A stretch of DNA of 64,000 nucleotides from positions 2,363,501 through 2,427,500 of the forward strand of contig AP024683.1 of assembly GCA_025999455.1 (NCBI GenBank), given 5' to 3'. This document shows, in pieces, positions 1 through 64,000 of this stretch (position 1 is its first letter; each line of letters begins with the position of its first letter). Position numbers and translations under genes: made by a program. Source of the DNA: Geminicoccaceae bacterium (GTDB lineage Bacteria; Pseudomonadota; Alphaproteobacteria; Geminicoccales; Geminicoccaceae). The notes under the pieces were generated by a model. The model was not told the origin of the DNA. It ran no database searches and was given only the letters and a program-made list of their open reading frames with translations.

Positions 1-246
1 CTGGTGGAGGGCGAGCTGGTTCGCTTCCGTCCCGCCGCTCGTGAAGAGGACGGCATCGGGCTCGACCGCGAAGGCGCGGGCGACGGTGCGCCGAGCCGCC
101 TCGAGCCGGGCCCGCGCCCGCCGGCCGAAGCCGTGGACCGAGGAGGGGTTGCCGACCTCGCGCAGGACTTCGGCCATCGCCTCGATCGCTTCGGGGCGCA
201 CGGGCGCGGTGGCCGCCCAGTCGAGATAGACGCCGGGCGCCGTCAT
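1..246 (-). CDS. Cysteine desulfurase, N-terminal part (cut by window edge)
   Basis: Only the first 82 codons lie in the window; the gene runs off the left edge on the minus strand. They contain the family's N-terminal blocks: a VYLDWAATAPVRPEA start, GNPSSVHGFGR at about residues 35-45, and FTSGGTEANQLAL near the end. These are hallmarks of class V PLP-dependent NifS/IscS-type cysteine desulfurases, which take sulfur from cysteine for Fe-S cluster assembly. The PLP lysine and catalytic cysteine lie outside the window. The start is the ATG at 246. It sits just downstream of cysE on the same strand, so cysteine synthesis and sulfur mobilisation are probably co-expressed. IscS, SufS and NifS cannot be told apart from this fragment. 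Confidence 0.88.
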   Translation of the reverse strand, partial: MTAPGVYLDWAATAPVRPEAIEAMAEVLREVGNPSSVHGFGRRARARLEAARRTVARAFAVEPDAVLFTSGGTEANQLALHQ

Positions 247-300
247 CGCCGCCTTCCGCCGATCCTCGCGCGATCGATCCGCCCGCGCCGCCCGTCGGCC

Positions 301-996
301 TCAGGAACCGGTCTTGCGCAGGGGTGCCGCCGCCTGGGCCTCGCGCCGCTCGAGCTCCTCGACCCGCGCCTGGAGCTGCTCGAGTTGAACGCAGACCCGC
401 TCGAGCGCGCGGCTCACCGGATCGGCCGCCACCCCGGGCCAGGTGCCGTAGGCCGGGAAGGCGCGATCGGTGTCGCCCACGGGCTGCGGGCCCACGGGCT
501 TGGCGGGGATGCCGACGACCGTGACCCCGGGCGGCACCTCCTTGAGGACCACGGCGTTCGAGCCGATCCGGGCACCTTTGCCGACGGTGAAGGGGCCGAG
601 GACCGCCGCCCCGGCGCCGATCACCACCCCGTCCTCGATGGTCGGATGGCGCTTGCGCTTGTCGAGGCTCACCCCGCCGAGCGTGACCCCCTGGTAGATC
701 GTCACGTCGTCGCCGATCTCGGCGGTCTCGCCGATCACCACACCCATGCCGTGGTCGATGAAGCAGCGGCGACCGATCTTGGCGCCGGGGTGGATCTCGA
801 TGCCGGTGAGGAACCTGTTGAAGTGCGAGAGGAGCCGGGCCGGGAGCCGCCAGCCGCGCTGCCAGAGCGCATGCGCGAGGCGGTGCAGGGCGACCGCGTG
901 CACACCGGGGTAGCAAAGGAGCACCTCGAGCTTCGAGCGCGCCGCCGGATCGCGCTCGAAGACCGCCTGGATGTCCTCTCGGAGCGCCTTGAACAT
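301..996 (-). CDS. cysE: Serine O-acetyltransferase CysE
   Basis: A 231-residue protein that makes O-acetylserine from serine and acetyl-CoA, the first committed step of cysteine synthesis. The N-terminal helical domain begins [19 protein letters not shown] left-handed beta-helix follows from about residue 65 to 185, with hexapeptide repeats and the typical blocks [27 protein letters not shown] and [14 protein letters not shown]. The last 40 residues form a charged tail with a likely short coiled coil. I chose the ATG at 996 because the domain begins there; the frame stays open upstream but gives no homologous sequence. It lies 54 bp upstream of the cysteine desulfurase, likely one operon. 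A good promoter lies 106-141 bp upstream. Confidence 0.93.
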
Positions 997-1108
997 CGCA
1001 CCGCGCCTCGTATATGTGCTGCGCTCCGCTGCCGCACCCGGCAGGGGACCGCACCCGTGTTGCGCGCGGAGGAAGCGGGCCGAGCCGCCGTCTCGCGACG
1101 CTCGGGCG

Positions 1109-1137
1109 GATATAGGTCGGGCCGGGACGGCATGCAA
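1109..1137 (-). promoter_or_regulatory. Putative sigma-70 promoter of cysE
   Basis: Reading the minus strand, TTGCAT (1137-1132) is followed by exactly 17 bases and then TATATC (1114-1109). This fits the alphaproteobacterial housekeeping pattern. It predicts a start near 1102 and a leader of about 106 nt before the cysE ATG. The leader contains a perfect hairpin, CTGCCG-CACC-CGGCAG, at 1029-1044, which could affect transcript stability or translation. Confidence 0.55.
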
Positions 1138-1196
1138 TCGACCGCCGGACGGTGCGCCGCCGGCGGCTTTCTCGTGAGGAAACGAGGTAGGACGCG

Positions 1197-1865
1197 ATGC
1201 CGGAGATCATCTTCAACGGCTCGGACGGACGTCTCGAGGGTCGTTACGTGCCCGGGCACGGGGCGGCGCCGCCGCTGGCGATCGTGCTGCACCCGCACCC
1301 GCTCTACGGCGGCACGATGAACAACCGGCTCGTGCACATGATGTTCCACGTCTTCGCCCGGCGCGGCTTCGCCACGCTGCGCTACAACAGCCGTGGCGTC
1401 GGCCGCTCGCAGGGCGTGTTCGACCACGGCCAGGGCGAGCTCCGTGACGCCGCCGCGGCGCTCGACTGGATGCAGCTCCACCACCCGAACAGCACCTCCT
1501 GCTGGGTGGCGGGCTTCTCCTTCGGCGCCTGGATCGCGATGCAGCTCTTGATGCGCCGGCCCGAGGTCCAGGGCTTCATGTGCCTGAGCCTGCCCGCCAA
1601 CCTCTACGACTTCTCCTTCCTCGCCCCCTGCCCCGCCTCGGGCCTCATCGTCCACGGCGAGAAGGACATCGTCACGCCGACCGAATCGGTCACTCGGCTC
1701 GTCAACAAGCTGAGCCAGCAGCGCGGCATCACGATCGACTTCCACGAGATCGAGGGGGCCGACCACCATTTCACGGGCAAGGTCGACCAGGTCGAAGCGA
1801 TCTGCGAGGCCTATCTCGACCGTCGCTTGAAGCCGGCCGGCGAGAGCCTGGCGCTCGCCCGCTGA
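1197..1865 (+). CDS. Alpha/beta hydrolase (suf-cluster-associated type)
   Basis: A 222-residue single-domain alpha/beta hydrolase. It has the [10 protein letters not shown] block (residues 32-41) near the oxyanion region, the nucleophile elbow GFSFG with Ser108, a likely acid in the GEKD segment (Asp157) and a catalytic His in GADHHFTG (190-191). There is no signal peptide, so it is cytoplasmic. Proteins of this subtype recur beside cysteine desulfurase and suf genes in alphaproteobacteria, which matches the divergent cysE-desulfurase pair upstream; the substrate is not known. An AGGTAGGA-type ribosome site precedes the ATG. The GC-rich hairpin at 1925-1944 follows before tyrS. Confidence 0.85.
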
Positions 1866-1924
1866 GCCGGTCGACCCCGGTTCCGCCCCACCCGATCGGG
1901 GCAGCCGCCCCGCTCCGCTGCGCA

Positions 1925-1944
1925 GGGCCCGCCGCGGCGGGCCC
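1925..1944 (+). terminator. GC-rich perfect palindrome between hydrolase and tyrS
   Basis: GGGCCCGCC-GC-GGCGGGCCC is a fully self-complementary 20-mer, followed by CTCATT rather than a long T-run. It lies 60 bp after the hydrolase stop and 18 bp before the tyrS ATG. It may act as an imperfect intrinsic terminator or attenuator, or as a structure in the tyrS leader. It is symmetrical, so strand cannot be read from it. Confidence 0.45.
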
Positions 1945-1962
1945 CTCATTCGAGGAACGCCC

Positions 1963-3210
1963 ATGCGTCGGTTCCGCTCGGATTTCCTGCACGAGCTCGA
2001 AAGCCGCGGCTACATCCACCAGGTGAGCGAGCCCGAAGCGCTCGACGAGCTCTTCTTGCGCGAGCGGGTGACGGCCTATGTCGGCTTCGACTGCACGGCC
2101 GACAGCTTGCACGTGGGCCATCTCGTCTCGATCATGATGCTCCGGATCCTCGAGCGGACCGGGCATCGGCCGATCGCGCTCGTGGGCGGCGGGACGACCA
2201 AGGTCGGCGATCCGTCCGGCCGCGACGAGAGCCGCCAGCTCCTCTCCGAAGAACAGATCGAGCGCAACAAGGCGGGGCTGCGCCGCTCGCTCGGCAAGTT
2301 CCTCGACTTCGAGAAGGGCTCGGTGCTCCTGCTCGACAATGCCGAGTGGCTCGACGAGCTCCGCTACATCCCCTTCCTGCGCGAGGTCGGCACCCATTTC
2401 ACGATCAACCGGATGCTGACCTTCGATTCCGTGCGCCTGCGGCTCGAGCGGGAGCAGCCGCTCACCTTCCTCGAGTTCAACTACATGATCATGCAGGCCT
2501 ACGATTTCCTCCAGCTCGCCCGGCGCTGGAACTGCCGGCTGCAGATGGGCGGCTCGGACCAGTGGGGGAACATCGTCAACGGCATCGAGCTCGCTCGGAG
2601 GATCGACGGCCGCCACCTCTTCGCCCTCACGACCCCGCTCATCACCACCGCGTCCGGCCAGAAGATGGGCAAGACCGCGGCCGGCGCGGTGTGGCTCAAC
2701 GCCGACCGGCTGCCGCCCTTCGACTATTACCAGTTCTGGCGCAACACCGAGGACGGCGACGTCGGCCGGTTCTTGCGGCTCTTCACCGAGCTGCCGCTCG
2801 CCGAAATCGAGCGCCTGGAAAAGCTCGAAGGTGCCGAGCTCAACGAGGCCAAGAAGATCCTCGCGTTCGAGGCGACGGCCCTCTGCCACGGCCGCGAGGA
2901 GGCGGAGAAGGCCGCGGCCGCCGCCCGGGCGCTGTTCGAGCGGGGGGCCACACCGCGCGAGGGCCTGCCGGTCGTCGAGCTCGACCGGGCCCGGCTCGCC
3001 CAGGGGATCCCGGTCATCGAGCTCTTCCAGCTCGCGGGGCTCGTGCCCTCGAACTCCGAGGCGCGCCGCCTCGTCCGCGCCCGGGGTGCCCGGCTCAACA
3101 ACCGGCTCGTCGAGGACGAGACGATGGTCGTCGATCTGGGCGCCCTCGAGGATGGCGCCCTCGAGCTCGCCGCAGGCAAGAAGCGGCACGTGCTCGTCCG
3201 CCCGGTTTGA
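1963..3210 (+). CDS. tyrS: Tyrosyl-tRNA synthetase
   Basis: A 415-residue class I aminoacyl-tRNA synthetase that charges tRNA-Tyr. The Rossmann domain carries [16 protein letters not shown], with the HIGH-class motif HVGH at 50-53. [12 protein letters not shown] is at about 197-208 and the KMSKS-class motif is KMGKT at 234-238. The C-terminus is an S4 RNA-binding domain from about residue 350 ([21 protein letters not shown]). Length and domain order are normal for the bacterial TyrS group. The ATG at 1963 follows GAGGAACGCCC, a usable ribosome site. No T-box element is visible in the short leader, as expected outside Firmicutes. Confidence 0.96.
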
Positions 3211-3332
3211 TCCGACGGGTCCGGCCCGGCCGACCTCGCACCCGGTCGGGCCTGCCGGCCCGTGCTTGACCCGAGGGGCGGCGGCGGACAGTCTCGCGAC
3301 CCCGGCGACCGCTCCAGGATCGGGCCGCGCGC

Positions 3333-6301
3333 TTGACCCCCTTTCCGCTCGACCCGCCTCTCCCGATCGATGCCGCGGCCGTCGAGAACGGCCTCCAGCG
3401 GCTCGCCACACTCGCTCGCGCCACCACCGATCCCGGCCTCGCGCGGTTCCTCGAGGCGGCGCCCGACCTCCCCGGCCTGGGTGCGGTCCTGCGCGGCGTC
3501 TTCTCGGGCAGCCCCTTCCTCACCGATTGCCTGATCGCCGAGCCCGACCTCCTGCGTCGGCTGCACGAGGCGGGCCCCGACCGCGCTTGGGCGGAGCTCC
3601 TGGCGACGGTCGAGGCCCTCGATCCGACCGATCGCACGCGCGTCATGGCGCAGTTGCGACGGGCCCGGCGGCGCGTGGCCCTTCTGGTCGGTCTCGCCGA
3701 TCTCGCCGGCTCCTGGCCGCTCGAGCGGGTGAGCGAGGCGCTCACGGCCTTCGCCGATCGGGCGATCGAACGGACCGTCACCCATCTCCTGCTCGATGCG
3801 GCGAAGCGCGGCGAGCTCGCTCCGCGCGATCCGACCGACCCGGCGCGGGAGAGCGGCTTCATCCTGCTCGGCATGGGCAAGTACGGTGCCCGCGAGCTCA
3901 ACTATTCTTCCGATATCGACCTCGTCGTGCTGTTCGACGAGGCGGTCCTGCCCTGCCGCGCCGGCGACGGGCCCATGGCGCTCTCCGCGCGGCTCACCCG
4001 CTCGCTCGTCCACCTCCTCGAACATCCGACGCGCGACGGCTACGTCTTCCGCACCGATCTGCGCCTGAGGCCCCATCTGCCGGGCCATCCGCTCGTGATC
4101 TCGGCCGAGGCGGCCGAGCTCTACTACGAACGGCACGGCCAGAACTGGGAGCGGGCGGCCTTCATCAAGGCGCGGGCAGCGGGCGGCGACCTCGCCGCGG
4201 GCGAGCGCTTCCTCCGCACCTTGCAGCCCTACGTCTGGCGACGCAGCCTCGACTACGCGGCGATCCGCGACATCCACTCGATCAAGCGGCAGATCAACGC
4301 GCACCGGGGCTTCGGCAGCATCCGCGTCCACGGCCACGACATCAAGGTCGGCCGCGGCGGGATCCGCGAGATCGAGTTCTTCGCCCAGACCCAGCAACTC
4401 ATCCTGGGCGGTCGCGACCGGCGGCTGCGCAGCCCGCGGACCTGCGAGACCTTGGCCGCCCTCGCCGAGGGCCGCTGGATCGAACCGCGCACCGCCGAGG
4501 AGCTCACTGGCGCCTATCGTTTGCTGCGCTGCCTCGAGCACCGGCTGCAGATGGTGGCCGACAAGCAGACCCAGACACTCCCGGCGCGCGAGCAGGAGCT
4601 CGCCCGCTTCGCCGCCTTCGCGGGCTTTTCGAGCCCCGAGGCGCTCGTCGAGCGGGTGCTCGCGACTTTGCAGACGGTCGAGCGGCATTACGCAGCGCTC
4701 TTCGAGCGCGAGCCCGATCTCGGCGCCGGCGGCAATCTCGTCTTCACCGGCACGGGCGACGATCCCGGCACCCTCGAAACACTCCGCGGCATGGGCTTCG
4801 CCGAGCCGCAGCACGTGGCGGCACGGATCCGCGCCTGGCACCACGGCCACATCCGTGCCACCCGCAGCACCCGGGCGCGCGAGCTCTTGACCGAGCTCAC
4901 CCCCAAGCTCCTGCAGCTTTTGACCGCGCAGAGCGATCCCGACCACGCCTTCCGTCTGTTCGACGAGTTCGTGAGTGCGCTGCCGGCGGGCGTGCAGCTC
5001 TTCTCGCTCCTGCGCGCCAATCCGAAGCTCTTGGACCTCTTGGCCGATCTCATGGGCGCCGCGCCGCGGCTCGCCCGCCATCTCGCGAGCCAGAGCGATC
5101 TCTTCGAGCAGCTCATCCAGCCCGACTTCTTCGAGCCGCTGCCCGAGCCGGACAAGCTCGCGGAAGAGCTCGCCGCGCGGCTCGGCGACGCGCGCGATCT
5201 GCAGGACACGCTCGATCTTTCCGCCCGCTGGGCGCGCGGCCGGCAGTTCCAAGCCGGTGTCCAGGTGCTCCTGGGGCTCGCCGGCGCGGAAGAGGCGGCC
5301 GTCGCCTTGACGGCGATCGCCGAGACGGTGCTCCGCGCCCTCCTGCCGCGGGCCGAAGCCTGGCTCGAGCCGCAGCACGGTCGCGTGCCGGGTGGCGCCT
5401 TCGTCGTCCTGGGGCTCGGCAAGCTCGGCTCGCGTGAGCTCACCGTGGGCTCCGATCTCGACCTGGTCTTCGTCTACGACGCGCCCGAGGGCGCCCGCTC
5501 GGACGGCCCCAAGCCGCTCGACGCCGCGACTTGGTACGGCCGGCTCGGCAACCGCCTCGTCGCGGCGATCACGGCGCGGACCGCGGGCGGCCAGCTCTAC
5601 GAGATCGACACCCGGCTGCGGCCTTCGGGGAACGTCGGGCCGCCCGCCTGCGCGCTCGACAATTTCGCCCGCTACCAGCTCGAGACGGCCGAAGTCTGGG
5701 AGCAGCAGGCCCTGACCCGCGCCCGCGTCGTGGCGGGCGATCCGGGCCTCGCGGCACGGGTCGACGAGGCGATCGCCGCCGCGGTGCGCCGGCCGCGCGA
5801 GCTCGGCCCGCTCGCCGCGTCGGTGCGGGCGATGCGCGAGCGGATCTGGCGCGAGCACGGCAAGGCCGATCCCTGGGCGCTCAAGCACACCCGCGGCGGG
5901 CTGATCGACCTCGAATTCGCGGCCCAATTCCTCGTCCTCGCCCACGCCCACGCCCATCCGGAGCTGCACCGGACGGCCACACTCGCGGTCCTCGAGACCG
6001 CGGGGGAGCTCGGGCTCGTCGAGCCCTCGACGGCGCGCGAGGCGGCCGCGGCGCTGCGGCTCCTCCACGCGCTCCAGGCGGTCCTGCGGCTCTCGACGAC
6101 CGAGCGGTTCGACCCCGCCGCGGCACCGCCCGGCCTCCGCCAGGCGCTCCTCTCGGCCGCCCGCCGGGCGCTCCCGGACGAGCCCTTGCCCGACTTCGCC
6201 GCGCTCGAGCGGCGGCTCGTTGAAAGCGAGGCGGCCGCGCGCCAGCTCTTCGATCTGCTGTGCCCGCCCGGCGCGGCGAGCGAACCCACGAGGAGGGCCT
6301 C

Positions 6302-6305
<4 letters not shown>
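3333..6305 (+). CDS. glnE: Bifunctional glutamine synthetase adenylyltransferase/adenylyl-removase GlnE
   Basis: A 990-residue enzyme that adenylylates and deadenylylates glutamine synthetase according to nitrogen status sensed through PII. Two nucleotidyltransferase domains are visible: the N-terminal removase with ELNYSSDIDLVVLFD near residue 190 and the C-terminal transferase with ELTVGSDLDLVFVYD near residue 702. Each is followed by its helical domain, and the first has the RGGIREIEFFAQ block. Length is normal. The only credible start is the TTG at 3333: an in-frame TGA lies at 3267-3269 and no ATG or GTG lies between. The end overlaps the bcp start by 4 bp (ATGA), so the two are translationally coupled. 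Confidence 0.95.
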
Positions 6306-6775
<470 letters not shown>

Positions 6776-6798
6776 GCTCCGGAGCGACGGCCGGCCGC

Positions 6799-7131
6799 TC
6801 AACGCCAGGGCCGGCCGTCGAGCGCACGGAACAGGCCGCGCACCGACCGCCAGAGCACCCAGAGGAAGAGGAGCCCGAGCACCGCCCAGCCGATCCAGAC
6901 GAGCGTGAGCAGGAGCCCGAGCAGGCCCACGAAGAGGCTCACCCAGAAGACGAAGATCAGATTGTCGAAATGGCTCTCGTAGACCGTGCCACGGGCGAGA
7001 CCGCGCTTCCAATAGGCCAAGATCGCCGCGATCAACATCGGAAAGGCGGTGAAGAGGGCGACGAGATAGAGCCCGTAGAGGAGGAGCGTCCAGCTCCGCG
7101 CCGCCCCGGTCCGGTCGAGGGCCGTCGCCAT
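6799..7131 (-). CDS. Small four-helix membrane protein (DUF4870/Tic20-like)
   Basis: A 110-residue hydrophobic protein with about three to four membrane segments: residues near 15-40 (WTLLLYGLYLVALFTAF), 60-75 (IFVFWVSLFVGLLGLLL) and 80-100 (WIGWAVLGLLFLWVLWR). The layout resembles the DUF4870 group of small inner-membrane proteins of unknown function. The ATG at 7131 overlaps the moeA stop (ATGA), so it is the last gene of the mobB-moeA operon. This gives no firm functional clue; a link to molybdoenzymes is only inference from position. Confidence 0.75.
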   Translation of the reverse strand: MATALDRTGAARSWTLLLYGLYLVALFTAFPMLIAAILAYWKRGLARGTVYESHFDNLIFVFWVSLFVGLLGLLLTLVWIGWAVLGLLFLWVLWRSVRGLFRALDGRPWR

Positions 7132-8399
7132 CAGCCGCAACCGAGCTCGGCGAAGGAGAGCCAGCCCACGGGCTCGCCGGATTCGACCCGCGTCCGCTCC
7201 GCCTCGATCAGCACGAGCCCCTCCCCTTCGACGAGCGAGGTCAAGATCCCCGAGCCCTCGCGCGGGATCCGCCGCACGACGAGCCGCCCGTCGGCGTCCT
7301 CCTCGAGCCGCCCGCGCAGGAGCTCGGTCCGTCCCGGGCGCTTGCGGAAGTTGAACCCGGCGGGCAGCGGCAAAGGCCGCGGCCAGCGGAGCGGCGCCCC
7401 GGCGAGAGCCAGGAGGAACGGCCGGGCGAGCATCAGAAAGCAGACCGTGGCCGCGACGGGGTTGCCGGGCAGGCCCACGTAGGTGGCGTGGCCGAGCCGG
7501 CCCACGGCGAAGGGTCGCCCCGGCTTCAAGGCGATCTGCCAGAACTCGAGGGCACCGTCGCGGGCGACCGTGGCGGTCAGGTGATCGGCGGCCCCCTTGG
7601 AGGCCCCGGCCGAGCTCACGATCACCTCGTGGCCCGCGGCGGCATCGTGGAGGAACCGGCGGACGGGCTCGGCCTCGTCGGGCAGAATCCCGAGGTCACG
7701 GACCCGGCAGGGGAGCGTCGCGAGGAGCCCCGCGAGGATCGTCCGGTTGGCGTCGTAGACCCGCCCGGGGGCGAAGGGCGCGCCGGGCTCCAAGAGCTCG
7801 TCGCCCGAGGAGGCGAGTGCCACCCGGAGCGGTGCCCGGACCGGCAGCCGATCGAGCCCGAGCTCGGCCGCCACGCCGAGGTGGTGCGGGCAGAGCCGGG
7901 TCCCGGCCGCGAGCACGGTGGCGCCGGCACGCACGTCCTCGCCCGCCCGCCGGCGGTTGGCGCCGGCCCGGAAACCCGCCGGCACGACGACCGTGCCGTC
8001 CTCGACCCGGCACTCCTCCCACATCGCGACCGTGTCGGTGCCGGCCGGCATGGGCGCCCCGGTGAGCGCCTCGATCGTGTGGCCGGGCGGCACGGTTCCC
8101 TCGAAGGGATGGCCGGCCGCCGCCCGGCCGGGGAGGATCGAAAGCCGGGTCGGCCCCTCCGCGGCGAGCGAGGCGGCGGCGAAGGCCCAGCCGTCGACCG
8201 CGACATTGTCGAAAGCCGGGACGTCCCGCGGGCTCGTGATCGGCTCGGCCAGGATCCGGCCACGCGCTTCGGCGAGGGGGACGATCTCGACCGGCGGCGG
8301 GGAGGCTCGGGCGACCGCCGCCTCGAGCCGGGCGCGGACCTCGCCGAGCGGCAGGAGCCCGGCCTCGGGGTCGAAGCAGATCTCGGCCGCGGCGCTCAC
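7131..8399 (-). CDS. moeA: Molybdopterin molybdenumtransferase MoeA
   Basis: A 422-residue enzyme that inserts molybdate into adenylylated molybdopterin to give molybdenum cofactor. Visible signatures are VAVDGWAF near residue 65, SSAGASKGAADH (the family's SGGxSxGxxD loop) near residue 255, and GLPGNPVAATVCF near 330. The C-terminal beta-barrel domain closes the protein. The start is GTG at 8399, 6 bp after the mobB stop, indicating an operon mobB-moeA-membrane protein. Confidence 0.94.
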   Translation of the reverse strand: MSAAAEICFDPEAGLLPLGEVRARLEAAVARASPPPVEIVPLAEARGRILAEPITSPRDVPAFDNVAVDGWAFAAASLAAEGPTRLSILPGRAAAGHPFEGTVPPGHTIEALTGAPMPAGTDTVAMWEECRVEDGTVVVPAGFRAGANRRRAGEDVRAGATVLAAGTRLCPHHLGVAAELGLDRLPVRAPLRVALASSGDELLEPGAPFAPGRVYDANRTILAGLLATLPCRVRDLGILPDEAEPVRRFLHDAAAGHEVIVSSAGASKGAADHLTATVARDGALEFWQIALKPGRPFAVGRLGHATYVGLPGNPVAATVCFLMLARPFLLALAGAPLRWPRPLPLPAGFNFRKRPGRTELLRGRLEEDADGRLVVRRIPREGSGILTSLVEGEGLVLIEAERTRVESGEPVGWLSFAELGCG

Positions 8400-8405
8400 G
8401 GCGGC

Positions 8406-8924
8406 TCAGCCTGGCGCGGCGCGCTCGAGGGCGAGGGCCGCGATCGCCTCGACGTCGTCGAGGTCGAGGACCGGCACGGGCGCATCCGGCAGAGGTTCGT
8501 CGGAGGCCACGGCGACGATCGTCGGATCCTCGCGGGCGAGCAAGGGCGTGCCGCGTTCCCGGCGGTGGACCTCAATCTTGGGCTGCGGGAATCGCTTGAA
8601 TCCCTCGACGATCACGAGGTCGACGGGGGCGAGCTTGGCGAGGATAGCGTCGAGCGGCGGCTCCGGCTCGTCGCGGAGCTCGTGGATCAGCGCCCAGCGC
8701 CGGGCGGTGGCGAGCACGACCTCGCGCGCGCCCGCCTCGCGGTGCCGCCAACTGTCCTTGCCCGGCTGGTCGATGTCGACCGTGTGGTGAGCGTGCTTGA
8801 TCGTCGAGACCGAGAGCCCGCGCGCCACGAAATGCGCGACGAGCCGGCAGACGAGCGTGGTCTTGCCGTTGTTCTTCCAGCCGACCACCCCGATCACCCG
8901 CCGCCCGCTCCCGCCTCCGGCCAT
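8406..8924 (-). CDS. mobB: Molybdopterin-guanine dinucleotide biosynthesis adapter MobB
   Basis: A 172-residue P-loop GTPase-like protein that assists MobA in attaching GMP to molybdopterin. The P-loop GWKNNGKTT lies at residues 15-23. The typical block VSTIKHAHHTVDIDQPGKDSWRHREAG follows, and LVIVEGFKRFPQPKIEVHR is present near residue 105. No mobA is in the window. MGD-type enzymes such as nitrate or formate oxidoreductases are therefore expected elsewhere in the genome. Confidence 0.93.
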   Translation of the reverse strand: MAGGGSGRRVIGVVGWKNNGKTTLVCRLVAHFVARGLSVSTIKHAHHTVDIDQPGKDSWRHREAGAREVVLATARRWALIHELRDEPEPPLDAILAKLAPVDLVIVEGFKRFPQPKIEVHRRERGTPLLAREDPTIVAVASDEPLPDAPVPVLDLDDVEAIAALALERAAPG

Positions 8925-8936
8925 GCGCCCGCACCC

Positions 8937-8964
8937 TTGTCGCTCGCCGGGCGGCGGTTAGCAT
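8937..8964 (+). promoter_or_regulatory. Putative promoter of the TusA-like gene
   Basis: TTGTCG (8937-8942), a 16-base spacer and TAGCAT (8959-8964) lie 31 bp upstream of the ATG at 8995. A GGGGGAAGG ribosome site follows. The region is divergent from mobB. Confidence 0.45.
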
Positions 8965-8994
8965 ATCGGTCGAGCTCTGGGCAGCGGGGGAAGG

Positions 8995-9228
8995 ATGGCG
9001 GATCGTCGGCTCGACGTGCGCGGGCTCAACTGTCCGTTGCCGGTTCTCAAAGCACGCAAGCAGCTCGCCGCCATGGCGGCCGGCGAGCGGCTCGAGGTGC
9101 TCGCGACCGACCCCAAGGCTCCGGCCGACTTCGCCGAACTCTGCGCCGCGGCCGGTCATCGTCTGCTCGCCAGCGAGGAGCGGGCCGGCGAATACCGCTT
9201 CCTGATCGAGCGCGCGCCGGCCGGTTGA
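8995..9228 (+). CDS. TusA-family sulfurtransferase/sulfur carrier
   Basis: A 77-residue protein with the TusA fold. The DVRGLNCPLPVLKARKQLA block contains the invariant Cys13 in the CPxP motif that carries persulfide sulfur. In bacteria such proteins relay sulfur for tRNA 2-thiolation, molybdenum cofactor or sulfur oxidation. Its position divergent from mobB-moeA, which need sulfur for molybdopterin, is suggestive but not proof. It has its own likely promoter and a strong ribosome site. Whether it is orthologous to E. coli TusA cannot be settled here. Confidence 0.87.
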   Translation: MADRRLDVRGLNCPLPVLKARKQLAAMAAGERLEVLATDPKAPADFAELCAAAGHRLLASEERAGEYRFLIERAPAG

Positions 9229-9406
9229 ACGCGCCTGTGCAAAGCGGGGATTACCGCTGCGCGCGGGCTTGTATGGACAGCGCAATACCGTAAGTTGATG
9301 GGCGTCCGAGGCGGCCACCCGGTCGCTTCGGGTTCCGGGAAACGCACGGAGCGGCGACCGCCGCGAGGCGGCCGCGGCCGGCCGTGGTGGCAGGGGAAGC
9401 GGTTCG

Positions 9407-10483
9407 GTGGGATCGGTCGAGTCGATGGGCGGGGCGGCCGCGCCGGTCGGCCGTCGGGCCGCCACCGGTGCACCGGGTGCGGCGTTCGTGCGGCTCCTGC
9501 GGTCGAGCTTCCGCCTCTTGGGTCTCACCCGCCCGTCGGCCGAGCCCGCCTCGTCGGACGGCGCGGAGCCGCTCCTCGACTTCCTGCGCGCGGCCGCCGA
9601 CTTCCTCTGGGAGAGCGACGGCGAGCTGCGGCTCGTCCGGCTCTCCGAACCGGCCGAGACGGTCCTCCGCCGGCCGCGCTGGGAGCTCACGGGCCGGCGC
9701 TGGTCGGAGATCGCCCGACCTTACCCGCGCAACCCGCTCGAGTCCGGCGAGCCGCCACCGCTTCCCGGCGCGCCGGGCTTCCGCACGGGCGAGCCCTTCC
9801 GCGATCTGCGCTGCCGGTTGGAGGATGGCGAGGGCCGCCCGATCGTCCTCGAGACGAGTGGGGTGCCCCTGCTCGACCGCCGGGGCCGGTTCGCGGGCTA
9901 TCGGGGGATCGCGCGCGAGGTGAGCGCCCGGGTCCGCGCCGAGGAGCGGCTGCGCTTCTTGGCCGAGCACGATCCTTTGACCGGTGCCGCCAACCGGCAC
10001 GGGCTCTCGGCGGCGCTCGGGGGGGCGATCGCGGCGGCGGCCCGAGCCGGGCACCGGGTGGCGATCGTCCTCGTCGACCTCGACGGCTTCAAGCAGGTCA
10101 ACGACGCCCTCGGCCACGGCGCCGGCGATCGCGTGCTGCGCACCGTGGTCCGTCGGTTGCGCGAGGCGGGCCGGCCGGGCGACCTCGTGGCCCGGCTCGG
10201 CGGCGACGAGTTCGCCCTGCTCCTGCCCGCGGTCGAGCGCCCCGAGGAGCTGCCCGCCCGTCTCGCCGCCCTGGAGCGACGGCTCGCCGAGCCCTTCGCG
10301 GTGGGCAGCGTGGCCCTCGTGCTGGGCGCGAGCTGCGGCTTCGCCCTCTGGCCCGACCACGGCCAGGGCCTCGAGCAGCTCCTCGAGCGGGCCGATGCCG
10401 AGATGTACCGTGCCAAGCGCGCCCGACGCGCGGCCCGCCTCGCGCCGCGCCGGGCGGGCGAGCCCGTGCCGGCCCCCGGCTGA
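9407..10483 (+). CDS. PAS-GGDEF diguanylate cyclase
   Basis: A 358-residue signalling protein. Residues about 55-185 form a PAS/PAC sensor (LLDFLRAAADFLWESDGELR, then GRFAGYRGIAREVSARVRAEERL). A GGDEF domain follows from about 190. It keeps the DPLTGAANR entry block, VDLDGFKQVNDALGHGAGD and an intact RLGGDEFALLL active site near residue 265. An RxxD inhibitory site (RPGD) lies exactly five residues before GGDEF, so product feedback is likely. It should make cyclic di-GMP. There is no membrane segment, so a soluble ligand or cofactor is sensed. The GTG at 9407 is preferred over the ATG at 9425 because AGGGGAAG lies about 8 bp upstream. Confidence 0.9.
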   Translation: MGSVESMGGAAAPVGRRAATGAPGAAFVRLLRSSFRLLGLTRPSAEPASSDGAEPLLDFLRAAADFLWESDGELRLVRLSEPAETVLRRPRWELTGRRWSEIARPYPRNPLESGEPPPLPGAPGFRTGEPFRDLRCRLEDGEGRPIVLETSGVPLLDRRGRFAGYRGIAREVSARVRAEERLRFLAEHDPLTGAANRHGLSAALGGAIAAAARAGHRVAIVLVDLDGFKQVNDALGHGAGDRVLRTVVRRLREAGRPGDLVARLGGDEFALLLPAVERPEELPARLAALERRLAEPFAVGSVALVLGASCGFALWPDHGQGLEQLLERADAEMYRAKRARRAARLAPRRAGEPVPAPG

Positions 10484-10582
10484 GCCCGACCCCCGTTGTG
10501 GTCCGAGCCGCCGCGTGCGGGCGGCTCTTTCGCCCGGCGGTCGCCTCGCTTAAAGGGCGAGCAGCCGCGGGAGAGACCTGCG

Positions 10583-11746
10583 ATGCGCGCGATCCGCCCC
10601 GAGATCCTCGCCCTCGAGCCCTCCGGGATCGGTAAAGTAGCGGCCGACCACCTGGACGATCCCGAGGTCATCCCGCTCTGGTTCGGCGAGAGCGATCTCG
10701 TCACACCGCCCTTCATCCGGGCCGCGGCCACCGCCGCGCTCGAAGCCGGCAAGACCTTCTACGGTCCGACCCGCGGCCACGTGCCGGTGCGCGAGGCACT
10801 CGAAGCCTATCTCCACAGGATTTACGGGCTCCGCATCCACCCCGACCGGATCAGCCTGCCCGGCTCGACCATGCTCACGGTCATGATCACCTGTCAGTGC
10901 ATCGTGACCCCGGGCGACGAGGTCGTGCTGATCTCACCCTATTGGCCCAACATCCGCACGGTCGTCGAAGTCCTGGGTGGGGTGCCGGTCGACGTCCGCC
11001 TCGAAGAAGGTCCGGATCGCTGGCACCTCGACCTCGACCGCGTGGTCCGCGCGATCGGCCCCAAGACCAAGGCCGTGTACGTCAACAGCCCTTCCAACCC
11101 CACGGGCTGGATCATGCAGCCCGAGGAGCAGCGCGCGCTCCTCGAGCTCTGCCGCAAATACGGCCTCGCGCTCATCGCCGACGAGGTCTATCACCGGAAC
11201 GTCTTCGAAGGCCCCGATCCGGCGCCCTCCTTCCTCGCCTTGGCCGAGGAGGACGAGCCGGTCTTCGTCTTGAACGGCTTTTCCAAGGCCTGGGCGATGA
11301 CCGGCTGGCGGCTCGGCTGGATGGTCCACCCCAAGCGGCTCGAAACACCGATCCGGGTCCTTTCCGAAATCAACAACACCGGCGCCACCGCCTTCGCGCA
11401 ATATGGCGGGATCGCGGCCCTCGAGCAGGGCGAAGCGTTCGTCGCCGAGTTCCGCGCCCGCACCCGCCACAATCGCGACCTCGTCATGCGGATCCTCGGA
11501 ACCCATCCGCGCGTGCGGCTGTTGCGGCCGGAGGGTGCCTTCTACGCCTTCCCGAAGATCGAGGGGCTCACCGACAGCTTGGCCTTCTGTCGGCGGCTCG
11601 TGGCCGAATGCAAGGTCGGCACGGCGGCGGGCTACACCTTCGGCCAGGGCAACGAGAGCCACATCCGGCTCTGCTTCGCGATCCACCCCGAGCGGCTCGA
11701 GATCGCCCTCGAGCGGATCCGCGGCGTCCTCGACCGGATGAACTGA
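10583..11746 (+). CDS. PLP-dependent class I/II aminotransferase
   Basis: A 387-residue fold-type I aminotransferase related to aspartate and aromatic aminotransferases. It shows KTFYGPTRGHVPVREA substrate and PLP contacts, the NSPSNPTGWIM block, and the PLP-binding lysine in NGFSKAWAMTGWRLGW near residue 235. RLCFAIHPERL near the C-terminus holds the carboxylate-binding Arg. The start is the ATG at 10583 after a GGGAGAGA ribosome site. It stands alone, converging on the next gene with only 3 bp between stops. The amino acid substrate is not determinable. Confidence 0.9.
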   Translation: MRAIRPEILALEPSGIGKVAADHLDDPEVIPLWFGESDLVTPPFIRAAATAALEAGKTFYGPTRGHVPVREALEAYLHRIYGLRIHPDRISLPGSTMLTVMITCQCIVTPGDEVVLISPYWPNIRTVVEVLGGVPVDVRLEEGPDRWHLDLDRVVRAIGPKTKAVYVNSPSNPTGWIMQPEEQRALLELCRKYGLALIADEVYHRNVFEGPDPAPSFLALAEEDEPVFVLNGFSKAWAMTGWRLGWMVHPKRLETPIRVLSEINNTGATAFAQYGGIAALEQGEAFVAEFRARTRHNRDLVMRILGTHPRVRLLRPEGAFYAFPKIEGLTDSLAFCRRLVAECKVGTAAGYTFGQGNESHIRLCFAIHPERLEIALERIRGVLDRMN

Positions 11747-11749
11747 GCT

Positions 11750-13456
11750 TCAGGGGCGCCGTCTCGGCTGATCGGCGGCGGTCACGTCCGCAGCCGGCGG
11801 CTCGAGGTCTTCGGGGGCGACCACCTCCTGGAGCGTACCGAGGACGGTCCAATCGCCTTCCCGGCCGAGCTCGCGCACGACGATCCGCCCCTCGCGGTCG
11901 AGGGCGACGAGCAACGGTCTCCCCTCAGGGGACCGGGAAAGGCCCGAGAGTTCCGCGACCGCGCCCGGGACGGTCTCGCCCTTCGCGCCGAGCGGACCGG
12001 CGACGATCCGACCCTCCCGGTCCCGCCAGGCGATCCAGCTTGCACCGGCTCCGTCGCCGCCGAGCACGATGTCGTCGTGGACGTCCTCGGCGAGCGGGAT
12101 CGGATCGGCGGCCGGACATCCTTCCCGGTCGAGCCGCTGGAGGAGGAGCCGTCCGTCCGGGTCGCGGCAGGCGAGGAGGAACCCGTCCTCCCCTTCGAGC
12201 AAGGCCGGCGCCCGGGCCGCATCGACGGCTTGACGGAGCCCGGTCGGCCGCCAGTCGAGCGGTTCCGGCGGCGTTCGGTCGAGGCGAGCCGTGACGAGGC
12301 GGCTCTCGGCGTCCGCACCCAGGAGCAGGCTCGGGGCGTCCTCGCGGGCGAGGAGGTGGAGCCGGCGCAGCGGTGGGCCTTCCAGGACCTGCCATCTCGA
12401 ATCGGGCGTACCCACCGCGCGCCAGAGGAGCTCGCCCGTTTCGCCGAGCGCCAGCACGAGCCGCGCCCCACCGAGGTCGATGCCGGCCGGTCGGCCCTCG
12501 GTGATCGCGCGCAGGAACCGCTTCGTCACGAACTTCGACGCGACGGGCCGCGGTTGGCCGAGCACGTCGCGGACGGTGCAGTCGATCGTGCCGTCGACCT
12601 CGAAGGCGAGCACGGCGATCGGGGTCATGCCGGTGACCCGGACCTCGTGCCGACCGACGGCGACCGGCAGGGTCGCGACGAGCTCGACGTCGTTGCAGTC
12701 TCGGTACCGGTCGGAATAGGGGCCGCGCAGCGGCGGCCGCCGTTCCGGCGGTAGGCGGCCGCGAATTCGCAGCCCCTTCCAGGGCGCCTCGAGGAAGCTC
12801 ACGAAGTCGTTCTCGTCGTCGTCGGTTCCCCACACGTGGACCGCGACCCGATCGGGTGCGCGCCCGAGGTCCAAGGCCCTCCCGAACGGGTCGCGCAGCC
12901 GGCCGCCGCTTTCGACCGTGGACGCCGGCGAGAAAGCGTAGTCGAGCCGGCCGTCGCCGCGCGCCGCAGCGTAGGCCGCGACCGTGAAGTCGAGGTCGCC
13001 CGCGCTCTGATCGTCGCTGTCCGAGAGCACGCGGATCCAGCCGATCCGACAGGTGGCCGTACGTCGGAAGGTCGAGAACCAGCCGCGGTGGCGGACCTTC
13101 TTCTGCCCGAGCGCGGTCCCCGGCCCCCCACTCGGTACCGAGATCCGGTACCAGAACCTGCGCTCCTGCGGCAGGTCGAAGAGGCGGATCCGGTGCCGGT
13201 AGCGGGCGCTGCCGAAGAGCTCGAGCTCGATCCGTTCCCGGTTCGCTTTCTCCATGTCGAGGGCGATCTCGCCCGTCACCATCCGGAACAACTCGACCGT
13301 GGCGAAGCAGGGCCGGGTGGTTTCGAAGGTGATCGTGGCGTTCTCGGGCTCGGGCGTCACGACGACGCCGAAGATCGCCTGCGCCGGCTCGACGTCGAAG
13401 AGGAGCGGTCCGAGGCTTTCCCGGACCGGCGCGAGGAGCTCGCTCGAGATCGGCAA
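11750..13456 (-). CDS. Unrecognised 568-residue beta-rich protein
   Basis: I do not recognise this protein. The N-terminal third contains a stretch resembling a metallophosphatase or fibronectin-III N-terminal domain (ATITFETTRPCFATVELF at about 39-56). The middle has acidic segments such as DSDDQSAGDLDFTVAAYA and VHVWGTDDDENDFVSF. The last 220 residues look like four to five short repeated blade-like strands ending in phrases such as DGRLLLQRLDREG, EGRIVAGPLG and EGRIVVRELG, consistent with a beta-propeller. No signal peptide or membrane segment is seen, so it is probably cytoplasmic. Codon use matches the neighbours. It lies just upstream of nsrR on the minus strand but is separated from it by 93 bp. 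Confidence 0.7.
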   Translation of the reverse strand: MPISSELLAPVRESLGPLLFDVEPAQAIFGVVVTPEPENATITFETTRPCFATVELFRMVTGEIALDMEKANRERIELELFGSARYRHRIRLFDLPQERRFWYRISVPSGGPGTALGQKKVRHRGWFSTFRRTATCRIGWIRVLSDSDDQSAGDLDFTVAAYAAARGDGRLDYAFSPASTVESGGRLRDPFGRALDLGRAPDRVAVHVWGTDDDENDFVSFLEAPWKGLRIRGRLPPERRPPLRGPYSDRYRDCNDVELVATLPVAVGRHEVRVTGMTPIAVLAFEVDGTIDCTVRDVLGQPRPVASKFVTKRFLRAITEGRPAGIDLGGARLVLALGETGELLWRAVGTPDSRWQVLEGPPLRRLHLLAREDAPSLLLGADAESRLVTARLDRTPPEPLDWRPTGLRQAVDAARAPALLEGEDGFLLACRDPDGRLLLQRLDREGCPAADPIPLAEDVHDDIVLGGDGAGASWIAWRDREGRIVAGPLGAKGETVPGAVAELSGLSRSPEGRPLLVALDREGRIVVRELGREGDWTVLGTLQEVVAPEDLEPPAADVTAADQPRRRP

Positions 13457-13549
13457 GGACGTCCTCCCGGCTCGGCGACGCGGTGCGCCGATGGACCAGA
13501 GAACGCCAGCTCGGCTGCCGATGCAAGCCCGGCCGCGCGGGCCCGCGGC

Positions 13550-13981
13550 TCATCCCGCCAAGAGCTCGCTCACCCGGCGCCGTTCGGCCACGATCTCGGC
13601 GAGCGTGGTGCGGTCGAGGACGGCGAGGAACGCCTCGAGCGCCTCGGCGAGGACGGCACGCAGGACGCAGCCGGGCTCGAGTCGGCAGAGCCCGCTCGAC
13701 GGGTCGAAGCACTCGACGAGCCGCAGATCGCTCTCGGTCACCCGCACGACGCGCCCGATGGCGATGGCTTGGGGCGGAGCGGCGAGCCGATAGCCGCCGG
13801 TGCGGCCCCGCACCGAGGCGAGGAAGCCGTGCCGCGCCAAGAGGTTCGTGATCTTGCGGACGTGGCCTTCGGGGATCCGGTGGACCCGGGCGATCTCGGC
13901 CACGGTCACGAGCTCGGGGTCGCGCACCGCGGCCAAGACGAGGGCGCGCAGCGCATAGTCGGAGAGTTTCGAGAGCTGCAT
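13550..13981 (-). CDS. nsrR: Rrf2-family Fe-S regulator, NsrR type (nitric oxide sensor)
   Basis: A 143-residue Rrf2 repressor. It has an N-terminal winged helix-turn-helix (VTVAEIARVHRIPEGHVRKI) and the GGYRLA wing. The cluster ligands are Cys91, Cys99 and Cys105, in VECFDPSSGLC and RLEPGC. The VECFDP phrase and the AFLAVLDRTTLAEI tail are those of NsrR rather than IscR or RirA. NsrR holds a [4Fe-4S] cluster destroyed by NO and represses NO-detoxification genes. Its position downstream of a heme-copper oxidase/NO reductase-like cluster on the same strand supports that role. The start is the ATG at 13981, where the domain begins, though the frame stays open upstream. Confidence 0.88.
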   Translation of the reverse strand: MQLSKLSDYALRALVLAAVRDPELVTVAEIARVHRIPEGHVRKITNLLARHGFLASVRGRTGGYRLAAPPQAIAIGRVVRVTESDLRLVECFDPSSGLCRLEPGCVLRAVLAEALEAFLAVLDRTTLAEIVAERRRVSELLAG

Positions 13982-14287
13982 CGTGCCTCGAGTCGCGGGT
14001 GACGCACCTTTCGCCCCTCCCCCGAGCGGCGACCGGCCGGAACTTAGCCGGACCGCGCCGGTCGCGGCAGGTCCGCGGCCGCGCGTCGCGGGAACGTACC
14101 GGCTCACGGGCCGCGGCCGGGTCCCGAGTTTCCTTCGGACCGATCGTGGCGGCACGGCCGCGTACGAGCAGCCGGAAGATGGGATCATGCGGCTGCCCGA
14201 CGGAAACGATCGCGAGGGTCCCGCCGCCCATCCGAGCCCCCGCGAAGGCTGCGATCGTGAAGCGGAGTGGGCCGTCGAGACTCGACA
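13982..14287. other. 306-bp gap between the membrane-protein gene and nsrR
   Basis: No gene is confidently assigned here. It probably holds the nsrR promoter and leader, but I see no convincing -35/-10 pair. An ATG at 14288 overlaps the upstream stop and opens a frame with plausible first codons that then runs on through nsrR without a stop. Confidence 0.4.
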
Positions 14288-14887
14288 TCAGCTGCCGCTC
14301 TGCACGGCCCGTGGACCGATCGACGCCGAGGTCGCTCCGAGCGCAGGCGGCCGGACGCAGAGCCTTCCCAGCCACAGCAACGAGGCCAGGGCGGCGAGCA
14401 GAAGGAGCGCGGTGCCGAGTTCGTCCTGCTCGCTGCGCAGATAGCGCAAGCAGAGCCGCTCCGGCAGTGCGGTGTAGAGCCAGCCCATCGCCGCTGCCAT
14501 GGCCAGCGTCTGGGCGGCGAGCAACTGGCGGGCGAGCCAGGGAACCCGCGGGAGGCTGCGGGCCAGCGCCGCCCCGGCGATCGGCAGCGACGCCAACTTG
14601 GCGGCTTCGAAGCGGAGGTCGGCGAGGCTCGCGTCGATCGACCGCGGCAGCATCCAATAGGCCGAAATCGCAGCCGCCAGCGCGAGGCCCGTGGCACCGC
14701 CGCGGTTCCACCGGGTGGGCCCGCAGGGACGGCCGGCCAGGAGCGCCCCGGCGGCGAGCAGGAGCGGGAACTGGACGAGGAGGTGGGTGACGAGCCGCGC
14801 CTCGAGCGTCTCCCGGACGAGCCAGGCGGCGAGGAACGCGACCGATCCGGTCAGGACCCCCGGCCAGTTGTCGACCGGGCGGCTCAC
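14288..14887 (-). CDS. Membrane protein of the heme-copper reductase cluster
   Basis: A 199-residue protein with about five to six hydrophobic segments. It has an early ARLVTHLLVQFPLLLAAGALL segment, with His in THLLVQFP, and the phrase SAYWMLPRSIDASL in the middle. These resemble small membrane proteins found with SCO and heme-copper subunits, loosely like CtaG_caa3. A role in copper delivery or assembly is inference. The ATG overlaps the SCO stop (ATGA), so it is in the same operon. Confidence 0.75.
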   Translation of the reverse strand: MSRPVDNWPGVLTGSVAFLAAWLVRETLEARLVTHLLVQFPLLLAAGALLAGRPCGPTRWNRGGATGLALAAAISAYWMLPRSIDASLADLRFEAAKLASLPIAGAALARSLPRVPWLARQLLAAQTLAMAAAMGWLYTALPERLCLRYLRSEQDELGTALLLLAALASLLWLGRLCVRPPALGATSASIGPRAVQSGS

Positions 14888-15480
14888 CGGCGGAGCTCCG
14901 CCGAGGCCCGGTCGATCTCGTCGGGGTCGAGGATCGCGGCGACGCGGCCTCGCGCGTCGATCAGATGCAGCGCCGCGTTGTGGACGTATCCACCCTCACC
15001 GTCCGGGATCACGACGACGCCCATCGCCCGAAGCAACGTGCGCAGCGCGGCCTCGTCTTCCGGCAGAGCGACCCGCCAGCGGCGCGGATCGGCCCCGTGC
15101 GCCGCCGCGTAGGCCGAGAGTGCCGTCGCATCGTCGCGCGCCGGGTCGAAGCTCACGGAGAGGAGCTGGAGCGCGGGTGCAGCACCCGCCTCTTCGAGGG
15201 CGTCTTGGATCGCCGCGAAGCTCCGGCCGAGTGCCACGCAAAGGGTCGGGCAGCTCGTGTAGACGAACTCGACGAGCATCGGCCGCCCGCCGATCGGGAG
15301 CTCGAAGCGCTCTCCCCGAGCGTCGCGGAGCGTGACCGCCGGCACGGGTACCGGAGCCCGCTGCACGGCGAGCCGCCGGGCGGTTTCGCTCGTGAAGGCG
15401 CGGAAGCCGTCGGTCGCGACGAAAATCGCCCCCACGCCGGCGAGGAGGACCGCTGCCGTGGCGATCGCCGTCCGCACCAC
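14884..15480 (-). CDS. SCO1/SenC-type copper chaperone
   Basis: A 198-residue thioredoxin-fold protein anchored by an N-terminal membrane helix (TAIATAAVLLAGVGAIFVA). The copper-binding motif is intact: FVYTSCPTLC (CxxxC near residues 75-80), with the distal His in GGYVHNAALHLI near 165-172. SCO proteins load copper into the CuA centre of subunit II, which fits the intact CuA site in the same operon. The start is GTG at 15480, with a second in-frame GTG one codon later. It begins 4 bp after the subunit I stop. Confidence 0.9.
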   Translation of the reverse strand: MVRTAIATAAVLLAGVGAIFVATDGFRAFTSETARRLAVQRAPVPVPAVTLRDARGERFELPIGGRPMLVEFVYTSCPTLCVALGRSFAAIQDALEEAGAAPALQLLSVSFDPARDDATALSAYAAAHGADPRRWRVALPEDEAALRTLLRAMGVVVIPDGEGGYVHNAALHLIDARGRVAAILDPDEIDRASAELRR

Positions 15481-15484
15481 GGTC

Positions 15485-16948
15485 TCACCCCGCCTCGCGG
15501 GTCGCGCCCGCGGCCGTGAGCAATCCCGGCAGCGCCCGCAGGAAGAAGCCGGCGGCGCCGACGAGGACGAGGATCGCGAAGAACACGGCCGGCAGGTCGT
15601 GGACGATCCAAGAGGGCTCGTGGACCGCCCAGCGGCGTGGCACGCTCGCCGCGCCCGCTACGAGAAAGCCCAAGGTGAGCCCGGCGCCGCCGACGACATA
15701 GCTGCCGAGGAGGAGTCGATCGCCGCCCGAGAGCCCGGCCACGTTGCGGCCATGGGCGAGCCAGGAAAGTGTGCCCCAGACCATCGCCACCTGGCCCAGG
15801 ATCAAATACATGTGGAAATGGCCGGGCACCCAGAGCGTGTTGTGCATCACCTTGTTGACGGCGACGATGCCGTCGATCCAGGCCGGCATCACACCCGCCG
15901 TCCACCCCGCCACGCCGAGCACGAGGAGCGAGGCCGAAAGATCGAGCCGGGCACCGGAACGGTAGAGGTACGACAAAAGGCCGAGGGTCGTGACCGCGAC
16001 GAGCGGCACGGCACTGCCGTAGGAGAGGACTTGGCCGGCCACGAGCGCCCAGGCCGGCATCACGGTGTCCTGGAGGAGGTGGTGGGGATAGACCGCCATG
16101 ACGAAGAGCAGCACGACGCTCCAGGCACCGGCGAAAACCCGGCTCGTCTTCCACCGCCGACCGGTATAGTCGGGAACGATCTCGTAGACCGCGATCACGG
16201 CCATGTAGATGGTGGCATTGATGAAGACGTGGCCGAAAAAGTAGATCATGTTCTTGGCCACGAGCGGATCGAGACCCACGCCGGCCAGGAGGATCTCGAG
16301 GATCGAGATCAGGATGACCGCCGCGCCGAAGACGAGCCCCAGCAGATCGAAGATCGTCACGGCCGCGGCGGCGACCACGGTCGGTGGCGGGACGGGGTCC
16401 TGCCGGCCGCGGAACAGGAGCGGCCAGGCGAGCGCCCGGCCGAGGCCACCCCAAGCGGCGCGCAGGGCTCGGGCGCATTCGAGGTGGACGAGCAGGAAGC
16501 CCACGCCCACGAGCGCCAGGCCCGCCAGGTAGAGCACCGCCACGTTCGGCGACCAGACCCCGCCCGACACCGCCGGCAGCGGATAGAGGAAGGTCCAGGC
16601 GGCGGCGGACCCGCCGAGGAAGATCGCGCCCAGGATCAGCACGACGCCCGACAGGAACAGTCCGAGGAACGCCCAGAAAGCCCGCTCGTCGAGCGTCACG
16701 TGGCGGCCGAGGAAGTGCCAGAGAATGCCGATCCCGGTGAGCCCGGCGGTGCCGACCATGCCGATCCCGTGCGCCGTCATGATCTCGTAGAAGAGGCGTG
16801 GGTCGAGCGGCAGGAGATCCGCCTGGCTCGCCTTCATGAGGAGGCCCAAGAGCATCATCACGAGGAAGACGAGACCACCCAGAACGAGCGCGAGCCGCGC
16901 CGGCTCGAAGCCGGCAACCGTACGGTCGGCCATCGTCGTCGAAGCCAT
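15485..16948 (-). CDS. Heme-copper oxidoreductase subunit I lacking the active-site Tyr (putative NO reductase)
   Basis: A 487-residue polytopic protein with about 12-13 membrane helices. All six histidine metal ligands are present: His60 (TAHGIGMV), His240 (FFGHVFIN), His289-His290 (YPHHLLQD), and His377 and His379 (VPGHFHM). The tyrosine that in oxidases crosslinks to the helix VI His sits four residues after it; here that position is Asn244. Loss of this Tyr is typical of NO-reducing members of the superfamily. Together with nsrR nearby this suggests NO reduction rather than oxygen reduction. The ATG at 16948 has GGGAGG just upstream and follows the CuA subunit by 13 bp. Confidence 0.85.
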   Translation of the reverse strand: MASTTMADRTVAGFEPARLALVLGGLVFLVMMLLGLLMKASQADLLPLDPRLFYEIMTAHGIGMVGTAGLTGIGILWHFLGRHVTLDERAFWAFLGLFLSGVVLILGAIFLGGSAAAWTFLYPLPAVSGGVWSPNVAVLYLAGLALVGVGFLLVHLECARALRAAWGGLGRALAWPLLFRGRQDPVPPPTVVAAAAVTIFDLLGLVFGAAVILISILEILLAGVGLDPLVAKNMIYFFGHVFINATIYMAVIAVYEIVPDYTGRRWKTSRVFAGAWSVVLLFVMAVYPHHLLQDTVMPAWALVAGQVLSYGSAVPLVAVTTLGLLSYLYRSGARLDLSASLLVLGVAGWTAGVMPAWIDGIVAVNKVMHNTLWVPGHFHMYLILGQVAMVWGTLSWLAHGRNVAGLSGGDRLLLGSYVVGGAGLTLGFLVAGAASVPRRWAVHEPSWIVHDLPAVFFAILVLVGAAGFFLRALPGLLTAAGATREAG

Positions 16949-16961
16949 CCGGACCTCCCTC

Positions 16962-17480
16962 TCAGCTGGTTCCCCGGACCTCGAATTCGGCCATCATCCC
17001 GTGATGGGCGAGACCGCAATATTCGAGGCAGAGAACACGGTAGCGACCGGGTTCGGTGAACGTCCAAGCGACCTTGTTGACCCAGCCGGGCATCGCCTGG
17101 GTCTGGAAGAGGAGCCGTCCGCCCGGATCGAACACCCCGAAGCCGTGGTTCACGTCGGTGCTCGTCGCGTGGAAGACGACCGGCACGCCGATCGGCAGCT
17201 CCACCCGATCGAGCTCCCACGCCCACATCGACGCGCGCACGTGGACTGGGACGACCCCGGGCCCGGCCGGGACGGCGTGCGGCCAGGGCAGGAGCGTCGC
17301 AACCGCGATCGCCGCGCCGGCGATCACCGCACCCCAAAGGATCCGCCCGCGGAGCGCGTCGACCGAGCCGGTGGGACCGCCACCGCCGGCCGCGGGCTCG
17401 AGGCGGCGCAGCACCGCGAGGAACGCCACGGCGACCGCGGCGATCGCCGCGAGCGAGAGAACCAGGACGATCTCCTGCAT
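16962..17480 (-). CDS. CuA-containing subunit II
   Basis: A 172-residue protein with two membrane helices (residues about 3-24 and 47-65) and a periplasmic cupredoxin domain. The CuA ligands are complete: His112 (DVNHGFGV), Cys151, Cys155, His159 and Met162 in CLEYCGLAHHGMM. It should accept electrons from cytochrome c and pass them to subunit I. I chose the ATG at 17480 because GGGGAGG lies 7 bp upstream; an ATG at 17501 lacks such a site and sits in the promoter-like region. It is first in the subunit II-subunit I-SCO-membrane protein operon. Confidence 0.9.
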   Translation of the reverse strand: MQEIVLVLSLAAIAAVAVAFLAVLRRLEPAAGGGGPTGSVDALRGRILWGAVIAGAAIAVATLLPWPHAVPAGPGVVPVHVRASMWAWELDRVELPIGVPVVFHATSTDVNHGFGVFDPGGRLLFQTQAMPGWVNKVAWTFTEPGRYRVLCLEYCGLAHHGMMAEFEVRGTS

Positions 17481-17493
17481 CTCCGCCTCCCCG

Positions 17494-17520
17494 TTTAACA
17501 TCGATGCTTTATCGCTCTTT
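17494..17520 (-). promoter_or_regulatory. AT-rich promoter/operator ahead of the CuA operon
   Basis: This short AT-rich island in a GC-rich genome contains an imperfect palindrome, AACATCGATGCTT (17497-17509), centred on the perfect CATCGATG. It lies about 20 bp upstream of the subunit II start. It could be the promoter and an NsrR-type operator; it does not match a consensus I can state with confidence. Confidence 0.4.
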
Positions 17521-17529
17521 TAGCGCCGC

Positions 17530-17559
17530 AAAAAGGCCGGGTGCAAGGGGCACCCGGCC
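17530..17559 (-). terminator. Rho-independent terminator after dctM
   Basis: Read on the minus strand, a perfect 10-bp stem GGCCGGGTGC...GCACCCGGCC with a 5-base loop is followed directly by TTTTT. It lies 25 bp after the dctM stop, so it ends the TRAP operon and insulates it from the CuA operon downstream. Confidence 0.85.
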
Positions 17560-17583
17560 GGTTCCGCGTCCCGCCTCCGCCTC

Positions 17584-18900
17584 TCAGCCGAACAGCACCT
17601 TGGGCAGCCAGAGCGCCACCTGCGGGAAGAAGAAGACGATCGCGAGGCCCACGACCTGCAGGAGCATGAAATCGACCATGCCCCTGTAGATCCAGGAGAG
17701 TTCCCATTTCGGGGCCACCGCCTTCAAGTAATAGGCGGCCATGGCGACCGGCGGGGAGAGGAAGGCCGTCTGCAGGTTGACGGCGACGAGCGTGCTGAAC
17801 CAGATCAGGTCGATTTTCATCTCCTGGACGACCGGCAGGAAGATCGGCAGGAAGATGAAGATGATCGCCGGCCATTCGAGCGGCCAGCCGAGGATGAAGA
17901 TCACCACCATCAACAACAAGATGAGCGGTGTCGGGCCGAGCCCGAGACCCAAGAGCCAATCGGCCAGCATGGTGCTCGTGCCGAGCCGGGTGAAGACGGC
18001 GCCGTAGATGTTCGAGGCGATCGCCAGGAACAGCACGAGGCTCGAGGTCTCGAGGGTGGCGAAGCAGGCGTCCCGCACCTTGGCCAGGCTGAAGCGGCCG
18101 TAGCCGATCATGAGGCAGAGCGCGCCGAAGGCCCCCATCGCCGCGGCCTCGGTCGGGGTCGCGAGCCCGAACAGGATCGAGCCCAGCGCGGCGAAGATCA
18201 CGACCGCCAAGGGCACCACGCCCACGAAGAATTCCTTGAGGATCTGGCCCCAGGAGGTCGCCCGCTCCTCGGGCGGCAGAGGCGGCCCGAGCGAGGGGTT
18301 CAATTGGCAGCGGATCAGCGTGTAGGCGACGTAGAGGCCCGAGAGGATGAGCCCGGGGATCAGAGCCGCGGCGAAGAGCTTGATGATCGACACGCCCATG
18401 ATCGGGCCCATGACCACGAGCATGACGGAGGGCGGGATCAAGATGCCGAGCGTGCCGCCGGCGGCGATCGTGCCGGCGCTCAATTTCGGATCGTAGCCCG
18501 CCTTGATCATCGCCGGTGCCGCCATCATGCCCATGACGGTCACGGACGCGCCGATGATGCCGGTGGCGGTCGCGAAGATCGTCGCGGTCAACAGCACGCC
18601 CAGATAGAGCGACCCTTTGACGGGGGCGAGGATGAGCTGGAAGGAGCGGAACAGGCGCTCCATGAGCCCGGCCCGCTCCATGATGTGGCCCATGAAGATG
18701 AAGAGCGGCACGGCGGCGAGCGTCTCTTCCTTCATGAGCCCGATGGTCTGGAAGACCATCAGGTAGAAAACCGTGTCGCCGAAGCCGATCAGCCCGAAGA
18801 CGATCGACAGGATGATGAGGGTGAAGGCGATCGGGAAACCGAGGAAGATCCCGCCGAGCAGCGCGGCCAGCAGGACGAGACCGAGATATTCGGAGCTCAC
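17584..18900 (-). CDS. dctM: TRAP transporter large permease (DctM)
   Basis: A 438-residue membrane protein with about 12 helices, the sodium-driven transport subunit of a tripartite ATP-independent periplasmic transporter. Typical phrases are GFPIAFTLI, AAVPLFIFMGHIMERAG, ATATGIIGASVTVMGMMAAPAM, GGTLGILIPPSVMLVVMGP and FGLATPTEAAAMGA. It overlaps the end of dctQ by 4 bp. A strong terminator follows. Subfamily features (GPIMGVSIIKLF and a C-terminal hydrophobic tail) resemble the mannitol/chloroaromatic and keto-acid groups, but the substrate is not assignable. Confidence 0.92.
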   Translation of the reverse strand: MSSEYLGLVLLAALLGGIFLGFPIAFTLIILSIVFGLIGFGDTVFYLMVFQTIGLMKEETLAAVPLFIFMGHIMERAGLMERLFRSFQLILAPVKGSLYLGVLLTATIFATATGIIGASVTVMGMMAAPAMIKAGYDPKLSAGTIAAGGTLGILIPPSVMLVVMGPIMGVSIIKLFAAALIPGLILSGLYVAYTLIRCQLNPSLGPPLPPEERATSWGQILKEFFVGVVPLAVVIFAALGSILFGLATPTEAAAMGAFGALCLMIGYGRFSLAKVRDACFATLETSSLVLFLAIASNIYGAVFTRLGTSTMLADWLLGLGLGPTPLILLLMVVIFILGWPLEWPAIIFIFLPIFLPVVQEMKIDLIWFSTLVAVNLQTAFLSPPVAMAAYYLKAVAPKWELSWIYRGMVDFMLLQVVGLAIVFFFPQVALWLPKVLFG

Positions 18901-19448
18901 AGTGTGCGTCCCGTGGTGGCGGCGTAAGCGCTCTTGAGGAACTCGGAGATCCCCTGGACGAAGAGGAAGGCGAGCGAGATCGGGATCACGAACTTGAACG
19001 GCCAGATCGGCGGTCGCCAGGGACTGGCATCCGACACTTCACGGATGTCGAAGGAATGGAGCGCCTCCTGCAGCCCCATCCAGAAGAAGAGCGCGATACC
19101 GGGGAAGAAGAACAAGACATAGAGCGTGGCGTCCATGATCCCCTTGGTCCGCGGCGACCAGTTCTGGTAGAAGATGTCGGTCCGAATGTGGCCGCCGCGA
19201 TAGAGCGTGTAGGCGGCGCCGAGCATGAAATGGCTGCCGTAGAGCATGTAGCTGATGTCGTAGGCCCAGATCGTCGGCTTGTGGAAGAAGTAGCGGGCGA
19301 AGACCTCGTACACCATCGCGCCGACCAGCGGCACGACGAGCCAACAGAAGATCGCACCGGTCGAGAGCGTGAGCCGGTCGATCGTGCGGACGATCTTGAC
19401 CAGGGCAGCGGGCGGCGAACCGTCCGCGGCGAGCGATGCGGCGGACAA
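18897..19448 (-). CDS. dctQ: TRAP transporter small permease (DctQ)
   Basis: A 183-residue protein with four membrane helices, the small TRAP subunit. Typical features are TGAIFCWLVVPLVGAMVYEVFAR in helix 1, the YDISYMLYGSHFMLGAAYTL segment, HIRTDIFYQNWSP, and a final helix FVIPISLAFLFVQGISEFL. It lies 84 bp downstream of dctP and overlaps dctM. Length is at the long end for DctQ because of an extra 25-residue N-terminal leader. Confidence 0.88.
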   Translation of the reverse strand: MSAASLAADGSPPAALVKIVRTIDRLTLSTGAIFCWLVVPLVGAMVYEVFARYFFHKPTIWAYDISYMLYGSHFMLGAAYTLYRGGHIRTDIFYQNWSPRTKGIMDATLYVLFFFPGIALFFWMGLQEALHSFDIREVSDASPWRPPIWPFKFVIPISLAFLFVQGISEFLKSAYAATTGRTL

Positions 19449-19532
19449 GGGGGCGACCTCGTCTTCGGGTTGGGCGGCGGCGGGCGGAGAGGTGACGGGG
19501 CGGGCCGTCGCGGCCCGCCCCGGAGCGCGGGC

Positions 19533-20639
19533 TCAGTCCTTCTTCACGTAGACCTTGTCCTTCCAGTAGAAGTTCCCCGCGAACTCGTAGGGCGGGTAGA
19601 AGCTCAACCGGAAGGGAACGATCTTCTCGGCATAGGCCCGCTGGCTGTCGATGACCTTCTTGTAGAAGGGATCCTTGGCGGCGTATTCGGCCTGGATCTT
19701 CTCCCACTCGGTGAGGAACTGGATGAGGATGTCGTCGGGCGTGCGGTGGATCGTGACACCCTCTTTCAAGAGCGCCTCGCAGCCCTCGGCAGCCTCACGC
19801 GCGAAGATGAAGTTGCGCTTCAAGGTCGCGTCGTTCAAGGCGACCTTCATGATTTCCTGGATGTCGGGCGTGAGCTTCGCCCAAACGTTCTTGTTGATGA
19901 ACAATTGACCGCCGGTGATGGGCTCGTGCATGCCCGGCGTGTAGAAATGCTTCGCGACGTTGTTGAGGCCGAGCTTCCTGTCCTCCGAGCAGTTGATCCA
20001 CTCCGCCCCCTCGATCACGCCGCGCTCCATGGCCGGCACGATCTCGCCACCCGGCAGGGTCACCACCGACACGCCGAGCCGGCCGTAGGTCTCCGCACCG
20101 ATCCCGTAGATCCGGTACTTCATACCCTTGAGATCTTCGAGGCTCTTGATCGGCCGCTTGAACCAGCCGAGCCCCTGCGGATAGTCGGTGGGAGCGGGGA
20201 AGCCCACGAGATTGAGCTTGATGACGTCGCGATAGAACTCCTCGAGGAGTTGCATCCCGCCGCCGTCGTGGTACCAGCCCCAATAGTCGAAGGCGTCCAT
20301 CCCGAAGAGCGGGCCGTGCGAGAGCGGGATGCCGGCCAGGCTCTTGCCCAAGATGTAGCCGAACGGCGCCATGCCGACGTCGATCACCCCGCGCGAGGCC
20401 GCGTCGAAGACCTCGAAGGCGGGGACGATCGCACCGGCCGGCAGGGCCTCGATCTTGACCCGTCCGGCGGTCATCTTCTCGACGTTCTCGGCCCAGAGCT
20501 TGAAGAGCAGGTGGAGATTGGCCGAGGCGGGGTGCGAGGATTGGCCCTTGAGCCGGATCGTCTGCGCTTCGGCCGTCGGGCCCCAGGCGACGAGGGCGCC
20601 GAGGGCGGCGCCCGCGAGGAGTGCCAAGAACTTCTTCAT
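19533..20639 (-). CDS. dctP: TRAP transporter solute-binding protein (DctP)
   Basis: A 368-residue periplasmic receptor with a Sec signal peptide (MKKFLALLAGAALGALVAW, cleavage after AEAQ). The DctP fold shows in SSHPASANLHLLFKLWAENVEK, the DVGMAPFGYILGK segment, DLKGMKYRIYGIGAETY, VVTLPGGEIVPAMERGVIEG and GGQLFINKNVW. The Arg of KYRIYG is the likely carboxylate-binding residue. The longer type with EGAEWIN resembles the keto-acid (TakP) and lactate group. It leads the dctP-dctQ-dctM operon. Confidence 0.92.
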   Translation of the reverse strand: MKKFLALLAGAALGALVAWGPTAEAQTIRLKGQSSHPASANLHLLFKLWAENVEKMTAGRVKIEALPAGAIVPAFEVFDAASRGVIDVGMAPFGYILGKSLAGIPLSHGPLFGMDAFDYWGWYHDGGGMQLLEEFYRDVIKLNLVGFPAPTDYPQGLGWFKRPIKSLEDLKGMKYRIYGIGAETYGRLGVSVVTLPGGEIVPAMERGVIEGAEWINCSEDRKLGLNNVAKHFYTPGMHEPITGGQLFINKNVWAKLTPDIQEIMKVALNDATLKRNFIFAREAAEGCEALLKEGVTIHRTPDDILIQFLTEWEKIQAEYAAKDPFYKKVIDSQRAYAEKIVPFRLSFYPPYEFAGNFYWKDKVYVKKD

Positions 20640-20683
20640 GAACAGCCCTCCCTGTACGGGCCGCGTCCGCGACCTCGCGGGCG

Positions 20684-20712
20684 ACCTAAGCGGCGGCGGC
20701 GAGACGTGTCAA
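20684..20712 (-). promoter_or_regulatory. Possible promoter of dctPQM
   Basis: On the minus strand TTGACA (20712-20707), 17 bases, then TTAGGT (20689-20684), about 45 bp before the dctP ATG. The -35 is perfect but the -10 is weak. It lies in the 116-bp gap after the ABC transporter operon. Confidence 0.4.
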
Positions 20713-20755
20713 TCCGACGCACCGGATGCGGTGATCCGATCGCCGAATCGGCGAA

Positions 20756-21628
20756 TCAGGCCCTGGCCGGGGCCAACTTCGGCGCAGGGGCGGCGGCCGG
20801 TCGTTCCCGGCGGACCGTCTCGCGCCGGCGCAAGAGCGCCCAGCCGATCGCGGCGAGCACGGTCGCGGCGATGAAGAGCACACCGATCGCGTTGACGGCC
20901 GGGGTGAGCCCGAGCCGCACCCGGGTCGCGATGTTGATCGTGAGCGTGTCCTCCGCGCCGATCACGAAGAGCGTCGTGTTGTAGTTCTCGAACGACTGCA
21001 GGAAGGCGATCAGGCAAGCCGAGAGGATCGCCGGCCGCAGATAGGGCAAGAGGATGCGGCGGACCATCTGGAGATGGCTCGCGCCGAGATCGAGGGCCGC
21101 TTCCTCGAGCGTGCGGTCGAACCGCTCGAGCCGGGCCATGAAGAGCAGCATGCAGTACGAGGCGATGAAGGTCGATTGGCCGATCACGGCGAGGAACAGC
21201 CCGCCGCCCAGGTCGAAGGCACGCTGCCAGAAGATCAGGGTCGAAATGCCGAGGATGACGCCCGGGGTCAGGATCGGCGAGACGAGGACGGCGTAGAGGA
21301 GGCCCTTCCATCGGCTCCGCAGGCTCGTGAGCAGGAGCGCCCCGGCGAGCCCGAGCGGCACGGAGAGGCAGATCACGCCGAGGCCGATCAGGATCGAGTT
21401 CAGAAGCGCGGCACCCATCCGCGCGTCCTGGAAGAGCCCGGTCGGCCGGCCGCGCGCGTCGAACCCCCAGAACCACTGGAGGGTGAAGCCTTCCCAGGGC
21501 AGCATGGTGGGAAAGCGGCTCGCGTTGAAGGCGGCCGCGACCATGAAGACGAGCGGCAAGAAGAGATAGGCGAAGAACAGGACGAGATAGCCCGCCACGA
21601 ACAGGCGGAAGAGGCCGGCCGACCTCAT
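20756..21628 (-). CDS. Polyamine-type ABC transporter permease (PotC-like)
   Basis: A 290-residue inner-membrane permease with six helices. The EAA loop is clear: LEEAALDLGASHLQMVRRILLP near residue 180. The first helix (GYLVLFFAYLFLPLVFMVAAAFN) and the following periplasmic segment match the PotC/PotI group. The ATG at 21628 overlaps the preceding permease stop (ATGA). It is last in potD-potA-potB-potC order. Confidence 0.9.
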   Translation of the reverse strand: MRSAGLFRLFVAGYLVLFFAYLFLPLVFMVAAAFNASRFPTMLPWEGFTLQWFWGFDARGRPTGLFQDARMGAALLNSILIGLGVICLSVPLGLAGALLLTSLRSRWKGLLYAVLVSPILTPGVILGISTLIFWQRAFDLGGGLFLAVIGQSTFIASYCMLLFMARLERFDRTLEEAALDLGASHLQMVRRILLPYLRPAILSACLIAFLQSFENYNTTLFVIGAEDTLTINIATRVRLGLTPAVNAIGVLFIAATVLAAIGWALLRRRETVRRERPAAAPAPKLAPARA

Positions 21629-22518
21629 TTGGCGATGTCCGCGAGGCCGACGCGGAAGATCCGCATCATCGCCGCGACGAAGAGGAGGCAGAGCGCGAGG
21701 AGCGCGAAGGCGTAGGCCGCGCCGCGGTTCCAATCCCCGCCGTCGAAGAAGTAGGAATAGATGATCTGGGTGAACCAGCGGGCGTTCGTCCCCCCCGGCA
21801 GGGACTGCATGATCTGCGGCACGGCGAAGGTCCCGGCCGCCAGCATGAAGGTCATGACGCAGCCGACCGCGATCCCGGGCTTGGCGTGCGGGATCACGAT
21901 CCGCCAGTGGATCCGCCAAGTCGGAGCCCCGAGGTCGCGGGCCGCTTCGATCTGGTTGCGGTCGAGGCTCTCGAGGGCGTTGTAGAGCGGGAAGATCATG
22001 AAGAGCACGTAGGCGTAGACCATCCCGATCATGACCGCCCCGACCCCGCCCAGAGCGAGCGGCTCCTCGATCAGCCCGAGGCCCAGGAGCACACGGTTCA
22101 CGAGCCCGTTCCGGGACAGGATCAAGAACCACGAGAAGGTGCGGAGGATCTCGTTGACCCAGAACGGGATCACGAGCGCGGTCGCCAAGAGCAGCGCGCG
22201 GTCGCCGCGGGCCTCCTGGGCGAGGTGGTAGGCGACCGGGTAGCAGACCAGGAGCGAGAGGACGGTGACGAGCAGCGAGCTCCAGATCGTCTGCCAGAAG
22301 ATCGTCCGGTGCAGCGGGTTGGTCCAAAGGGCCGTGTAGTTGGCGAGCGTCCAGACGTCCTCCGGGCCGCCGCGCGCGACGGCCGGCAGGTTCGGCCGGA
22401 AGGAGAGCTCGACCATCGTGAGCTGCGGCAGGACGACGAGGAGGAGCGCCCAAAGGGCCGCGGTCGCGAGGATCGACCCGCCGCCCGGCCGACCGAACCG
22501 GCGGAACAGCTCACTCAC
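21625..22518 (-). CDS. Polyamine-type ABC transporter permease (PotB-like)
   Basis: A 297-residue permease with six helices. The EAA loop is IEAARDLGAPTWRIHWRIVIP near residue 190. ALVIPFWVNEILRTFSWF and ESLDRNQIEAA are typical of PotB/PotH. The start is GTG at 22518, overlapping the potA stop by 8 bp. An upstream open stretch is antisense-free but nonhomologous, so the longer start was rejected. Confidence 0.9.
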   Translation of the reverse strand: MSELFRRFGRPGGGSILATAALWALLLVVLPQLTMVELSFRPNLPAVARGGPEDVWTLANYTALWTNPLHRTIFWQTIWSSLLVTVLSLLVCYPVAYHLAQEARGDRALLLATALVIPFWVNEILRTFSWFLILSRNGLVNRVLLGLGLIEEPLALGGVGAVMIGMVYAYVLFMIFPLYNALESLDRNQIEAARDLGAPTWRIHWRIVIPHAKPGIAVGCVMTFMLAAGTFAVPQIMQSLPGGTNARWFTQIIYSYFFDGGDWNRGAAYAFALLALCLLFVAAMMRIFRVGLADIAK

Positions 22519-23611
22519 GGGCGAGCGGGCCTTCGGGGAGCGCGAGCGCGGCTTCGGGCGGGAAGCGCACGGTGACGGGCGCCCCCGCGGCGAGGCCGGC
22601 GAGCCGGCCGTCGTTCGCGAGCTGGACCACGAGGCCGGGACCGGCCGGGCTCGCGACGAGGAGGTTCGCGAACGCTCCCTCGAAATCGACCCGCTCGATC
22701 CGTCCCTCCACACGGTTGTCGACCGCGTCCGCTTCGCCCGCCCCGTCGAGCCGGCAGCGCTCCGGCCGGACGATGAGGATCGCGGGCGAGCCCGTCGCGA
22801 GGCCTCGAGGATCGCGCGCCCGGAGCGGCCCGAGCGCCGTTTCGAGGGTCACGAAGCCGCCACCGCTCTCCCGCACCCGGCCCGGGACGGGGTTGCTCTC
22901 GCCCACGAAGCTCGCGACGAAGGCGGTGGCCGGCGCGTCGTAGATCTCGGCGGGCGTGCCGACCTGCTCGATCCGGCCCTGGCTCATCACCGCGACCCGG
23001 TCGGACATCGTCAAAGCTTCGCCCTGGTCGTGGGTGATGTAGACGAAGGTGACGCCGGTGCGCCGCTGGATCGCCTTGAGCTCGGCGCGCATGTGCTGGC
23101 GGAGCTTGAGGTCGAGGGCGGAGAGCGGCTCGTCGAGCAGCAGCACCTGCGGCTCGACCGCGAGCGAGCGGGCGATCGCGACCCGTTGGCGCTGGCCGCC
23201 CGAGAGCTCGTCGACCCGCTTGTCGGCGAAGCCCGGCAGCGCCACGAGCTCCAAGAGCTCTTCCGCCCGCCGCCGCCGCTCGGCCTTGGGGACGCCGCGG
23301 ACCTCGAGGCCGAAGGCCACGTTCTCCCACACCTTCATGAGCGGGAAGAGGGCCAAGTTCTGGAAGACGAGCGAGGTCGGCCGGGCCGCCGGACCCACCC
23401 CGCGGACGTCCCTGCCGGCGATCCGGATCACGCCCTCGCTCGGCTCGACGAAGCCCGAGACGAGCCGCAGGATCGTCGTCTTGCCGCAGCCCGAGGGGCC
23501 GAGCAGGGAGAAGAACTCGCCCGGGCGGATGTCGAGATCGATGCCGCGGACGGCCCAGAAGGAGCCGTAGGCGAGGCCCACGCCCTCGAGCGCGACCTCG
23601 GCACCGCGCAT
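22511..23611 (-). CDS. potA: ABC transporter ATPase (PotA-like)
   Basis: A 366-residue ATPase. It has Walker A GPSGCGKTT near residue 40, a Q-loop in SLVFQNLALFP, the signature LSGGQRQRVAIARSLA near 138, Walker B VLLLDEPLSALD and the H-loop in YITHDQGEA. After residue 240 comes a TOBE domain (SFVGESNPVPGRVRE, then IVRPERCRL). It powers uptake of a polyamine or similar amine. It starts 27 bp after the binding-protein stop. Confidence 0.93.
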   Translation of the reverse strand: MRGAEVALEGVGLAYGSFWAVRGIDLDIRPGEFFSLLGPSGCGKTTILRLVSGFVEPSEGVIRIAGRDVRGVGPAARPTSLVFQNLALFPLMKVWENVAFGLEVRGVPKAERRRRAEELLELVALPGFADKRVDELSGGQRQRVAIARSLAVEPQVLLLDEPLSALDLKLRQHMRAELKAIQRRTGVTFVYITHDQGEALTMSDRVAVMSQGRIEQVGTPAEIYDAPATAFVASFVGESNPVPGRVRESGGGFVTLETALGPLRARDPRGLATGSPAILIVRPERCRLDGAGEADAVDNRVEGRIERVDFEGAFANLLVASPAGPGLVVQLANDGRLAGLAAGAPVTVRFPPEAALALPEGPLARE

Positions 23612-23638
23612 CGCCTGCCGTCCGCCCGGGCGTCCGGC

Positions 23639-24790
23639 TCAGGCCGAGAGGAAGCGATCGCGGAACTCGTTGCGCACGGCGATGAACCAGGGCGGCTCCG
23701 GCGGGTACCACCAGAGCTTCTCGATCGCGTCGCCCGGATAGGCGGCCTCGAAGTTGGCCGCGTAGTCCGCGCCGGCGAGCTCGGCCGCTCCCTGCGTCAC
23801 CGAATTGTAGCCCGAGAGCCGGACGTGGATCGCGGCGTTCTCGGGCGTGTAGTACCAGTTCATCCAGGCATAGGCCTGTTCGATGTTTTCGGCACCCACC
23901 GGGATGCTCATCCCGTCCATCCAGGTGAGGGCACCCTCCTTGGGCGCCAAATAGGTGTAGCGACCTTTGCTCTCGGTGCGCAGGCGCATCGCCGGCCCGT
24001 CCCAGGTCTGGCCGATGACGGCACCGTTCTGCAGGAAGGCGGCCTCGGTCTCCTGCGCGTTCGACCAGAACTGGACGACGTTCTTCTTGTGTTCGATCGC
24101 GAAGGCGAGGCACTTCTCGTAGACCTCGCGCATCCGCTTCTCGTCGGTGTAGGTGTCGCGCATCTTGTTCGACGGCACCTTGCCGATCGCATCGAGATAG
24201 AGCCCGATGCCCAACAGCGCCGAATGGGCGCGAACGGTGACCTTGCCGCGGTACTCGGGCTGCCAGAGGGTGCCGTAGGAGATCTCGCCGTAGACCGGGT
24301 TCACCACCTGCGTGTCGAGGCAGATCGCTTCGGTGCCCCAGTTGAAGGGTGCGGTGTAGCGCTTGCCGTTCGCGACCGCGCCGAGCTCGGCCGAGGATTT
24401 CCACATCGACGGGATGACGCCCGCCACCTTGATCTTGCTCTCGTCGAGCGGCTGCAGGAGGTTCTGGGCGAGCCAGGCCGGCGTGTAGGTGACCGACGGC
24501 ATGACGATGTCGAAGCCCTTGCCGCCCGAGGCGCGCAGCTTGTTCAAGACCTCGTCGTTCGAGCCGTAGGTCGCGACGTTGAGCTTGATCCCGGTCTGCT
24601 TGGTGAAGGACTCCACCATCTCCGGGTAGACGTAGTCCGACCAGGTGTAGAGGTTGAGCACGCCCGAGGAGGAGAGCGCCCGCGGGCTCACGATCGCCGG
24701 TGCGGCGAGCGCGGCCCCGGTCGCCGCTCCGAGCTCGAGGATCCTGCGCCGGCCGAGGCCTCGGCCGCGCGTGCCGTCCGTGTCCGTCAT
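23639..24790 (-). CDS. Polyamine-type ABC transporter solute-binding protein (PotD-like)
   Basis: A 383-residue periplasmic receptor. The N-terminus has a twin-arginine-like signal (GLGRRRILELGAATGAALAAPAIV), suggesting Tat export. The mature part begins SGVLNLYTWSDYVYPEM, the classic PotD/PotF opening, followed by GFDIVMPSVTYTPAWLAQ, the ligand-pocket WGTEAICLD and WMDGMSIPVGAENIEQAYAWMNW. It is first in its operon, with AGGGAGAG just ahead of the ATG. The ligand may be putrescine, spermidine or another small amine. Confidence 0.9.
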   Translation of the reverse strand: MTDTDGTRGRGLGRRRILELGAATGAALAAPAIVSPRALSSSGVLNLYTWSDYVYPEMVESFTKQTGIKLNVATYGSNDEVLNKLRASGGKGFDIVMPSVTYTPAWLAQNLLQPLDESKIKVAGVIPSMWKSSAELGAVANGKRYTAPFNWGTEAICLDTQVVNPVYGEISYGTLWQPEYRGKVTVRAHSALLGIGLYLDAIGKVPSNKMRDTYTDEKRMREVYEKCLAFAIEHKKNVVQFWSNAQETEAAFLQNGAVIGQTWDGPAMRLRTESKGRYTYLAPKEGALTWMDGMSIPVGAENIEQAYAWMNWYYTPENAAIHVRLSGYNSVTQGAAELAGADYAANFEAAYPGDAIEKLWWYPPEPPWFIAVRNEFRDRFLSA

Positions 24791-25090
24791 GGCTCTCTCC
24801 CTGTGCCGTCCCGACGCCCGAGGCCCCGCCGGTTCGGCTCGGGGCGGGCGCCGCTCGCGGCGGCTCTAGGGAAGCAGGAGGGCGCTTTCGTGACAATCTT
24901 GCGCCGACCGGGGTCCGGGAGCGGGGGCGATGGGCACCGGTCGAGCGGGCAGGTGACGCGAGCACAGCCGGATACGAGCACGCCGAGCAGGGCCCGGCTC
25001 GTGGGTTGATCTCGACGCGCCGAAAAGCGATGGTTCGGTGGCGGTGTACCGCACGGTGCGCCGTCGCCCGTGTTCGGGCAGGAGACGCCT
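24791..25090. other. 300-bp divergent intergenic region
   Basis: This separates the ABC operon (leftward) from the exopolysaccharide locus (rightward). I see no gene in it. A short inverted repeat, GCGGT-GT-ACCGC, lies at 25041-25052, about 40 bp before the Wzc-like start, and could be an operator. No clear -35/-10 pair stands out. Confidence 0.4.
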
Positions 25091-27142
25091 TTGGTCGAAG
25101 AGCGCATGCCGGCACCCGTCGGGGCCGCGACCACCGCCGCCCCCGCGCCGGCCGTCGCCGGCGCGACGGCGACCGGCGAGCTCGTGCTGCGCCGGCTCTT
25201 CGATGCGCTGCGCCGCAACCTCGCCCTGGTCCTCGGCACGGTCCTCCTGCTCGACATCGCGGTCGCCGCCTGGCTGCTCCTGCGGCCGCTCCGATGGACC
25301 GCCACGGCCGAGATCCTGATCGAGAGCGACGAGCGGAATTTCGGCAATCTGCGCGACGAGATCGACTTCCGCGTCGACCGGCTGCAGCCGGCCGACCTCG
25401 AGAGCGAGGTCAAGCTCCTGGGCTCCCGCCGCCTGGCGTTGCGGGTCGTCGAAGCGGAACGGCTCGCCGAGGTGGTCGAGCCCGAGCCCTTGAGCCAGCG
25501 GCTGCGCGGCACGCTCGCCGGGGCCGGCGAGTGGCTGCTCGATTGGGTGGCGGGGGCGCGCTCGAGCTTCGCCGGCTACCCGACCGATCTCGCCGCCCGT
25601 TCCCCGGACGAGCCCGAAGTCGCGACACCCGATCCCGAGGCAGTGCTCGACCGCTTCGCGAAGAGCCTCGAGGTCCGCCGCGACCCGCTCGCCCGGGTGG
25701 TGAGCGTGGCCTACACGGCGAGCGATCGCGAGCGGGCGGTCCGAGTGGTCGAGACCGTCACCCGCGTCTACCTCGAGGAGCGGGTCGCGGCCCAGCGCGA
25801 GGCCCTCGACCAGACCGCCCGCTATCTCGAGGAGCGGCTCGCGGTGCTCGCTCGCGAGCTCGAGGAGGCCGAGCGCAAGGTCAAGGAATTCCAGAGCCGC
25901 ACCGGGCTCTTCTCGGTCGACGGCGTCTCGGCGCTCGAGCGGCGCTGGGCCGAGCTCGGCCGCGAGCTCACCCAGGCCCGCGTCCAGCTCGCCGACGCCG
26001 AGGCCCGGCTCGCCCAGATCCGCGCGGCGCGCGAGAGCCGTGGCCTCGCCGGCCTGCGCGAGGTCGCCTCCTCGCCGGTGATCGGCGAGCTGCGCCGCCA
26101 GGAGGCCGAGCTCGCCCGGCGGATCGCCGATCTCTCCGGCCAGTACGGCCCGCGCCACCCGCTCATGCAGAACGCCCAGGCCGAGCTCGCCGACATCCGC
26201 CGCTCGATCGGCGCCGAGATCGACCGGATCGTGGCCTCGCTCGCCAACGACCGGACGCTCGCCGAGGAGCGGGTGCGGCGGCTCGAGGCGGAGCTCGCCG
26301 AGGCGGAGACGCGGCTTTCCCAACTCGGCACGAGCCAGGTCGAGCTCGAGGAGCTGTCGCGCCGCGCCGAGGCCGCCCGCAAGGTCTACGAGACGATGCT
26401 CGACCGCTATCGGCGGGCGAGCGAGCAGCGCAACCTGATCCGCCCCTCGGCCCGAGTGATCTCGCCACCCACCCCGCCGACCCGGCCGAGCAACGCGCCG
26501 AAGTCGCTGGTCCTGGCCTTCACCACGCTCGCCGGCCTCGGGCTCGGCTGCGGCTTCGCCTTCCTGCGCGAGCTGCGCCGCAAGGGCTTCCTCACGAGCG
26601 AGGAGCTCGAGCGCGAGCTCGCCCGCACGCTCCTGATCGACGCCGATCTGCGCCGGCGCTCGCTCGACCGGATCTTCGCCCCGGCCGCCGACCAGCCGGG
26701 CCTCGTTCAGCTCCTCGACGGCAGCTGCCGGTCGATCGAGCGCGCGCTGATCCACGAGGCCGGTTCGGGGCTCAGGATCCTGCCGGCCGGCGGCTCGCCC
26801 GAAAGCCCGCAGGATCTCCTGGGCTCGCCCAAGGCGCGGATCCTGCTCGGGGCGCTGCGGGAAGTGTGCGACCTCGTGGTCCTCGACCTGCCGCCCGTGC
26901 TCGCGGTGAGCGACGCCCTCGCCTTGGCCCCGGTCGTCGATCTCGGTCTCCTCGTCGTCCGCTGGCAGGCGACGCCGCGCGAGGCCGTCCGGGCCGCGGC
27001 GCGCGAGCTCCGCGCGGTCGAGGTGCCGCTCGCCGGCGTGGCGCTCAACGCCGTCGACCTCGAGGTCTACGCCCGCTACGGCAGCCCCGACCATCTGCGC
27101 TACGCCGGCCACTACGCCCGCTACTACACCGGGCGCGGCTGA
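25091..27142 (+). CDS. Wzc-like polysaccharide co-polymerase with a truncated BY-kinase domain
   Basis: About 683 residues. A Wzz domain starts with a membrane helix (LALVLGTVLLLDIAVAAWLLL), then a long coiled-coil periplasmic part (about residues 200-430), a GNVR-type segment and a second helix (SLVLAFTTLAGLGLGCGFAFL). A bacterial tyrosine-kinase domain should follow. Walker A' (TLLIDADLRR) and Walker B (LVVLDLPPVLAVSDA) are present, as is a C-terminal tyrosine cluster (YAGHYARYYTGRG), but Walker A and its flanking 80-100 residues are missing. The protein is probably kinase-dead. The start is ambiguous: TTG 25091 has GGAG six bases upstream, ATG 25106 and GTG 25070 are alternatives. Confidence 0.85.
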   Translation: MVEERMPAPVGAATTAAPAPAVAGATATGELVLRRLFDALRRNLALVLGTVLLLDIAVAAWLLLRPLRWTATAEILIESDERNFGNLRDEIDFRVDRLQPADLESEVKLLGSRRLALRVVEAERLAEVVEPEPLSQRLRGTLAGAGEWLLDWVAGARSSFAGYPTDLAARSPDEPEVATPDPEAVLDRFAKSLEVRRDPLARVVSVAYTASDRERAVRVVETVTRVYLEERVAAQREALDQTARYLEERLAVLARELEEAERKVKEFQSRTGLFSVDGVSALERRWAELGRELTQARVQLADAEARLAQIRAARESRGLAGLREVASSPVIGELRRQEAELARRIADLSGQYGPRHPLMQNAQAELADIRRSIGAEIDRIVASLANDRTLAEERVRRLEAELAEAETRLSQLGTSQVELEELSRRAEAARKVYETMLDRYRRASEQRNLIRPSARVISPPTPPTRPSNAPKSLVLAFTTLAGLGLGCGFAFLRELRRKGFLTSEELERELARTLLIDADLRRRSLDRIFAPAADQPGLVQLLDGSCRSIERALIHEAGSGLRILPAGGSPESPQDLLGSPKARILLGALREVCDLVVLDLPPVLAVSDALALAPVVDLGLLVVRWQATPREAVRAAARELRAVEVPLAGVALNAVDLEVYARYGSPDHLRYAGHYARYYTGRG

Positions 27143-27158
27143 GACGGGGACGGACCGG

Positions 27159-28274
27159 ATGCGCGTCGTCTGTCTGCAGACCGGGCCGCTCGATTACTGC
27201 GTCGAGTTCGCCGCCGCGGCGGCCCGCCGGGTCGAGCTCCTCTTGATCGGCGCCGAGGCCGAGCTCGAGCCGATCCGCGACCAGCTCCCGGCCGAGCTCA
27301 AGCTCGCCCCGCTGCCCTGGCCGCGCCACCGCAGCCTCGCCAATCTCCGCCTGTTGCGCGACGTGCTCGGCCGGATCCGCGCCCACCGGCCCGACCTCGT
27401 CCACTTCCTCGGCGATTCGACCCTCTGGCTCAACTTGGCGCTGCCCTTCCTGCGCCATCTGCCGCGGATCGTGACGATCCACGACGTCCATCTCCACCCG
27501 GGCGACGTGCAGTCGCGGCGGGTACCGCGGCTCACCGTCCACCAGCTCCGCCGGGCCGCCACCCGGCTCGTGGTCCACGGGCCCGACCAGCGCCGCCAAG
27601 CCCTGGCCCAGCTCGGCCGGTCGGCCGAGGAGGTCGTGGTCCTGCCCCATCCGGCCCTCGCCCGCTACGCCCGGCTCGCCGCGCGGGCGGGCCTCGTTCG
27701 CCGCCCGGAGGGGCCGCCGCGCGTCCTCTTCTTCGGCCGGCTCATGCGCTACAAGGGTTTGCCGACCCTGGTCGAGGCCTGGCCCGCGGTCGCCGCGTCG
27801 CTCCCGGGCGCGGAACTCCGGATCGCCGGCAGCGGCCCGGATGCGCCCTGGCTCGCCCGGGCCTGCGCGGGCCTGCTCGGCGTGCGGCTCGAGGCACGAC
27901 GCCTTGCCGACCTCGAGACGGCACAGGCCTTCCTCGATGCCGACCTCGTCGTCCTGCCCTACCACGAGGCCTCGCAGAGCGGGGTCCTGGCGCTGGCCGC
28001 CGCCTTCGGCCGGCCGGTCGTCGCGAGTGCGGTGGGCGATCTCGCGCACACGGTCGCCACGACCGGGATGGGCCGGCTCGTCCCGCCCGCCGATCCGACC
28101 GCCCTCGCCGCCGCCCTCGTGACGGTCCTGAACGATCCCGAGCAACGCGCCCGGCTCGCCCGTGCGAGTGCCGAAGCGGCCGCGGGGCCGCTCTCGGCCG
28201 AGACCGTGGGCGCCCTCGCCTTCGACCTCTACGCCGATGCGCTCCGGAACCGCAGCGCGCGCCTCGCGGCCTGA
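27159..28274 (+). CDS. GT4-family glycosyltransferase
   Basis: A 371-residue GT-B fold enzyme. The N-terminal half has RPDLVHFLGDSTLW and IVTIHDVHLHPGDV; the C-terminal half has VLFFGRLMRYKGLPTLVEAW, AELRIAGSGPDAP and a nucleotide-sugar site VVLPYHEASQSGVLALAAAFGRPVVAS. The last carries the usual ExxxxxG acid (E in YHEASQSGV). It transfers a sugar during exopolysaccharide repeat-unit assembly at the inner membrane. It begins 16 bp after the Wzc-like gene, likely the same operon. Confidence 0.87.
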   Translation: MRVVCLQTGPLDYCVEFAAAAARRVELLLIGAEAELEPIRDQLPAELKLAPLPWPRHRSLANLRLLRDVLGRIRAHRPDLVHFLGDSTLWLNLALPFLRHLPRIVTIHDVHLHPGDVQSRRVPRLTVHQLRRAATRLVVHGPDQRRQALAQLGRSAEEVVVLPHPALARYARLAARAGLVRRPEGPPRVLFFGRLMRYKGLPTLVEAWPAVAASLPGAELRIAGSGPDAPWLARACAGLLGVRLEARRLADLETAQAFLDADLVVLPYHEASQSGVLALAAAFGRPVVASAVGDLAHTVATTGMGRLVPPADPTALAAALVTVLNDPEQRARLARASAEAAAGPLSAETVGALAFDLYADALRNRSARLAA

Positions 28275-28290
28275 AGCCCCCGCCCCGGGC

Positions 28291-29433
28291 TCAGGGCGGC
28301 GCCGGCGGCGTCGCGAGGGCTCGGGCGTAGAGTTCGGCGAGCCGGCGCGCATAGCCCTCGATCGCGAAGGCTTCGAGGAAGCGGGCCCGCGCTGCCCGGC
28401 CGAGCCGTTCGCGCAGCGCCGGCTCGTCGATCAGCCGGAGGAGCGCCGCCTCGAGCGCCTCGACGTCGCCGGGTGGTACGAGGAGGGCGGAAACCCCGTC
28501 ACGCACGGCCTCGAGATGGGCGCCGACCGGGGTCGCGAGGACGGGAAGGCCGTGCGCCATCGCCTCGAGGAGCGCCATCGCTTGGCCCTCGGCGTGGGAG
28601 GGCAGGACGAAGAGGTCGGCCTGCCGCAGCAAGGCCCAGGTGGCCTCCTGCGCGAGCCAGCCGTGGAAGCGGCAGCGCTCGTCGAGCCCGAGTTGGCGGG
28701 CTCGGGTGCGGAACCGCTCGACCTCGCCGCCGCCCGCGAGATCGAGCTCCCAAGACCGGGCGCGGAGCGCCGGGCGGGAAAGCGCGGCCAAGAGCTCCCC
28801 GACACCCTTGCGATCGCTCAGATGGCCCAGGAAGAGGAGCCGGAGCGGGCCGTCGCGGCGGCACCGTTCGGGCGGCGGGCCCGGATCGGGCACGGCGTTC
28901 GACAGCACGACGACCCGCTCCGGCGCCACGCCGAGGCCCTCGATCAGGAACCGTCGGTCGCGCTCGCCGAGCACGAGGCAGAGCCGCGCCCGGCCGAACA
29001 GTCGGCGCACGAGCCGCTGTTGCCACGCGGGTCGGCGCGCCACGTCGGCCGCGTAGTCGTAGTCGTGGAGGTGGACCAGGGTCGGCAGGCCCCGGAGCTC
29101 CGCCCAGAGGCCGAGTACCATCTTCCGCACCGTGCTGCCGCGGCCCGCGACGTTGAGGTGCAAAAGATCGAGCCGGCCGGCCCGCCGCTCGCGCGCCACG
29201 AGGACGAGCGCGCGCAGGAGGTGAAAAGGCGAGAAGAGGAGCGAGCCCGGCCCGCGCGCGTCGACGAGGAGCCAGTCCGGGCCGTCCCCCGCCGCCTCCC
29301 AGGCGCGGACCGTGTAGAGCATGATCCGGCCGATCCCGCCGAATTCGAACCCGCCCGGCATGGCGAGCCCGACCCGCAGCCGCCGGCCGGTCGCCGCCGC
29401 ACCGCCTCGATCCTCGGCTCGCGACTCGGGCAT
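28291..29433 (-). CDS. GT4-family glycosyltransferase
   Basis: A 380-residue GT-B enzyme. Features are GLAMPGGFEFGGIGRIMLYTVRAW at the start, PTLVHLHDYDYAADV, a LLFLGHLSDRKGVGELLAAL donor-domain opening near residue 205, and LFVLPSHAEGQAMALLEAMAHGLPVLAT with the catalytic-type ExxxxxxxE pattern. It is on the opposite strand to its neighbours, converging on the previous glycosyltransferase (16 bp apart) and divergent from wzx. It is probably part of the same polysaccharide locus with its own promoter in 29434-29534. Confidence 0.88.
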   Translation of the reverse strand: MPESRAEDRGGAAATGRRLRVGLAMPGGFEFGGIGRIMLYTVRAWEAAGDGPDWLLVDARGPGSLLFSPFHLLRALVLVARERRAGRLDLLHLNVAGRGSTVRKMVLGLWAELRGLPTLVHLHDYDYAADVARRPAWQQRLVRRLFGRARLCLVLGERDRRFLIEGLGVAPERVVVLSNAVPDPGPPPERCRRDGPLRLLFLGHLSDRKGVGELLAALSRPALRARSWELDLAGGGEVERFRTRARQLGLDERCRFHGWLAQEATWALLRQADLFVLPSHAEGQAMALLEAMAHGLPVLATPVGAHLEAVRDGVSALLVPPGDVEALEAALLRLIDEPALRERLGRAARARFLEAFAIEGYARRLAELYARALATPPAPP

Positions 29434-29534
29434 GGGCGCGATCGGCCCTCCGCTCCGCTCGGCCGGCCCGTTCGGGGCGGCCTTTCAACCTCCGGTCGAT
29501 CCTGGCAGCGCGCCCGCGCGGCCGACAAGCCCGG

Positions 29535-31022
29535 ATGGGCCCGATGAGCGGCGAGCGTCGCAGCTCGGTCGCGAGCTCGGTCTTGTGGGCCGGGCTCGAG
29601 AGCGGACTCTCGCTCGCCATCTCCGTGGGGTCGGTCCTCGCGATCGCCCGCGCGCTCGGCGCCGCCGAGTTCGGCCTCGGCGCCTTGGCGCTCGGGCTCG
29701 TCCAGATCCCCCTGGTGCTCGTGGGCTCGCTCGTCCACGACGCCCTCGTCCAGCGCGCCGAGCTCGGCGAGACCCATTGGCGCGCCGGCTGGACGGCCTC
29801 GCTCGCCGCCGGTGCGCTCGGCACGCTCGCCGCCATGGCTGCCGCCCCCCTCCTCGCGCGGATCTTCGAGGCGCCGGCACTCGGCCCGCTCGTCGCCACG
29901 ATGGCTCCGCTCCTCCTGCTCGAAGGGGTGAGCGCGCCGCTCCTGGCACTCCGCCGCCGCAGTCTCGATTTCGCCGGCGTCACCCGCCGCCTCCTCACCG
30001 GCCGTGGGCTCGGGGCGTTCGTGGGCGTGGCGGTCGCTCTCGTCTCGGGCAGTGCCTGGGCGATCGCCGCCCAACAGCTCACCGCCGCCGGAACGATCGC
30101 GCTCCTCCTCCTGAACGGCGCGCCCCCGCGCCGCCTCGGGCCCGTGGACCGCGCCGCCCTGTTCGAGCTTCTCCGCTTCTGCCGACCGATCGTCGCGACC
30201 CAGCTCTTGATCCAGGGGAGCGAGCGGCTCTTCCTGGCCTATGTCGGTCACCAGCTCAGCCTCGCCGCCGCCGGCCATTGGAGCCTCGCCACCCGCCTCG
30301 TCGAGAACGTCGCGAGCGTGGTCGGCACCGCGCTCTACCATGTGGGTCTCGCCTTCTTGAGCCGGCTCCAGGGCGAGCGCGCGACGCTGGCCGCCCGTCT
30401 CGATGCCGGCGTTCGGCTCTTGATGGCGGCGGTCGTGCCGGCGGTGGCCGCCCTCCTCGTCTCGGCCGACCTCGTGATCGAGCTCGTGCTCGGACGGGAC
30501 TGGGCGCCGGCCGCTCTGCCCGTGCAGATCTTGGCCCTGGGCGCGGTCCTCCTCCTGCGCCGTCTCCTGCCGACCGTCGCACTGACCGCCGCCGGCCGGC
30601 CGCGCGCCGGGCTCGACGCCTATCTCGTCGAGAACGGGCTCACCCTCCCCCTCCTCTTCCTCTGGGGGCCGGTCGCTCTGCCGGCGATCGCGGGCTTGCG
30701 GGCCCTCCGCTCGGCGATCGGCTGGGCAGTCGTCGCGCGTGCCGCCGCGGTGAGCCTCGGCCGGTCCTGGCGGGTCGAGCTCGGCTCGCTCGCGGTCGAT
30801 CTCGCCGGCCTCGCCGGCGGCCTCGGCGCAGGTCTCCTCCTGCGCAGCCTCGCGGTGACGGCCGCCTGGTCCCCTGCCCTCGTCCTGCCGCTCGCCGCCA
30901 CGCTCGCCGCCGCCGTGGCCGCGGCCGTGGTCCTGGCCCTCCGACCGGCCCTCGCCCACGAGCTCCTCGGCCGGATCGCGCGCCGCCCACCGGCCGCTCG
31001 CATGGCCGGGCCGTCGCCGTGA
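29535..31022 (+). CDS. Polysaccharide flippase (Wzx/MATE-type)
   Basis: A 495-residue membrane protein with 12-14 helices. It begins SSVASSVLWAGLESGLSLAISVGSVLAIAR and has the polysaccharide-synthase phrase GAAEFGLGALALGLVQIPLVL, the layout of the RfbX/lipopolysaccharide-flippase family. It would move lipid-linked repeat units across the inner membrane. The start may be ATG 29535 or ATG 29544. The stop overlaps the next gene's GTG (GTGA), so the two are coupled. Confidence 0.87.
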   Translation: MGPMSGERRSSVASSVLWAGLESGLSLAISVGSVLAIARALGAAEFGLGALALGLVQIPLVLVGSLVHDALVQRAELGETHWRAGWTASLAAGALGTLAAMAAAPLLARIFEAPALGPLVATMAPLLLLEGVSAPLLALRRRSLDFAGVTRRLLTGRGLGAFVGVAVALVSGSAWAIAAQQLTAAGTIALLLLNGAPPRRLGPVDRAALFELLRFCRPIVATQLLIQGSERLFLAYVGHQLSLAAAGHWSLATRLVENVASVVGTALYHVGLAFLSRLQGERATLAARLDAGVRLLMAAVVPAVAALLVSADLVIELVLGRDWAPAALPVQILALGAVLLLRRLLPTVALTAAGRPRAGLDAYLVENGLTLPLLFLWGPVALPAIAGLRALRSAIGWAVVARAAAVSLGRSWRVELGSLAVDLAGLAGGLGAGLLLRSLAVTAAWSPALVLPLAATLAAAVAAAVVLALRPALAHELLGRIARRPPAARMAGPSP

Positions 31023-32281
31023 GCGCGATGCCCCGATCGATGTCGTCCGGTGCCGCGGCCCGCCCGGCTCGCCCACTCCTGTCGGTGGCGGTCGAGGCTT
31101 ACCTCGCCTGGGTCCTCGTCATGTCGACCGGGGCGGTCCTGCCGCTCTTGGCGATGGGCGAGGGCACGAGCCTCGAAGCCGAGGACACGGCCCTCCTCCG
31201 GCTCACGCTCGTGCCCATCCTCGCCCTCTTGCCGTTCGTCGTCCTCGCCCACGCCAAGGCGCTCCTCGCCGAGTTGCTCCGCCTGCCGCTCCTCCTCGCC
31301 CTCCTGGCCCTCGCCCTTCTGTCGACCCTCTGGTCGGTCGAGCCCGGCGTGAGCCTGCGGCGGGCCGTGGCCTTCGCCGCCTTCGCGCTCCTCGGGGCCG
31401 TCATGGGGCTGCGCTGGAGCGGCCGCGAGCTCGTCGAGCGGCTCCTCTGGCTCGCCTTGTTCCTCTCGGCCGCGAGCCTCCTTTTCCAGCTCGCCCTGCC
31501 GCGCCTCGCCACGATGAGCGACGGAGCCTGGCGTGGCGCCTTCGCCCACAAGAACGTCTCGGGGCAGATGGCGGGCTTCGCCGTGCTCGTCCTCCTCCTG
31601 GGCCTCCGCCACCGGCTCCTGCCGCGTCCGCTCCTCCTGGCCGCCCTCCTGCTCGCCTCGGCACTTCTGATCTTCAGCCGGTCGGCCACCTCGCTCGTCG
31701 TCACCCTCGCCTCGGCCGCCGGCTTCCTCCTCCTGGGCCGGGGTGTGTTGGACCCGCTCGCCAAGGCGGCGATCGTCGCCTTCGCGGCGGCCGGGCTCGC
31801 GTTCGCCCTGCTCGGACTCCTCCTCGCCCCCGAGCAGGCGGTCGAGCTCTTGGGCCGCGACCTCACCCTCACCGGCCGGCTGCCGCTCTGGGACCTCGTC
31901 CTTTCGCGGATCGCCGACCGGCCCTGGCTCGGCTTCGGCTACCACGCGCTCTTCACCGTACCGGCCTTCACCGACTACGTGCTCTTGACCCTGGGCTGGC
32001 CGGCGCCGAACGCCCATTCGGGCTATCTCGAGGTGGCGCTCGGCCTCGGCTGGATCGGCCTCGCCCTCGCCCTGGCACTCCTCGCCCAGGCCACGGCCCG
32101 AGCGGTCCGGGCGCTCGCCACCGGCGACGCGCTCGCCGGCGAGGCGGCGCTCCTCTTCCTCGCCGCCTACCTCGCCCGCAACCTCGTCGAGTCCGAGCTC
32201 CTCCTGCAGACGCATCTCTCCTGGCTCGTGCTCGTGGCGCTGCTCGTGCGGACCGGGCTCCGCCCGGCCGGCCGCCCGTGA
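31019..32281 (+). CDS. O-antigen ligase/polymerase-like membrane protein (Wzy/WaaL)
   Basis: A 420-residue protein with about 11-12 membrane helices. It has the Wzy_C hallmark region: LSTLWSVEPGVSLRRAVAF, GAFAHKNVSGQMAGFAVLVLLLG, and a large periplasmic loop GFGYHALFTVPAFT followed by NAHSGYLEVALGLGWIGLALAL. The HKN and NAHSGY motifs are those of O-antigen ligase/polymerases. It would polymerise repeat units. The GTG at 31019 is preferred because it overlaps the wzx stop; ATG codons at 31028 and 31040 are alternatives. It overlaps the beta-helix gene by 4 bp. Confidence 0.87.
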   Translation: MSAMPRSMSSGAAARPARPLLSVAVEAYLAWVLVMSTGAVLPLLAMGEGTSLEAEDTALLRLTLVPILALLPFVVLAHAKALLAELLRLPLLLALLALALLSTLWSVEPGVSLRRAVAFAAFALLGAVMGLRWSGRELVERLLWLALFLSAASLLFQLALPRLATMSDGAWRGAFAHKNVSGQMAGFAVLVLLLGLRHRLLPRPLLLAALLLASALLIFSRSATSLVVTLASAAGFLLLGRGVLDPLAKAAIVAFAAAGLAFALLGLLLAPEQAVELLGRDLTLTGRLPLWDLVLSRIADRPWLGFGYHALFTVPAFTDYVLLTLGWPAPNAHSGYLEVALGLGWIGLALALALLAQATARAVRALATGDALAGEAALLFLAAYLARNLVESELLLQTHLSWLVLVALLVRTGLRPAGRP

Positions 32282-34350
32282 CCCGCCTCCTGGCCCTCGG
32301 CTTCGCGGGCGCGCTCGTCCTCGCCTTCGCGCCGGGCCCCGCGCCGGCCGAAGCCCCGAGCTGCACGGGTGGGGACGAGTCCGGCCGTCGCCTGCTCCGG
32401 GTCGAAGCCCCGGCCGACGGCCGCCCCGAGGGTCTGCGCGCGGCACTCGACCGGGCGGCGACCGACCCGGGCCGGACGGTGCTCGAGCTCGAGGGCAGCT
32501 GGTATCTCGACCGGCCGCTCGAGCTCGGGCTCCGGCACGCCGGGCTCGTCGTCCGGGCGGGTCCGCGCGGCGCGCGCCTCTCGGGCGGGCCGGACCTCTC
32601 GGGGCTGCGCTGGCAGCGGACGGCCGACGGCACCTTCGAGGCGCGGCTCGACCCGGGGCTCCTGCCCGAGGGGCCGGCCGACCTCCATCTCGACGGAAGG
32701 CGGCTCGAGCCCGCCCGCCAGCCGAACGCCGTACCGGGCGATCTCCGCCGGGGCTGGCTCCTGACCGCCCCGGGGACCGAGGGAACCCGCGCCTTCCGCG
32801 CCCGCCCGGCCGACCTCGCGGGCCTCGCGGGCGAGCGCACGCTCGCCGTCCTCCTCTACGACGCCCCGCAATGGTCGACGAACCTCGTCCGGGTCGCCCG
32901 GCTCGACCCGGCCCGCGGGCTCGTCGAGCTCGCCGACAACGTGGATTGGCACCGGCTCGGCCCCGGGACACCCTATCATTGGCTCGGCAGCCGGCGCTTC
33001 CTCGACGCCCCGGGCGAATGGCACTTCGATCCCGCGAGCCGAACACTCGCGCTCCGCCCGCCCGACGGCCGCGACCCCTCGGGCCGCAGGCTCGTGGCCG
33101 GTATCCTCGACACGCTCCTGCTCGTCCGCGGCGGCGAGCGGCTCCGCATCGAAGGGCTCGAACTCGCGGAAGGCTCGCCCCGCGGCAGCGACCGTCAGAT
33201 GCCCTGGAACCACATCGGCGGCGGGGCGATCCGGGTCGAGGCCGGCCGAGCGATCGCGCTTTGCGGCAACCGGATCCACGGTGTCGGCGTGGGGATGGCG
33301 CTCCTATCCGTCGACGATGTCCGCGTCGAGGGGAACCGGATCACGGGGACGGCCGGCAACGGCATCTATCTGGGCCTTCCCTGGGGCGGCAGGCCCTCGC
33401 GGCGGGTGCGGATCTCGGACAACGAGCTCGCCGAGATCGGCCACCGCTTCGCCGATTCCGCGGGCATCCTCCTGCAAGGGGTCGAGGAGGTCGAGGTCGT
33501 CTCGAACCGGATCGAACGGACCGCCCAGTTCGGCATCTACGCCATGCAGGCGCGGGCCAACGGTGAGGATCGGATCCGGGCCCTTCGGATCGAGCGGAAC
33601 CGGATCCACGCCGCCAATCTGCGCTCGGCCGACGGCGGCGGGATCAAGCTCTTCGCCGCGGCCCAGGACGAGCCTATGGCGGCGCTGGTCCGAGCCAATC
33701 GGATCAGCGGGACGACCCACCTCATGGTGGGGCCCGACGGGCGGTTCTTCGCCCCCGAGGATTTCGACGGACGGCGCTGGCCGCAGCCGGTCGCGCCCGC
33801 GATCTACCTCGATTGGTACGCCCGCGGCGTCACGGTCGAGGGCAACCTCCTGATCGACAACTACGCCGGGATCTCGATCGTCAACGGCTCCGACAACCGG
33901 ATCGGGGGCAACCTCGTGATCGGCACGATCGGCTCCGCCCTCGGGGTCGACGACAAGACCCCGCGGACCCCCGGTCGGCCGCGCATGGCCGGCAACCGCT
34001 TCGAGGCCAACATCGTCCTTTCGGAGCGGCCCGGGTCGCTCGCGGTCCAGATCTGGGACCTCTCGGAGCGGCCCGGGGCGGCCTTCGTGGGCAATCTCTA
34101 CGGCGGGCCGGCGCTCGGGCCCGAATCCTTCGTGGCCGGACCGAACCGGCTGCCGGGCGGCCGGTGGGCGGGCGATTTCGGGCTCTGGGCCCGCTCGGCC
34201 TACGTGGCCGGGGCGGAACATCGGGGTGATCCGGGCTTCCGCGACCGTCGGGCCCTCGATTTCCGCTTCGACCCCGAGGGCCTCGCCGCCCGGCTCGGCC
34301 TCCCGCCGCTCGACCCTTGGCTCTCGACCGAGGTGCGCGAGAACCGGTGA
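32278..34350 (+). CDS. Secreted right-handed parallel beta-helix protein
   Basis: A 690-residue protein with a Sec signal peptide (LLALGFAGALVLAFAPGPAPAEA). From about residue 250 it carries pectate-lyase-type PbH1 repeats with recurring N-R-I turns: GNRIHGVGVG, GNRITGTAGNGIY, SNRIERTAQFGIYAM, RNRIHAANLRS, GNLLIDNYAGISIVNGSDNRIGGN. Such proteins include lyases and epimerases acting on secreted polysaccharide; the repeat type alone does not give the activity. It sits inside the exopolysaccharide operon with 4-bp overlaps on both sides, so it likely trims or modifies the polymer. Confidence 0.85.
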   Translation: MTRLLALGFAGALVLAFAPGPAPAEAPSCTGGDESGRRLLRVEAPADGRPEGLRAALDRAATDPGRTVLELEGSWYLDRPLELGLRHAGLVVRAGPRGARLSGGPDLSGLRWQRTADGTFEARLDPGLLPEGPADLHLDGRRLEPARQPNAVPGDLRRGWLLTAPGTEGTRAFRARPADLAGLAGERTLAVLLYDAPQWSTNLVRVARLDPARGLVELADNVDWHRLGPGTPYHWLGSRRFLDAPGEWHFDPASRTLALRPPDGRDPSGRRLVAGILDTLLLVRGGERLRIEGLELAEGSPRGSDRQMPWNHIGGGAIRVEAGRAIALCGNRIHGVGVGMALLSVDDVRVEGNRITGTAGNGIYLGLPWGGRPSRRVRISDNELAEIGHRFADSAGILLQGVEEVEVVSNRIERTAQFGIYAMQARANGEDRIRALRIERNRIHAANLRSADGGGIKLFAAAQDEPMAALVRANRISGTTHLMVGPDGRFFAPEDFDGRRWPQPVAPAIYLDWYARGVTVEGNLLIDNYAGISIVNGSDNRIGGNLVIGTIGSALGVDDKTPRTPGRPRMAGNRFEANIVLSERPGSLAVQIWDLSERPGAAFVGNLYGGPALGPESFVAGPNRLPGGRWAGDFGLWARSAYVAGAEHRGDPGFRDRRALDFRFDPEGLAARLGLPPLDPWLSTEVRENR

Positions 34351-34795
34351 GCACGCCCCTGCTCGTTCGCCTCGACGAGGGCCGTGCCGGCGCCCTCCTC
34401 GCCGCGGCCCTCGGCGCCGTCGCGGGGGCGATGCTCCTCCGGCGGGGCGGGACGATCGCCTTCCCCGACGAGGAGGACCAACTGGCCCTCGCCCGCAGCT
34501 CGCTCGCGACCGGCACGCTCGGGCCGGACGGGTCGCCCTCGGCCTACCGACGGCCCGTCCATCCGGCTTTCCTCGCGGCCCTTCTCTCCCTGCGCGACGA
34601 TCCGATCCTGGTCGAGGCCGTCCAGCTCGGCCTCCGGCGCGTGACCGGGCGATCCTCGAGGCGCTCGGCCCCTCACCGCCCTCCTCTACGCGGTCGTCTT
34701 CACTCGGGTGCGCTTCCGCATCCCCTTCGACGTGCTCCTCGTGCCGATCGGTGCCGCGGGGCTCGCCGGTTCGCCGGTCCCACGGGGCACGCCCG
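34347..34795 (+). pseudogene. Remnant of a GT39/ArnT-like membrane glycosyltransferase (both ends only)
   Basis: The GTG at 34347, overlapping the previous stop, starts a real N-terminus: one membrane segment and the PDEEDQLALARSSLATG then AYRRPVHPAFLAALLSL blocks of dolichyl-phosphate-mannose-type transferases. After about residue 98 (near 34640) the frame loses homology. From about 34670 another forward frame, starting after a TGA at 34642, reads LTALLYAVVFTRVRFRIPFD, the typical C-terminal end of the same family. So several hundred codons of the middle are gone and the ends are out of frame. The right end is approximate and lies antisense to the SGNH gene. Confidence 0.7.
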
Positions 34796-35870
34796 TGCCG
34801 ACCGGAAGCCCGAACCAGGAGGGGCCGACCGCCTCGAGGATCGCCCGCGCGACGAGGCCGTGGGCGTAGGCGTTCCAGTGGCCATCGGTCGGGAGCTCGA
34901 AGCGCCGCCCGTGCCGGGCGAAGTCGGCGGCCATGAGCGGGTCGAGGTCGAGCACCGGGTAACCCGCGGCAGCGGCGCGCGCCGCCAAATGGACCATCAA
35001 TGGCCGAACCGCACTCCGCACACCGCCGTAGATCGCCGGTCGATCGGCATCGAGGACCAGGAGGATCCGCTCGGGCGGCGCGCCCGCCAGGGGCGCCAGG
35101 CGCTCGACGAAGCGGTCGGCGACCGCCTCGAGCTCGCCCGGACGGGAGGGTGGCGCTCCGGCGGCGCGGTCGGAGCGGCGGCCGAGCTCGAGGATCTGCA
35201 CATTGCTGAAAAGATAGCTGGCGAAGCGGCTGTGCAGCACGAGGCGGCGCCAGGCCGGCCGCCGGAAGGGTATCGCGACGAGCTCGCCCGAGGTCGAGTC
35301 CACCATGTAATGGAAGCCCGGCCGCGAGGTCGGCCCGAGCAGGCTCTCGTCGAAGTCGTTGGCGATCACCACGACGACGAGCCAACGCGGCGCGTAGGCC
35401 CCCCGCAGCCATCCGACATGGTGCAGGTACTGGCTGAGTGGCGCCCCGGAGAGGCCGAAGCTGTAGACCCGCCGCTCCGGCGCCAGCTCCCGCGCGAGGC
35501 GCCCGTGGAAGGTCTCGGCCCAGGGCACCTGCAGGGCCTCGACGAACGAATCGCCCACCACCGCCAGGAGCGGGCGCGGATCGGCGGGATCGTACTCCTG
35601 GTCGTTGACGAACCCGGCGCGGTTGATCCGAACCCGATTGACGAGGTCGAGAAAGGGTCCGTGCGACCAGGTCACCGTACGGTCCGGCTCGTAGCGCGCT
35701 ACCGGCTGCGCCTCGTCGAGCTCGGCGCGCAGAAGGGGCTCGTGTACCGGCAGGAGCCGAGCCAAGAGCTCGGCGAGTGCGAGCGTGGCGAGGATGGCCA
35801 GCACGACCGTGACCGTGCCCAGCAGCCACGTCCGGCCGGGCGAACCACGGGATCCGGGTCCGGCGGTCAT
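34686..35870 (-). CDS. SGNH-type hydrolase/acyltransferase-like membrane protein
   Basis: A 394-residue protein with one N-terminal membrane helix (TWLLGTVTVVLAILATLALAELL), so most lies in the periplasm. SGNH features are LLAVVGDSFVEALQV near residue 104 (nucleophile Ser) and TDGHWNAYAHGLVARAI near 330 (Asp/His). This is the AlgJ/AlgX-like group that O-acetylates or deacetylates exported polysaccharide, which fits the locus. The last 36 residues (after SWFGLP) are read antisense to the glycosyltransferase remnant and look unrelated to the domain. The original stop may have been lost in that rearrangement. The start is ATG at 35870. Confidence 0.78.
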   Translation of the reverse strand: MTAGPGSRGSPGRTWLLGTVTVVLAILATLALAELLARLLPVHEPLLRAELDEAQPVARYEPDRTVTWSHGPFLDLVNRVRINRAGFVNDQEYDPADPRPLLAVVGDSFVEALQVPWAETFHGRLARELAPERRVYSFGLSGAPLSQYLHHVGWLRGAYAPRWLVVVVIANDFDESLLGPTSRPGFHYMVDSTSGELVAIPFRRPAWRRLVLHSRFASYLFSNVQILELGRRSDRAAGAPPSRPGELEAVADRFVERLAPLAGAPPERILLVLDADRPAIYGGVRSAVRPLMVHLAARAAAAGYPVLDLDPLMAADFARHGRRFELPTDGHWNAYAHGLVARAILEAVGPSWFGLPVGTGVPRGTGEPASPAAPIGTRSTSKGMRKRTRVKTTA

Positions 35871-35913
35871 CGGCGTCGATCTCCTCCGGCCCCGGCGGAA
35901 CCGGCCCGCCGCC

Positions 35914-37458
35914 TCAATAAGCGTTGCGGCAGCCGAAGCCGCGCAGGACGGTCAAGGCGAGGATCCGCAGGTCGAGCCAGAGCGACCAGTTCTCGACGTA
36001 CCAGAGATCGTGTTCGAGCCGGGCGCGGGCCTTTTCGAGCGTGTCGACCTCGCCGCGGAGCCCGTGCACCTGGGCCCAGCCGGTGATCCCGGGGCGGACC
36101 CGGTGGCGGGCGAAATAGCCCTCGACGACCTCGTGATAGTAGCGGTCGCCGATCTTCATCTCGATCGGGTGCGCCCGCGGCCCGACGATCGACATGTCGC
36201 CTTTGAGGACGTTCCAGAGCTGCGGCAGCTCGTCGAGGCTCGAGCGGCGCAGGAAGCGGCCGACCCGGGTCACCCGCGGATCGTCGCGGACCGTGCGCCG
36301 TGCCCCGGTGGGATCGCAATGGGCCAGGTGCATGGTCCGGAATTTGAGCATCTCGAAGGGCCGATTGTTGAAGCCGAAGCGCGCCTGTCGGAAGAAGATC
36401 GGCCCCGGGCTGTCGAGCTTCACCGCGAGGGCGACGACGATCAACAGGGGCGAGAGCAGGAGCAGCGCCGTCCCCGCCAGGAGGAGATCGGCGGCCCGCT
36501 TGATCCGCTGCTCGGTCATCGAGAGCGGCTGCGGCCAGACCAGGAGCGCCGGCAGGGGACCGAAGGTGGTGGCGCCGGCGTTCGCCAGCCGCGGTTCGAC
36601 CGCCGGACAGTACCAGACGTCGACGGGCAGCTCGCGGAGCTCTTGCAAGACGCGCATCTGCGGCTCGGTACGGGTCGAAAGGGGGAGCACGAGCACGCCT
36701 TCGACCCCCTCCCGGCGCAGCGTCCGGCGCAGGGTCGCCAGGGACCGGGCGAGCGGCTCGCCACCCTGCTCCACCTCGCTCGGGTCGAGGGCGTGGCCGG
36801 TGAGCCGCAGATGCGGGAGCGCCGGCTCGAGGAGCGACGCGGCCGCGGCGAGATGGGGGCGCGGGCCGACGATCGCGAGCCCACGCCGGGCGATCCGGCC
36901 GGCGGCGGCGAGTTTTCGCGCGAGCGAGGGGACGGCGAGCCGCAGGGCCAGGAGCCCGGCCAGGCCCGAGGCGTACCAGCCGAGGAACCAGCCGCGCGAG
37001 AGATCACCCGCCGCGTGGAGCAAGAACACGGCGCCGAGGACGAGCCCGACCGCCAAGGTCCAGGAGGTGAAGGCGAGGCGGAGCTGGGCCTCGCGGTCGA
37101 GCATCCGACGCCAGGTATAGGCGCCGACCGACCAGAGGCGCTGGAGGAGGAGGAGGGCGCCGAGCGCGCCGTAGCCCGCATAGGTGAGGTCGAGGCCGCT
37201 CTCGCCGTGGCGGACCTCGTAGAAGCCGTGGAAGACGAGGAGGGCCGCGCCGACCACGACGAGCGCGTCGGCCGCGGCCAGCGAGGCGCCCAACAGATCG
37301 GCCGAAATCGCGCGGCCCGCCTGCGCCGCCGCCGGTGCCGGAACCGCCTCGAGGGCGGCCGCGGTGGCCGGCGAGGTGGTCGGACGGTCGACGAGGCGCG
37401 GCGCCGGCCGCAGCTCGGCCGGCTCGGGAACCAACAGCGTGGTAACCGCCTCGCTCAC
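35914..37458 (-). CDS. Undecaprenyl-phosphate sugar phosphotransferase (initiating glycosyltransferase)
   Basis: A 514-residue enzyme that starts repeat-unit synthesis by moving a sugar-1-phosphate to the lipid carrier. Residues about 65-165 form four membrane helices, then a CoA-binding-like Rossmann domain (LAIVGPRPHLAAAA). A fifth helix and the Bac_transf domain follow: KRAADLLLAGTALLLLSPLL, SPGPIFFRQARFGFNN, LKFRTMH, RRSSLDELPQLWNVLKGDMS and SIVGPRAHP. The LDELPQ and GPRAHP motifs are intact. The start is GTG at 37458. Confidence 0.92.
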   Translation of the reverse strand: MSEAVTTLLVPEPAELRPAPRLVDRPTTSPATAAALEAVPAPAAAQAGRAISADLLGASLAAADALVVVGAALLVFHGFYEVRHGESGLDLTYAGYGALGALLLLQRLWSVGAYTWRRMLDREAQLRLAFTSWTLAVGLVLGAVFLLHAAGDLSRGWFLGWYASGLAGLLALRLAVPSLARKLAAAGRIARRGLAIVGPRPHLAAAASLLEPALPHLRLTGHALDPSEVEQGGEPLARSLATLRRTLRREGVEGVLVLPLSTRTEPQMRVLQELRELPVDVWYCPAVEPRLANAGATTFGPLPALLVWPQPLSMTEQRIKRAADLLLAGTALLLLSPLLIVVALAVKLDSPGPIFFRQARFGFNNRPFEMLKFRTMHLAHCDPTGARRTVRDDPRVTRVGRFLRRSSLDELPQLWNVLKGDMSIVGPRAHPIEMKIGDRYYHEVVEGYFARHRVRPGITGWAQVHGLRGEVDTLEKARARLEHDLWYVENWSLWLDLRILALTVLRGFGCRNAY

Positions 37459-37714
37459 CGCCGAAGTTTCCCGAGTCTTTCGTCTTTATACCTGCAGTTG
37501 ATTACCCTTCGAGTAGCATGATTCATAACTCTGCTCACCATCGAAGAGCAATCGTGCGACACGGGCGTCATCCTCTCGTGTGCTCATCTTGCAGCAACAC
37601 GTTGACCGGCACAGGCCCGACCCGCATCCTGCAACACCGGGGTGTCGCCCCGCCGACGCCGGGCCCGAGGGTCCGTGTCGGCCCGGGGCCGGCCCCTCGG
37701 GAAAGGAAACGCCC
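37459..37714. other. Divergent AT-richer intergenic region
   Basis: This 256-bp gap lies between two exopolysaccharide transferase genes transcribed apart. Bases 37480-37560 are clearly less GC-rich than the surroundings. A TATAAA box (37490-37485, minus strand) lies about 30 bp before the sugar phosphotransferase start, but no good -35 is spaced correctly. I find no gene here. It is the likely control point of the locus. Confidence 0.45.
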
Positions 37715-38440
37715 GTGCCGACGATCCTGGGGACCCGGGTCGACGCCCTGGGCCTGGCCGAGGCCGCCGATCGCATCCTCGCTTGGGCCGAACGGGGCGA
37801 AGCGCGGAAGGTCGCCGCGGCCAACGTCCACATGCTGATCGAGGCCCGCGACGACCCGACGCTCGCCGCCGCCCTCGCCGGCTTCGACCTCGTGACCCCG
37901 GACGGCATGCCACTCGTCTGGCGACTGCGCCGGCTCGGCCACCCCCGCCAAGAGCGGGTCTACGGGCCCGACCTCATGCTCGAGGTCTGCGCCCGCGCCG
38001 CCGCCCGCGGCGTCCCCGTGGGGCTCTACGGCGGCAGCCCGGAAGCCCTCGAAGGCTGCCGGAACGCGCTCCTGCGCCGGTTCCCGGGCCTGCCGATCGT
38101 CTACGCCTGGAGCCCGCCCGTCCGCCCCGCACGGCGCGAGGCGCCCGAGGTCCTGGAGGCCATCCGCGCCTCCGGTGCCCGCATCCTCTTCGTGGCGCTG
38201 GGCTGCCCCAAGCAGGAACACTGGGTGGCCATGAACGCCCCCGAGCTCCCCATGGTCCTCTTCGCCGTCGGCGCGGCGATCGACTTCATCGCCGGTCGAG
38301 TCCCGCAAGCCCCGCCCTGGCTCCAGCGGCTCGGGCTCGAATGGGCCTTCCGCCTCGCCGCCGACCCGCGCCGGCTCTGGCGACGCTACGCCTACACGAA
38401 CAGCCGCTTCCTCTCCGAACTCCTGCTCGGCCGACTCTGA
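37715..38440 (+). CDS. WecG/TagA/CpsF-family glycosyltransferase
   Basis: A 241-residue GT26 enzyme that adds the second sugar to a lipid-linked acceptor. The ILGTRVDALGLAEAADRIL opening, AAANVHMLIEARDDP, DLVTPDGMPLVW (catalytic Asp), ERVYGPDLM, LYGGSPEALEG, ILFVALGCPKQEHW and AVGAAIDFIAGRVPQAP are all family blocks. The GTG at 37715 is fixed by AAAGGAAA 5 bp upstream. It is divergent from the initiating transferase, its natural partner. Confidence 0.92.
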   Translation: MPTILGTRVDALGLAEAADRILAWAERGEARKVAAANVHMLIEARDDPTLAAALAGFDLVTPDGMPLVWRLRRLGHPRQERVYGPDLMLEVCARAAARGVPVGLYGGSPEALEGCRNALLRRFPGLPIVYAWSPPVRPARREAPEVLEAIRASGARILFVALGCPKQEHWVAMNAPELPMVLFAVGAAIDFIAGRVPQAPPWLQRLGLEWAFRLAADPRRLWRRYAYTNSRFLSELLLGRL

Positions 38441-38518
38441 GCGGCCCGCCGCGTTCGGCGCTTCTCCGCCGCCGCCGGACGCGGCAGAAGGGCCACGGAC
38501 GATCGCGGGGAGGTGGCG

Positions 38519-39319
38519 ATGGCCGGCAGGCTCGAAGGCAAGGTCGCACTCGTCATGGGCGCCGGGTCCTCCGGCCCGGGCTGGGGCAACGGCAAGGCCA
38601 CGGCCGTGCTCATGGCCCGCGAGGGGGCGAAGGTGATCGCCGCCGACCTTTCGCTCGAGGCCGCGGAAGAGACCGCGGCGATCATCCGCGGCGAAGGTCG
38701 GGAGGCGCGTGCCGCGGCCTGCGACGTGACGAAGAGCGCGGAGATCGCCCGGCTCGTCGCGGACGTCGTCGCCGAATACGGTCGGATCGACGTCCTCCAC
38801 AACAATGTCGGGATCGCCGTGATGGGCGGCCCGGTCGAGCTCGACGAGGCCGAGTGGGACCGGGTCATGAACGTCAACCTCAAGAGCATCTTCCTCGCCT
38901 GCAAGCACGTGATCCCGGTCATGCTGCGGCAGGGGAAGGGCGCGATCGTGAACGTGAGCTCGCTCGCGGCGATCCGCTATCTCTACCCTTACGCGAGCTA
39001 CTACGCGTCGAAAGGCGGGGTGAACCAGCTCACCGTCGGGCTCGCGCTGCAATATGCCCGCCAGGGGATCCGGGTGAACGCGATCATGCCCGGGCTCATG
39101 GACACGCCCATGATCTACCGGCAGATCTCGGTCGAGTATCCGGACGCCGAGGCGATGGTCGCGGCCCGGAACGCCATGTGCCCGACGGGCCGGATGGGCA
39201 CCGCCTGGGACGTCGCCAAGGCGGCCGTTTTCTTGGCATCCGACGACGCCGCCTACATCACCGGCCACTGCCTACCGGTCGACGGCGGGCTCTCGCTCCA
39301 GGTCGCCCCGCCGCGCTGA
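38519..39319 (+). CDS. Short-chain dehydrogenase/reductase
   Basis: A 266-residue NAD(P)-dependent SDR. The dinucleotide site reads LVMGAGSSGPGWGNGKA, a longer loop than the usual TGxxxGIG. DVLHNNVGIAVMG (NNxG), VNVSSLAAIRYLYPYASYYASKG (Ser, then YxxxK) and PGLMDTPM follow. The substrate is unknown. The ATG at 38519 follows GGGGAGG; a GTG at 38513 lies inside that site and was rejected. It lies 78 bp after the WecG-like gene and may or may not belong to the locus. Confidence 0.9.
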   Translation: MAGRLEGKVALVMGAGSSGPGWGNGKATAVLMAREGAKVIAADLSLEAAEETAAIIRGEGREARAAACDVTKSAEIARLVADVVAEYGRIDVLHNNVGIAVMGGPVELDEAEWDRVMNVNLKSIFLACKHVIPVMLRQGKGAIVNVSSLAAIRYLYPYASYYASKGGVNQLTVGLALQYARQGIRVNAIMPGLMDTPMIYRQISVEYPDAEAMVAARNAMCPTGRMGTAWDVAKAAVFLASDDAAYITGHCLPVDGGLSLQVAPPR

Positions 39320-39334
39320 CCGCGAAGGCTCCCG

Positions 39335-40099
39335 TCAGCCGAACAGGGCCACCCCGCCGAGGAGGCGGGCCCGCAGCGTGGGTTCGGGGCGGGGGCCGAG
39401 GGGGTCGGGCTTCGCGGTCGGGTCGGTCGTGGGCGCGGCGGCGACGGCCGGGTTCGTCGCGATCGGGGCGTTTTCGCGGGCCGGCTCGGGGGTCGGCTGC
39501 CGCGCCGTCGGATCGGGCGCCGTCGGAGCCTCGGCGTCGGTTGCCGGAGCCGGCGCGCGGCGAGGCTCGGGTTCCGTTGGCCGCGCGGGGCCTTCGGGCC
39601 GTGGGTCGCGCGCTTCGGCCTTCTGCCGGTCGAGGCGGAGCTTGGCGGCGAGCCATTCGAGCCGTTCCGGGCCGAGGCCGGGCCGGTCGAGCGGCGTGGG
39701 GCGCAGCCGGACGAGCTCGGCCAGATCGCGCTCGGCCATCTGGCGGTCCTTCTCGAGCCGGGTGCGGTAGCGGCAGAGGAGCGAGAGGGTGCGGGCGGCC
39801 TCGGGGTTCCGGCCGTCGAGGAGCTCGGCGAGGAGCCGGTCCTCGAGGGCGGCCGTCGTCCCCTGCCGCCAGAGGGTGGTCACGATCGCGTCGACGGCGG
39901 TGCGTTCGGCTTCGTCGAAGGGGGAGAGCCGGGCGTGCCAGGCGTGGCGCAGCCGCTCGAGGGCGGCGCGGCGGTCGGGCTCGAGCCGGTCGACGAGGAA
40001 GGCGAGCGCCGGGCTGGGTGGGGTTTCGGTGGTGGCGTAGAGGGCGGCGCGGGCGTCGATGCGGTCGGCGAGCGCGCGGGCGAGGGGGTGGGCGGGCAT
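39335..40099 (-). CDS. Hypothetical protein with a Pro/Ala-rich C-terminal tail
   Basis: A 254-residue protein of unknown function. Residues 1-150 are helical and charged, with LERLRHAWHARLSPFDEAER near 43-62 and LSLLCRYRTRLEKDRQMAERDL near 105-126. The arrangement recalls a widespread small hypothetical family in Rhodospirillales with a YRTRLEK-type helix, but I cannot name it. Residues about 165-240 are a disordered tail rich in Pro, Ala and Thr. A near-ideal promoter with a palindrome over its -10 lies immediately upstream. It is convergent with the SDR gene (15 bp apart). Confidence 0.65.
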   Translation of the reverse strand: MPAHPLARALADRIDARAALYATTETPPSPALAFLVDRLEPDRRAALERLRHAWHARLSPFDEAERTAVDAIVTTLWRQGTTAALEDRLLAELLDGRNPEAARTLSLLCRYRTRLEKDRQMAERDLAELVRLRPTPLDRPGLGPERLEWLAAKLRLDRQKAEARDPRPEGPARPTEPEPRRAPAPATDAEAPTAPDPTARQPTPEPARENAPIATNPAVAAAPTTDPTAKPDPLGPRPEPTLRARLLGGVALFG

Positions 40100-40129
40100 G
40101 GCGGCTCCGCGTTTTCCTGTCTGCCCTCC

Positions 40130-40158
40130 ATCCTACAGATAGGACGAAAAACCGTCAA
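40130..40158 (-). promoter_or_regulatory. Strong promoter with overlapping palindrome (operator-like)
   Basis: On the minus strand, TTGACG (40158-40153), exactly 17 bases, TAGGAT (40135-40130), 31 bp before the ATG at 40099. A perfect inverted repeat, TCCTA-CAGA-TAGGA (40131-40144), covers the -10 box, as expected for a repressor site. A GGAGGG sequence follows in the leader. Confidence 0.65.
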
Positions 40159-40236
40159 CCCCGGCGAGCGCGGACGAGGCTCGACAGCCGAACCGGGAGG
40201 GGCTAGGCCCGCGGGGGAGAACGAGACGGGCGGGTC

Positions 40237-41481
40237 GTGCGGTTTTCCCTCGCGAATGTCTTGCGGCAGGGCTTTTCCGGGCAGACGGGCTGGCCCCTCC
40301 AGTGGCGCAAGGCCGAACCCGCCCGGAGCTACGACGTCGTCGTCGTGGGCGGCGGGGGGCACGGGCTCGCGACCGCCTACTACCTCGCCCGCAACCATCT
40401 CGTCCGGCGCGTGGCGGTGCTCGAGAAAGGCCCGATCGGCCTCGGCAACACCGGCCGCAACACGACGATCTGCCGCTCCAATTATCTCCGCCCGGAGAGC
40501 ATCGCGCTCTACGACCACGCGCTCCGGCTCTGGCACGGGCTCTCCGAAGAGCTCGACTACAACGTCATGTTCAGCCCGCGCGGCGTGCTCATGCTCGCCC
40601 ACACCCGCCACGAGGCCGAGGTGCTCGAGCGCCACGTCCACGCCGACCGGCTCGCCGGGGTCGACAACGAATGGCTGAGCCCGGCGCAGGCCAAGGCCTT
40701 CTGCCCGCCGCTCGAGATCCGCTCGCTGCGCTTCCCGGTCCTGGGTGCGGCCCTCCAGCGGCGCGGCGGGACGGCCCGCCACGACGCCGTCGCCTGGGCC
40801 TATGCGCGCGCCGCCTCGGCCCGCGGTGTCGACGTCTGCGAGGGCTGCGAGGTCACCGGGATCCGTGTGGCAGGCGGCCGGCTCGTCGGCCTCGAGACGC
40901 GCAAGGGGCCGATCGCCACCGAGACCGCGGTGCTCGTCGCGGCCGGCCACAGCTCGGTGCTCGCGAAGATGGCGGGCTTCGAGCTGCCGATCGTGAGCTA
41001 TCCCTTGCAGGCGCTCGTCTCGGAGCCCTTGAAGCCCTGCTTCCCCTGCGTCGCCATGTCCGGCACGATCCACGCCTATGTGAGCCAATCGGACAAGGGC
41101 GAGCTCGTGATCGGCGCCGGCACCGACCGCTACCCCTCCTACGGCCAGAAGGGCTCGGCCCCGGTGATCGAGGATGCGGTCGAGGCGATCGCCGAGCTCT
41201 TCCCGATCTTCCGCCGGGTGCGGATGCTCCGGCAGTGGGCCGGGATCGTCGACGTCACACCGGACCGCTCGCCGATCCTGGGCGAGAGCCCGGTGCGCGG
41301 TCTCTGGCTCAATTGCGGCTGGGGCACGGGCGGGTTCAAGGCGACGCCGGGCTCGGGCCACCTCACGGCCTGGTCGCTCGCGCACGGCAAGCCGCACCCG
41401 CTCCTCGTCCCCTTCGGCCTCGAACGCTTTTCGACCGGCCGGCTGGTCGACGAAGCGGCGGCCGCGGCGGTCGAGCATTGA
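40237..41481 (+). CDS. soxB: Heterotetrameric sarcosine oxidase, beta subunit
   Basis: A 414-residue FAD- and FMN-binding subunit that oxidises sarcosine to glycine. The FAD site is SYDVVVVGGGGHGLATAYYLAR near residues 31-50. GGTARHDAVAW holds His182, matching the histidine that covalently binds FMN in this family. The AGIVDVTPDRSPILG and NCGWGTGGFKATPGSG blocks close the protein. The start is GTG at 40237. It heads soxB-orf-soxD-soxA-soxG, the glycine betaine/sarcosine breakdown operon. Confidence 0.95.
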   Translation: MRFSLANVLRQGFSGQTGWPLQWRKAEPARSYDVVVVGGGGHGLATAYYLARNHLVRRVAVLEKGPIGLGNTGRNTTICRSNYLRPESIALYDHALRLWHGLSEELDYNVMFSPRGVLMLAHTRHEAEVLERHVHADRLAGVDNEWLSPAQAKAFCPPLEIRSLRFPVLGAALQRRGGTARHDAVAWAYARAASARGVDVCEGCEVTGIRVAGGRLVGLETRKGPIATETAVLVAAGHSSVLAKMAGFELPIVSYPLQALVSEPLKPCFPCVAMSGTIHAYVSQSDKGELVIGAGTDRYPSYGQKGSAPVIEDAVEAIAELFPIFRRVRMLRQWAGIVDVTPDRSPILGESPVRGLWLNCGWGTGGFKATPGSGHLTAWSLAHGKPHPLLVPFGLERFSTGRLVDEAAAAAVEH

Positions 41482-41489
41482 GCGCGGCG

Positions 41490-41714
41490 ATGTCGGCGCT
41501 CCTTCTCCTCGCGGGCGCGCCCGAGCCCACGGTCGAGCTCGAAGCGCTCCTCGCCCGCGGGCTCGTGCCGGTCGAGCGACGCGAAGTCGTCAATCCCTAT
41601 GCCGGGCTGCGCCGCGAGGAGATCCTGCTCGAAGGGGCGGGCGAGCGCTGGCGCTGCCTCGCCTGGAGCGACGGCACGGCGCGCTGCGTCCGCACCGACC
41701 GACCCGGGAGCTGA
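41490..41714 (+). CDS. Small hypothetical protein in the sarcosine oxidase operon
   Basis: A 74-residue protein between soxB and soxD (8 bp after soxB, 4 bp before soxD). It starts SALLLLAGAPEPTVELEALLARG, then PVERREVVNPYAGLRREEI and ends with RWRCLAWSDGTARCVRTDR, holding two cysteines. There is no clear signal peptide or membrane helix. I do not recognise it. Tight spacing suggests it is translated with the oxidase subunits. Confidence 0.6.
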   Translation: MSALLLLAGAPEPTVELEALLARGLVPVERREVVNPYAGLRREEILLEGAGERWRCLAWSDGTARCVRTDRPGS

Positions 41715-41718
41715 AGGC

Positions 41719-42009
41719 GTGCTCGAGATCCCCTGCCCCTGGTGCGGGCCGCGCGCGGAGGTCGAGTTCGCTTGTGGCGGCGAGAGCGGGCCGCCGCGGC
41801 CGGCCGACCCCGGCTCCCTCGACGATGCCGCCTGGACCGCCTGGCTCTGGAACCGGACCAACCGCAAGGGCCCGCACGTCGAGACCTGGTGGCACCAGGC
41901 GGGCTGCGGCCGCTGGTTCCTCCTGGCGCGCGACACGAGCGACGATCGGGTGCTCGCGAGCTGGCCGATCGGTGCCACGCCGCCGCCTCTGCCGGAGGAG
42001 GGGGCGTGA
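41719..42009 (+). CDS. soxD: Sarcosine oxidase, delta subunit
   Basis: A 96-residue zinc-binding subunit. The ligands are visible: CPWCG near the start, AEVEFACGG and WWHQAGCGRWF. The WLWNRTNRKGPHVETWWHQAGC block is diagnostic of SoxD. It is a structural subunit of the alpha-beta-gamma-delta enzyme. The start is GTG at 41719; its stop overlaps the soxA GTG. Confidence 0.93.
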   Translation: MLEIPCPWCGPRAEVEFACGGESGPPRPADPGSLDDAAWTAWLWNRTNRKGPHVETWWHQAGCGRWFLLARDTSDDRVLASWPIGATPPPLPEEGA

Positions 42010-45000
42010 GCGGTCCCTTCCGGCTCGCCGAGGGCGGGACGCGGCTCGACCGCGGCCGGCCGATCGGCTTCAGCCTCGACGGCAAGAGGTTCACGGGCTT
42101 CGCGGGCGACACGCTCGCTTCCGCCCTCCTCGCGAGCGGCGTGCGTCTTGTTGGCCGGAGCTTCAAGCGCCACCGGCCGCGCGGGCTCCTCACGGCCGGC
42201 CCCGAGGAGCCGAACGCGCTCCTGCGCGTCGAGCGCGGGCCCGGGCGGGTCGATCCGAACAGCCGGGCGACGCTCGTCGAGCTCGTCCCGGGCCTGGCTG
42301 CTTCGACCCAGAACGCCTGGCCCTCGGTCCGCTTCGACGCCGGGGCGATCTTCGACCGTTTCGCGGGCCATCTCGCGGCCGGCTTCTACTACAAGACCTT
42401 CTTCCGCCCGGGCTGGGCCTGGCACCGGCTCTTCGAGCCGGCGATCCGCCGCGTCGCGGGGCTGGGCCGCGCGCCCGAAGCGCCCGACCCGGACCGCTAT
42501 CTCCACCGTCACGTCCATTGCGATCTCCTGATCGTGGGCGGCGGACCCGCGGGGCTCCGCGCCGCACGCCGCGCGGCACGCGCCGGGGCGCGGGTGATCC
42601 TCGCCGACGAGCGGCCGGCACCGGGCGGCGGGCTCGCCGACACGGGAACCGCGGGGCCGCGGATCGCGGGCGAGACGGCCGCTGCCTGGCTCGCCGGGCT
42701 CGTGGCCGAGCTCGACCGGGCGGGCGAGGTCGTCCGGCTCGACCGGACCACCGCCCAAGCGCTCCACCCGAGCGGCTACGCCCTCCTGCTCGAGCGGGTG
42801 AGCGACCATCTCCGGGAGCCCGACCCGCGCCTGCCGCGCGAACGGCTCTGGAAGGTCCGGCCGAGGGCGGTCCTGCTCGCGACCGGCGCGATCGAACGGC
42901 CGCTGCTCTTCCCCGACAACGACCGGCCCGGGATCCTCCTGGCCGGCGCGGCGCGGGCCTTCCTCGCCCGCCAGGCGGTCCTGCCGGGGCGCGACCTGGT
43001 CGTCGCCGCCTTCGACGATTCGGCCTACGCCGCCGCCCTCGAGCTCGCCCGGGCCGGCGCCCGGGTCCATGCGATCGTCGATCCGCGCCCCGAGCCGGGC
43101 TGGGCCGCGCGCACGGCGGCCGAGGCGGGGCTGCGCGTCCTCGCGGGCTGGGCGCCGGTCGGCAGCGAGGGCGGGCCGGGGCTGCGCGCGGTGCGGCTCG
43201 CCCCGCTCGACGCGAAGGGCCGGCCCGAGGCCCGCGGCGAGCGCACGATCCCCTGCGATGCGCTGCTCGTTTCGGGCGGCTGGACGCCCGCCGTGCAGCT
43301 CTGGGCGCAGGCGGGGGGTGCCGTCGCCTGGGACGAAGCGGCCGCCGCCTTTCTCCCGACGCGGGGGCCGAGCTGGCTCGCTGTCGCCGGGGCGGCGGCA
43401 GGCGCCCGCACGCTCGGCGAAGCCCTCGCTCAGGCCGACCGGGCGGTGGACCGGCTCCTCGCGGGGCTCGGCTTCACGCCGGAAGCGGAGCCGCTCCCGC
43501 CGATCGAGGAGCCCGAGCCGGCCCGGGCCCTGCCGCCTTGGGCCACACCCGAGCTCTGGCGGCGCGATCCGAAGGCCACGTTCGTCGATTTCCAGAACGA
43601 CGTGAGCGTGGCCGACCTCGAGGGTGCCGTGCGGGAGGGCTTTTCCGCACCCGAGCACGCCAAGCGCTGGACCACGGCCGGCATGGCGACCGACCAGGGC
43701 AAGACCGCCCAGCCCACCGCCCTCGCCCTCCTGGCCGCGAGCTCCGTCCGACCGCTCGAAGAGCTCGCGCCCACGACCATGCGGCCGCCTTGGACGCCCA
43801 CGAGCTTCGGCGCGCTCGCAGGTGTCCACCGGAGCGATCTCTTCCGGCCGATCCGCACGACGCCGCTGCACGGCTGGGCTGCCGCCAAGGGCGCGATCTT
43901 CGAGGACGTGGGCCATTGGAAGCGGCCCACCGCCTTTCCTCGGCCCGGCGAGAGCCTCGAGGCGGCGGTCGCGCGCGAATGCCGGGCCGTGCGCACGGGC
44001 GTGGGCTTGCTCGATGCGAGCACGCTCGGCGCCTTCGACGTCCAGGGCGAGGACGCCGCTTCGTTCCTCGAGCGGATCTGGACGATCGACGTCGCGGATC
44101 TCCCGGTCGGCCGTTGCCGCTACGGCCTCGTCCTGAAAGACGACGGTACGGTCCTCGACGACGGCGTGGTCTGCCGGCTCGCGCCGAATCGCTTCCTCCT
44201 CTCGACCACGACCGGCGGGGCGGCGCGGCTCCACGCCTGGCTCGAGCGCTGGGCGCAGACCGAGTGGCCCGAACTCGAGGTCTGGATCACGCCCGTCACC
44301 GAGGGTCGGGCGGTGATCGCGGTCCAGGGCCCGCAGTCGCGGCTCCTCCTGCGGCGGGCGGTGAGCGGCGTCGACCTGTCGGCCAAGGCCTTCCCGCACA
44401 TGGCCTGGCGCGAGGGGTGGATCGGCGGCGTGCCGGTGCGGATCTTCCGGGTCAGCTTCACGGGCGAGCTCGGCTTCGAGCTGCACGTGCCGGCGAGTCG
44501 TGCCGAAGAGGTGGTCGAGACGCTCGAGCGGCTGGCCCCCGACCTCGAGCCCACCCCCTACGGCATCGAGGCGATGCACCTCCTGCGGCTCGAGAAGGGC
44601 TACATCCTCGTGGGCCACGAGACCGACGGCACGATCACGCCGCGCGATCTCGGCCTCGAGCGGCTGCTCTCGAGCAAGAAGGACTTCGTCGGCAAGCGCT
44701 CGCTCGAGCTCCCCGAGCATCGGAGCGCCGACCGGCCGCGACTCGTGGGCCTCCTGCCGGTCGACCCGACGGCGCTTCCTTCGGTGGGCGGCCAGCTCGT
44801 CGAGCGCGCCGAGCCGGGCACCCCCTCGCTCGGCCGGGTGAGCTCGGCCGGCCGCTCGCCGACCCTCGGGCGGACGATCGCGCTCGGCCTGGTCCGCGCC
44901 GACCGCGCCCGGCCCGGCACCCGGCTCCTCGTCTACGCGGCCGACAGGCCGGCGATCGAGGTCGAGCTCTGCTCGCCCTGCTTCCTCGACCCCGAAGGAG

Positions 45001-45017
45001 CACGCCTGCGTGGCTAG
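42006..45017 (+). CDS. soxA: Sarcosine oxidase, alpha subunit
   Basis: A 1003-residue subunit. The N-terminal 2Fe-2S-like fold lacks cluster cysteines as usual in this family (RPIGFSLDGKRFTGFAGDTL, SFKRHRPRGLLTAGPEEPNA). The NAD site is CDLLIVGGGPAGLRAARRAAR near residue 177. From about residue 600 comes a GcvT-like folate-binding domain (TPLHGWAAAKGAIFEDVGHWKRP, then GLLDASTLGAFDVQG, GELGFELHVPASRAEEV, RLEKGYILVGHETDGTITP). It hands the formaldehyde-level carbon to tetrahydrofolate. The start is GTG at 42006, coupled to soxD. Confidence 0.95.
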   Translation: MSGPFRLAEGGTRLDRGRPIGFSLDGKRFTGFAGDTLASALLASGVRLVGRSFKRHRPRGLLTAGPEEPNALLRVERGPGRVDPNSRATLVELVPGLAASTQNAWPSVRFDAGAIFDRFAGHLAAGFYYKTFFRPGWAWHRLFEPAIRRVAGLGRAPEAPDPDRYLHRHVHCDLLIVGGGPAGLRAARRAARAGARVILADERPAPGGGLADTGTAGPRIAGETAAAWLAGLVAELDRAGEVVRLDRTTAQALHPSGYALLLERVSDHLREPDPRLPRERLWKVRPRAVLLATGAIERPLLFPDNDRPGILLAGAARAFLARQAVLPGRDLVVAAFDDSAYAAALELARAGARVHAIVDPRPEPGWAARTAAEAGLRVLAGWAPVGSEGGPGLRAVRLAPLDAKGRPEARGERTIPCDALLVSGGWTPAVQLWAQAGGAVAWDEAAAAFLPTRGPSWLAVAGAAAGARTLGEALAQADRAVDRLLAGLGFTPEAEPLPPIEEPEPARALPPWATPELWRRDPKATFVDFQNDVSVADLEGAVREGFSAPEHAKRWTTAGMATDQGKTAQPTALALLAASSVRPLEELAPTTMRPPWTPTSFGALAGVHRSDLFRPIRTTPLHGWAAAKGAIFEDVGHWKRPTAFPRPGESLEAAVARECRAVRTGVGLLDASTLGAFDVQGEDAASFLERIWTIDVADLPVGRCRYGLVLKDDGTVLDDGVVCRLAPNRFLLSTTTGGAARLHAWLERWAQTEWPELEVWITPVTEGRAVIAVQGPQSRLLLRRAVSGVDLSAKAFPHMAWREGWIGGVPVRIFRVSFTGELGFELHVPASRAEEVVETLERLAPDLEPTPYGIEAMHLLRLEKGYILVGHETDGTITPRDLGLERLLSSKKDFVGKRSLELPEHRSADRPRLVGLLPVDPTALPSVGGQLVERAEPGTPSLGRVSSAGRSPTLGRTIALGLVRADRARPGTRLLVYAADRPAIEVELCSPCFLDPEGARLRG

Positions 45018-45606
45018 GATCGCGGCCCTCGCCCGGCTCGACCCCGCGGCCCTCGCCGCACCCGGCGCGGATCCGGTCCGCCTCGCCGAGCACTCCTTCC
45101 GCGCCCGGCTCCTCCTGCGTGGCCGAGACGAGGCCCTCGCCGCGGCTCTCGAGGCTCTCGGATTCGGCCCCGCCCGGGAGGTCGGCGCGGTCGCCCGATC
45201 GGGCGAGCGACGGGCGCTCCGGCTCGGCCCCGACCGGCTCGTTCTGCTAGACCGGCCGGGCGAGGAAACCGCACTCGAAGCGCGGCTCGCGCCCCTCCTC
45301 GGCGAGCGCGGCGGGGCCGTGGTCGACCTCACCGAAGCGATGACCACGCTCGCCATCGACGGCCCGGAACCGGCGGTCCGCGCCACGCTCGCCGAGGGCT
45401 GCCCGCTCGACCTCCACGCCCGCGCCTTCCCCCCGGGCCGTTGCGCCGCCTCGCTCTACGGCAAGGTGCCGGTCTGGCTCGAGGCCGTCGAAGCACGCGC
45501 CGGGCGGCTCGTCGTCGAGCTCCACGTCGACCGCTCCTACGCGACGCATCTCGCCCGCCACTTGGCGCTCGCCGGCCGCGAGTTCGGTTTTCACTTCCAG
45601 AGCTGA
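45010..45606 (+). CDS. soxG: Sarcosine oxidase, gamma subunit
   Basis: A 198-residue subunit that completes the oxidase. The family blocks are RRALRLGPDRLVLLDRPGEE, AVVDLTEAMTTLAIDGPEPA, LAEGCPLDLHARAFPPGRCAAS and HVDRSYATHLARHLALAGREFG. The GTG at 45010 overlaps the soxA stop by 8 bp and has AAGGAG 9 bp upstream. glyA and formyl-THF genes that often join this operon are absent from the window. Confidence 0.92.
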   Translation: MARIAALARLDPAALAAPGADPVRLAEHSFRARLLLRGRDEALAAALEALGFGPAREVGAVARSGERRALRLGPDRLVLLDRPGEETALEARLAPLLGERGGAVVDLTEAMTTLAIDGPEPAVRATLAEGCPLDLHARAFPPGRCAASLYGKVPVWLEAVEARAGRLVVELHVDRSYATHLARHLALAGREFGFHFQS

Positions 45607-45635
45607 ACAGGGCCCGCCGTTCGGCGCGGCAAAGT

Positions 45636-45647
45636 TGCAGCGCTGCA
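45636..45647. promoter_or_regulatory. Perfect 12-bp palindrome after soxG
   Basis: TGCAGC-GCTGCA lies 30 bp after the soxG stop and 91 bp before the next ATG, in a region slightly poorer in GC. It could be an operator for the downstream hypothetical gene. It is not followed by a T-run, so it is not a typical terminator. Confidence 0.3.
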
Positions 45648-45737
45648 TCGGTTCGGCCGCAGTTTCTCCTTAACGTTGTGCCCCCTTCGAGATAATCGTC
45701 TCGAGCGTGAGGATCGCCAGCCGAGCGGGGGCGCGAC

Positions 45738-46241
45738 ATGAACGAGCCGAAGGCCGATCCGCAGCGAGCCTTCCGAGCCGGGCTCGGGGTGGCCGAGATC
45801 GAGCCGCGCGCGCCCGGCCTCGCCGAGGCACCGGCCGCTTGGGGGCGCGGCCCGAACGAGGCGCTCGTGCTCGCGATGCAGCGGCTGCCGGGCCTCGTCG
45901 AGCCGAAAGCGGCCTTCGAGACCGGGCGGGCGCTCCGGATCATCGCCCGGCTCCTGGACGCGGCCGGTGCGCCGGCCCGGGTCGGCGAGCAGTTCCGCGA
46001 CAATCTCGTGGCCGCCGTCATCGCGCACGCCGCCCGGCGGGGGGCGCGACCCTGGAACGCCGAGGACACGGTCGCGATGTTCGTCGAGCTCTATCGGCGC
46101 GGGCTCGGCGTCGAGGCCGGCGAGCCGAACCGGATCGAGGCGACACTCTTGCGTTGGGCGCGCCAGGAACTGCGGCCACTTCCGGGCACGCGCGAGCGCC
46201 GGCCGCACGACCCCTTACGGCTGCTCGACCTCGCCGCCTGA
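45738..46241 (+). CDS. Hypothetical protein
   Basis: A 167-residue soluble protein that I do not recognise. It is mostly helical; a central block reads LIIARLLD-like helices followed by VGEQFRDNLVAAVIAHAARR and WNAEDTVAMFVELYRRG. No signal peptide, membrane helix or metal motif is visible. The ATG at 45738 follows a gap of 131 bp from soxG, so it is probably a separate transcript. Codon use matches the neighbours, and the residue composition is protein-like. Confidence 0.6.
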   Translation: MNEPKADPQRAFRAGLGVAEIEPRAPGLAEAPAAWGRGPNEALVLAMQRLPGLVEPKAAFETGRALRIIARLLDAAGAPARVGEQFRDNLVAAVIAHAARRGARPWNAEDTVAMFVELYRRGLGVEAGEPNRIEATLLRWARQELRPLPGTRERRPHDPLRLLDLAA

Positions 46242-46293
46242 GGGCTGGACCGGCGCGACGCGCGGCCGCGGCGCGGTTCGGCTCTCGGGCCGC

Positions 46294-46974
46294 TCAGAAG
46301 CGGGCGAGGGCTTCGCGCAGAGCGGTGCTGCCGGTGTTCGTGACGGTCCGCTCCTTCAAGATCGCCGCGGCCGTGACCGGCTGGCCGTAATAGGCCTTGT
46401 TCCAATCGTCCTTGACGAGGATCGCGGTCCCCTCGACCGAGAGCCCGCCGTAGAGGCCCTTGCCGCGGCTGAAGACGTAGAGGTCCTCGCCGAACTGGAC
46501 GGTCGTGGCGGCCCCCACCCCGGCGCCGACCGGCCCCGCCGCGACGCTCGCATCGGTGCCGATCTTGAAGTTCGAGCTCAAGATCTTGTCGAGCGCGCTC
46601 TGGTTCATGACCGTGATGACGACGTCCGAGGCCTTGCCGCCGAACTGCAGGCCGATCGAGCCGCCGTAGAGGTCGAGGAAGACCGGATCGCTCCAGGCCC
46701 CGCTGCGGATGTCCCGAGCCAAGAGCACCCCCTGGCCGTATTCCGCGCCGACGAAGAAGCCCCCCTTCAAGAGGTCGGGCACGACGATGACCGCGTAGGC
46801 GTTCTGGACGTAGACCCGCATCCGTTGGAAGTTCGGATCCGCCAGGAACTCCTCGACGACGATCCGCGCCCGGTCGACGAGCCGTTGCTGCTCACCCTCC
46901 GCCCGGGCCGCCGGGGCGAGTGCTGCGCCGAGGGCGGCGGCCAACAACAGGCGACGGCGGCTGGACGCGGGCAT
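46294..46974 (-). CDS. SYLF-domain lipid-binding protein (YSC84-like)
   Basis: A 226-residue secreted protein. It has a signal peptide (SSRRRLLLAAALGAALAPAARA) with a double/triple Arg start. The SYLF domain follows: AVIVVPDLLKGGFFVGAEYGQGVLLAR, SIGLQFGGKASDVVITVMNQSALDKILSS, TDASVAAGPVGAG and ILVKDDWNKAYYG. The domain binds phosphoinositides in eukaryotes; in bacteria the role is not settled, probably in the envelope. The ATG at 46974 was preferred to one 16 codons upstream because the signal peptide begins there. Confidence 0.88.
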   Translation of the reverse strand: MPASSRRRLLLAAALGAALAPAARAEGEQQRLVDRARIVVEEFLADPNFQRMRVYVQNAYAVIVVPDLLKGGFFVGAEYGQGVLLARDIRSGAWSDPVFLDLYGGSIGLQFGGKASDVVITVMNQSALDKILSSNFKIGTDASVAAGPVGAGVGAATTVQFGEDLYVFSRGKGLYGGLSVEGTAILVKDDWNKAYYGQPVTAAAILKERTVTNTGSTALREALARF

Positions 46975-47079
46975 GGTGGAGGTCCTTCGGATCGGTCGAG
47001 CTCGGTCGGCGCGGGCGGGCAAGACCGCGCCGGCTTCACGTTCGGTCGAGCGGGGAGCCTAGGCGATCGCCCGGGGCGG

Positions 47080-47844
47080 TCAAGGCGCGCGGCGGCGCGC
47101 GTCGGTCTCGCGCGGGTCGGCGAAGCGACGGGGCCGGAGCCCGTCGTGGAACCACTTCACGAAGCCGACCATGTCGAAGACCGGGAGGCCGGTCCGCTCG
47201 GCGATCGCCCGGGCGTAGGGGCACATGTTCGTGCATTCGAGGAGGATCGCCCCGACCTCGGGATGCAGCGCGAGCAACCGCTCGGCGGCCTCGAGGAGAT
47301 CGGCTTCGGCGGCCACCGGGTCGAGCACCCGCTCGTCGCCCAGGATCACGCGGGTGAACTCGCGGCCGCCCTCGGTACCGACGATCGGCGTGCCCTCGGG
47401 CACGCCCGCCGCGCGCAGATGCTCGGCCGTGAGGCTTTGGGCCGAGATCGTGAGGATGCCGACCTTGCGGCCGGGCGGCAGAAGGGCCTGGATCGCGCGC
47501 GCCTGGAGGAGCGAGGAGGTCGCGACGGGCACGCCCACCGCGGCCGCGAGTTCGCTCTGGAACAGGGCCAAGAAGCCGCAATTCGTCGTGATCCCGTCGC
47601 AGCCGATCGCGACGAGCTCGCGCGCGGCCTCGACGAAGGCGGGCAACAGGCCCTCGGCACGGCGGCGGACGACCCGGTCCGGCGAGGCGCCCCGCACGAC
47701 CCGGTAATGGACCGGGAAGGGCCAGGTGAGCGCGTTGCCCATGTCACCGGGAATGCGGGGAAAGCGCGCTTCGAGCATGAGGATGCCGACCGCCGCGCCG
47801 TAGACGGCCCGGCCACCTTCCACGCCGGTCGGGTTCGGCTGCAC
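47080..47844 (-). CDS. Aspartate/glutamate racemase-family protein
   Basis: A 254-residue protein of the Asp/Glu/hydantoin racemase superfamily. It has the two-cysteine pattern: [17 protein letters not shown] near residue 80 and [27 protein letters not shown] near residue 205. [15 protein letters not shown] and [12 protein letters not shown] are the Rossmann-like strands. The real substrate could be an amino acid, maleate or hydantoin. I chose GTG 47844 because GGAGAGGAAAC precedes it; a longer ATG start at 47952 would overlap wrbA. It is divergent from wrbA. Confidence 0.8.
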
Positions 47845-47941
47845 CGTTTCCTCTCCGTTACCGATCCGGTTCCGCTCCGGGACCTGGGAGTTCGCCGCGC
47901 GGGCCCCCAACTGCTCGGCGCAGCGATCGAAGGAGCTCAGC

Positions 47942-48547
47942 ATGGCGACCAAGGTCTTGGTTCTTTATTACAGCACCTACGGCCACGTCGAGACGATGGC
48001 GCATGCCGTCGCCGAAGGCGCGCGTGCGGTCGAGGGTGTCGAGGTCGCGGTCAAGCGCGTGCCCGAGACCGTACCCGAAGAGATCGCCAAGCAATTCCAC
48101 TTCAAGCTCGACCAGAAGGCGCCGGTGGCGAGCCCGCAGGAGCTTCCCGACTACGATGCGATCATCGTCGGCTGCCCGACCCGTTACGGCGGGATGGCCT
48201 CGCAGATGCGCGCCTTCTGGGACCAGACCGGGAGCCTCTGGGCGAAGGGGGCGCTGATCGGCAAGGTCGCCTCGATGTTCACCTCAAGCGCCACCCAGCA
48301 CGGCGGCAACGAGACGACGATCGTCACGGCCCTGCCGCTCTTCCTCCATCACGGCATGGTCTATGTGGGCCTGCCCTATTCCTGCGCCGAGCAGATGACG
48401 CTCGACGAGATCGCGGGCGGCAGCCCCTACGGCGCGACGACGATCGCGGGTGGCCAGGGCCAGCGCCAGCCCTCCGAAAAGGAGCTCGCCATGGCCCGCT
48501 TCCAGGGCCGCCACGTGGCCGAGATCGCCAAGAAATTGAAAGGTTGA
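47942..48547 (+). CDS. wrbA: NAD(P)H:quinone oxidoreductase WrbA
   Basis: A 201-residue flavodoxin-fold enzyme reducing quinones by two electrons. FMN-binding blocks are clear: [15 protein letters not shown] near residue 6, [20 protein letters not shown] near 78, and [15 protein letters not shown] near 112. [17 protein letters not shown] and the C-terminal [18 protein letters not shown] are typical of WrbA. AAGGAG lies 8 bp upstream of the ATG. It probably serves oxidative-stress defence. Confidence 0.95.
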
Positions 48548-48674
48548 CGTACCGGGGGCCGGCGACCGTGCCGGCTCCCCCTCCCCCGCCGGTTCGTCCT
48601 ATGCCACACTCTCGGTCGCGGCGGTCGCGTGCCGCCGCACGGGCGGGAACGCGGGCGGACGGAAACACGAGGTC

Positions 48675-49856
48675 GTGGAGCGGGGGGAGCCGACGCCGAT
48701 CGCGATCGCGGGCACGGGCTTCGTCGCCCGCCATCTCGCCCTCGAACTCGCGCACCGACCCGACTGGCGGCTCACGGCCGTCCTCACCCGGAGGCCGCGC
48801 GGCTCGGTCGCGGGCTTCCCCGAAGAACTCCTCGTCGATTCGATCGACGCGGCGATCGAGCGGGCGCCGATCCTCGTCGAATGCACGGGCGACGTGCTGC
48901 GCGGCACCGAGCTCGTCGAACGGGCGCTCGCCGCCGGCCGGGCGGTCGTCACCTACGCGGCCGAGCTCCACGTCACGACCGGCTCGGCCTTGGTGGGCCG
49001 CGGCCTTTTGAGCGAGGCCGAGGGCGACCAGCCGGGCTCGCTCGCGGCGCTCGCCGAAGAAGCCCGGACGATGGGCTTCGAGCCTTTGGTCTACGGCAAT
49101 CTCAAGGGCTTCCTCGACCGCGACCCGAGCCCCGACTCGATGCGCTACTGGGCCGAACGGCAGGGGCTCTCCCTGCCCATGGTCACGGCCTTCACCGACG
49201 GCACCAAGGTCCAGGTCGAACAATGCCTCGTCGGCAACGGCCTCGGCGCCGACATCGCCCGCGAGGAGTTGTTGGGCCCCGCGGAAGAGGATCTCGGGCG
49301 CGGCGCACGCCGCCTCGCCGAGGAAGCCGAACGGCTCGGCCGGCCGATCACCGATTATCTCTTGGGCCGCGGCTTCCCGCACGGGGTCTTCCTCGTGGCG
49401 CGGCACCGCGAGGAGCAACGGGCGGCCCTGCGCTATCTCAAGATGGGCGACGGGCCCTTCTACACACTTCTGAAGCCGCAGGTCCTCGTCCACCTCGAGG
49501 CCTTCAAGACGCTCGAGCGGATCCGCTCCGGCAAGGGCCCGCTCCTCGACAATTCGCCCCGCCCGAGGCTCTCGGTCGCGGCCGTGGCGAAACGCCGGCT
49601 CGAGCCAGGGACGCGGATCGCCCACGGGATCGGCAGCTTCGAATTGCGCGGGATTTGCGTGCGGATCGTCGACCGGCCGGACCATCTGCCGATCGGCCTC
49701 GCCCGCGACCTCGTGCTGCGCCGGCGGGTCGAACCGGGCCAGGTTCTGAGCTTCGACGACGTGGAGCTGCCGCCCTCGCGCGCGCTCGAGCTCTGGCGCG
49801 AGATCCGCGCCCGCGTCCTCGCCGCTCCGGGTCGGGAGGCGAGCCCGTGCAGGTGA
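48675..49856 (+). CDS. Homoserine dehydrogenase-like protein with C-terminal SAF domain
   Basis: A 393-residue protein. A Rossmann fold opens with PIAIAGTGFVARHLALEL, then DAAIERAPILVECTGDVLRG and AVVTYAAELHVTTGSALVG. The middle has LVYGNLKGFLDRDPSP. The last 75 residues form an SAF domain (VAAVAKRRLEPGTRIAHGIGSFELRG and PIGLARDLVLRRRVEPGQVLSFDDV), which is antifreeze-like. This architecture is the uncharacterised COG4091-type group. It overlaps rfbC by 10 bp, so it is cotranscribed with nucleotide-sugar genes and may make or modify the sugar. The start is GTG at 48675. Confidence 0.8.
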   Translation: MERGEPTPIAIAGTGFVARHLALELAHRPDWRLTAVLTRRPRGSVAGFPEELLVDSIDAAIERAPILVECTGDVLRGTELVERALAAGRAVVTYAAELHVTTGSALVGRGLLSEAEGDQPGSLAALAEEARTMGFEPLVYGNLKGFLDRDPSPDSMRYWAERQGLSLPMVTAFTDGTKVQVEQCLVGNGLGADIAREELLGPAEEDLGRGARRLAEEAERLGRPITDYLLGRGFPHGVFLVARHREEQRAALRYLKMGDGPFYTLLKPQVLVHLEAFKTLERIRSGKGPLLDNSPRPRLSVAAVAKRRLEPGTRIAHGIGSFELRGICVRIVDRPDHLPIGLARDLVLRRRVEPGQVLSFDDVELPPSRALELWREIRARVLAAPGREASPCR

Positions 49857-50422
49857 CCCCGACCGCGATCCCCGAGGTGAAGCTCGTCCGGCCCGCCCGG
49901 CACGGCGACGCCCGCGGCTGGTTTTCGGAGATCTGGCACCGCGAGCGCTTCGCCGAAGCCGGGATCGCGCTCGACTTCGTCCAGGACAATCTCGCCCACT
50001 CGGCCACGGCCGGCACGCTCCGCGGCCTCCATTTCCAGAGGCCACCCGGAGCCCAGAGCAAGCTCGTCCGCGTGCTCGCGGGCCGGATCTTCGACGTGGC
50101 GGTCGATCTGCGGCCGAATTCGCCCACCTACCGCCGCCACGTCGCGGTCGAGCTCTCGGCCGAGGACGGCGCCTGGCTCCTCGTGCCGAAGGGCTTCGCC
50201 CACGGCTATCTGACGCTCGAGCCGGAGACCCTCGTGCTCTACAAGGTCGACGCCTACTACGCGCCGAGCCTCGATGGCGGGATCGCCTTCGACGATCCGG
50301 AGCTCGCGATCCCCTGGCCCCTGCCGCCGGGCGGGCCGATCCTCTCGGAGAAGGACCGCCGGCTGCCGCGGCTCTCGGCGCTCGACCCGCCGCCCTTCGC
50401 CGGCCTCGGAGAGCCGACGTGA
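49847..50422 (+). CDS. rfbC: dTDP-4-dehydrorhamnose 3,5-epimerase
   Basis: A 191-residue cupin enzyme. The family blocks are present: HGDARGWFSEIWHRERFAEAG, DFVQDNLAHSATAGTLRGLHFQ (catalytic His), GAQSKLVRVLAGRIFDVAVDLRPNSP and LVPKGFAHGYLTL. It converts dTDP-4-keto-6-deoxyglucose to the L-lyxo form. The GTG at 49847 is supported by GGGAGG 7 bp upstream. Its stop overlaps rfbB. Confidence 0.93.
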   Translation: MQVTPTAIPEVKLVRPARHGDARGWFSEIWHRERFAEAGIALDFVQDNLAHSATAGTLRGLHFQRPPGAQSKLVRVLAGRIFDVAVDLRPNSPTYRRHVAVELSAEDGAWLLVPKGFAHGYLTLEPETLVLYKVDAYYAPSLDGGIAFDDPELAIPWPLPPGGPILSEKDRRLPRLSALDPPPFAGLGEPT

Positions 50423-51498
50423 GACTGCTCGTCACGGGCGGCTGCGGGTTCATCGGCTCGGCGCTGGTCCGGCGGGTGCTCAGGACGACGGATTGGACCG
50501 TCGTCGTCCTCGACAAGCTCACCTACGCGGCCGAGCCCCGCGCGCTCGAGGAGACCGCGGCTTCCCCGCGCTGGCGGCTCGTCGTGGGCGACGTGGCGGA
50601 CCGCGAGCTCCTCGCCCGGCTCTTCGCCGAGGTCCGGCCGCAGGCCGTCCTCCATCTCGCCGCCGAGAGCCACGTCGACCGCTCGATCGACGGCCCCGAC
50701 GCGTTCCTCGCGACGAACGTGGTCGGCACCTTCCGGCTGCTCGAGGCGGCCCTCGCCCATTGGCGGACGCTTTCCGAGCCCGAGCGGTCGCGCTTCCGCT
50801 TCCACCACGTCTCGACCGACGAGGTGTTCGGGGCCCTCGCCCCCGAGGACGGGCCGTTCCGCGAGACGAGCCCCTACGATCCGCGCTCGCCCTATGCTGC
50901 GAGCAAGGCCGCGTCCGACCATTTCGTGCGCGCCTTCGGCCACACCTACGGCCTGCCGGTCCTGGTCTCGAACGCCTCGAACAATTACGGGCCCTGGCAG
51001 TTCCCGGAAAAGCTCGTCCCGCTTTCGATCGCCAAGGCCCTCGAAGGGGCGCCGATCCCGCTCTACGGCCGGGGCGAGCAGGTCCGCGATTGGCTCCACG
51101 TCGACGACCATGCCGAGGCGCTCTTGGCGATCTTGACCCGCGGTGAGGCCGGCCGGACCTATCTCGTGGGTGCCCGGGCCGAGCGGACCAATCTCGATCT
51201 CGTGCGCGAGCTCTGCGCGATCCTCGACGAACTCGCACCCGCTTCGCCGCACCGGCCGCACGAGCGGCTCGTGACCTTCGTCGAGGATCGCCCGGGCCAC
51301 GATCGCCGCTACGCGATCGACCCTTCCCGGCTCGAGACGGAGCTCGGTTGGCGGCCGCGGCGGAGCCTCGCGGAGGGGCTGCGCGCCACCGTCGCCTGGT
51401 ACCTCGAACACCGCGCTTGGCTCGCCGAGATGCGCGCGCGCTACGACGGGCGGCGGCTCGGCCTCGCCCGGGCGGCGGCCGGACGGAGGGAGCCATGA
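50419..51498 (+). CDS. rfbB: dTDP-glucose 4,6-dehydratase
   Basis: A 359-residue extended SDR. The NAD site is [39 protein letters not shown], the active-site HVSTDEVFG (TDE), and [13 protein letters not shown] (YxxxK) are all present. [14 protein letters not shown] and [17 protein letters not shown] complete the signature. It makes dTDP-4-keto-6-deoxyglucose. The start is GTG at 50419, in GTGA overlap with rfbC. Confidence 0.95.
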
Positions 51499-52442
51499 GC
51501 CTGCGCTGGAAGGGGATCCTCTTGGCCGGCGGCAGTGGGACCCGGCTCTATCCGGTGACGCGCGTCGTCTGCAAACAGCTCCTGCCGGTCTACGACAAGC
51601 CGCTCGTCTACTACCCGCTCTCGGTGCTCATGCTGGCCGGGATCCGCGAGATCCTGGTCGTGACGACCCCGGAGGACCGTCCGGCCTTCGAGCGGCTGTT
51701 GGGCGACGGCCGGCAATGGGGCATCGAGCTTTCTTACGCCGTCCAGCCGCGGCCCGAGGGGCTCGCCCAGGCGCTCCTGATCGGCGAGCGGTTCCTGGAC
51801 GGTGCTCATTGCTGCTTGATCCTCGGCGACAACGTCTTCTTCGGCCATTATCTGCGGGTCGCCTTGCGGCTCGCGACGAGCCGGGCGGAGGGGGCGACGG
51901 TGTTCGGCTACCGGGTGGCCGACCCGGAACGCTACGGGGTCGTCGTGCTCGACGCCGAGGGCCGGCCGCTCGCGATCGAAGAGAAGCCCGAACGGCCACG
52001 CTCGAACTACGCCGTGACGGGGCTCTATTTCTACGACCCCGAGGCGCCCTCGATCGCCCGTTCCTTGCGGCCCTCGCCGCGCGGCGAGCTCGAGATCACC
52101 GACGTCAACCGCGCCTATCTCGAGGCCGGGAAGCTCACGGTCGAACGGCTCGGCCGCGGCTATGCCTGGTTCGACGCCGGGACCCACGACAGCCTCCTGC
52201 AGGCGGGCGAGTTCGTCCGCACGCTGCAGAACCGGCAGGGCTTCCAGATCGCCTGCCCGGAAGAGATCGCGTACCTGCAGGGCTGGATCGACGCCGAGGA
52301 CGTCGAGGCGTTGGCCCGGCCGCTCGCCAAGACGGCCTACGGGCGTTACCTGCTCGAGCTCGTGCGCAGCCCCGAGCCCTGGCGGGCGGGCGACATCGAA
52401 CCCTTCCTCGAACGGGATCCGCGCCGCAGGGGCGAGCCCTAG
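51495..52442 (+). CDS. rfbA: Glucose-1-phosphate thymidylyltransferase
   Basis: A 315-residue nucleotidyltransferase that forms dTDP-glucose. The motif [30 protein letters not shown] is at the start, followed by [62 protein letters not shown] and [17 protein letters not shown]. The ATG at 51495 follows GGAGGGA. No rfbD follows; the convergent flavoenzyme begins 4 bp inside the stop. Confidence 0.95.
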
Positions 52443-53545
52443 CCGCCGCCCGCGAGCCAGCGCCGATAGGCTTCGAACTCGAGCCGGCCGACCAGGAGCT
52501 CGGCGGTCCACTCGCCCGTGAGCGCGCCGAACTTGAAGCCGTGGCCCGAACAGGCGCTCACGACCACCGCCCGCCCGACCCGCTCGGCGAGGAAGCGCTC
52601 GTCCTCGGTCACGGTGTAGAAGCAGGTGCGCGGCTCCAGCACCTCGTAGCGCTCGGCTTCGGCGAGCGTGTGCCGGGCGAGCGCCAAGATCGCCCCGACT
52701 TCCTCGGGAAGCGGCGTCCGGTCGGCGTCGGGATCGCCACCGAGCGTGAATTTGTGGTCGCCGAGCTTGGCCGCCACGCCGGCCACCGCGGGCAGTGCGT
52801 AGAAGAGGAAGCCGGTCCGCGTATCCTTGTGGGTGAGGAGCGGGCCGTCGCGCCACGCCGCGTCGAACGCGGCCGGCGGGCGGACGTAGACGACGGTCTG
52901 GCGGGACGGCCGGAGCCGATCCGCGAGTGCGGGGACGAGGCCGGTCGTCCACGCCCCCGCGGCGAGCAGGAGGGCGTCGCCCGCGACGAGCCGACCGTCC
53001 TCGAGGCGCACGGCGGGACGGTCGGGCAGGAGCTCGACGACCGGCGCGTGTTCGTGCAGCTCGACATTCCGCGCCCGCAGCCACCCGGCGAGGTCGGCGC
53101 AGATCCGGTCGGCCAGGAGCGCGCCCGCTCTGCCCACGAACCAGGCGGCGTGGTCGGCCGGGATCCGGACGTGCGGGAAGCGGCGAGCGAGACCCGTCCG
53201 ATCGAGCGGCTCGTAGGCGACGCCCAGCCGGTCGAGCGAGGCGAGCGAATCCTCGATCCAGGGCTCGTCGGGCGGGCCGAGGACGAGCTGGCCGGTCTCG
53301 ACGAGGTGCCGGGCACCGAGATCGGCCCAGAGCCGCTCCCAGGCGGCGAAGGCGTCGAGCACCATCCGCGCGTAGCCGTGCTCGGCGCCGTAGGTCACGC
53401 GGATCGCCCGGTGCCGGTCGTGCGAGGAGGCGAGCGGGTTCGGGATCGGCCCGCGCTCGAGGAGGACCGGCTCGTGACCGGCCCGCGCGAGGGCCCAGGC
53501 GGTCGAGAGGCCGAGGATTCCGGCGCCGACGATGACGACCCGCAC
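52439..53545 (-). CDS. FAD-dependent oxidoreductase (monomeric sarcosine oxidase-like)
   Basis: A 368-residue DAO-fold flavoenzyme. The FAD site is [21 protein letters not shown] at the start. The C-terminal [15 protein letters not shown] carries a cysteine (near residue 308), matching the covalent flavin site of monomeric sarcosine oxidase and N-methyltryptophan oxidase, and [11 protein letters not shown] follows. It probably oxidises a secondary amine. I chose GTG 53545 because GGGAGG lies 6 bp upstream; the GTG at 53551 abuts that site. It overlaps rfbA by 4 bp, tail to tail. Confidence 0.87.
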
Positions 53546-53586
53546 GGCCACCCTCCCCCGGCCCGTTTCGCCGTACCGGCCGAGGC

Positions 53587-53934
53587 TCAGGCGGCCTTGG
53601 CGAGCGCGCGCTGGCCGTTCTCGGGGCGCCGCGGCTCGACCCGGGCTTCCGCCTCGGCATCGAGCCGTTCGCGCTCGCGCGCCTCGAGGACGGCGAGGCG
53701 GCGGCGGGCGAGCCGGCCCTCGCGGCGGGCCCGCCAGCCACCCACCCAGACGGCGATCCCACCCAAGAGGGCGCCACCCAGGAGACCCGCGAGGAACAAG
53801 CTGTAGGCCGGGACGATGACCTTCTCGGGAAGGGCCAAGAGGTCGACCTCGATCGGCCCGCGGTTGGCGAGGGCGAACATGGTGATCAGGACGACGCCCA
53901 CGATTCCGAGGAGCGTGCGGACGAGCTTGAACAT
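53587..53934 (-). CDS. lapA: LapA-domain membrane protein (DUF1049)
   Basis: A 115-residue inner-membrane protein. Two helices are visible: LVRTLLGIVGVVLITMFALAN (with the NRGPIEVDLL phrase) and VPAYSLFLAGLLGGALLGGIAVWV. A charged coiled coil follows. This is the LapA domain involved in lipopolysaccharide assembly. In alphaproteobacteria it commonly follows ihfB, as here. Confidence 0.88.
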   Translation of the reverse strand: MFKLVRTLLGIVGVVLITMFALANRGPIEVDLLALPEKVIVPAYSLFLAGLLGGALLGGIAVWVGGWRARREGRLARRRLAVLEARERERLDAEAEARVEPRRPENGQRALAKAA

Positions 53935-53988
53935 CGGCTCACGATCTCCGCTTCGGGTCGAGCCCGCGCCGACCGGAACGCCGCCCGC

Positions 53989-54270
53989 TCAGGCGCCGTT
54001 CAGCCGCTCGCGCAGTTCCTTGCCGGTCTTGAAGTAGGGTGCGAGCTTGGCCGGCACCGCGACCTCGCGACCGGTGCGCGGGTTACGGCCCACACGGGCT
54101 TCGCGGGTGCGCACCGAGAAGGCGCCGAAGCCCCGCAGCTCCACCCGGTCCTGCCGCTCGAGCGCGGCGGCGATTTGTTCGAAGATCGTCGAGACGATCC
54201 GTTCGATGTCGCGCTGGAACAGGTGCGGGTTGGCGGCGGCCAAGCGCTTGACGAGGTCGGACTTGGTCAT
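53989..54270 (-). CDS. ihfB: Integration host factor beta subunit
   Basis: A 93-residue HU/IHF-fold DNA-bending protein. It begins [19 protein letters not shown], has [25 protein letters not shown] and the arm [16 protein letters not shown] with the Pro that kinks DNA, and ends [16 protein letters not shown]. The start is the ATG at 54270; the open frame extends upstream without homology. The partner IhfA is not in the window. Confidence 0.94.
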
Positions 54271-54419
54271 CGCGCGATCCCCTGCGACCGCCGGTGCGGG
54301 GATTCTCGAGGCGGCAGTCGGCGAATCTCCCTTCATGACGGTGCCAGAGGCGCCTTCCCGGCGTCAAGGCGCGCGGGGTGTAGCGCCGGGTCGCGCCGAC
54401 GCCGCCCCCGCCCCGCGCC

Positions 54420-56147
54420 TCACTCCTTGCGGCCCTGCTCCTCGGCCTGCTTCTGCCGGAAGGCGGCACCCAGGATGTCGCCGAGCGAGGCGCCGCTGTC
54501 GGTCGAGCCGTACTCGGCCATGGCCTGCTTCTCGTCCTCGATCTCGAGCGCCTTGATCGAGAGCGACAGGCGGCGGTTGAGGGCGTCGACGTTCATGACC
54601 TTGGCGTCGAGCTTCTCGCCGACCGCGAACCGGTCGGGCCGCTGCTCCTCGCGGTCGCGCGAGAGGTCCTGCTTGCGGATGAAGCCGCGCGCCCCGGTCG
54701 TGGTCTCGACCTCGATGCCGAGCGGGGTCACCTCGCGGACCGTGCAGGTCACCCGATCGCCCTTCTTGAGGCCGGCGATCGCCTCCTTGAAGGGGTCGGC
54801 CGTCAGCTGCTTGATGCCGAGGCTCACCCGCTCCTTCTCGACGTCGACGTCGAGCAGGACGGCTTTCACGATGTCGCCCTTCTTGTAGGCCTTGATCGCC
54901 TCCTCGCCCGGCTGGTCCCAAGAGAGATCCGAGAGGTGGACCATGCCGTCGATGTCGTCCTCGAGGCCGATGAACAGACCGAACTCGGTGATGTTCTTGA
55001 CCTCGCCCTCGACCACCGAGCCGATCGGGTGCTTCTCGAGCAGCTTCTCCCAGGGATTGGGCTGGCACTGCTTGAGGCCGAGCGAGATCCGGCGCTTCTC
55101 CGGGTCGACCTCGAGGACCATGACCTCGACCTCCTGCGAGGTCGAGACGATCTTGCCCGGATGGACGTTCTTCTTGGTCCAGCTCATCTCGGAGACGTGG
55201 ACGAGACCCTCCACGCCCGGCTCGAGCTCGACGAAGGCGCCGTAATCCGTGATGTTCGTGACCCGGCCCTTGAACTTCGTGTTGACCGGGTATTTGAGCT
55301 CGATGCCCTCCCACGGATCGGCCTCGAGCTGCTTCATGCCGAGGCTGATCCGCTGGGTTTCACGGTTGAAGCGGATGACCTGGACCTTGACGGTCTGGCC
55401 GACCTGCAGGACGTCGGCCGGATGGTTGACCCGCCGCCAGGAGATGTCGGTCACGTGCAACAGGCCGTCGAGCCCACCGAGATCGACGAAGGCGCCGTAA
55501 TCCGTGATGTTCTTGACGACCCCTTCGAGGACCTGGCCCTCGCGCAGATTGTTGAGGAGCTCGTTGCGCTGCTCGGCCCGGCTCTCTTCGAGGACGGCGC
55601 GGCGCGAGACGACGATGTTACCGCGCCGGCGATCCATCTTGAGGATCATGAAGGGCTCGGGCTTGTTCAAGAGATGGCCGACGTCGCGGACCGGGCGGAT
55701 GTCGACCTGGCTGCCCGGCAAGAAGGCCACGGCACCGCCCAGATCGACCGCGAAGCCACCCTTGACCCGGCCGAAGATCTGGCCCTCGACCTTGGTGCCC
55801 TCCTGGAAAGCCCGCTCGAGCCGGTTCCAGCTCTCCTCGCGGCGCGCCTTCTCGCGCGAGAGCACGATCTCGCCGCTGCGGTTCTCGTAGCGCTCGACGT
55901 AGACCTCGACGACGTCGCCGACCTTGACTTCCGGCGTCTGGCCGGGCGGGGCGAACTCCTTCAAGGGGATGCGGCCTTCGGATTTGAGCCCCACGTCGAC
56001 CAGCGCCTCTTCGCCGTCGATCGCCACGACCGTGCCGCGCAGGACGGTTCCTTCGAGGCGGGTGGAAGAGCCGAACTGCTCGTCGAGGAGGGCCGCGAAC
56101 TCGTCGCGCGCGGGTCTGAGGTCGGTGGTGGCCGAGGCTTCGGTCAT
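54420..56147 (-). CDS. rpsA: 30S ribosomal protein S1
   Basis: A 575-residue protein made of six S1 RNA-binding domains. Domains 3-6 show clear VKNITDYGAFVDLGGLDGLLHVTDISW-type repeats at about residues 195, 280, 367 and 454. It recruits mRNA to the 30S subunit. Length matches alphaproteobacterial S1. It lies between ihfB and cmk, an order conserved in the group. Confidence 0.97.
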   Translation of the reverse strand: MTEASATTDLRPARDEFAALLDEQFGSSTRLEGTVLRGTVVAIDGEEALVDVGLKSEGRIPLKEFAPPGQTPEVKVGDVVEVYVERYENRSGEIVLSREKARREESWNRLERAFQEGTKVEGQIFGRVKGGFAVDLGGAVAFLPGSQVDIRPVRDVGHLLNKPEPFMILKMDRRRGNIVVSRRAVLEESRAEQRNELLNNLREGQVLEGVVKNITDYGAFVDLGGLDGLLHVTDISWRRVNHPADVLQVGQTVKVQVIRFNRETQRISLGMKQLEADPWEGIELKYPVNTKFKGRVTNITDYGAFVELEPGVEGLVHVSEMSWTKKNVHPGKIVSTSQEVEVMVLEVDPEKRRISLGLKQCQPNPWEKLLEKHPIGSVVEGEVKNITEFGLFIGLEDDIDGMVHLSDLSWDQPGEEAIKAYKKGDIVKAVLLDVDVEKERVSLGIKQLTADPFKEAIAGLKKGDRVTCTVREVTPLGIEVETTTGARGFIRKQDLSRDREEQRPDRFAVGEKLDAKVMNVDALNRRLSLSIKALEIEDEKQAMAEYGSTDSGASLGDILGAAFRQKQAEEQGRKE

Positions 56148-56187
56148 CGAGGCTCCGAAAGCCCGGTCGGCCCTGCGGCCGCCGGGG

Positions 56188-56865
56188 TCAGGGGTTGCGG
56201 TCGGGTCCCGTCGGGCCGGTCACCGCGCACCGGGCGAACACCGCCTTGGCCCGCCGCAGAGCGGCCGCGAAGGCGGCCTCGGCGTCGAGCTCGGTGGTGT
56301 CCAACACCCAGGCGTCGTCGGCAACGCGAAGCGGCGCGACCGCACGCTCCGTGTCGCGGCGATCGCGCTCGCGCAGCTCGTCGAGGACGGCCGCGAACAT
56401 AGGCGCCTCACCCCGCCGCCGCAACTCCTCGAAGCGCCGCCGCGCGCGCTCCTCGAGCGAGGCCGTGACGAAGATCTTGAGCTCGGCGTCGGGGCAGACG
56501 ACGGTGCCGACGTCGCGACCGGCGAGTACCGCCCCGGGTGGGGTGCGGGCGAAGCGCCGCTGCCAGGGCAAGAGCGCCGCGCGCACGCTCGGGATCGCCG
56601 CCACTTTCGAAGCCGCCTCGCCGATCCGCTCGCCGGCGAGCCGCTCGGCCTCGACCTCCTCCGGCTGCAGGGCTGCGACCGCCTCGAGCGCGGCGCGCTC
56701 GCAGGAGGGGTCGATGCCCGCGTCGAGGAGCCGCTTGCCGACCGCGCGGTAGAGCAGGCCCGTATCGAGGAAGGCGAGGCCGAGCGCGGCGGCGAGCTTC
56801 TTGGCGAGCGTGCTCTTGCCCGAAGCGGCCGGGCCGTCGACCGCGACGACGACGGCGCCGCTCAC
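56188..56865 (-). CDS. cmk: Cytidylate kinase
   Basis: A 225-residue kinase that phosphorylates CMP and dCMP. The P-loop is VAVDGPAASGKSTLAKKLA, then FLDTGLLYRAVGKRLLDAG and GRDVGTVVCPDAELKIFVTA near residue 140. RFEELRRRGEAPMFAAVLDELRERDRRDTERAVAPL is the NMP-binding lid. The start is GTG at 56865 in GTGA overlap with the aroA stop. Confidence 0.95.
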   Translation of the reverse strand: MSGAVVVAVDGPAASGKSTLAKKLAAALGLAFLDTGLLYRAVGKRLLDAGIDPSCERAALEAVAALQPEEVEAERLAGERIGEAASKVAAIPSVRAALLPWQRRFARTPPGAVLAGRDVGTVVCPDAELKIFVTASLEERARRRFEELRRRGEAPMFAAVLDELRERDRRDTERAVAPLRVADDAWVLDTTELDAEAAFAAALRRAKAVFARCAVTGPTGPDRNP

Positions 56866-58199
56866 ACCGCCTCGCCCGCCGGCACGGTCGTGATGCGCGC
56901 GCCGAGCCCGTTCATGAGCTCGGCGAAGCCCGGAAAGCTCGTGGCGATGGTCTCCGCCCCGGCGACCCGGACCCCCTCGCGGGCGAGCCCGCCGAGCACG
57001 AGGAAGCTCATGGCGATCCGGTGGTCGAGCCGGGCGTCGATCCGCGCCCCGCCGGCCGGCGGGCCGTCGCCCTCGACCCAGAGATCGTCGCCCTCGATCC
57101 CGCAGCGCACGCCGCAGGCGGCGAGGCCCTCGGCCATGACCGCGAGCCGGTCGCTCTCTTTGACGCGGAGCTCGCCGAGCCCACGGAAGCGGGAGCGACC
57201 GCGCGCCAGCGCCGCCGCCACGAAGAGCACGGGATATTCGTCGATCATCGAGGGCGCCCGCTCGGCCGGCACGTCGACCGCGCGGAGCTCGCCGCCGGTG
57301 ATCTCGAGCGTGCCGACCTCCTCCCCGCCCTCGAGCCGCCGGTCGAGGATCGCGATCGCGGCACCCATCTCGGAAAGCGTGGTGTAGGCGCCGGTGCGCG
57401 AGGGGTTGAGCCCTACGCCCAGGAGGCGGATGCGCGAGCCCGGCCGGGCGGCGGCGGCGACGGCCGGGAAGGCGGCCGAGGAGGGGTCGGCCGGGACGGT
57501 GAAGCTCTGTGGGGAAAGCTCGGGCTGGCCCACGATCGTGACCGCGACCCCGCCACCCTCGGCCGGGGCGCTGCGCAGGCTCGCCCCCATGCCCGCGAGC
57601 ATCCGCTCGGTGTGGTCGCGCGAGGGCAAGGGCTCGATCACCGTGGTCTCGCCCGGGGCGTGCAGGGCGGCCAAGAGGATCGCGGATTTGACCTGGGCGG
57701 AGGCGACCGGCGAGCGCCAGGTGATCGGCACGAGCCGATACGAGCCCGTGACCGCGGCCGGCAGCCGGCAGCCGCTCCGGGTGAGGATCTCGGCACCCAT
57801 GGCACGGAGGGGTTCGGCCACCCGGGCCATCGGCCGGCGGCGCAAGGACGCGTCGCCCGAAAGGAAGCTCGTGAAGCCGTGGCCGGCCAGGATGCCCATC
57901 AAGAGCCGCGCGCCCGTCCCGGCGTTGCCCAGATCCAGCACGGTTTCGGGCTCGGCGAGGCCCGCCACGCCCACCCCGTGCACGGTCCAGGCACCGGCGC
58001 CCCGGCGGACGAGCTCCACGCCCAGGGCTTCGAGGGCGTGGGCGGTGGCGAGCACGTCCTCGCCTTCGAGCAGCCCCTCGATCCGGCTCTCGCCGACCGC
58101 GAGGGCGGCGAGCATGAGCGAGCGGTGCGAGATCGACTTGTCGCCGGGCGGGCGGGCCTCGCCCGCGAGCGGGCCGTGCGGAAGGGCGTGCATCTCCAT
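56862..58199 (-). CDS. aroA: 3-phosphoshikimate 1-carboxyvinyltransferase (EPSP synthase)
   Basis: A 445-residue enzyme of the shikimate pathway. Family blocks are ARPPGDKSISHRSLMLAALA, LDLGNAGTGARLLMGILAG, SGDASLRRRPMARVAEPL, SAQVKSAILLAALHAPG, and DEYPVLFVAAALARG, RVKESDRLAVMAEGLAACG. The LGNAGTGARL loop with Ala following GNAG is the class II (glyphosate-insensitive type) variant common in alphaproteobacteria. ATG 58199 is preferred to the ATG at 58193, which has no room for a ribosome site. Confidence 0.95.
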   Translation of the reverse strand: MEMHALPHGPLAGEARPPGDKSISHRSLMLAALAVGESRIEGLLEGEDVLATAHALEALGVELVRRGAGAWTVHGVGVAGLAEPETVLDLGNAGTGARLLMGILAGHGFTSFLSGDASLRRRPMARVAEPLRAMGAEILTRSGCRLPAAVTGSYRLVPITWRSPVASAQVKSAILLAALHAPGETTVIEPLPSRDHTERMLAGMGASLRSAPAEGGGVAVTIVGQPELSPQSFTVPADPSSAAFPAVAAAARPGSRIRLLGVGLNPSRTGAYTTLSEMGAAIAILDRRLEGGEEVGTLEITGGELRAVDVPAERAPSMIDEYPVLFVAAALARGRSRFRGLGELRVKESDRLAVMAEGLAACGVRCGIEGDDLWVEGDGPPAGGARIDARLDHRIAMSFLVLGGLAREGVRVAGAETIATSFPGFAELMNGLGARITTVPAGEAV

Positions 58200-58274
58200 G
58201 CGCGCGGAGGCTCCGGTACGGGGGCGGGGACGGGCGGGCGGCGGGCTCGGCCCGGCGCGCGACGGAATTTGCTT

Positions 58275-58303
58275 TTGACAGGCGGGAGGCGGCATGGCAA
58301 TCG
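58275..58303 (+). promoter_or_regulatory. Possible promoter of the FYDLN gene
   Basis: TTGACA (58275-58280), a 17-base spacer, then CAATCG (58298-58303), 42 bp before the GTG at 58346. The -35 is perfect; the -10 is weak, as is common in GC-rich alphaproteobacteria. Confidence 0.4.
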
Positions 58304-58345
58304 GGCCGCGCTCTGCGACCCCCCTGCATTTCCGGAGACGCGGCC

Positions 58346-58741
58346 GTGGCCAAGCCCGAATGGGGCACCAAGCGGACCTGCTTGTCGTGCGGCGCCAAGT
58401 TCTACGACCTCATGCGTTCGCCGATCCTCTGCCCGGCTTGCGGTGCGGAGTTCGACGTCGAGGCGGCGGGTCGGGCGCGGCGGGCCCGCACGGCCGGGCG
58501 GCCGGGCCCGAGCGAGCCGCAAGTCGTGGCGCCGGTCGAGGCCGAGGAGCTCGTCGAGGAGGGTGTGCCGGAGCTCGACGAGCTCGGGGCCGAGCCGGAG
58601 CTCGAGGAGGCCGAGGAGGTCCTCGAGGAGACCGGCGAGGACGAGGACGTCATCCTCGAGGATGCGGGCGATCTCGGCGAGGACGAGGCGGTCGGCACCG
58701 TGCTCGACGAGGGGCTCGAGCCGGACGACGAGCGGCGCTGA
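58346..58741 (+). CDS. FYDLN-acid domain protein (TIGR02300 type)
   Basis: A 131-residue protein found almost only in alphaproteobacteria. The N-terminal zinc-ribbon-like motif is EWGTKRTCLSCGAKFYDL with a second pair in PILCPACGAEFD: CxxC-x(15-20)-CxxC. The C-terminal two thirds are very acidic, ending EDEAVGTVLDEGLEPDD. Function is unknown. The start is GTG at 58346 with CCGGAGA upstream. It is immediately followed by tRNA-Ala, a conserved arrangement in the class. Confidence 0.9.
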   Translation: MAKPEWGTKRTCLSCGAKFYDLMRSPILCPACGAEFDVEAAGRARRARTAGRPGPSEPQVVAPVEAEELVEEGVPELDELGAEPELEEAEEVLEETGEDEDVILEDAGDLGEDEAVGTVLDEGLEPDDERR

Positions 58742-58796
58742 CATTTCCCTTGCGCGCGCGCCGGGAACATCTTACCTCTCCGCGCGCCGACCCGGT

Positions 58797-58872
58797 GGGG
58801 CCGTAGCTCAGTTGGGAGAGCGCCTGAATGGCATTCAGGAGGTCGGCGGTTCGACTCCGCTCGGCTCCACCA
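58797..58872 (+). tRNA. tRNA-Ala (anticodon GGC)
   Basis: A 76-nt cloverleaf. The acceptor stem is GGGGCCG with CGGCTCC and carries the G3:U70 pair that identifies alanine tRNAs. The D arm is GCTCAGTTGGGAGAGC, the anticodon arm CCTGA-ATGGCAT-TCAGG with GGC at its centre, and the T arm GGCGGTTCGACTCCGC. CCA is encoded at 58870-58872. A weak TTGCGC/TTACCT promoter-like pair lies at about 58750-58780. Confidence 0.97.
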
Positions 58873-58923
58873 ATCCCTTCCCTGGCTGGATGCTCCCTCC
58901 GACGACCGTGACGAACGGCCGGC

Positions 58924-60147
58924 TCAGACCGGCCGGGGCGCCGTCGACGGCCGTCGCCGTGCCAGGAGCACGAGCAGCGCGAGCGCCAGGTTGACGAGGT
59001 TCCAGCCGATGCCGTGGAGCAGGGCGAGCGCGTAGGACCCCGTCCGATCGTAGAGCTCGCCCGAGAGCCAGCCGCCCGCCGCCATCCCGACGATCGTCGC
59101 CGTCAAGACGAGGCTCACCCGCGTCCCCGCTTCGCGGGCCGGGAAATGGTCCCGCACGACGAGGGCGTAAGACGGCACGATCCCACCTTGGGCGAGGCCG
59201 AAGAGGGCCGAGACGAGGTAGAGCGAGACGAGCCCGTCGAAGGGCAGGTAGAGCGCGAGCGCCACGCTCTGCAGCGCCGAGCCCAAGATCAAGGTCGCGA
59301 GCCCGCCGATCCGGTCGGCCAAGAGCCCCGAGGCGAGCCGGCTCACCACGCCGAGGCCGAGCATGAGAGCCAGCATCTCGGCACCGCGCGCCGGCCCGTA
59401 GCCGAGATCCGTGCACCAGGCGACGAGGTGCACCTGGGGCATGGCCATGGCGATGCAGCAGGCGAGCCCGGCGAGGACGAGCACGGCCTGGAGCGTCGCG
59501 GGCGACAGCCTCGAGACGCCGGCGGCGAGCGAGACCGGCTGGGCGAGCGTGCCGGCCGCGATCACCGGTCGGCGGCCGAGCAGCAGGGCGAGCGGGACCA
59601 TGACGGCGAGGCAGACGAGGCCCACGACCAGGTGCGCCATCCGCCAGCCCTGCGTGCGGATCAGGAATTCGAGGAGCGGCGGCCAGATCGTCCCCGCGAG
59701 GTAATTGCCGGACGCGACGATCGCGACCGCGATCCCGCGCCGACGCAGGAACCAGTGCGAGACGTCGGCCACGAGCGGCGCGAAGGTGGCGGAGCTGCCG
59801 AGCATGCCGACGAGCACGGCCTGGGCGAACACGAAGAGGGCGAAGCTCGGCGCCGCGGCGGCCAGGAGGTAACCCGCGCCGAGGGCGAGCGAGCCCACGA
59901 GCAGAGGCGGCCGGATGCCGACCCGGTCGGCGAGCCGGCCCATGGCGATCCCGCCGACCGCGAAGCCCAGCATGGTGGCGGTGTAGGGCAGCGACGCGCC
60001 GCTGCGGTCGATCCCGAATTCGGCCTGGATCGCCGGCAGGACCACGACCGCCGACCAGAGCCCGACCCCGCCCGTCGTGGCGAGGGCGAGGGAGAGGAGG
60101 AGGCGGCGCCAGGCGTAGGCGCCGTCCTGCGCGGGCTCGTTCGACAA
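58924..60147 (-). CDS. Major facilitator superfamily transporter
   Basis: A 407-residue inner-membrane protein with 12 helices. The MFS motif between helices 2 and 3 is GRLADRVGIRPPLLVG, repeated between helices 8 and 9 as GLLADRIGGLATLILG. SHWFLRRRGIAVAIVASGNYL resembles the oxalate/formate and monocarboxylate antiporter group. The substrate cannot be assigned. It begins at ATG 60147, 50 bp left of tRNA-Ala by its stop, and runs towards it. Confidence 0.88.
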   Translation of the reverse strand: MSNEPAQDGAYAWRRLLLSLALATTGGVGLWSAVVVLPAIQAEFGIDRSGASLPYTATMLGFAVGGIAMGRLADRVGIRPPLLVGSLALGAGYLLAAAAPSFALFVFAQAVLVGMLGSSATFAPLVADVSHWFLRRRGIAVAIVASGNYLAGTIWPPLLEFLIRTQGWRMAHLVVGLVCLAVMVPLALLLGRRPVIAAGTLAQPVSLAAGVSRLSPATLQAVLVLAGLACCIAMAMPQVHLVAWCTDLGYGPARGAEMLALMLGLGVVSRLASGLLADRIGGLATLILGSALQSVALALYLPFDGLVSLYLVSALFGLAQGGIVPSYALVVRDHFPAREAGTRVSLVLTATIVGMAAGGWLSGELYDRTGSYALALLHGIGWNLVNLALALLVLLARRRPSTAPRPV

Positions 60148-60397
60148 GAGGACCTCCGGCTGCGGTCGCGACCGCGGACGCTAGAGCGGCCGGTCGCGCT
60201 GCGGAACGGCGGCCGACGCGGGGCAGCCCGCACGGTCGGGGGCGCGCCGGGCGCGGCCGGGCCCCCTCGACCGTCGCGAACCCCTTGAGAACGGCCGGAT
60301 CCGCCCCTTTATGAAGGGTCGAACGGACAGGAGAGCGCTCGGGCCCGGTCGGCCGTCCGCGGGCGCTCGATGCGACACAACGAGCGAGGGGTGGTTC

Positions 60398-61450
60398 ATG
60401 CGCGTCGCCATGATCGCGCCGCTCGCCGAATCCGTGCCGCCGGTCCGCTACGGCGGGACGGAGCGGGTGGTGCACTATCTCGTCGAAGAACTCGTGCGCC
60501 AGGGAATCGAGGTCACGCTCTACGCCTCGGGCGATTCGCGGACCTCCGCCCAGCTCGTCCCCTGCGCGCGCCGGGCCCTCCGTCTCGACGCCGCCGTCCG
60601 CGACCCGGTCCCGCACACCGTGGCGATGCTCGCCCGGCTGCGCGGCGAGGCCCACCGCTACGATCTGCTCCACTTCCACATCGACTATCTGCAGTTCCCG
60701 ATTTTCGCCGACCAGCTCGAGCGCACGCTCACCACACTCCACGGCCGGCTCGATCTGCCCGATCTCGCGGTCATCTATCGGCGCTACCCGCAAGCGCCCC
60801 TGGTCTCGGTCTCGGACGCCCAGCGCCGGCCCTTCGCCCGCTTCGGGCTCGATTGGCGGGCGACGATCCACCACGGCCTGCCGATCGACCTCTACCGGCC
60901 CGGGCAGGGGCGTGGCGAGCATCTCCTGTTCCTCGGCCGGATCTCGCCCGAGAAGCGGCCCGACCGGGCGGTCCGGATCGCCCGCGAGGCGGGCCTGCCG
61001 CTCGTCGTCGGCGCCAAGGTCGACGCCGCCGACCGGGCTTACTGGGAGCGCGAGATCGCCCCGCTCTTCGACGCGGAGAAGGTGCGGTTCCTGGGCGAGG
61101 TCGACGACCGCGCGAAAGAGACGCTCCTGCACGAGGCCGTGGCGCTCCTCTTCCCGATCGATTGGCCCGAACCCTTCGGCCTCGTCATGATCGAGGCCAT
61201 GGCCTGCGGCACGCCCGTGATCGCCTGGCGCAACGGCTCGGTGCCCGAAGTGATCGAACAGGGCGTCACGGGCTTCGTCGTCGACTCCGAGGCCGAGGCG
61301 GTCGAGGCGGTCGAACGCTGCCGGACGCTCGACCGGGCCCGGATCCGCGCCCGCTTCGAGGCGCGCTTCACCGCCGAGCGCATGGCCCGCGCGTACTTGC
61401 GCGTCTACGAGGACCTGCTGTGCGGGGCGCGGCTCGAGCAGGCGGCGTGA
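60398..61450 (+). CDS. GT4-family glycosyltransferase
   Basis: A 350-residue GT-B enzyme. It begins VAMIAPLAESVPPVRYGGTERVV with the GGTE acceptor loop, has DLLHFHIDYLQFPIF and ISPEKRPDRAVRIAREAGLPLVVG, and closes with LFPIDWPEPFGLVMIEAMACGTPVIAW, the ExxxxxxxE catalytic-type segment. It stands in a GTGA overlap with a glycogen-debranching-like protein, so the pair likely works together on a storage or osmoprotectant glucan. The ATG at 60398 follows GAGGGG; the frame is open upstream but nonhomologous. Confidence 0.9.
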   Translation: MRVAMIAPLAESVPPVRYGGTERVVHYLVEELVRQGIEVTLYASGDSRTSAQLVPCARRALRLDAAVRDPVPHTVAMLARLRGEAHRYDLLHFHIDYLQFPIFADQLERTLTTLHGRLDLPDLAVIYRRYPQAPLVSVSDAQRRPFARFGLDWRATIHHGLPIDLYRPGQGRGEHLLFLGRISPEKRPDRAVRIAREAGLPLVVGAKVDAADRAYWEREIAPLFDAEKVRFLGEVDDRAKETLLHEAVALLFPIDWPEPFGLVMIEAMACGTPVIAWRNGSVPEVIEQGVTGFVVDSEAEAVEAVERCRTLDRARIRARFEARFTAERMARAYLRVYEDLLCGARLEQAA

Positions 61451-63639
61451 GCGAGCCCGAGCCGGCCGCCGACCCGCCCGAACGACCCACGCTCGGGCCG
61501 GTCGCGAGCGTGCGGGTGCCGGCCACCCGCTCGCTCGGCGCGCGCGATCTGCGCACGCTCAAGGCGGGCGAGCTCTTCGGCTTGTTCGGGCCGGAAGGCG
61601 ACGTCGCCGCGGGCCCGGGCTCGCCCGAGGGGCTCTTCTGGCGCGACACCCGGCTCCTCGGCCGGCTGAGCCTCCGCCTCGAGGGTCACGCGCCGCTCCT
61701 CTTGGGCTCGCGGCTCTCCGAGGACGGCCAGCTCCTGCTCGTCGACCTCGCCAACCCGGATTTCGTCGACGCCGAGGGGCGGCTGTTGCTGCCGGCCGAT
61801 CGGATCCACCTGCAGCGCGTGCGCCTGCTGCGTCCCGACGGGCTCTTCGAGCGGCTGCGCGTGCTCAATTGCGACCGTGCACCGCGGCGCCTCGAGCTCG
61901 GCCTCCTCTTCGAGCTCGACTTCGTCGACATCTTCGAGGTCCGCGGCCACCGCCCGGCGGGGCACGGGACCGTCGCCGTCGAGGCGGCGGGCGACGGCTT
62001 GCGCTACCGCTACACCGCCCGCGACGGGGTCGCGACGGAGGTGACACTCCGGGCCGAGCCGAAGCCGCGCGAGCTGCGCCGCGGGCAGCTTTCCTGGACG
62101 GTCGAGCTCGAACCGGGCGAACGCTGCGCCTTCGACTGGGCGGTCCTCCTCGAGCCCGCCGCGGCCCGGCCGGTCGGCTTCACCCGGGCGCTTTCCCGCC
62201 TGCGCCGCGAACGCCGAGCGGCACCCTGGGCCGTCGCCCGGATCGAGACCTCGAGCAGCCTCGTCGACGAGATCTTCGCCCGCGCGCTGGGTGATCTGCG
62301 GATGCTCACGACCGACACCCCGCACGGGCCCTACCCTTACGCCGGCCTTCCCTGGTTCGCGACGATCTTCGGCCGCGACGGGGCGATCACCGCGCTCGAG
62401 ATGCTCGAGCTCGCCCCGGGGCTCGCCCGCGGTGTGCTCGAGGTGCTCGCCGCCACCCAGGCCCGGACGCTCGATCCGGCGCGCGACGCCGAGCCCGGCA
62501 AAATCCTCCACGAGGCCCGCGAGGGCGAGCTCGCGCGGCTCGGGGAGGTGCCCTTCGGCCGCTACTACGGCAGCGTCGATGCGACCCCGCTCTTCGTCGT
62601 GCTGGCCGGGCGCTTCCTCCGGCGGACCGGGGATCTGGCGACGATCCGCGGGATCCTGCCGGCGATCCGCGCCGCGCTCGACTGGATCGAACGGTTCGGC
62701 GACGGCGACGGCGACGGCTTCGTCGAATACGGCCGGGTGAGCGAGCGCGGCCTCGTCAACCAGGGCTGGAAGGATTCCGAGGACGCGGTGTTCCACGCCG
62801 ACGGGCGGCCGGCCACACCTCCGATCGCGCTCGTCGAGGTCCAAGCTTACGTCCACGCCACCTGGTCGGAGGCGGCGCGGCTCTTCGAGCGGCTCGGCGA
62901 GCCCGACGAAGCCCGCCGCTGCGCCGCCCGTGCGGCGGCCCTCGCCGAGCGGTTCCGGGAGGCGTTCTGGTCGGAAGAGCTCGGCAGCTTCGTGCTCGCC
63001 CTCGACGGCGCGAAGCGGCCCTGTCGGGTGCGCACCTCCAACGCCGGCCACGTGCTGCTCGCCGATCTCGCGAGCCCCGCGCAGGTCGAACGGCTCGCCG
63101 AGCTCTTGGCCTCGCCGCGCTTCTTCTCGGGCTGGGGGATCCGCACCGTGGCCGAGGGCGAGCCGGGCTACGTGCCGATCTCCTACCACAACGGCTCGGT
63201 CTGGCCGCACGACACGGCGCTCGTCGCGATGGGGTTCGCGCGTCACGGCCGCACCGAGCTCGCGCGCCGGCTGTTCGACGGGCTCCTGGCCGCGGCGGCG
63301 GCGAGCCCGCTCCGGCGTCTGCCGGAACTCTTCTGCGGCTTCCGACGCCGGCGCGGCGCCGGGCCCACACCGTACCCGAGCGCCTGCTCGCCGCAGGCCT
63401 GGGCGGCGGCGGCCCTGCCCGCCTGCCTCGGCGCGAGCCTCGGGCTCGAGATCGAGGCCGAGCCGGCGCGGATCCGCCTCGCCCATCCGCGCCTGCCGGC
63501 TTCGCTCGACTGGGTGCGGCTGCGCGGGCTCGAGGTCGGCGCCGCCCGGGTCGATCTCCTCTTGCGTCGGCACGAGGAGGACGTCGCGGTCAACGTGCTC
63601 GAGCGGACCGGGGCGGTCGAGATCCAGGTCGTGCTGTGA
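61447..63639 (+). CDS. Glycogen debranching enzyme-like protein (GDE_N/GDE_C)
   Basis: A 730-residue protein. The N-terminal beta domain (about residues 45-270) begins LKAGELFGLFGPEGDV and has GSPEGLFWRDTRLLGRL, then a (alpha/alpha)6 catalytic domain: YPYAGLPWFATIFGRDGAITALEML near 300, GLVNQGWKDSEDAVFHADG near 440, YHNGSVWPHDTALVAMGFARHG near 580, and ACSPQAWAAAALPACLGASLGL near 645. This is the amylo-alpha-1,6-glucosidase group. It may debranch glycogen or hydrolyse another alpha-glucan. The start is GTG at 61447. Confidence 0.88.
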   Translation: MSEPEPAADPPERPTLGPVASVRVPATRSLGARDLRTLKAGELFGLFGPEGDVAAGPGSPEGLFWRDTRLLGRLSLRLEGHAPLLLGSRLSEDGQLLLVDLANPDFVDAEGRLLLPADRIHLQRVRLLRPDGLFERLRVLNCDRAPRRLELGLLFELDFVDIFEVRGHRPAGHGTVAVEAAGDGLRYRYTARDGVATEVTLRAEPKPRELRRGQLSWTVELEPGERCAFDWAVLLEPAAARPVGFTRALSRLRRERRAAPWAVARIETSSSLVDEIFARALGDLRMLTTDTPHGPYPYAGLPWFATIFGRDGAITALEMLELAPGLARGVLEVLAATQARTLDPARDAEPGKILHEAREGELARLGEVPFGRYYGSVDATPLFVVLAGRFLRRTGDLATIRGILPAIRAALDWIERFGDGDGDGFVEYGRVSERGLVNQGWKDSEDAVFHADGRPATPPIALVEVQAYVHATWSEAARLFERLGEPDEARRCAARAAALAERFREAFWSEELGSFVLALDGAKRPCRVRTSNAGHVLLADLASPAQVERLAELLASPRFFSGWGIRTVAEGEPGYVPISYHNGSVWPHDTALVAMGFARHGRTELARRLFDGLLAAAAASPLRRLPELFCGFRRRRGAGPTPYPSACSPQAWAAAALPACLGASLGLEIEAEPARIRLAHPRLPASLDWVRLRGLEVGAARVDLLLRRHEEDVAVNVLERTGAVEIQVVL

Positions 63640-63703
63640 GGGGAGCCGTCCCCGCGCGATCGCGCCGCGTCGGATCGGTTCCCCGGGTGTTCGATCGCCC
63701 GAG

Positions 63704-63973
63704 CTAACGGGCGAAAACCTCCGGATGTCGAGCCACGACCCTCAAGAGTGCCAAAGCGGGCCCACGGGGCATGCGGCGACCCCGCTCCCAGTCCTGCAAC
63801 GTCCGCACGCTCACGCCCACGAGAGCCGCGAAGGCGGACTGCCCGAGGCCGAGCCGGTCGCGGATCGCTTTCACGTCGCCCGGCGTAGCGACCTCGTAGC
63901 GCCGGCCTTCACCCCGCTTGATCGCCCGGACCGCCTCCAAGAGCTCGGCACCGAGATCGCGCTCGGTGTTCAT
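63704..63973 (-). CDS. HTH antitoxin (HigA/MqsA-like)
   Basis: An 89-residue protein with a C-terminal Xre-type helix-turn-helix: VKAIRDRLGLGQSAFAALVGVSVRTLQDWERGRRMPRGPA, near residues 33-72. The layout is that of HigA/MqsA antitoxins. The ATG at 63973 has AGGAG 9 bp upstream and lies inside an ATGA overlap with an upstream frame ending WAIREEIEK. That fits a toxin-first (higBA-type) pair, with the toxin running off the window. Confidence 0.85.
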   Translation of the reverse strand: MNTERDLGAELLEAVRAIKRGEGRRYEVATPGDVKAIRDRLGLGQSAFAALVGVSVRTLQDWERGRRMPRGPALALLRVVARHPEVFAR

Positions 63974-63999
63974 TTTTCGATCTCCTCTCGAATCGCCCA
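63970..63999 (-). CDS. C-terminal end of a probable partner toxin (cut by window edge)
   Basis: Nine codons and a TGA (WAIREEIEK) end inside the first codons of the antitoxin gene, in a 4-bp ATGA overlap. The rest lies beyond the right edge. A RelE/HigB-type toxin is the most likely identity, given gene order; this is inference because too few residues are visible. Confidence 0.45.
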   Translation of the reverse strand, partial: WAIREEIEK

Positions 64000-64000
64000 C

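Follow-up and report, generated by a model that had tools for sequence, protein, structure and literature searches.

The window, by which we mean the whole 64,000-nucleotide (64-kb) stretch of Geminicoccaceae DNA that was analysed, contains a locus of five genes, all on the minus strand, which encode a subunit II, a subunit I, an SCO protein, a membrane protein and an Rrf2-family repressor. The norS-type gene for subunit II (16962-17501) specifies 179 amino acids, with two transmembrane helices at the N-terminus and a CuA cupredoxin domain in the periplasm. Its true extent is probably 16962-17480, with the start at Met8, because that is where the two closest named relatives (loci L018 and L019) start, with a purine-rich GGGGAGGC site ahead of them. 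The 103 bases between this likely start and the stop of the upstream gene (17481-17583) hold an imperfect 12-bp palindrome, AGCATCGATGTT, which begins 28 bases before the likely norS start codon and has 2 of its 12 positions unmatched; they hold no NsrR-type 7-5-7 box. The norY-type gene for subunit I (15485-16948; 487 amino acids; PF00115, 1.3e-38) is followed by the gene for an SCO1/SenC copper chaperone (14884-15480; PF02630, 9.7e-14), which has the motif CPTLC, and by orf1 (14288-14887). The Rrf2 domain begins at about Met70 of the open reading frame 13550-14188, and the repressor gene is therefore taken as 13550-13981; its start lies 306 bases beyond the end of orf1, the last gene of the operon, on the same strand.

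The complete CuA site and the SCO protein that had been claimed for the locus are both present. The CuA motif of Thermus subunit II is matched in NorS by His119, Cys158, Cys162, His166 and Met169, although the assignment of which of these motif residues are ligands is presumptive. The conserved membrane protein encoded by orf1, which the original prediction did not mention, has six long helices in its structural model and no Pfam match of its own. No known fold matched the model at E <= 0.001, and the only match of its profile among solved chains (E 0.41) is no relative. It is possible that orf1 is a third subunit or an assembly factor.

The six metal-ligand histidines expected of subunit I (His60, His240, His289, His290, His377 and His379) are all present in NorY, and each is kept in 35/35 rows of the group to which NorY belongs in the tree described below. 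Helix VI reads GHVFINATIY, so that the residue four positions beyond His240 is Asn244, as originally proposed. This residue aligns with Tyr237 of Thermus ba3. In an alignment of 58 rows, of which one is masked at the site, all 57 that can be read have Asn, so its presence in NorY is not a product of chance. The equivalents of ba3 Tyr244 and Ser309, which we take to be K-path residues, are hydrophobic in 35/35 rows of the NorY group, and those of ba3 Tyr248 and Thr312 are retained in the same 35 rows. The original prediction had also raised the possibilities of a displaced Tyr and of a placement inside an oxygen-reducing clade. In a search of the sequences alone (58 rows), no displaced Tyr was found at the helix VII position used by cbb3-type enzymes, which in NorY is Val283 and which is V in 56 rows, T in one and A in one.

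The second possibility was addressed with a tree of 50 rows, in which NorY falls within one group of 35 rows (support 100/99), 34 of them readable as Asn and one masked. This group takes in a protein of Ruegeria pomeroyi and two proteins from amo-bearing genomes, recognised as such by their AMO genes; nine Tyr-bearing B-family rows and four Gln-bearing (eNOR-type) rows stand outside it, the latter as a separate group. A place in an oxygen-reductase clade was rejected, since this tree puts NorY apart from the Tyr-bearing rows. Table A4 of PMC8756737 gives the active-site residue as N in sNOR and CuANor, Q in eNOR, D in gNOR, E in cNOR and qNOR, and Y in oxygen reductases. NorY has Asn at His+4, not the Tyr of a B-family oxygen reductase, the Gln of an eNOR (whose rows also group separately), the Asp of a gNOR or the Glu of a cNOR or qNOR, and these candidates were accordingly rejected.

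The family, which the original prediction held could not be assigned by eye, is sNOR. Published accounts of the sNOR operon, norS-norY-senC-orf1, cover ammonia oxidisers as well as Silicibacter and Bacillus, and Nitrosospira briensis and Nitrosomonas communis are two species for which norSY-senC-orf1 is in print. Table A4 of PMC8756737 lists sNOR in Betaproteobacteria, Silicibacter, Deinococcus and Geobacillus, naming Silicibacter as a genus and not the R. pomeroyi protein itself, and gives the number of proton channels predicted for sNOR as zero. The same gene order is present in the window and in 74 of 80 named loci. The megaplasmid of Ruegeria (Silicibacter) pomeroyi DSS-3 encodes a protein with 57.7% identity to NorY over 87% of the query, in a row of genes that runs Rrf2, norS, norY, SCO, orf, formate/nitrite transporter. 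The cluster thus shares homology, ligands, the Asn at the Tyr site, clade and gene order with sNOR, and the earlier view of it as a candidate non-canonical CuA-containing NO reductase is supported. With a probability of roughly 0.77, we consider it to be an sNOR operon norS-norY-senC-orf1 that functions in NO reduction and is followed by a gene for an NsrR-like repressor.

Membership of bNOR, the CuANOR type I (qCuANOR type I) purified from Bacillus azotoformans, is very improbable, even though that enzyme has the same Asn at the Tyr site, a CuA subunit and SenC. Its subunit I has 13 transmembrane helices, while NorY has 12 long helices in an AlphaFold2 model, and its subunit II has one transmembrane helix, while NorS has two at its N-terminus. 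It also has an extra 46-aa peptide, for which there is no gene upstream of norS because only 103 bases are available there. In addition, NorY groups with the proteins of Ruegeria and the ammonia oxidisers, in a tree that holds no bNOR sequence.

NO reduction (NO to N2O) is probably the function of the cluster, but the function of sNOR is disputed. We found no biochemical proof or report of a purified sNOR, and PMC11388526 gives cNOR, qNOR, bNOR and eNOR as the only biochemically characterised families. The main alternative is that the enzyme belongs to sNOR by descent but is mainly a high-affinity oxygen reductase, with NO reduction as a side activity. The sNOR genes of Nitrosomonas europaea rise 2.7- to 10.8-fold under O2 limitation (PMC6967387). 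In favour of a high-affinity oxidase, which they suggest, the authors of that study cite the likeness of NorY to B-type oxidases and the absence from it of the NorB glutamates. The CuA site, CuB histidines and SCO are also as in oxidases, and the retained equivalents of ba3 Tyr248 and Thr312 point the same way. We nevertheless regard this alternative as unlikely, given that the cross-linking Tyr is missing from every readable row with no substitute at the cbb3 position, that the ba3 Tyr244 and Ser309 positions have become hydrophobic, that NsrR-like regulators lie near 51/80 clusters, and that the host is already equipped with aa3 and cbb3 oxidases.

If the cluster does reduce NO, a periplasmic carrier (cytochrome c or a cupredoxin) would reduce CuA in NorS, and electrons would pass from CuA through a low-spin heme held by His60 and His379 to the binuclear site of NorY, where His377 would be the heme ligand and His240, His289 and His290 the CuB ligands. 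Two NO molecules bound at this site would be coupled to N2O. Asn244 would stand in for the cross-linked Tyr, so that the extra electron and proton for O2 splitting would not be on offer; two electrons would suffice for NO reduction. SenC would load copper, and orf1 would act as the third subunit or help in assembly. Expression would be released when NO causes the repressor to lose its Fe-S cluster, and the role of the operon in the host may be to clear NO produced by a NirS-type nitrite reductase.

The neighbouring regulator had been called NsrR-type. The three cysteines on which this rested are present (Cys91, Cys99 and Cys105), as is Asp8 of NsrR, which is named as a cluster ligand in ScNsrR (ScNsrR ligands from PMC9338935), but the protein scores 106.1 bits against the NCBIfam NsrR model, under its cut-off of 182. 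Its score against the NCBIfam RirA model is slightly higher (111.5 bits) and also under the cut-off (193), as would suit a RirA-like iron regulator, with an operon that answers to iron or copper and not to NO. This reading seems to us quite unlikely, since the best solved-structure match is NsrR of Streptomyces (7.7e-16), and since in the Rrf2 proteins of the relatives (ungapped rows, the window's included) the three cysteines are found in 51/51 and Asp8 in 49/51. A gene two locus tags from senC in Nitrosococcus oceani, for which sNOR with NsrR alongside has already been tabulated, is annotated NsrR. The box upstream of norS in the relatives also argues for NsrR, as the NsrR motif in print, gATGyAT-N5-ATrCATc, has the same 7-5-7 layout.

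An Rrf2 gene lies near 51 of the 80 named sNOR loci. Where the Rrf2 gene is divergent (42 loci), the NsrR-like box occurs upstream of norS with at most two mismatches in 24 and not in the other 18, against a shuffle mean of 1.0; this control is generous because the box was picked after inspecting the same upstream regions. Overall the box is found at two mismatches in 34 of 76 upstream regions, with near-identical loci each counted and with four of the 80 left out (three with short upstream DNA, and L071, which has no subunit II upstream). An NsrR-type consensus, GATGYATTTNAAATRCATC, whose inner letters are our assumption, gave no match with up to three mismatches anywhere in the window. The best matches to the relatives' box have 6, 5 and 5 mismatches in the window, L018 and L019 respectively, and the box is therefore absent from all three, which have 12-bp palindromes instead; these are too short to support a claim. 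The NO control that had been proposed thus stands for the window's operon as something we infer, with no NsrR box beside it and a regulator that falls under the NsrR cut-off.

The host genome also contains a NirS-type gene and, apart from the sNOR cluster, a gene for an eNOR-like enzyme; neither cNOR/qNOR nor NosZ was detected in it. Judged by these genes, the host appears to convert nitrite to N2O while lacking norB. In 31 genomes of the order, sNOR and NirS-type genes show no significant co-occurrence (6/7 against 11/24, p = 0.09). An AMO match was found in 12 of 399 genomes, and of the eight strongest, which were searched, two have an sNOR gene (at 47%) and six lack one; the 78 genomes of the order that includes G415 were also searched for AMO and gave no match.

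Annotation pipelines label sNOR genes as cytochrome c oxidase, and NO-consuming bacteria are therefore missed: norY of R. pomeroyi is annotated "cbb3-type cytochrome c oxidase subunit I", and the KEGG label for such genes is coxA (PMC11388526). The recurrent NsrR-like neighbour and its box bear on the dispute over whether sNOR reduces NO or O2. A broader proposal, which we offer tentatively and hold to be somewhat doubtful as a whole, is that sNOR is a dedicated NO remover under widespread NsrR control, in which orf1 is an indispensable third subunit, and that the genus, which would have no classical NOR, divides NO reduction between two non-canonical enzymes: for respiration an eNOR encoded beside nirS, and for protection an sNOR governed by NsrR.

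As a kind, the cluster was already known: the sNOR family has a name in the literature. It differs from eNOR, which has Gln at the active site and for which the host has a separate eNOR-like gene elsewhere. The ba3-type B-family oxygen reductase of Thermus thermophilus has the same fold, six His ligands and CuA, but Tyr237, Tyr244 and Ser309 are replaced in NorY and the clade is separate. The qCuANOR type II of Bacillus azotoformans (BAZO_04695-04710) is close to the window by its printed description, as distinct from a sequence alignment: a subunit I with 12 transmembrane helices and a subunit II with two, as in NorY and NorS, together with Asn, SenC and a protein with 4-5 transmembrane helices, where the orf1 model has six. 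Two features set the window apart from the sNOR of the ammonia oxidisers and R. pomeroyi. Its Rrf2 gene, like that of the near relatives L006, L018 and L019, comes after the operon in the same orientation, whereas 41 of the 51 named loci with such a gene carry it upstream and divergent, and no nitrite transporter gene adjoins the operon as one does in R. pomeroyi. With those same systems, the window shares the Asn, the CuA subunit II, the SCO protein, the small membrane protein, the gene order, the NsrR-like neighbour and a single clade.

The genes considered here all lie on the minus strand and are transcribed in the order subunit II (norS-type, Pfam COX2; 16962-17501), subunit I (COX1; 15485-16948), SCO (SCO1-SenC; 14884-15480), the small membrane protein orf1 (without a Pfam match; 14288-14887) and, after a gap of 306 bases, the Rrf2 repressor (Pfam Rrf2; 13550-13981). 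The first four overlap or nearly touch. A TRAP transporter upstream, on the same strand, and a downstream ORF without a Pfam match are taken not to be members of the cluster. The outermost start of subunit II, which has two helices, is probably seven codons too early: the ORF starts at 17501, whereas a Met at 17480 stands behind a ribosome site, and near relatives use the latter.

The reading of the active site in the original prediction is sound, since all six metal-ligand histidines of subunit I are kept and the fourth residue after the helix VI His, Asn244, is Asn in all 57 readable rows of an alignment of the window protein with 57 relatives (58 rows, one masked there). A displaced Tyr was also sought in the sequence: at the helix VII position that supplies the cross-linked Tyr in cbb3 oxidases, the window protein has Val283, and the 58 rows hold 56 V, 1 T and 1 A. 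Invariant tyrosines are still present (Tyr54, 248, 255, 261 and 381), but a cross-link between Tyr248 and His240 is unlikely, because eight residues, or two helix turns, separate them. An AlphaFold2 model of subunit I built from the 58 rows (mean pLDDT 83.2; residues 119-131 and 361-374 poorly predicted) contains 12 long helices and resembles cytochrome oxidases, with a best Foldseek E of 8e-11 and VIA-align Z of 30.6 to 35.7 among the 50 matches listed (Thermus ba3, 30.6).

The family can be assigned from the site residue, the tree and the gene order. A megaplasmid protein of Ruegeria pomeroyi DSS-3, formerly Silicibacter, is 57.7% identical to subunit I, and Rrf2, subunit II, SCO, an orf and a formate/nitrite transporter surround its gene. 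Silicibacter is among the sNOR holders named in PMC8756737, where a table gives the site residue as N for sNOR and CuANor, Q for eNOR, D for gNOR, E for cNOR and qNOR, and Y for oxygen reductases. A search for AMO matched 12 of 399 genomes, and two of the eight strongest, which were then searched for subunit I, encode a 47% identical protein within the same set of four genes. A tree of 50 rows computed with IQ-TREE (49 of them different, without bNOR) puts the window protein, the R. pomeroyi protein and those of both amo-bearing genomes in one group of 35 rows (100/99), 34 readable as Asn and one masked; four Gln rows (100/100) and nine Tyr-bearing B-family rows (98/92) are separate from it. 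Subunit I stands apart from the Tyr-bearing B-family oxygen reductases, with the warning that the host's own aa3 and cbb3 and the Thermomicrobium row form long branches and the deep branching order is not to be used. That Thermomicrobium row (L099, T. roseum DSM 5159 plasmid, 4339-8133) is a relative that also bears Asn, at about 40% identity; its gene precedes one for a formate/nitrite transporter and one for a 'cytochrome c oxidase assembly protein', which stand in place of SCO and orf1, and an eNOR-type gene (L122) lies on the same plasmid. The candidate non-canonical NO reductase originally proposed was a fair reading, and the cluster is sNOR, a family already known.

At E <= 1e-20, 7 of 31 genomes of the host's order have a match to subunit I, as do 4 of 385 sampled across its class and 6 of 398 sampled across its phylum; each count includes the own genome, and the sets share some genomes. 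Relatives are encoded in 418 stretches of GTDB contigs, the nearest named ones (a Pseudomonadota bin and a Geminicoccaceae bacterium) at 76-77%, which makes a similar alphaproteobacterium the likely host. Among the best 80 of the 418, subunit II, subunit I, SCO and orf occur in order at 74 loci, and at least one is missing by the distance rule at L049, L062, L071, L086, L095 and L097, some of them on short contigs. An orf1 homologue is found at 77 of these 80 loci and at none of 30 control stretches (3.4 to 19.9 kb, some overlapping) taken from the surroundings of amo, nir, nos-type and other oxidase genes. Ten columns are invariant in 50 rows of the orf1 family; a model of the protein contains six long helices (mean pLDDT 91.3), for which no fold match was found, and DUF1404 is weakly matched by 7 of 50 members (best 1.1e-4), the window orf1 not among them.

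Within the flanks retrieved for the best 80 loci, 51 have an Rrf2 homologue; in 41 of these it is a divergent upstream gene, mostly about 100 bases away. Of the 30 control stretches one had such a homologue, next to a Thermus eNOR-type gene. The three Cys originally noted in the NsrR-type regulator are borne out: Cys91, 99 and 105 are kept in 51 of 52 aligned rows, and Asp8 in 49 of 52 (window included, one row gapped). In many relatives a palindrome such as AATGGGTATTTGAAATACCTATT lies between the repressor gene and norS. Probed as GTATTTNAAATAC with up to 2 mismatches, this box occurs in 24 of the 42 loci whose Rrf2 gene is divergent (shuffle mean 1.03, maximum 3) and in 10 of the 34 others (mean 0.40, maximum 2); the first set has one locus more than the 41 above, since every Rrf2 hit was accepted here. 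Loci with the box between the divergent gene and norS include L029, L036, L054, L056, L058 and L072. It shares the 7-5-7 layout of the published NsrR motif, gATGyAT-N5-ATrCATc (PMC1274295), with some bases differing; the probe found no box in the window or its two nearest named relatives.

Four subunit I genes are present in the host genome, a single contig that is 99.7% complete: aa3 and cbb3, both exceeding NCBIfam cut-offs, the sNOR-type gene and a second non-canonical candidate, an eNOR-like gene with Gln at His+4 (GHSSQQ; contig C1, 1324954-1326687, minus strand; 5952-7688 in locus L113), and none of the four is cNOR or qNOR. At the eNOR-like locus the accompanying subunit II shows a CuA-like motif. 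A NirS-type gene (cytochrome c and D1 domains, without an NCBIfam equivalog match) lies about 13 kb away, along with genes for additional D1 proteins and a tetrapyrrole methylase. A cluster of several D1-domain genes (L112, C1:1310762-1318999) includes a match at C1:1313235-1314314 with one in-frame TGA. No NirK exceeded the cut-off, and one NosZ profile, which recovered full-length matches elsewhere in the genome set, hit nothing here beyond the CuA domains in subunit II of the two NOR-type enzymes. Among the 31 genomes of the order, a D1 match with E below 1e-100 accompanies the eNOR-like gene in 13 of 14 (p = 0.0002; truncated in the fourteenth) and sNOR in 6 of 7 (p = 0.09). Elsewhere, in an eNOR-type row from Thermus thermophilus plasmid pTF24b (L121, 2983-4668), Lys stands in place of one of the six His (GHFK), and the next gene is of the Rrf2 family.

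NO reduction is the most likely function of the window enzyme: the Tyr is missing from the whole family, hydrophobic residues occupy two ba3 K-path positions in 35 of 35 rows of the group, and a repressor resembling an NO sensor lies nearby. A Nitrosomonas study favours an oxidase but cites indirect signs that Nitrococcus reduces NO (PMC6967387), and sNOR is not one of the four NOR families counted as characterised in PMC11388526. The proximity of an sNOR to NsrR has already been tabulated in Nitrosococcus oceani (Noc2967 NsrR, 2969 SenC, 2970 NorY, 2971 NorS; PMC3772326); what the present work adds is that the family can be assigned, that the Asn is strict and that the NsrR-like gene and box recur. 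Membership of bNOR, the type I enzyme of Bacillus azotoformans, is unlikely: PMC3475470 gives that enzyme 13 helices, a single helix in subunit II and a 46-residue peptide, and the window enzyme has 12 helices and two in subunit II. In these helix counts it is instead like the type II enzyme of B. azotoformans, for which the same source gives 12 helices, two in subunit II, SenC and a protein of 4-5 helices.
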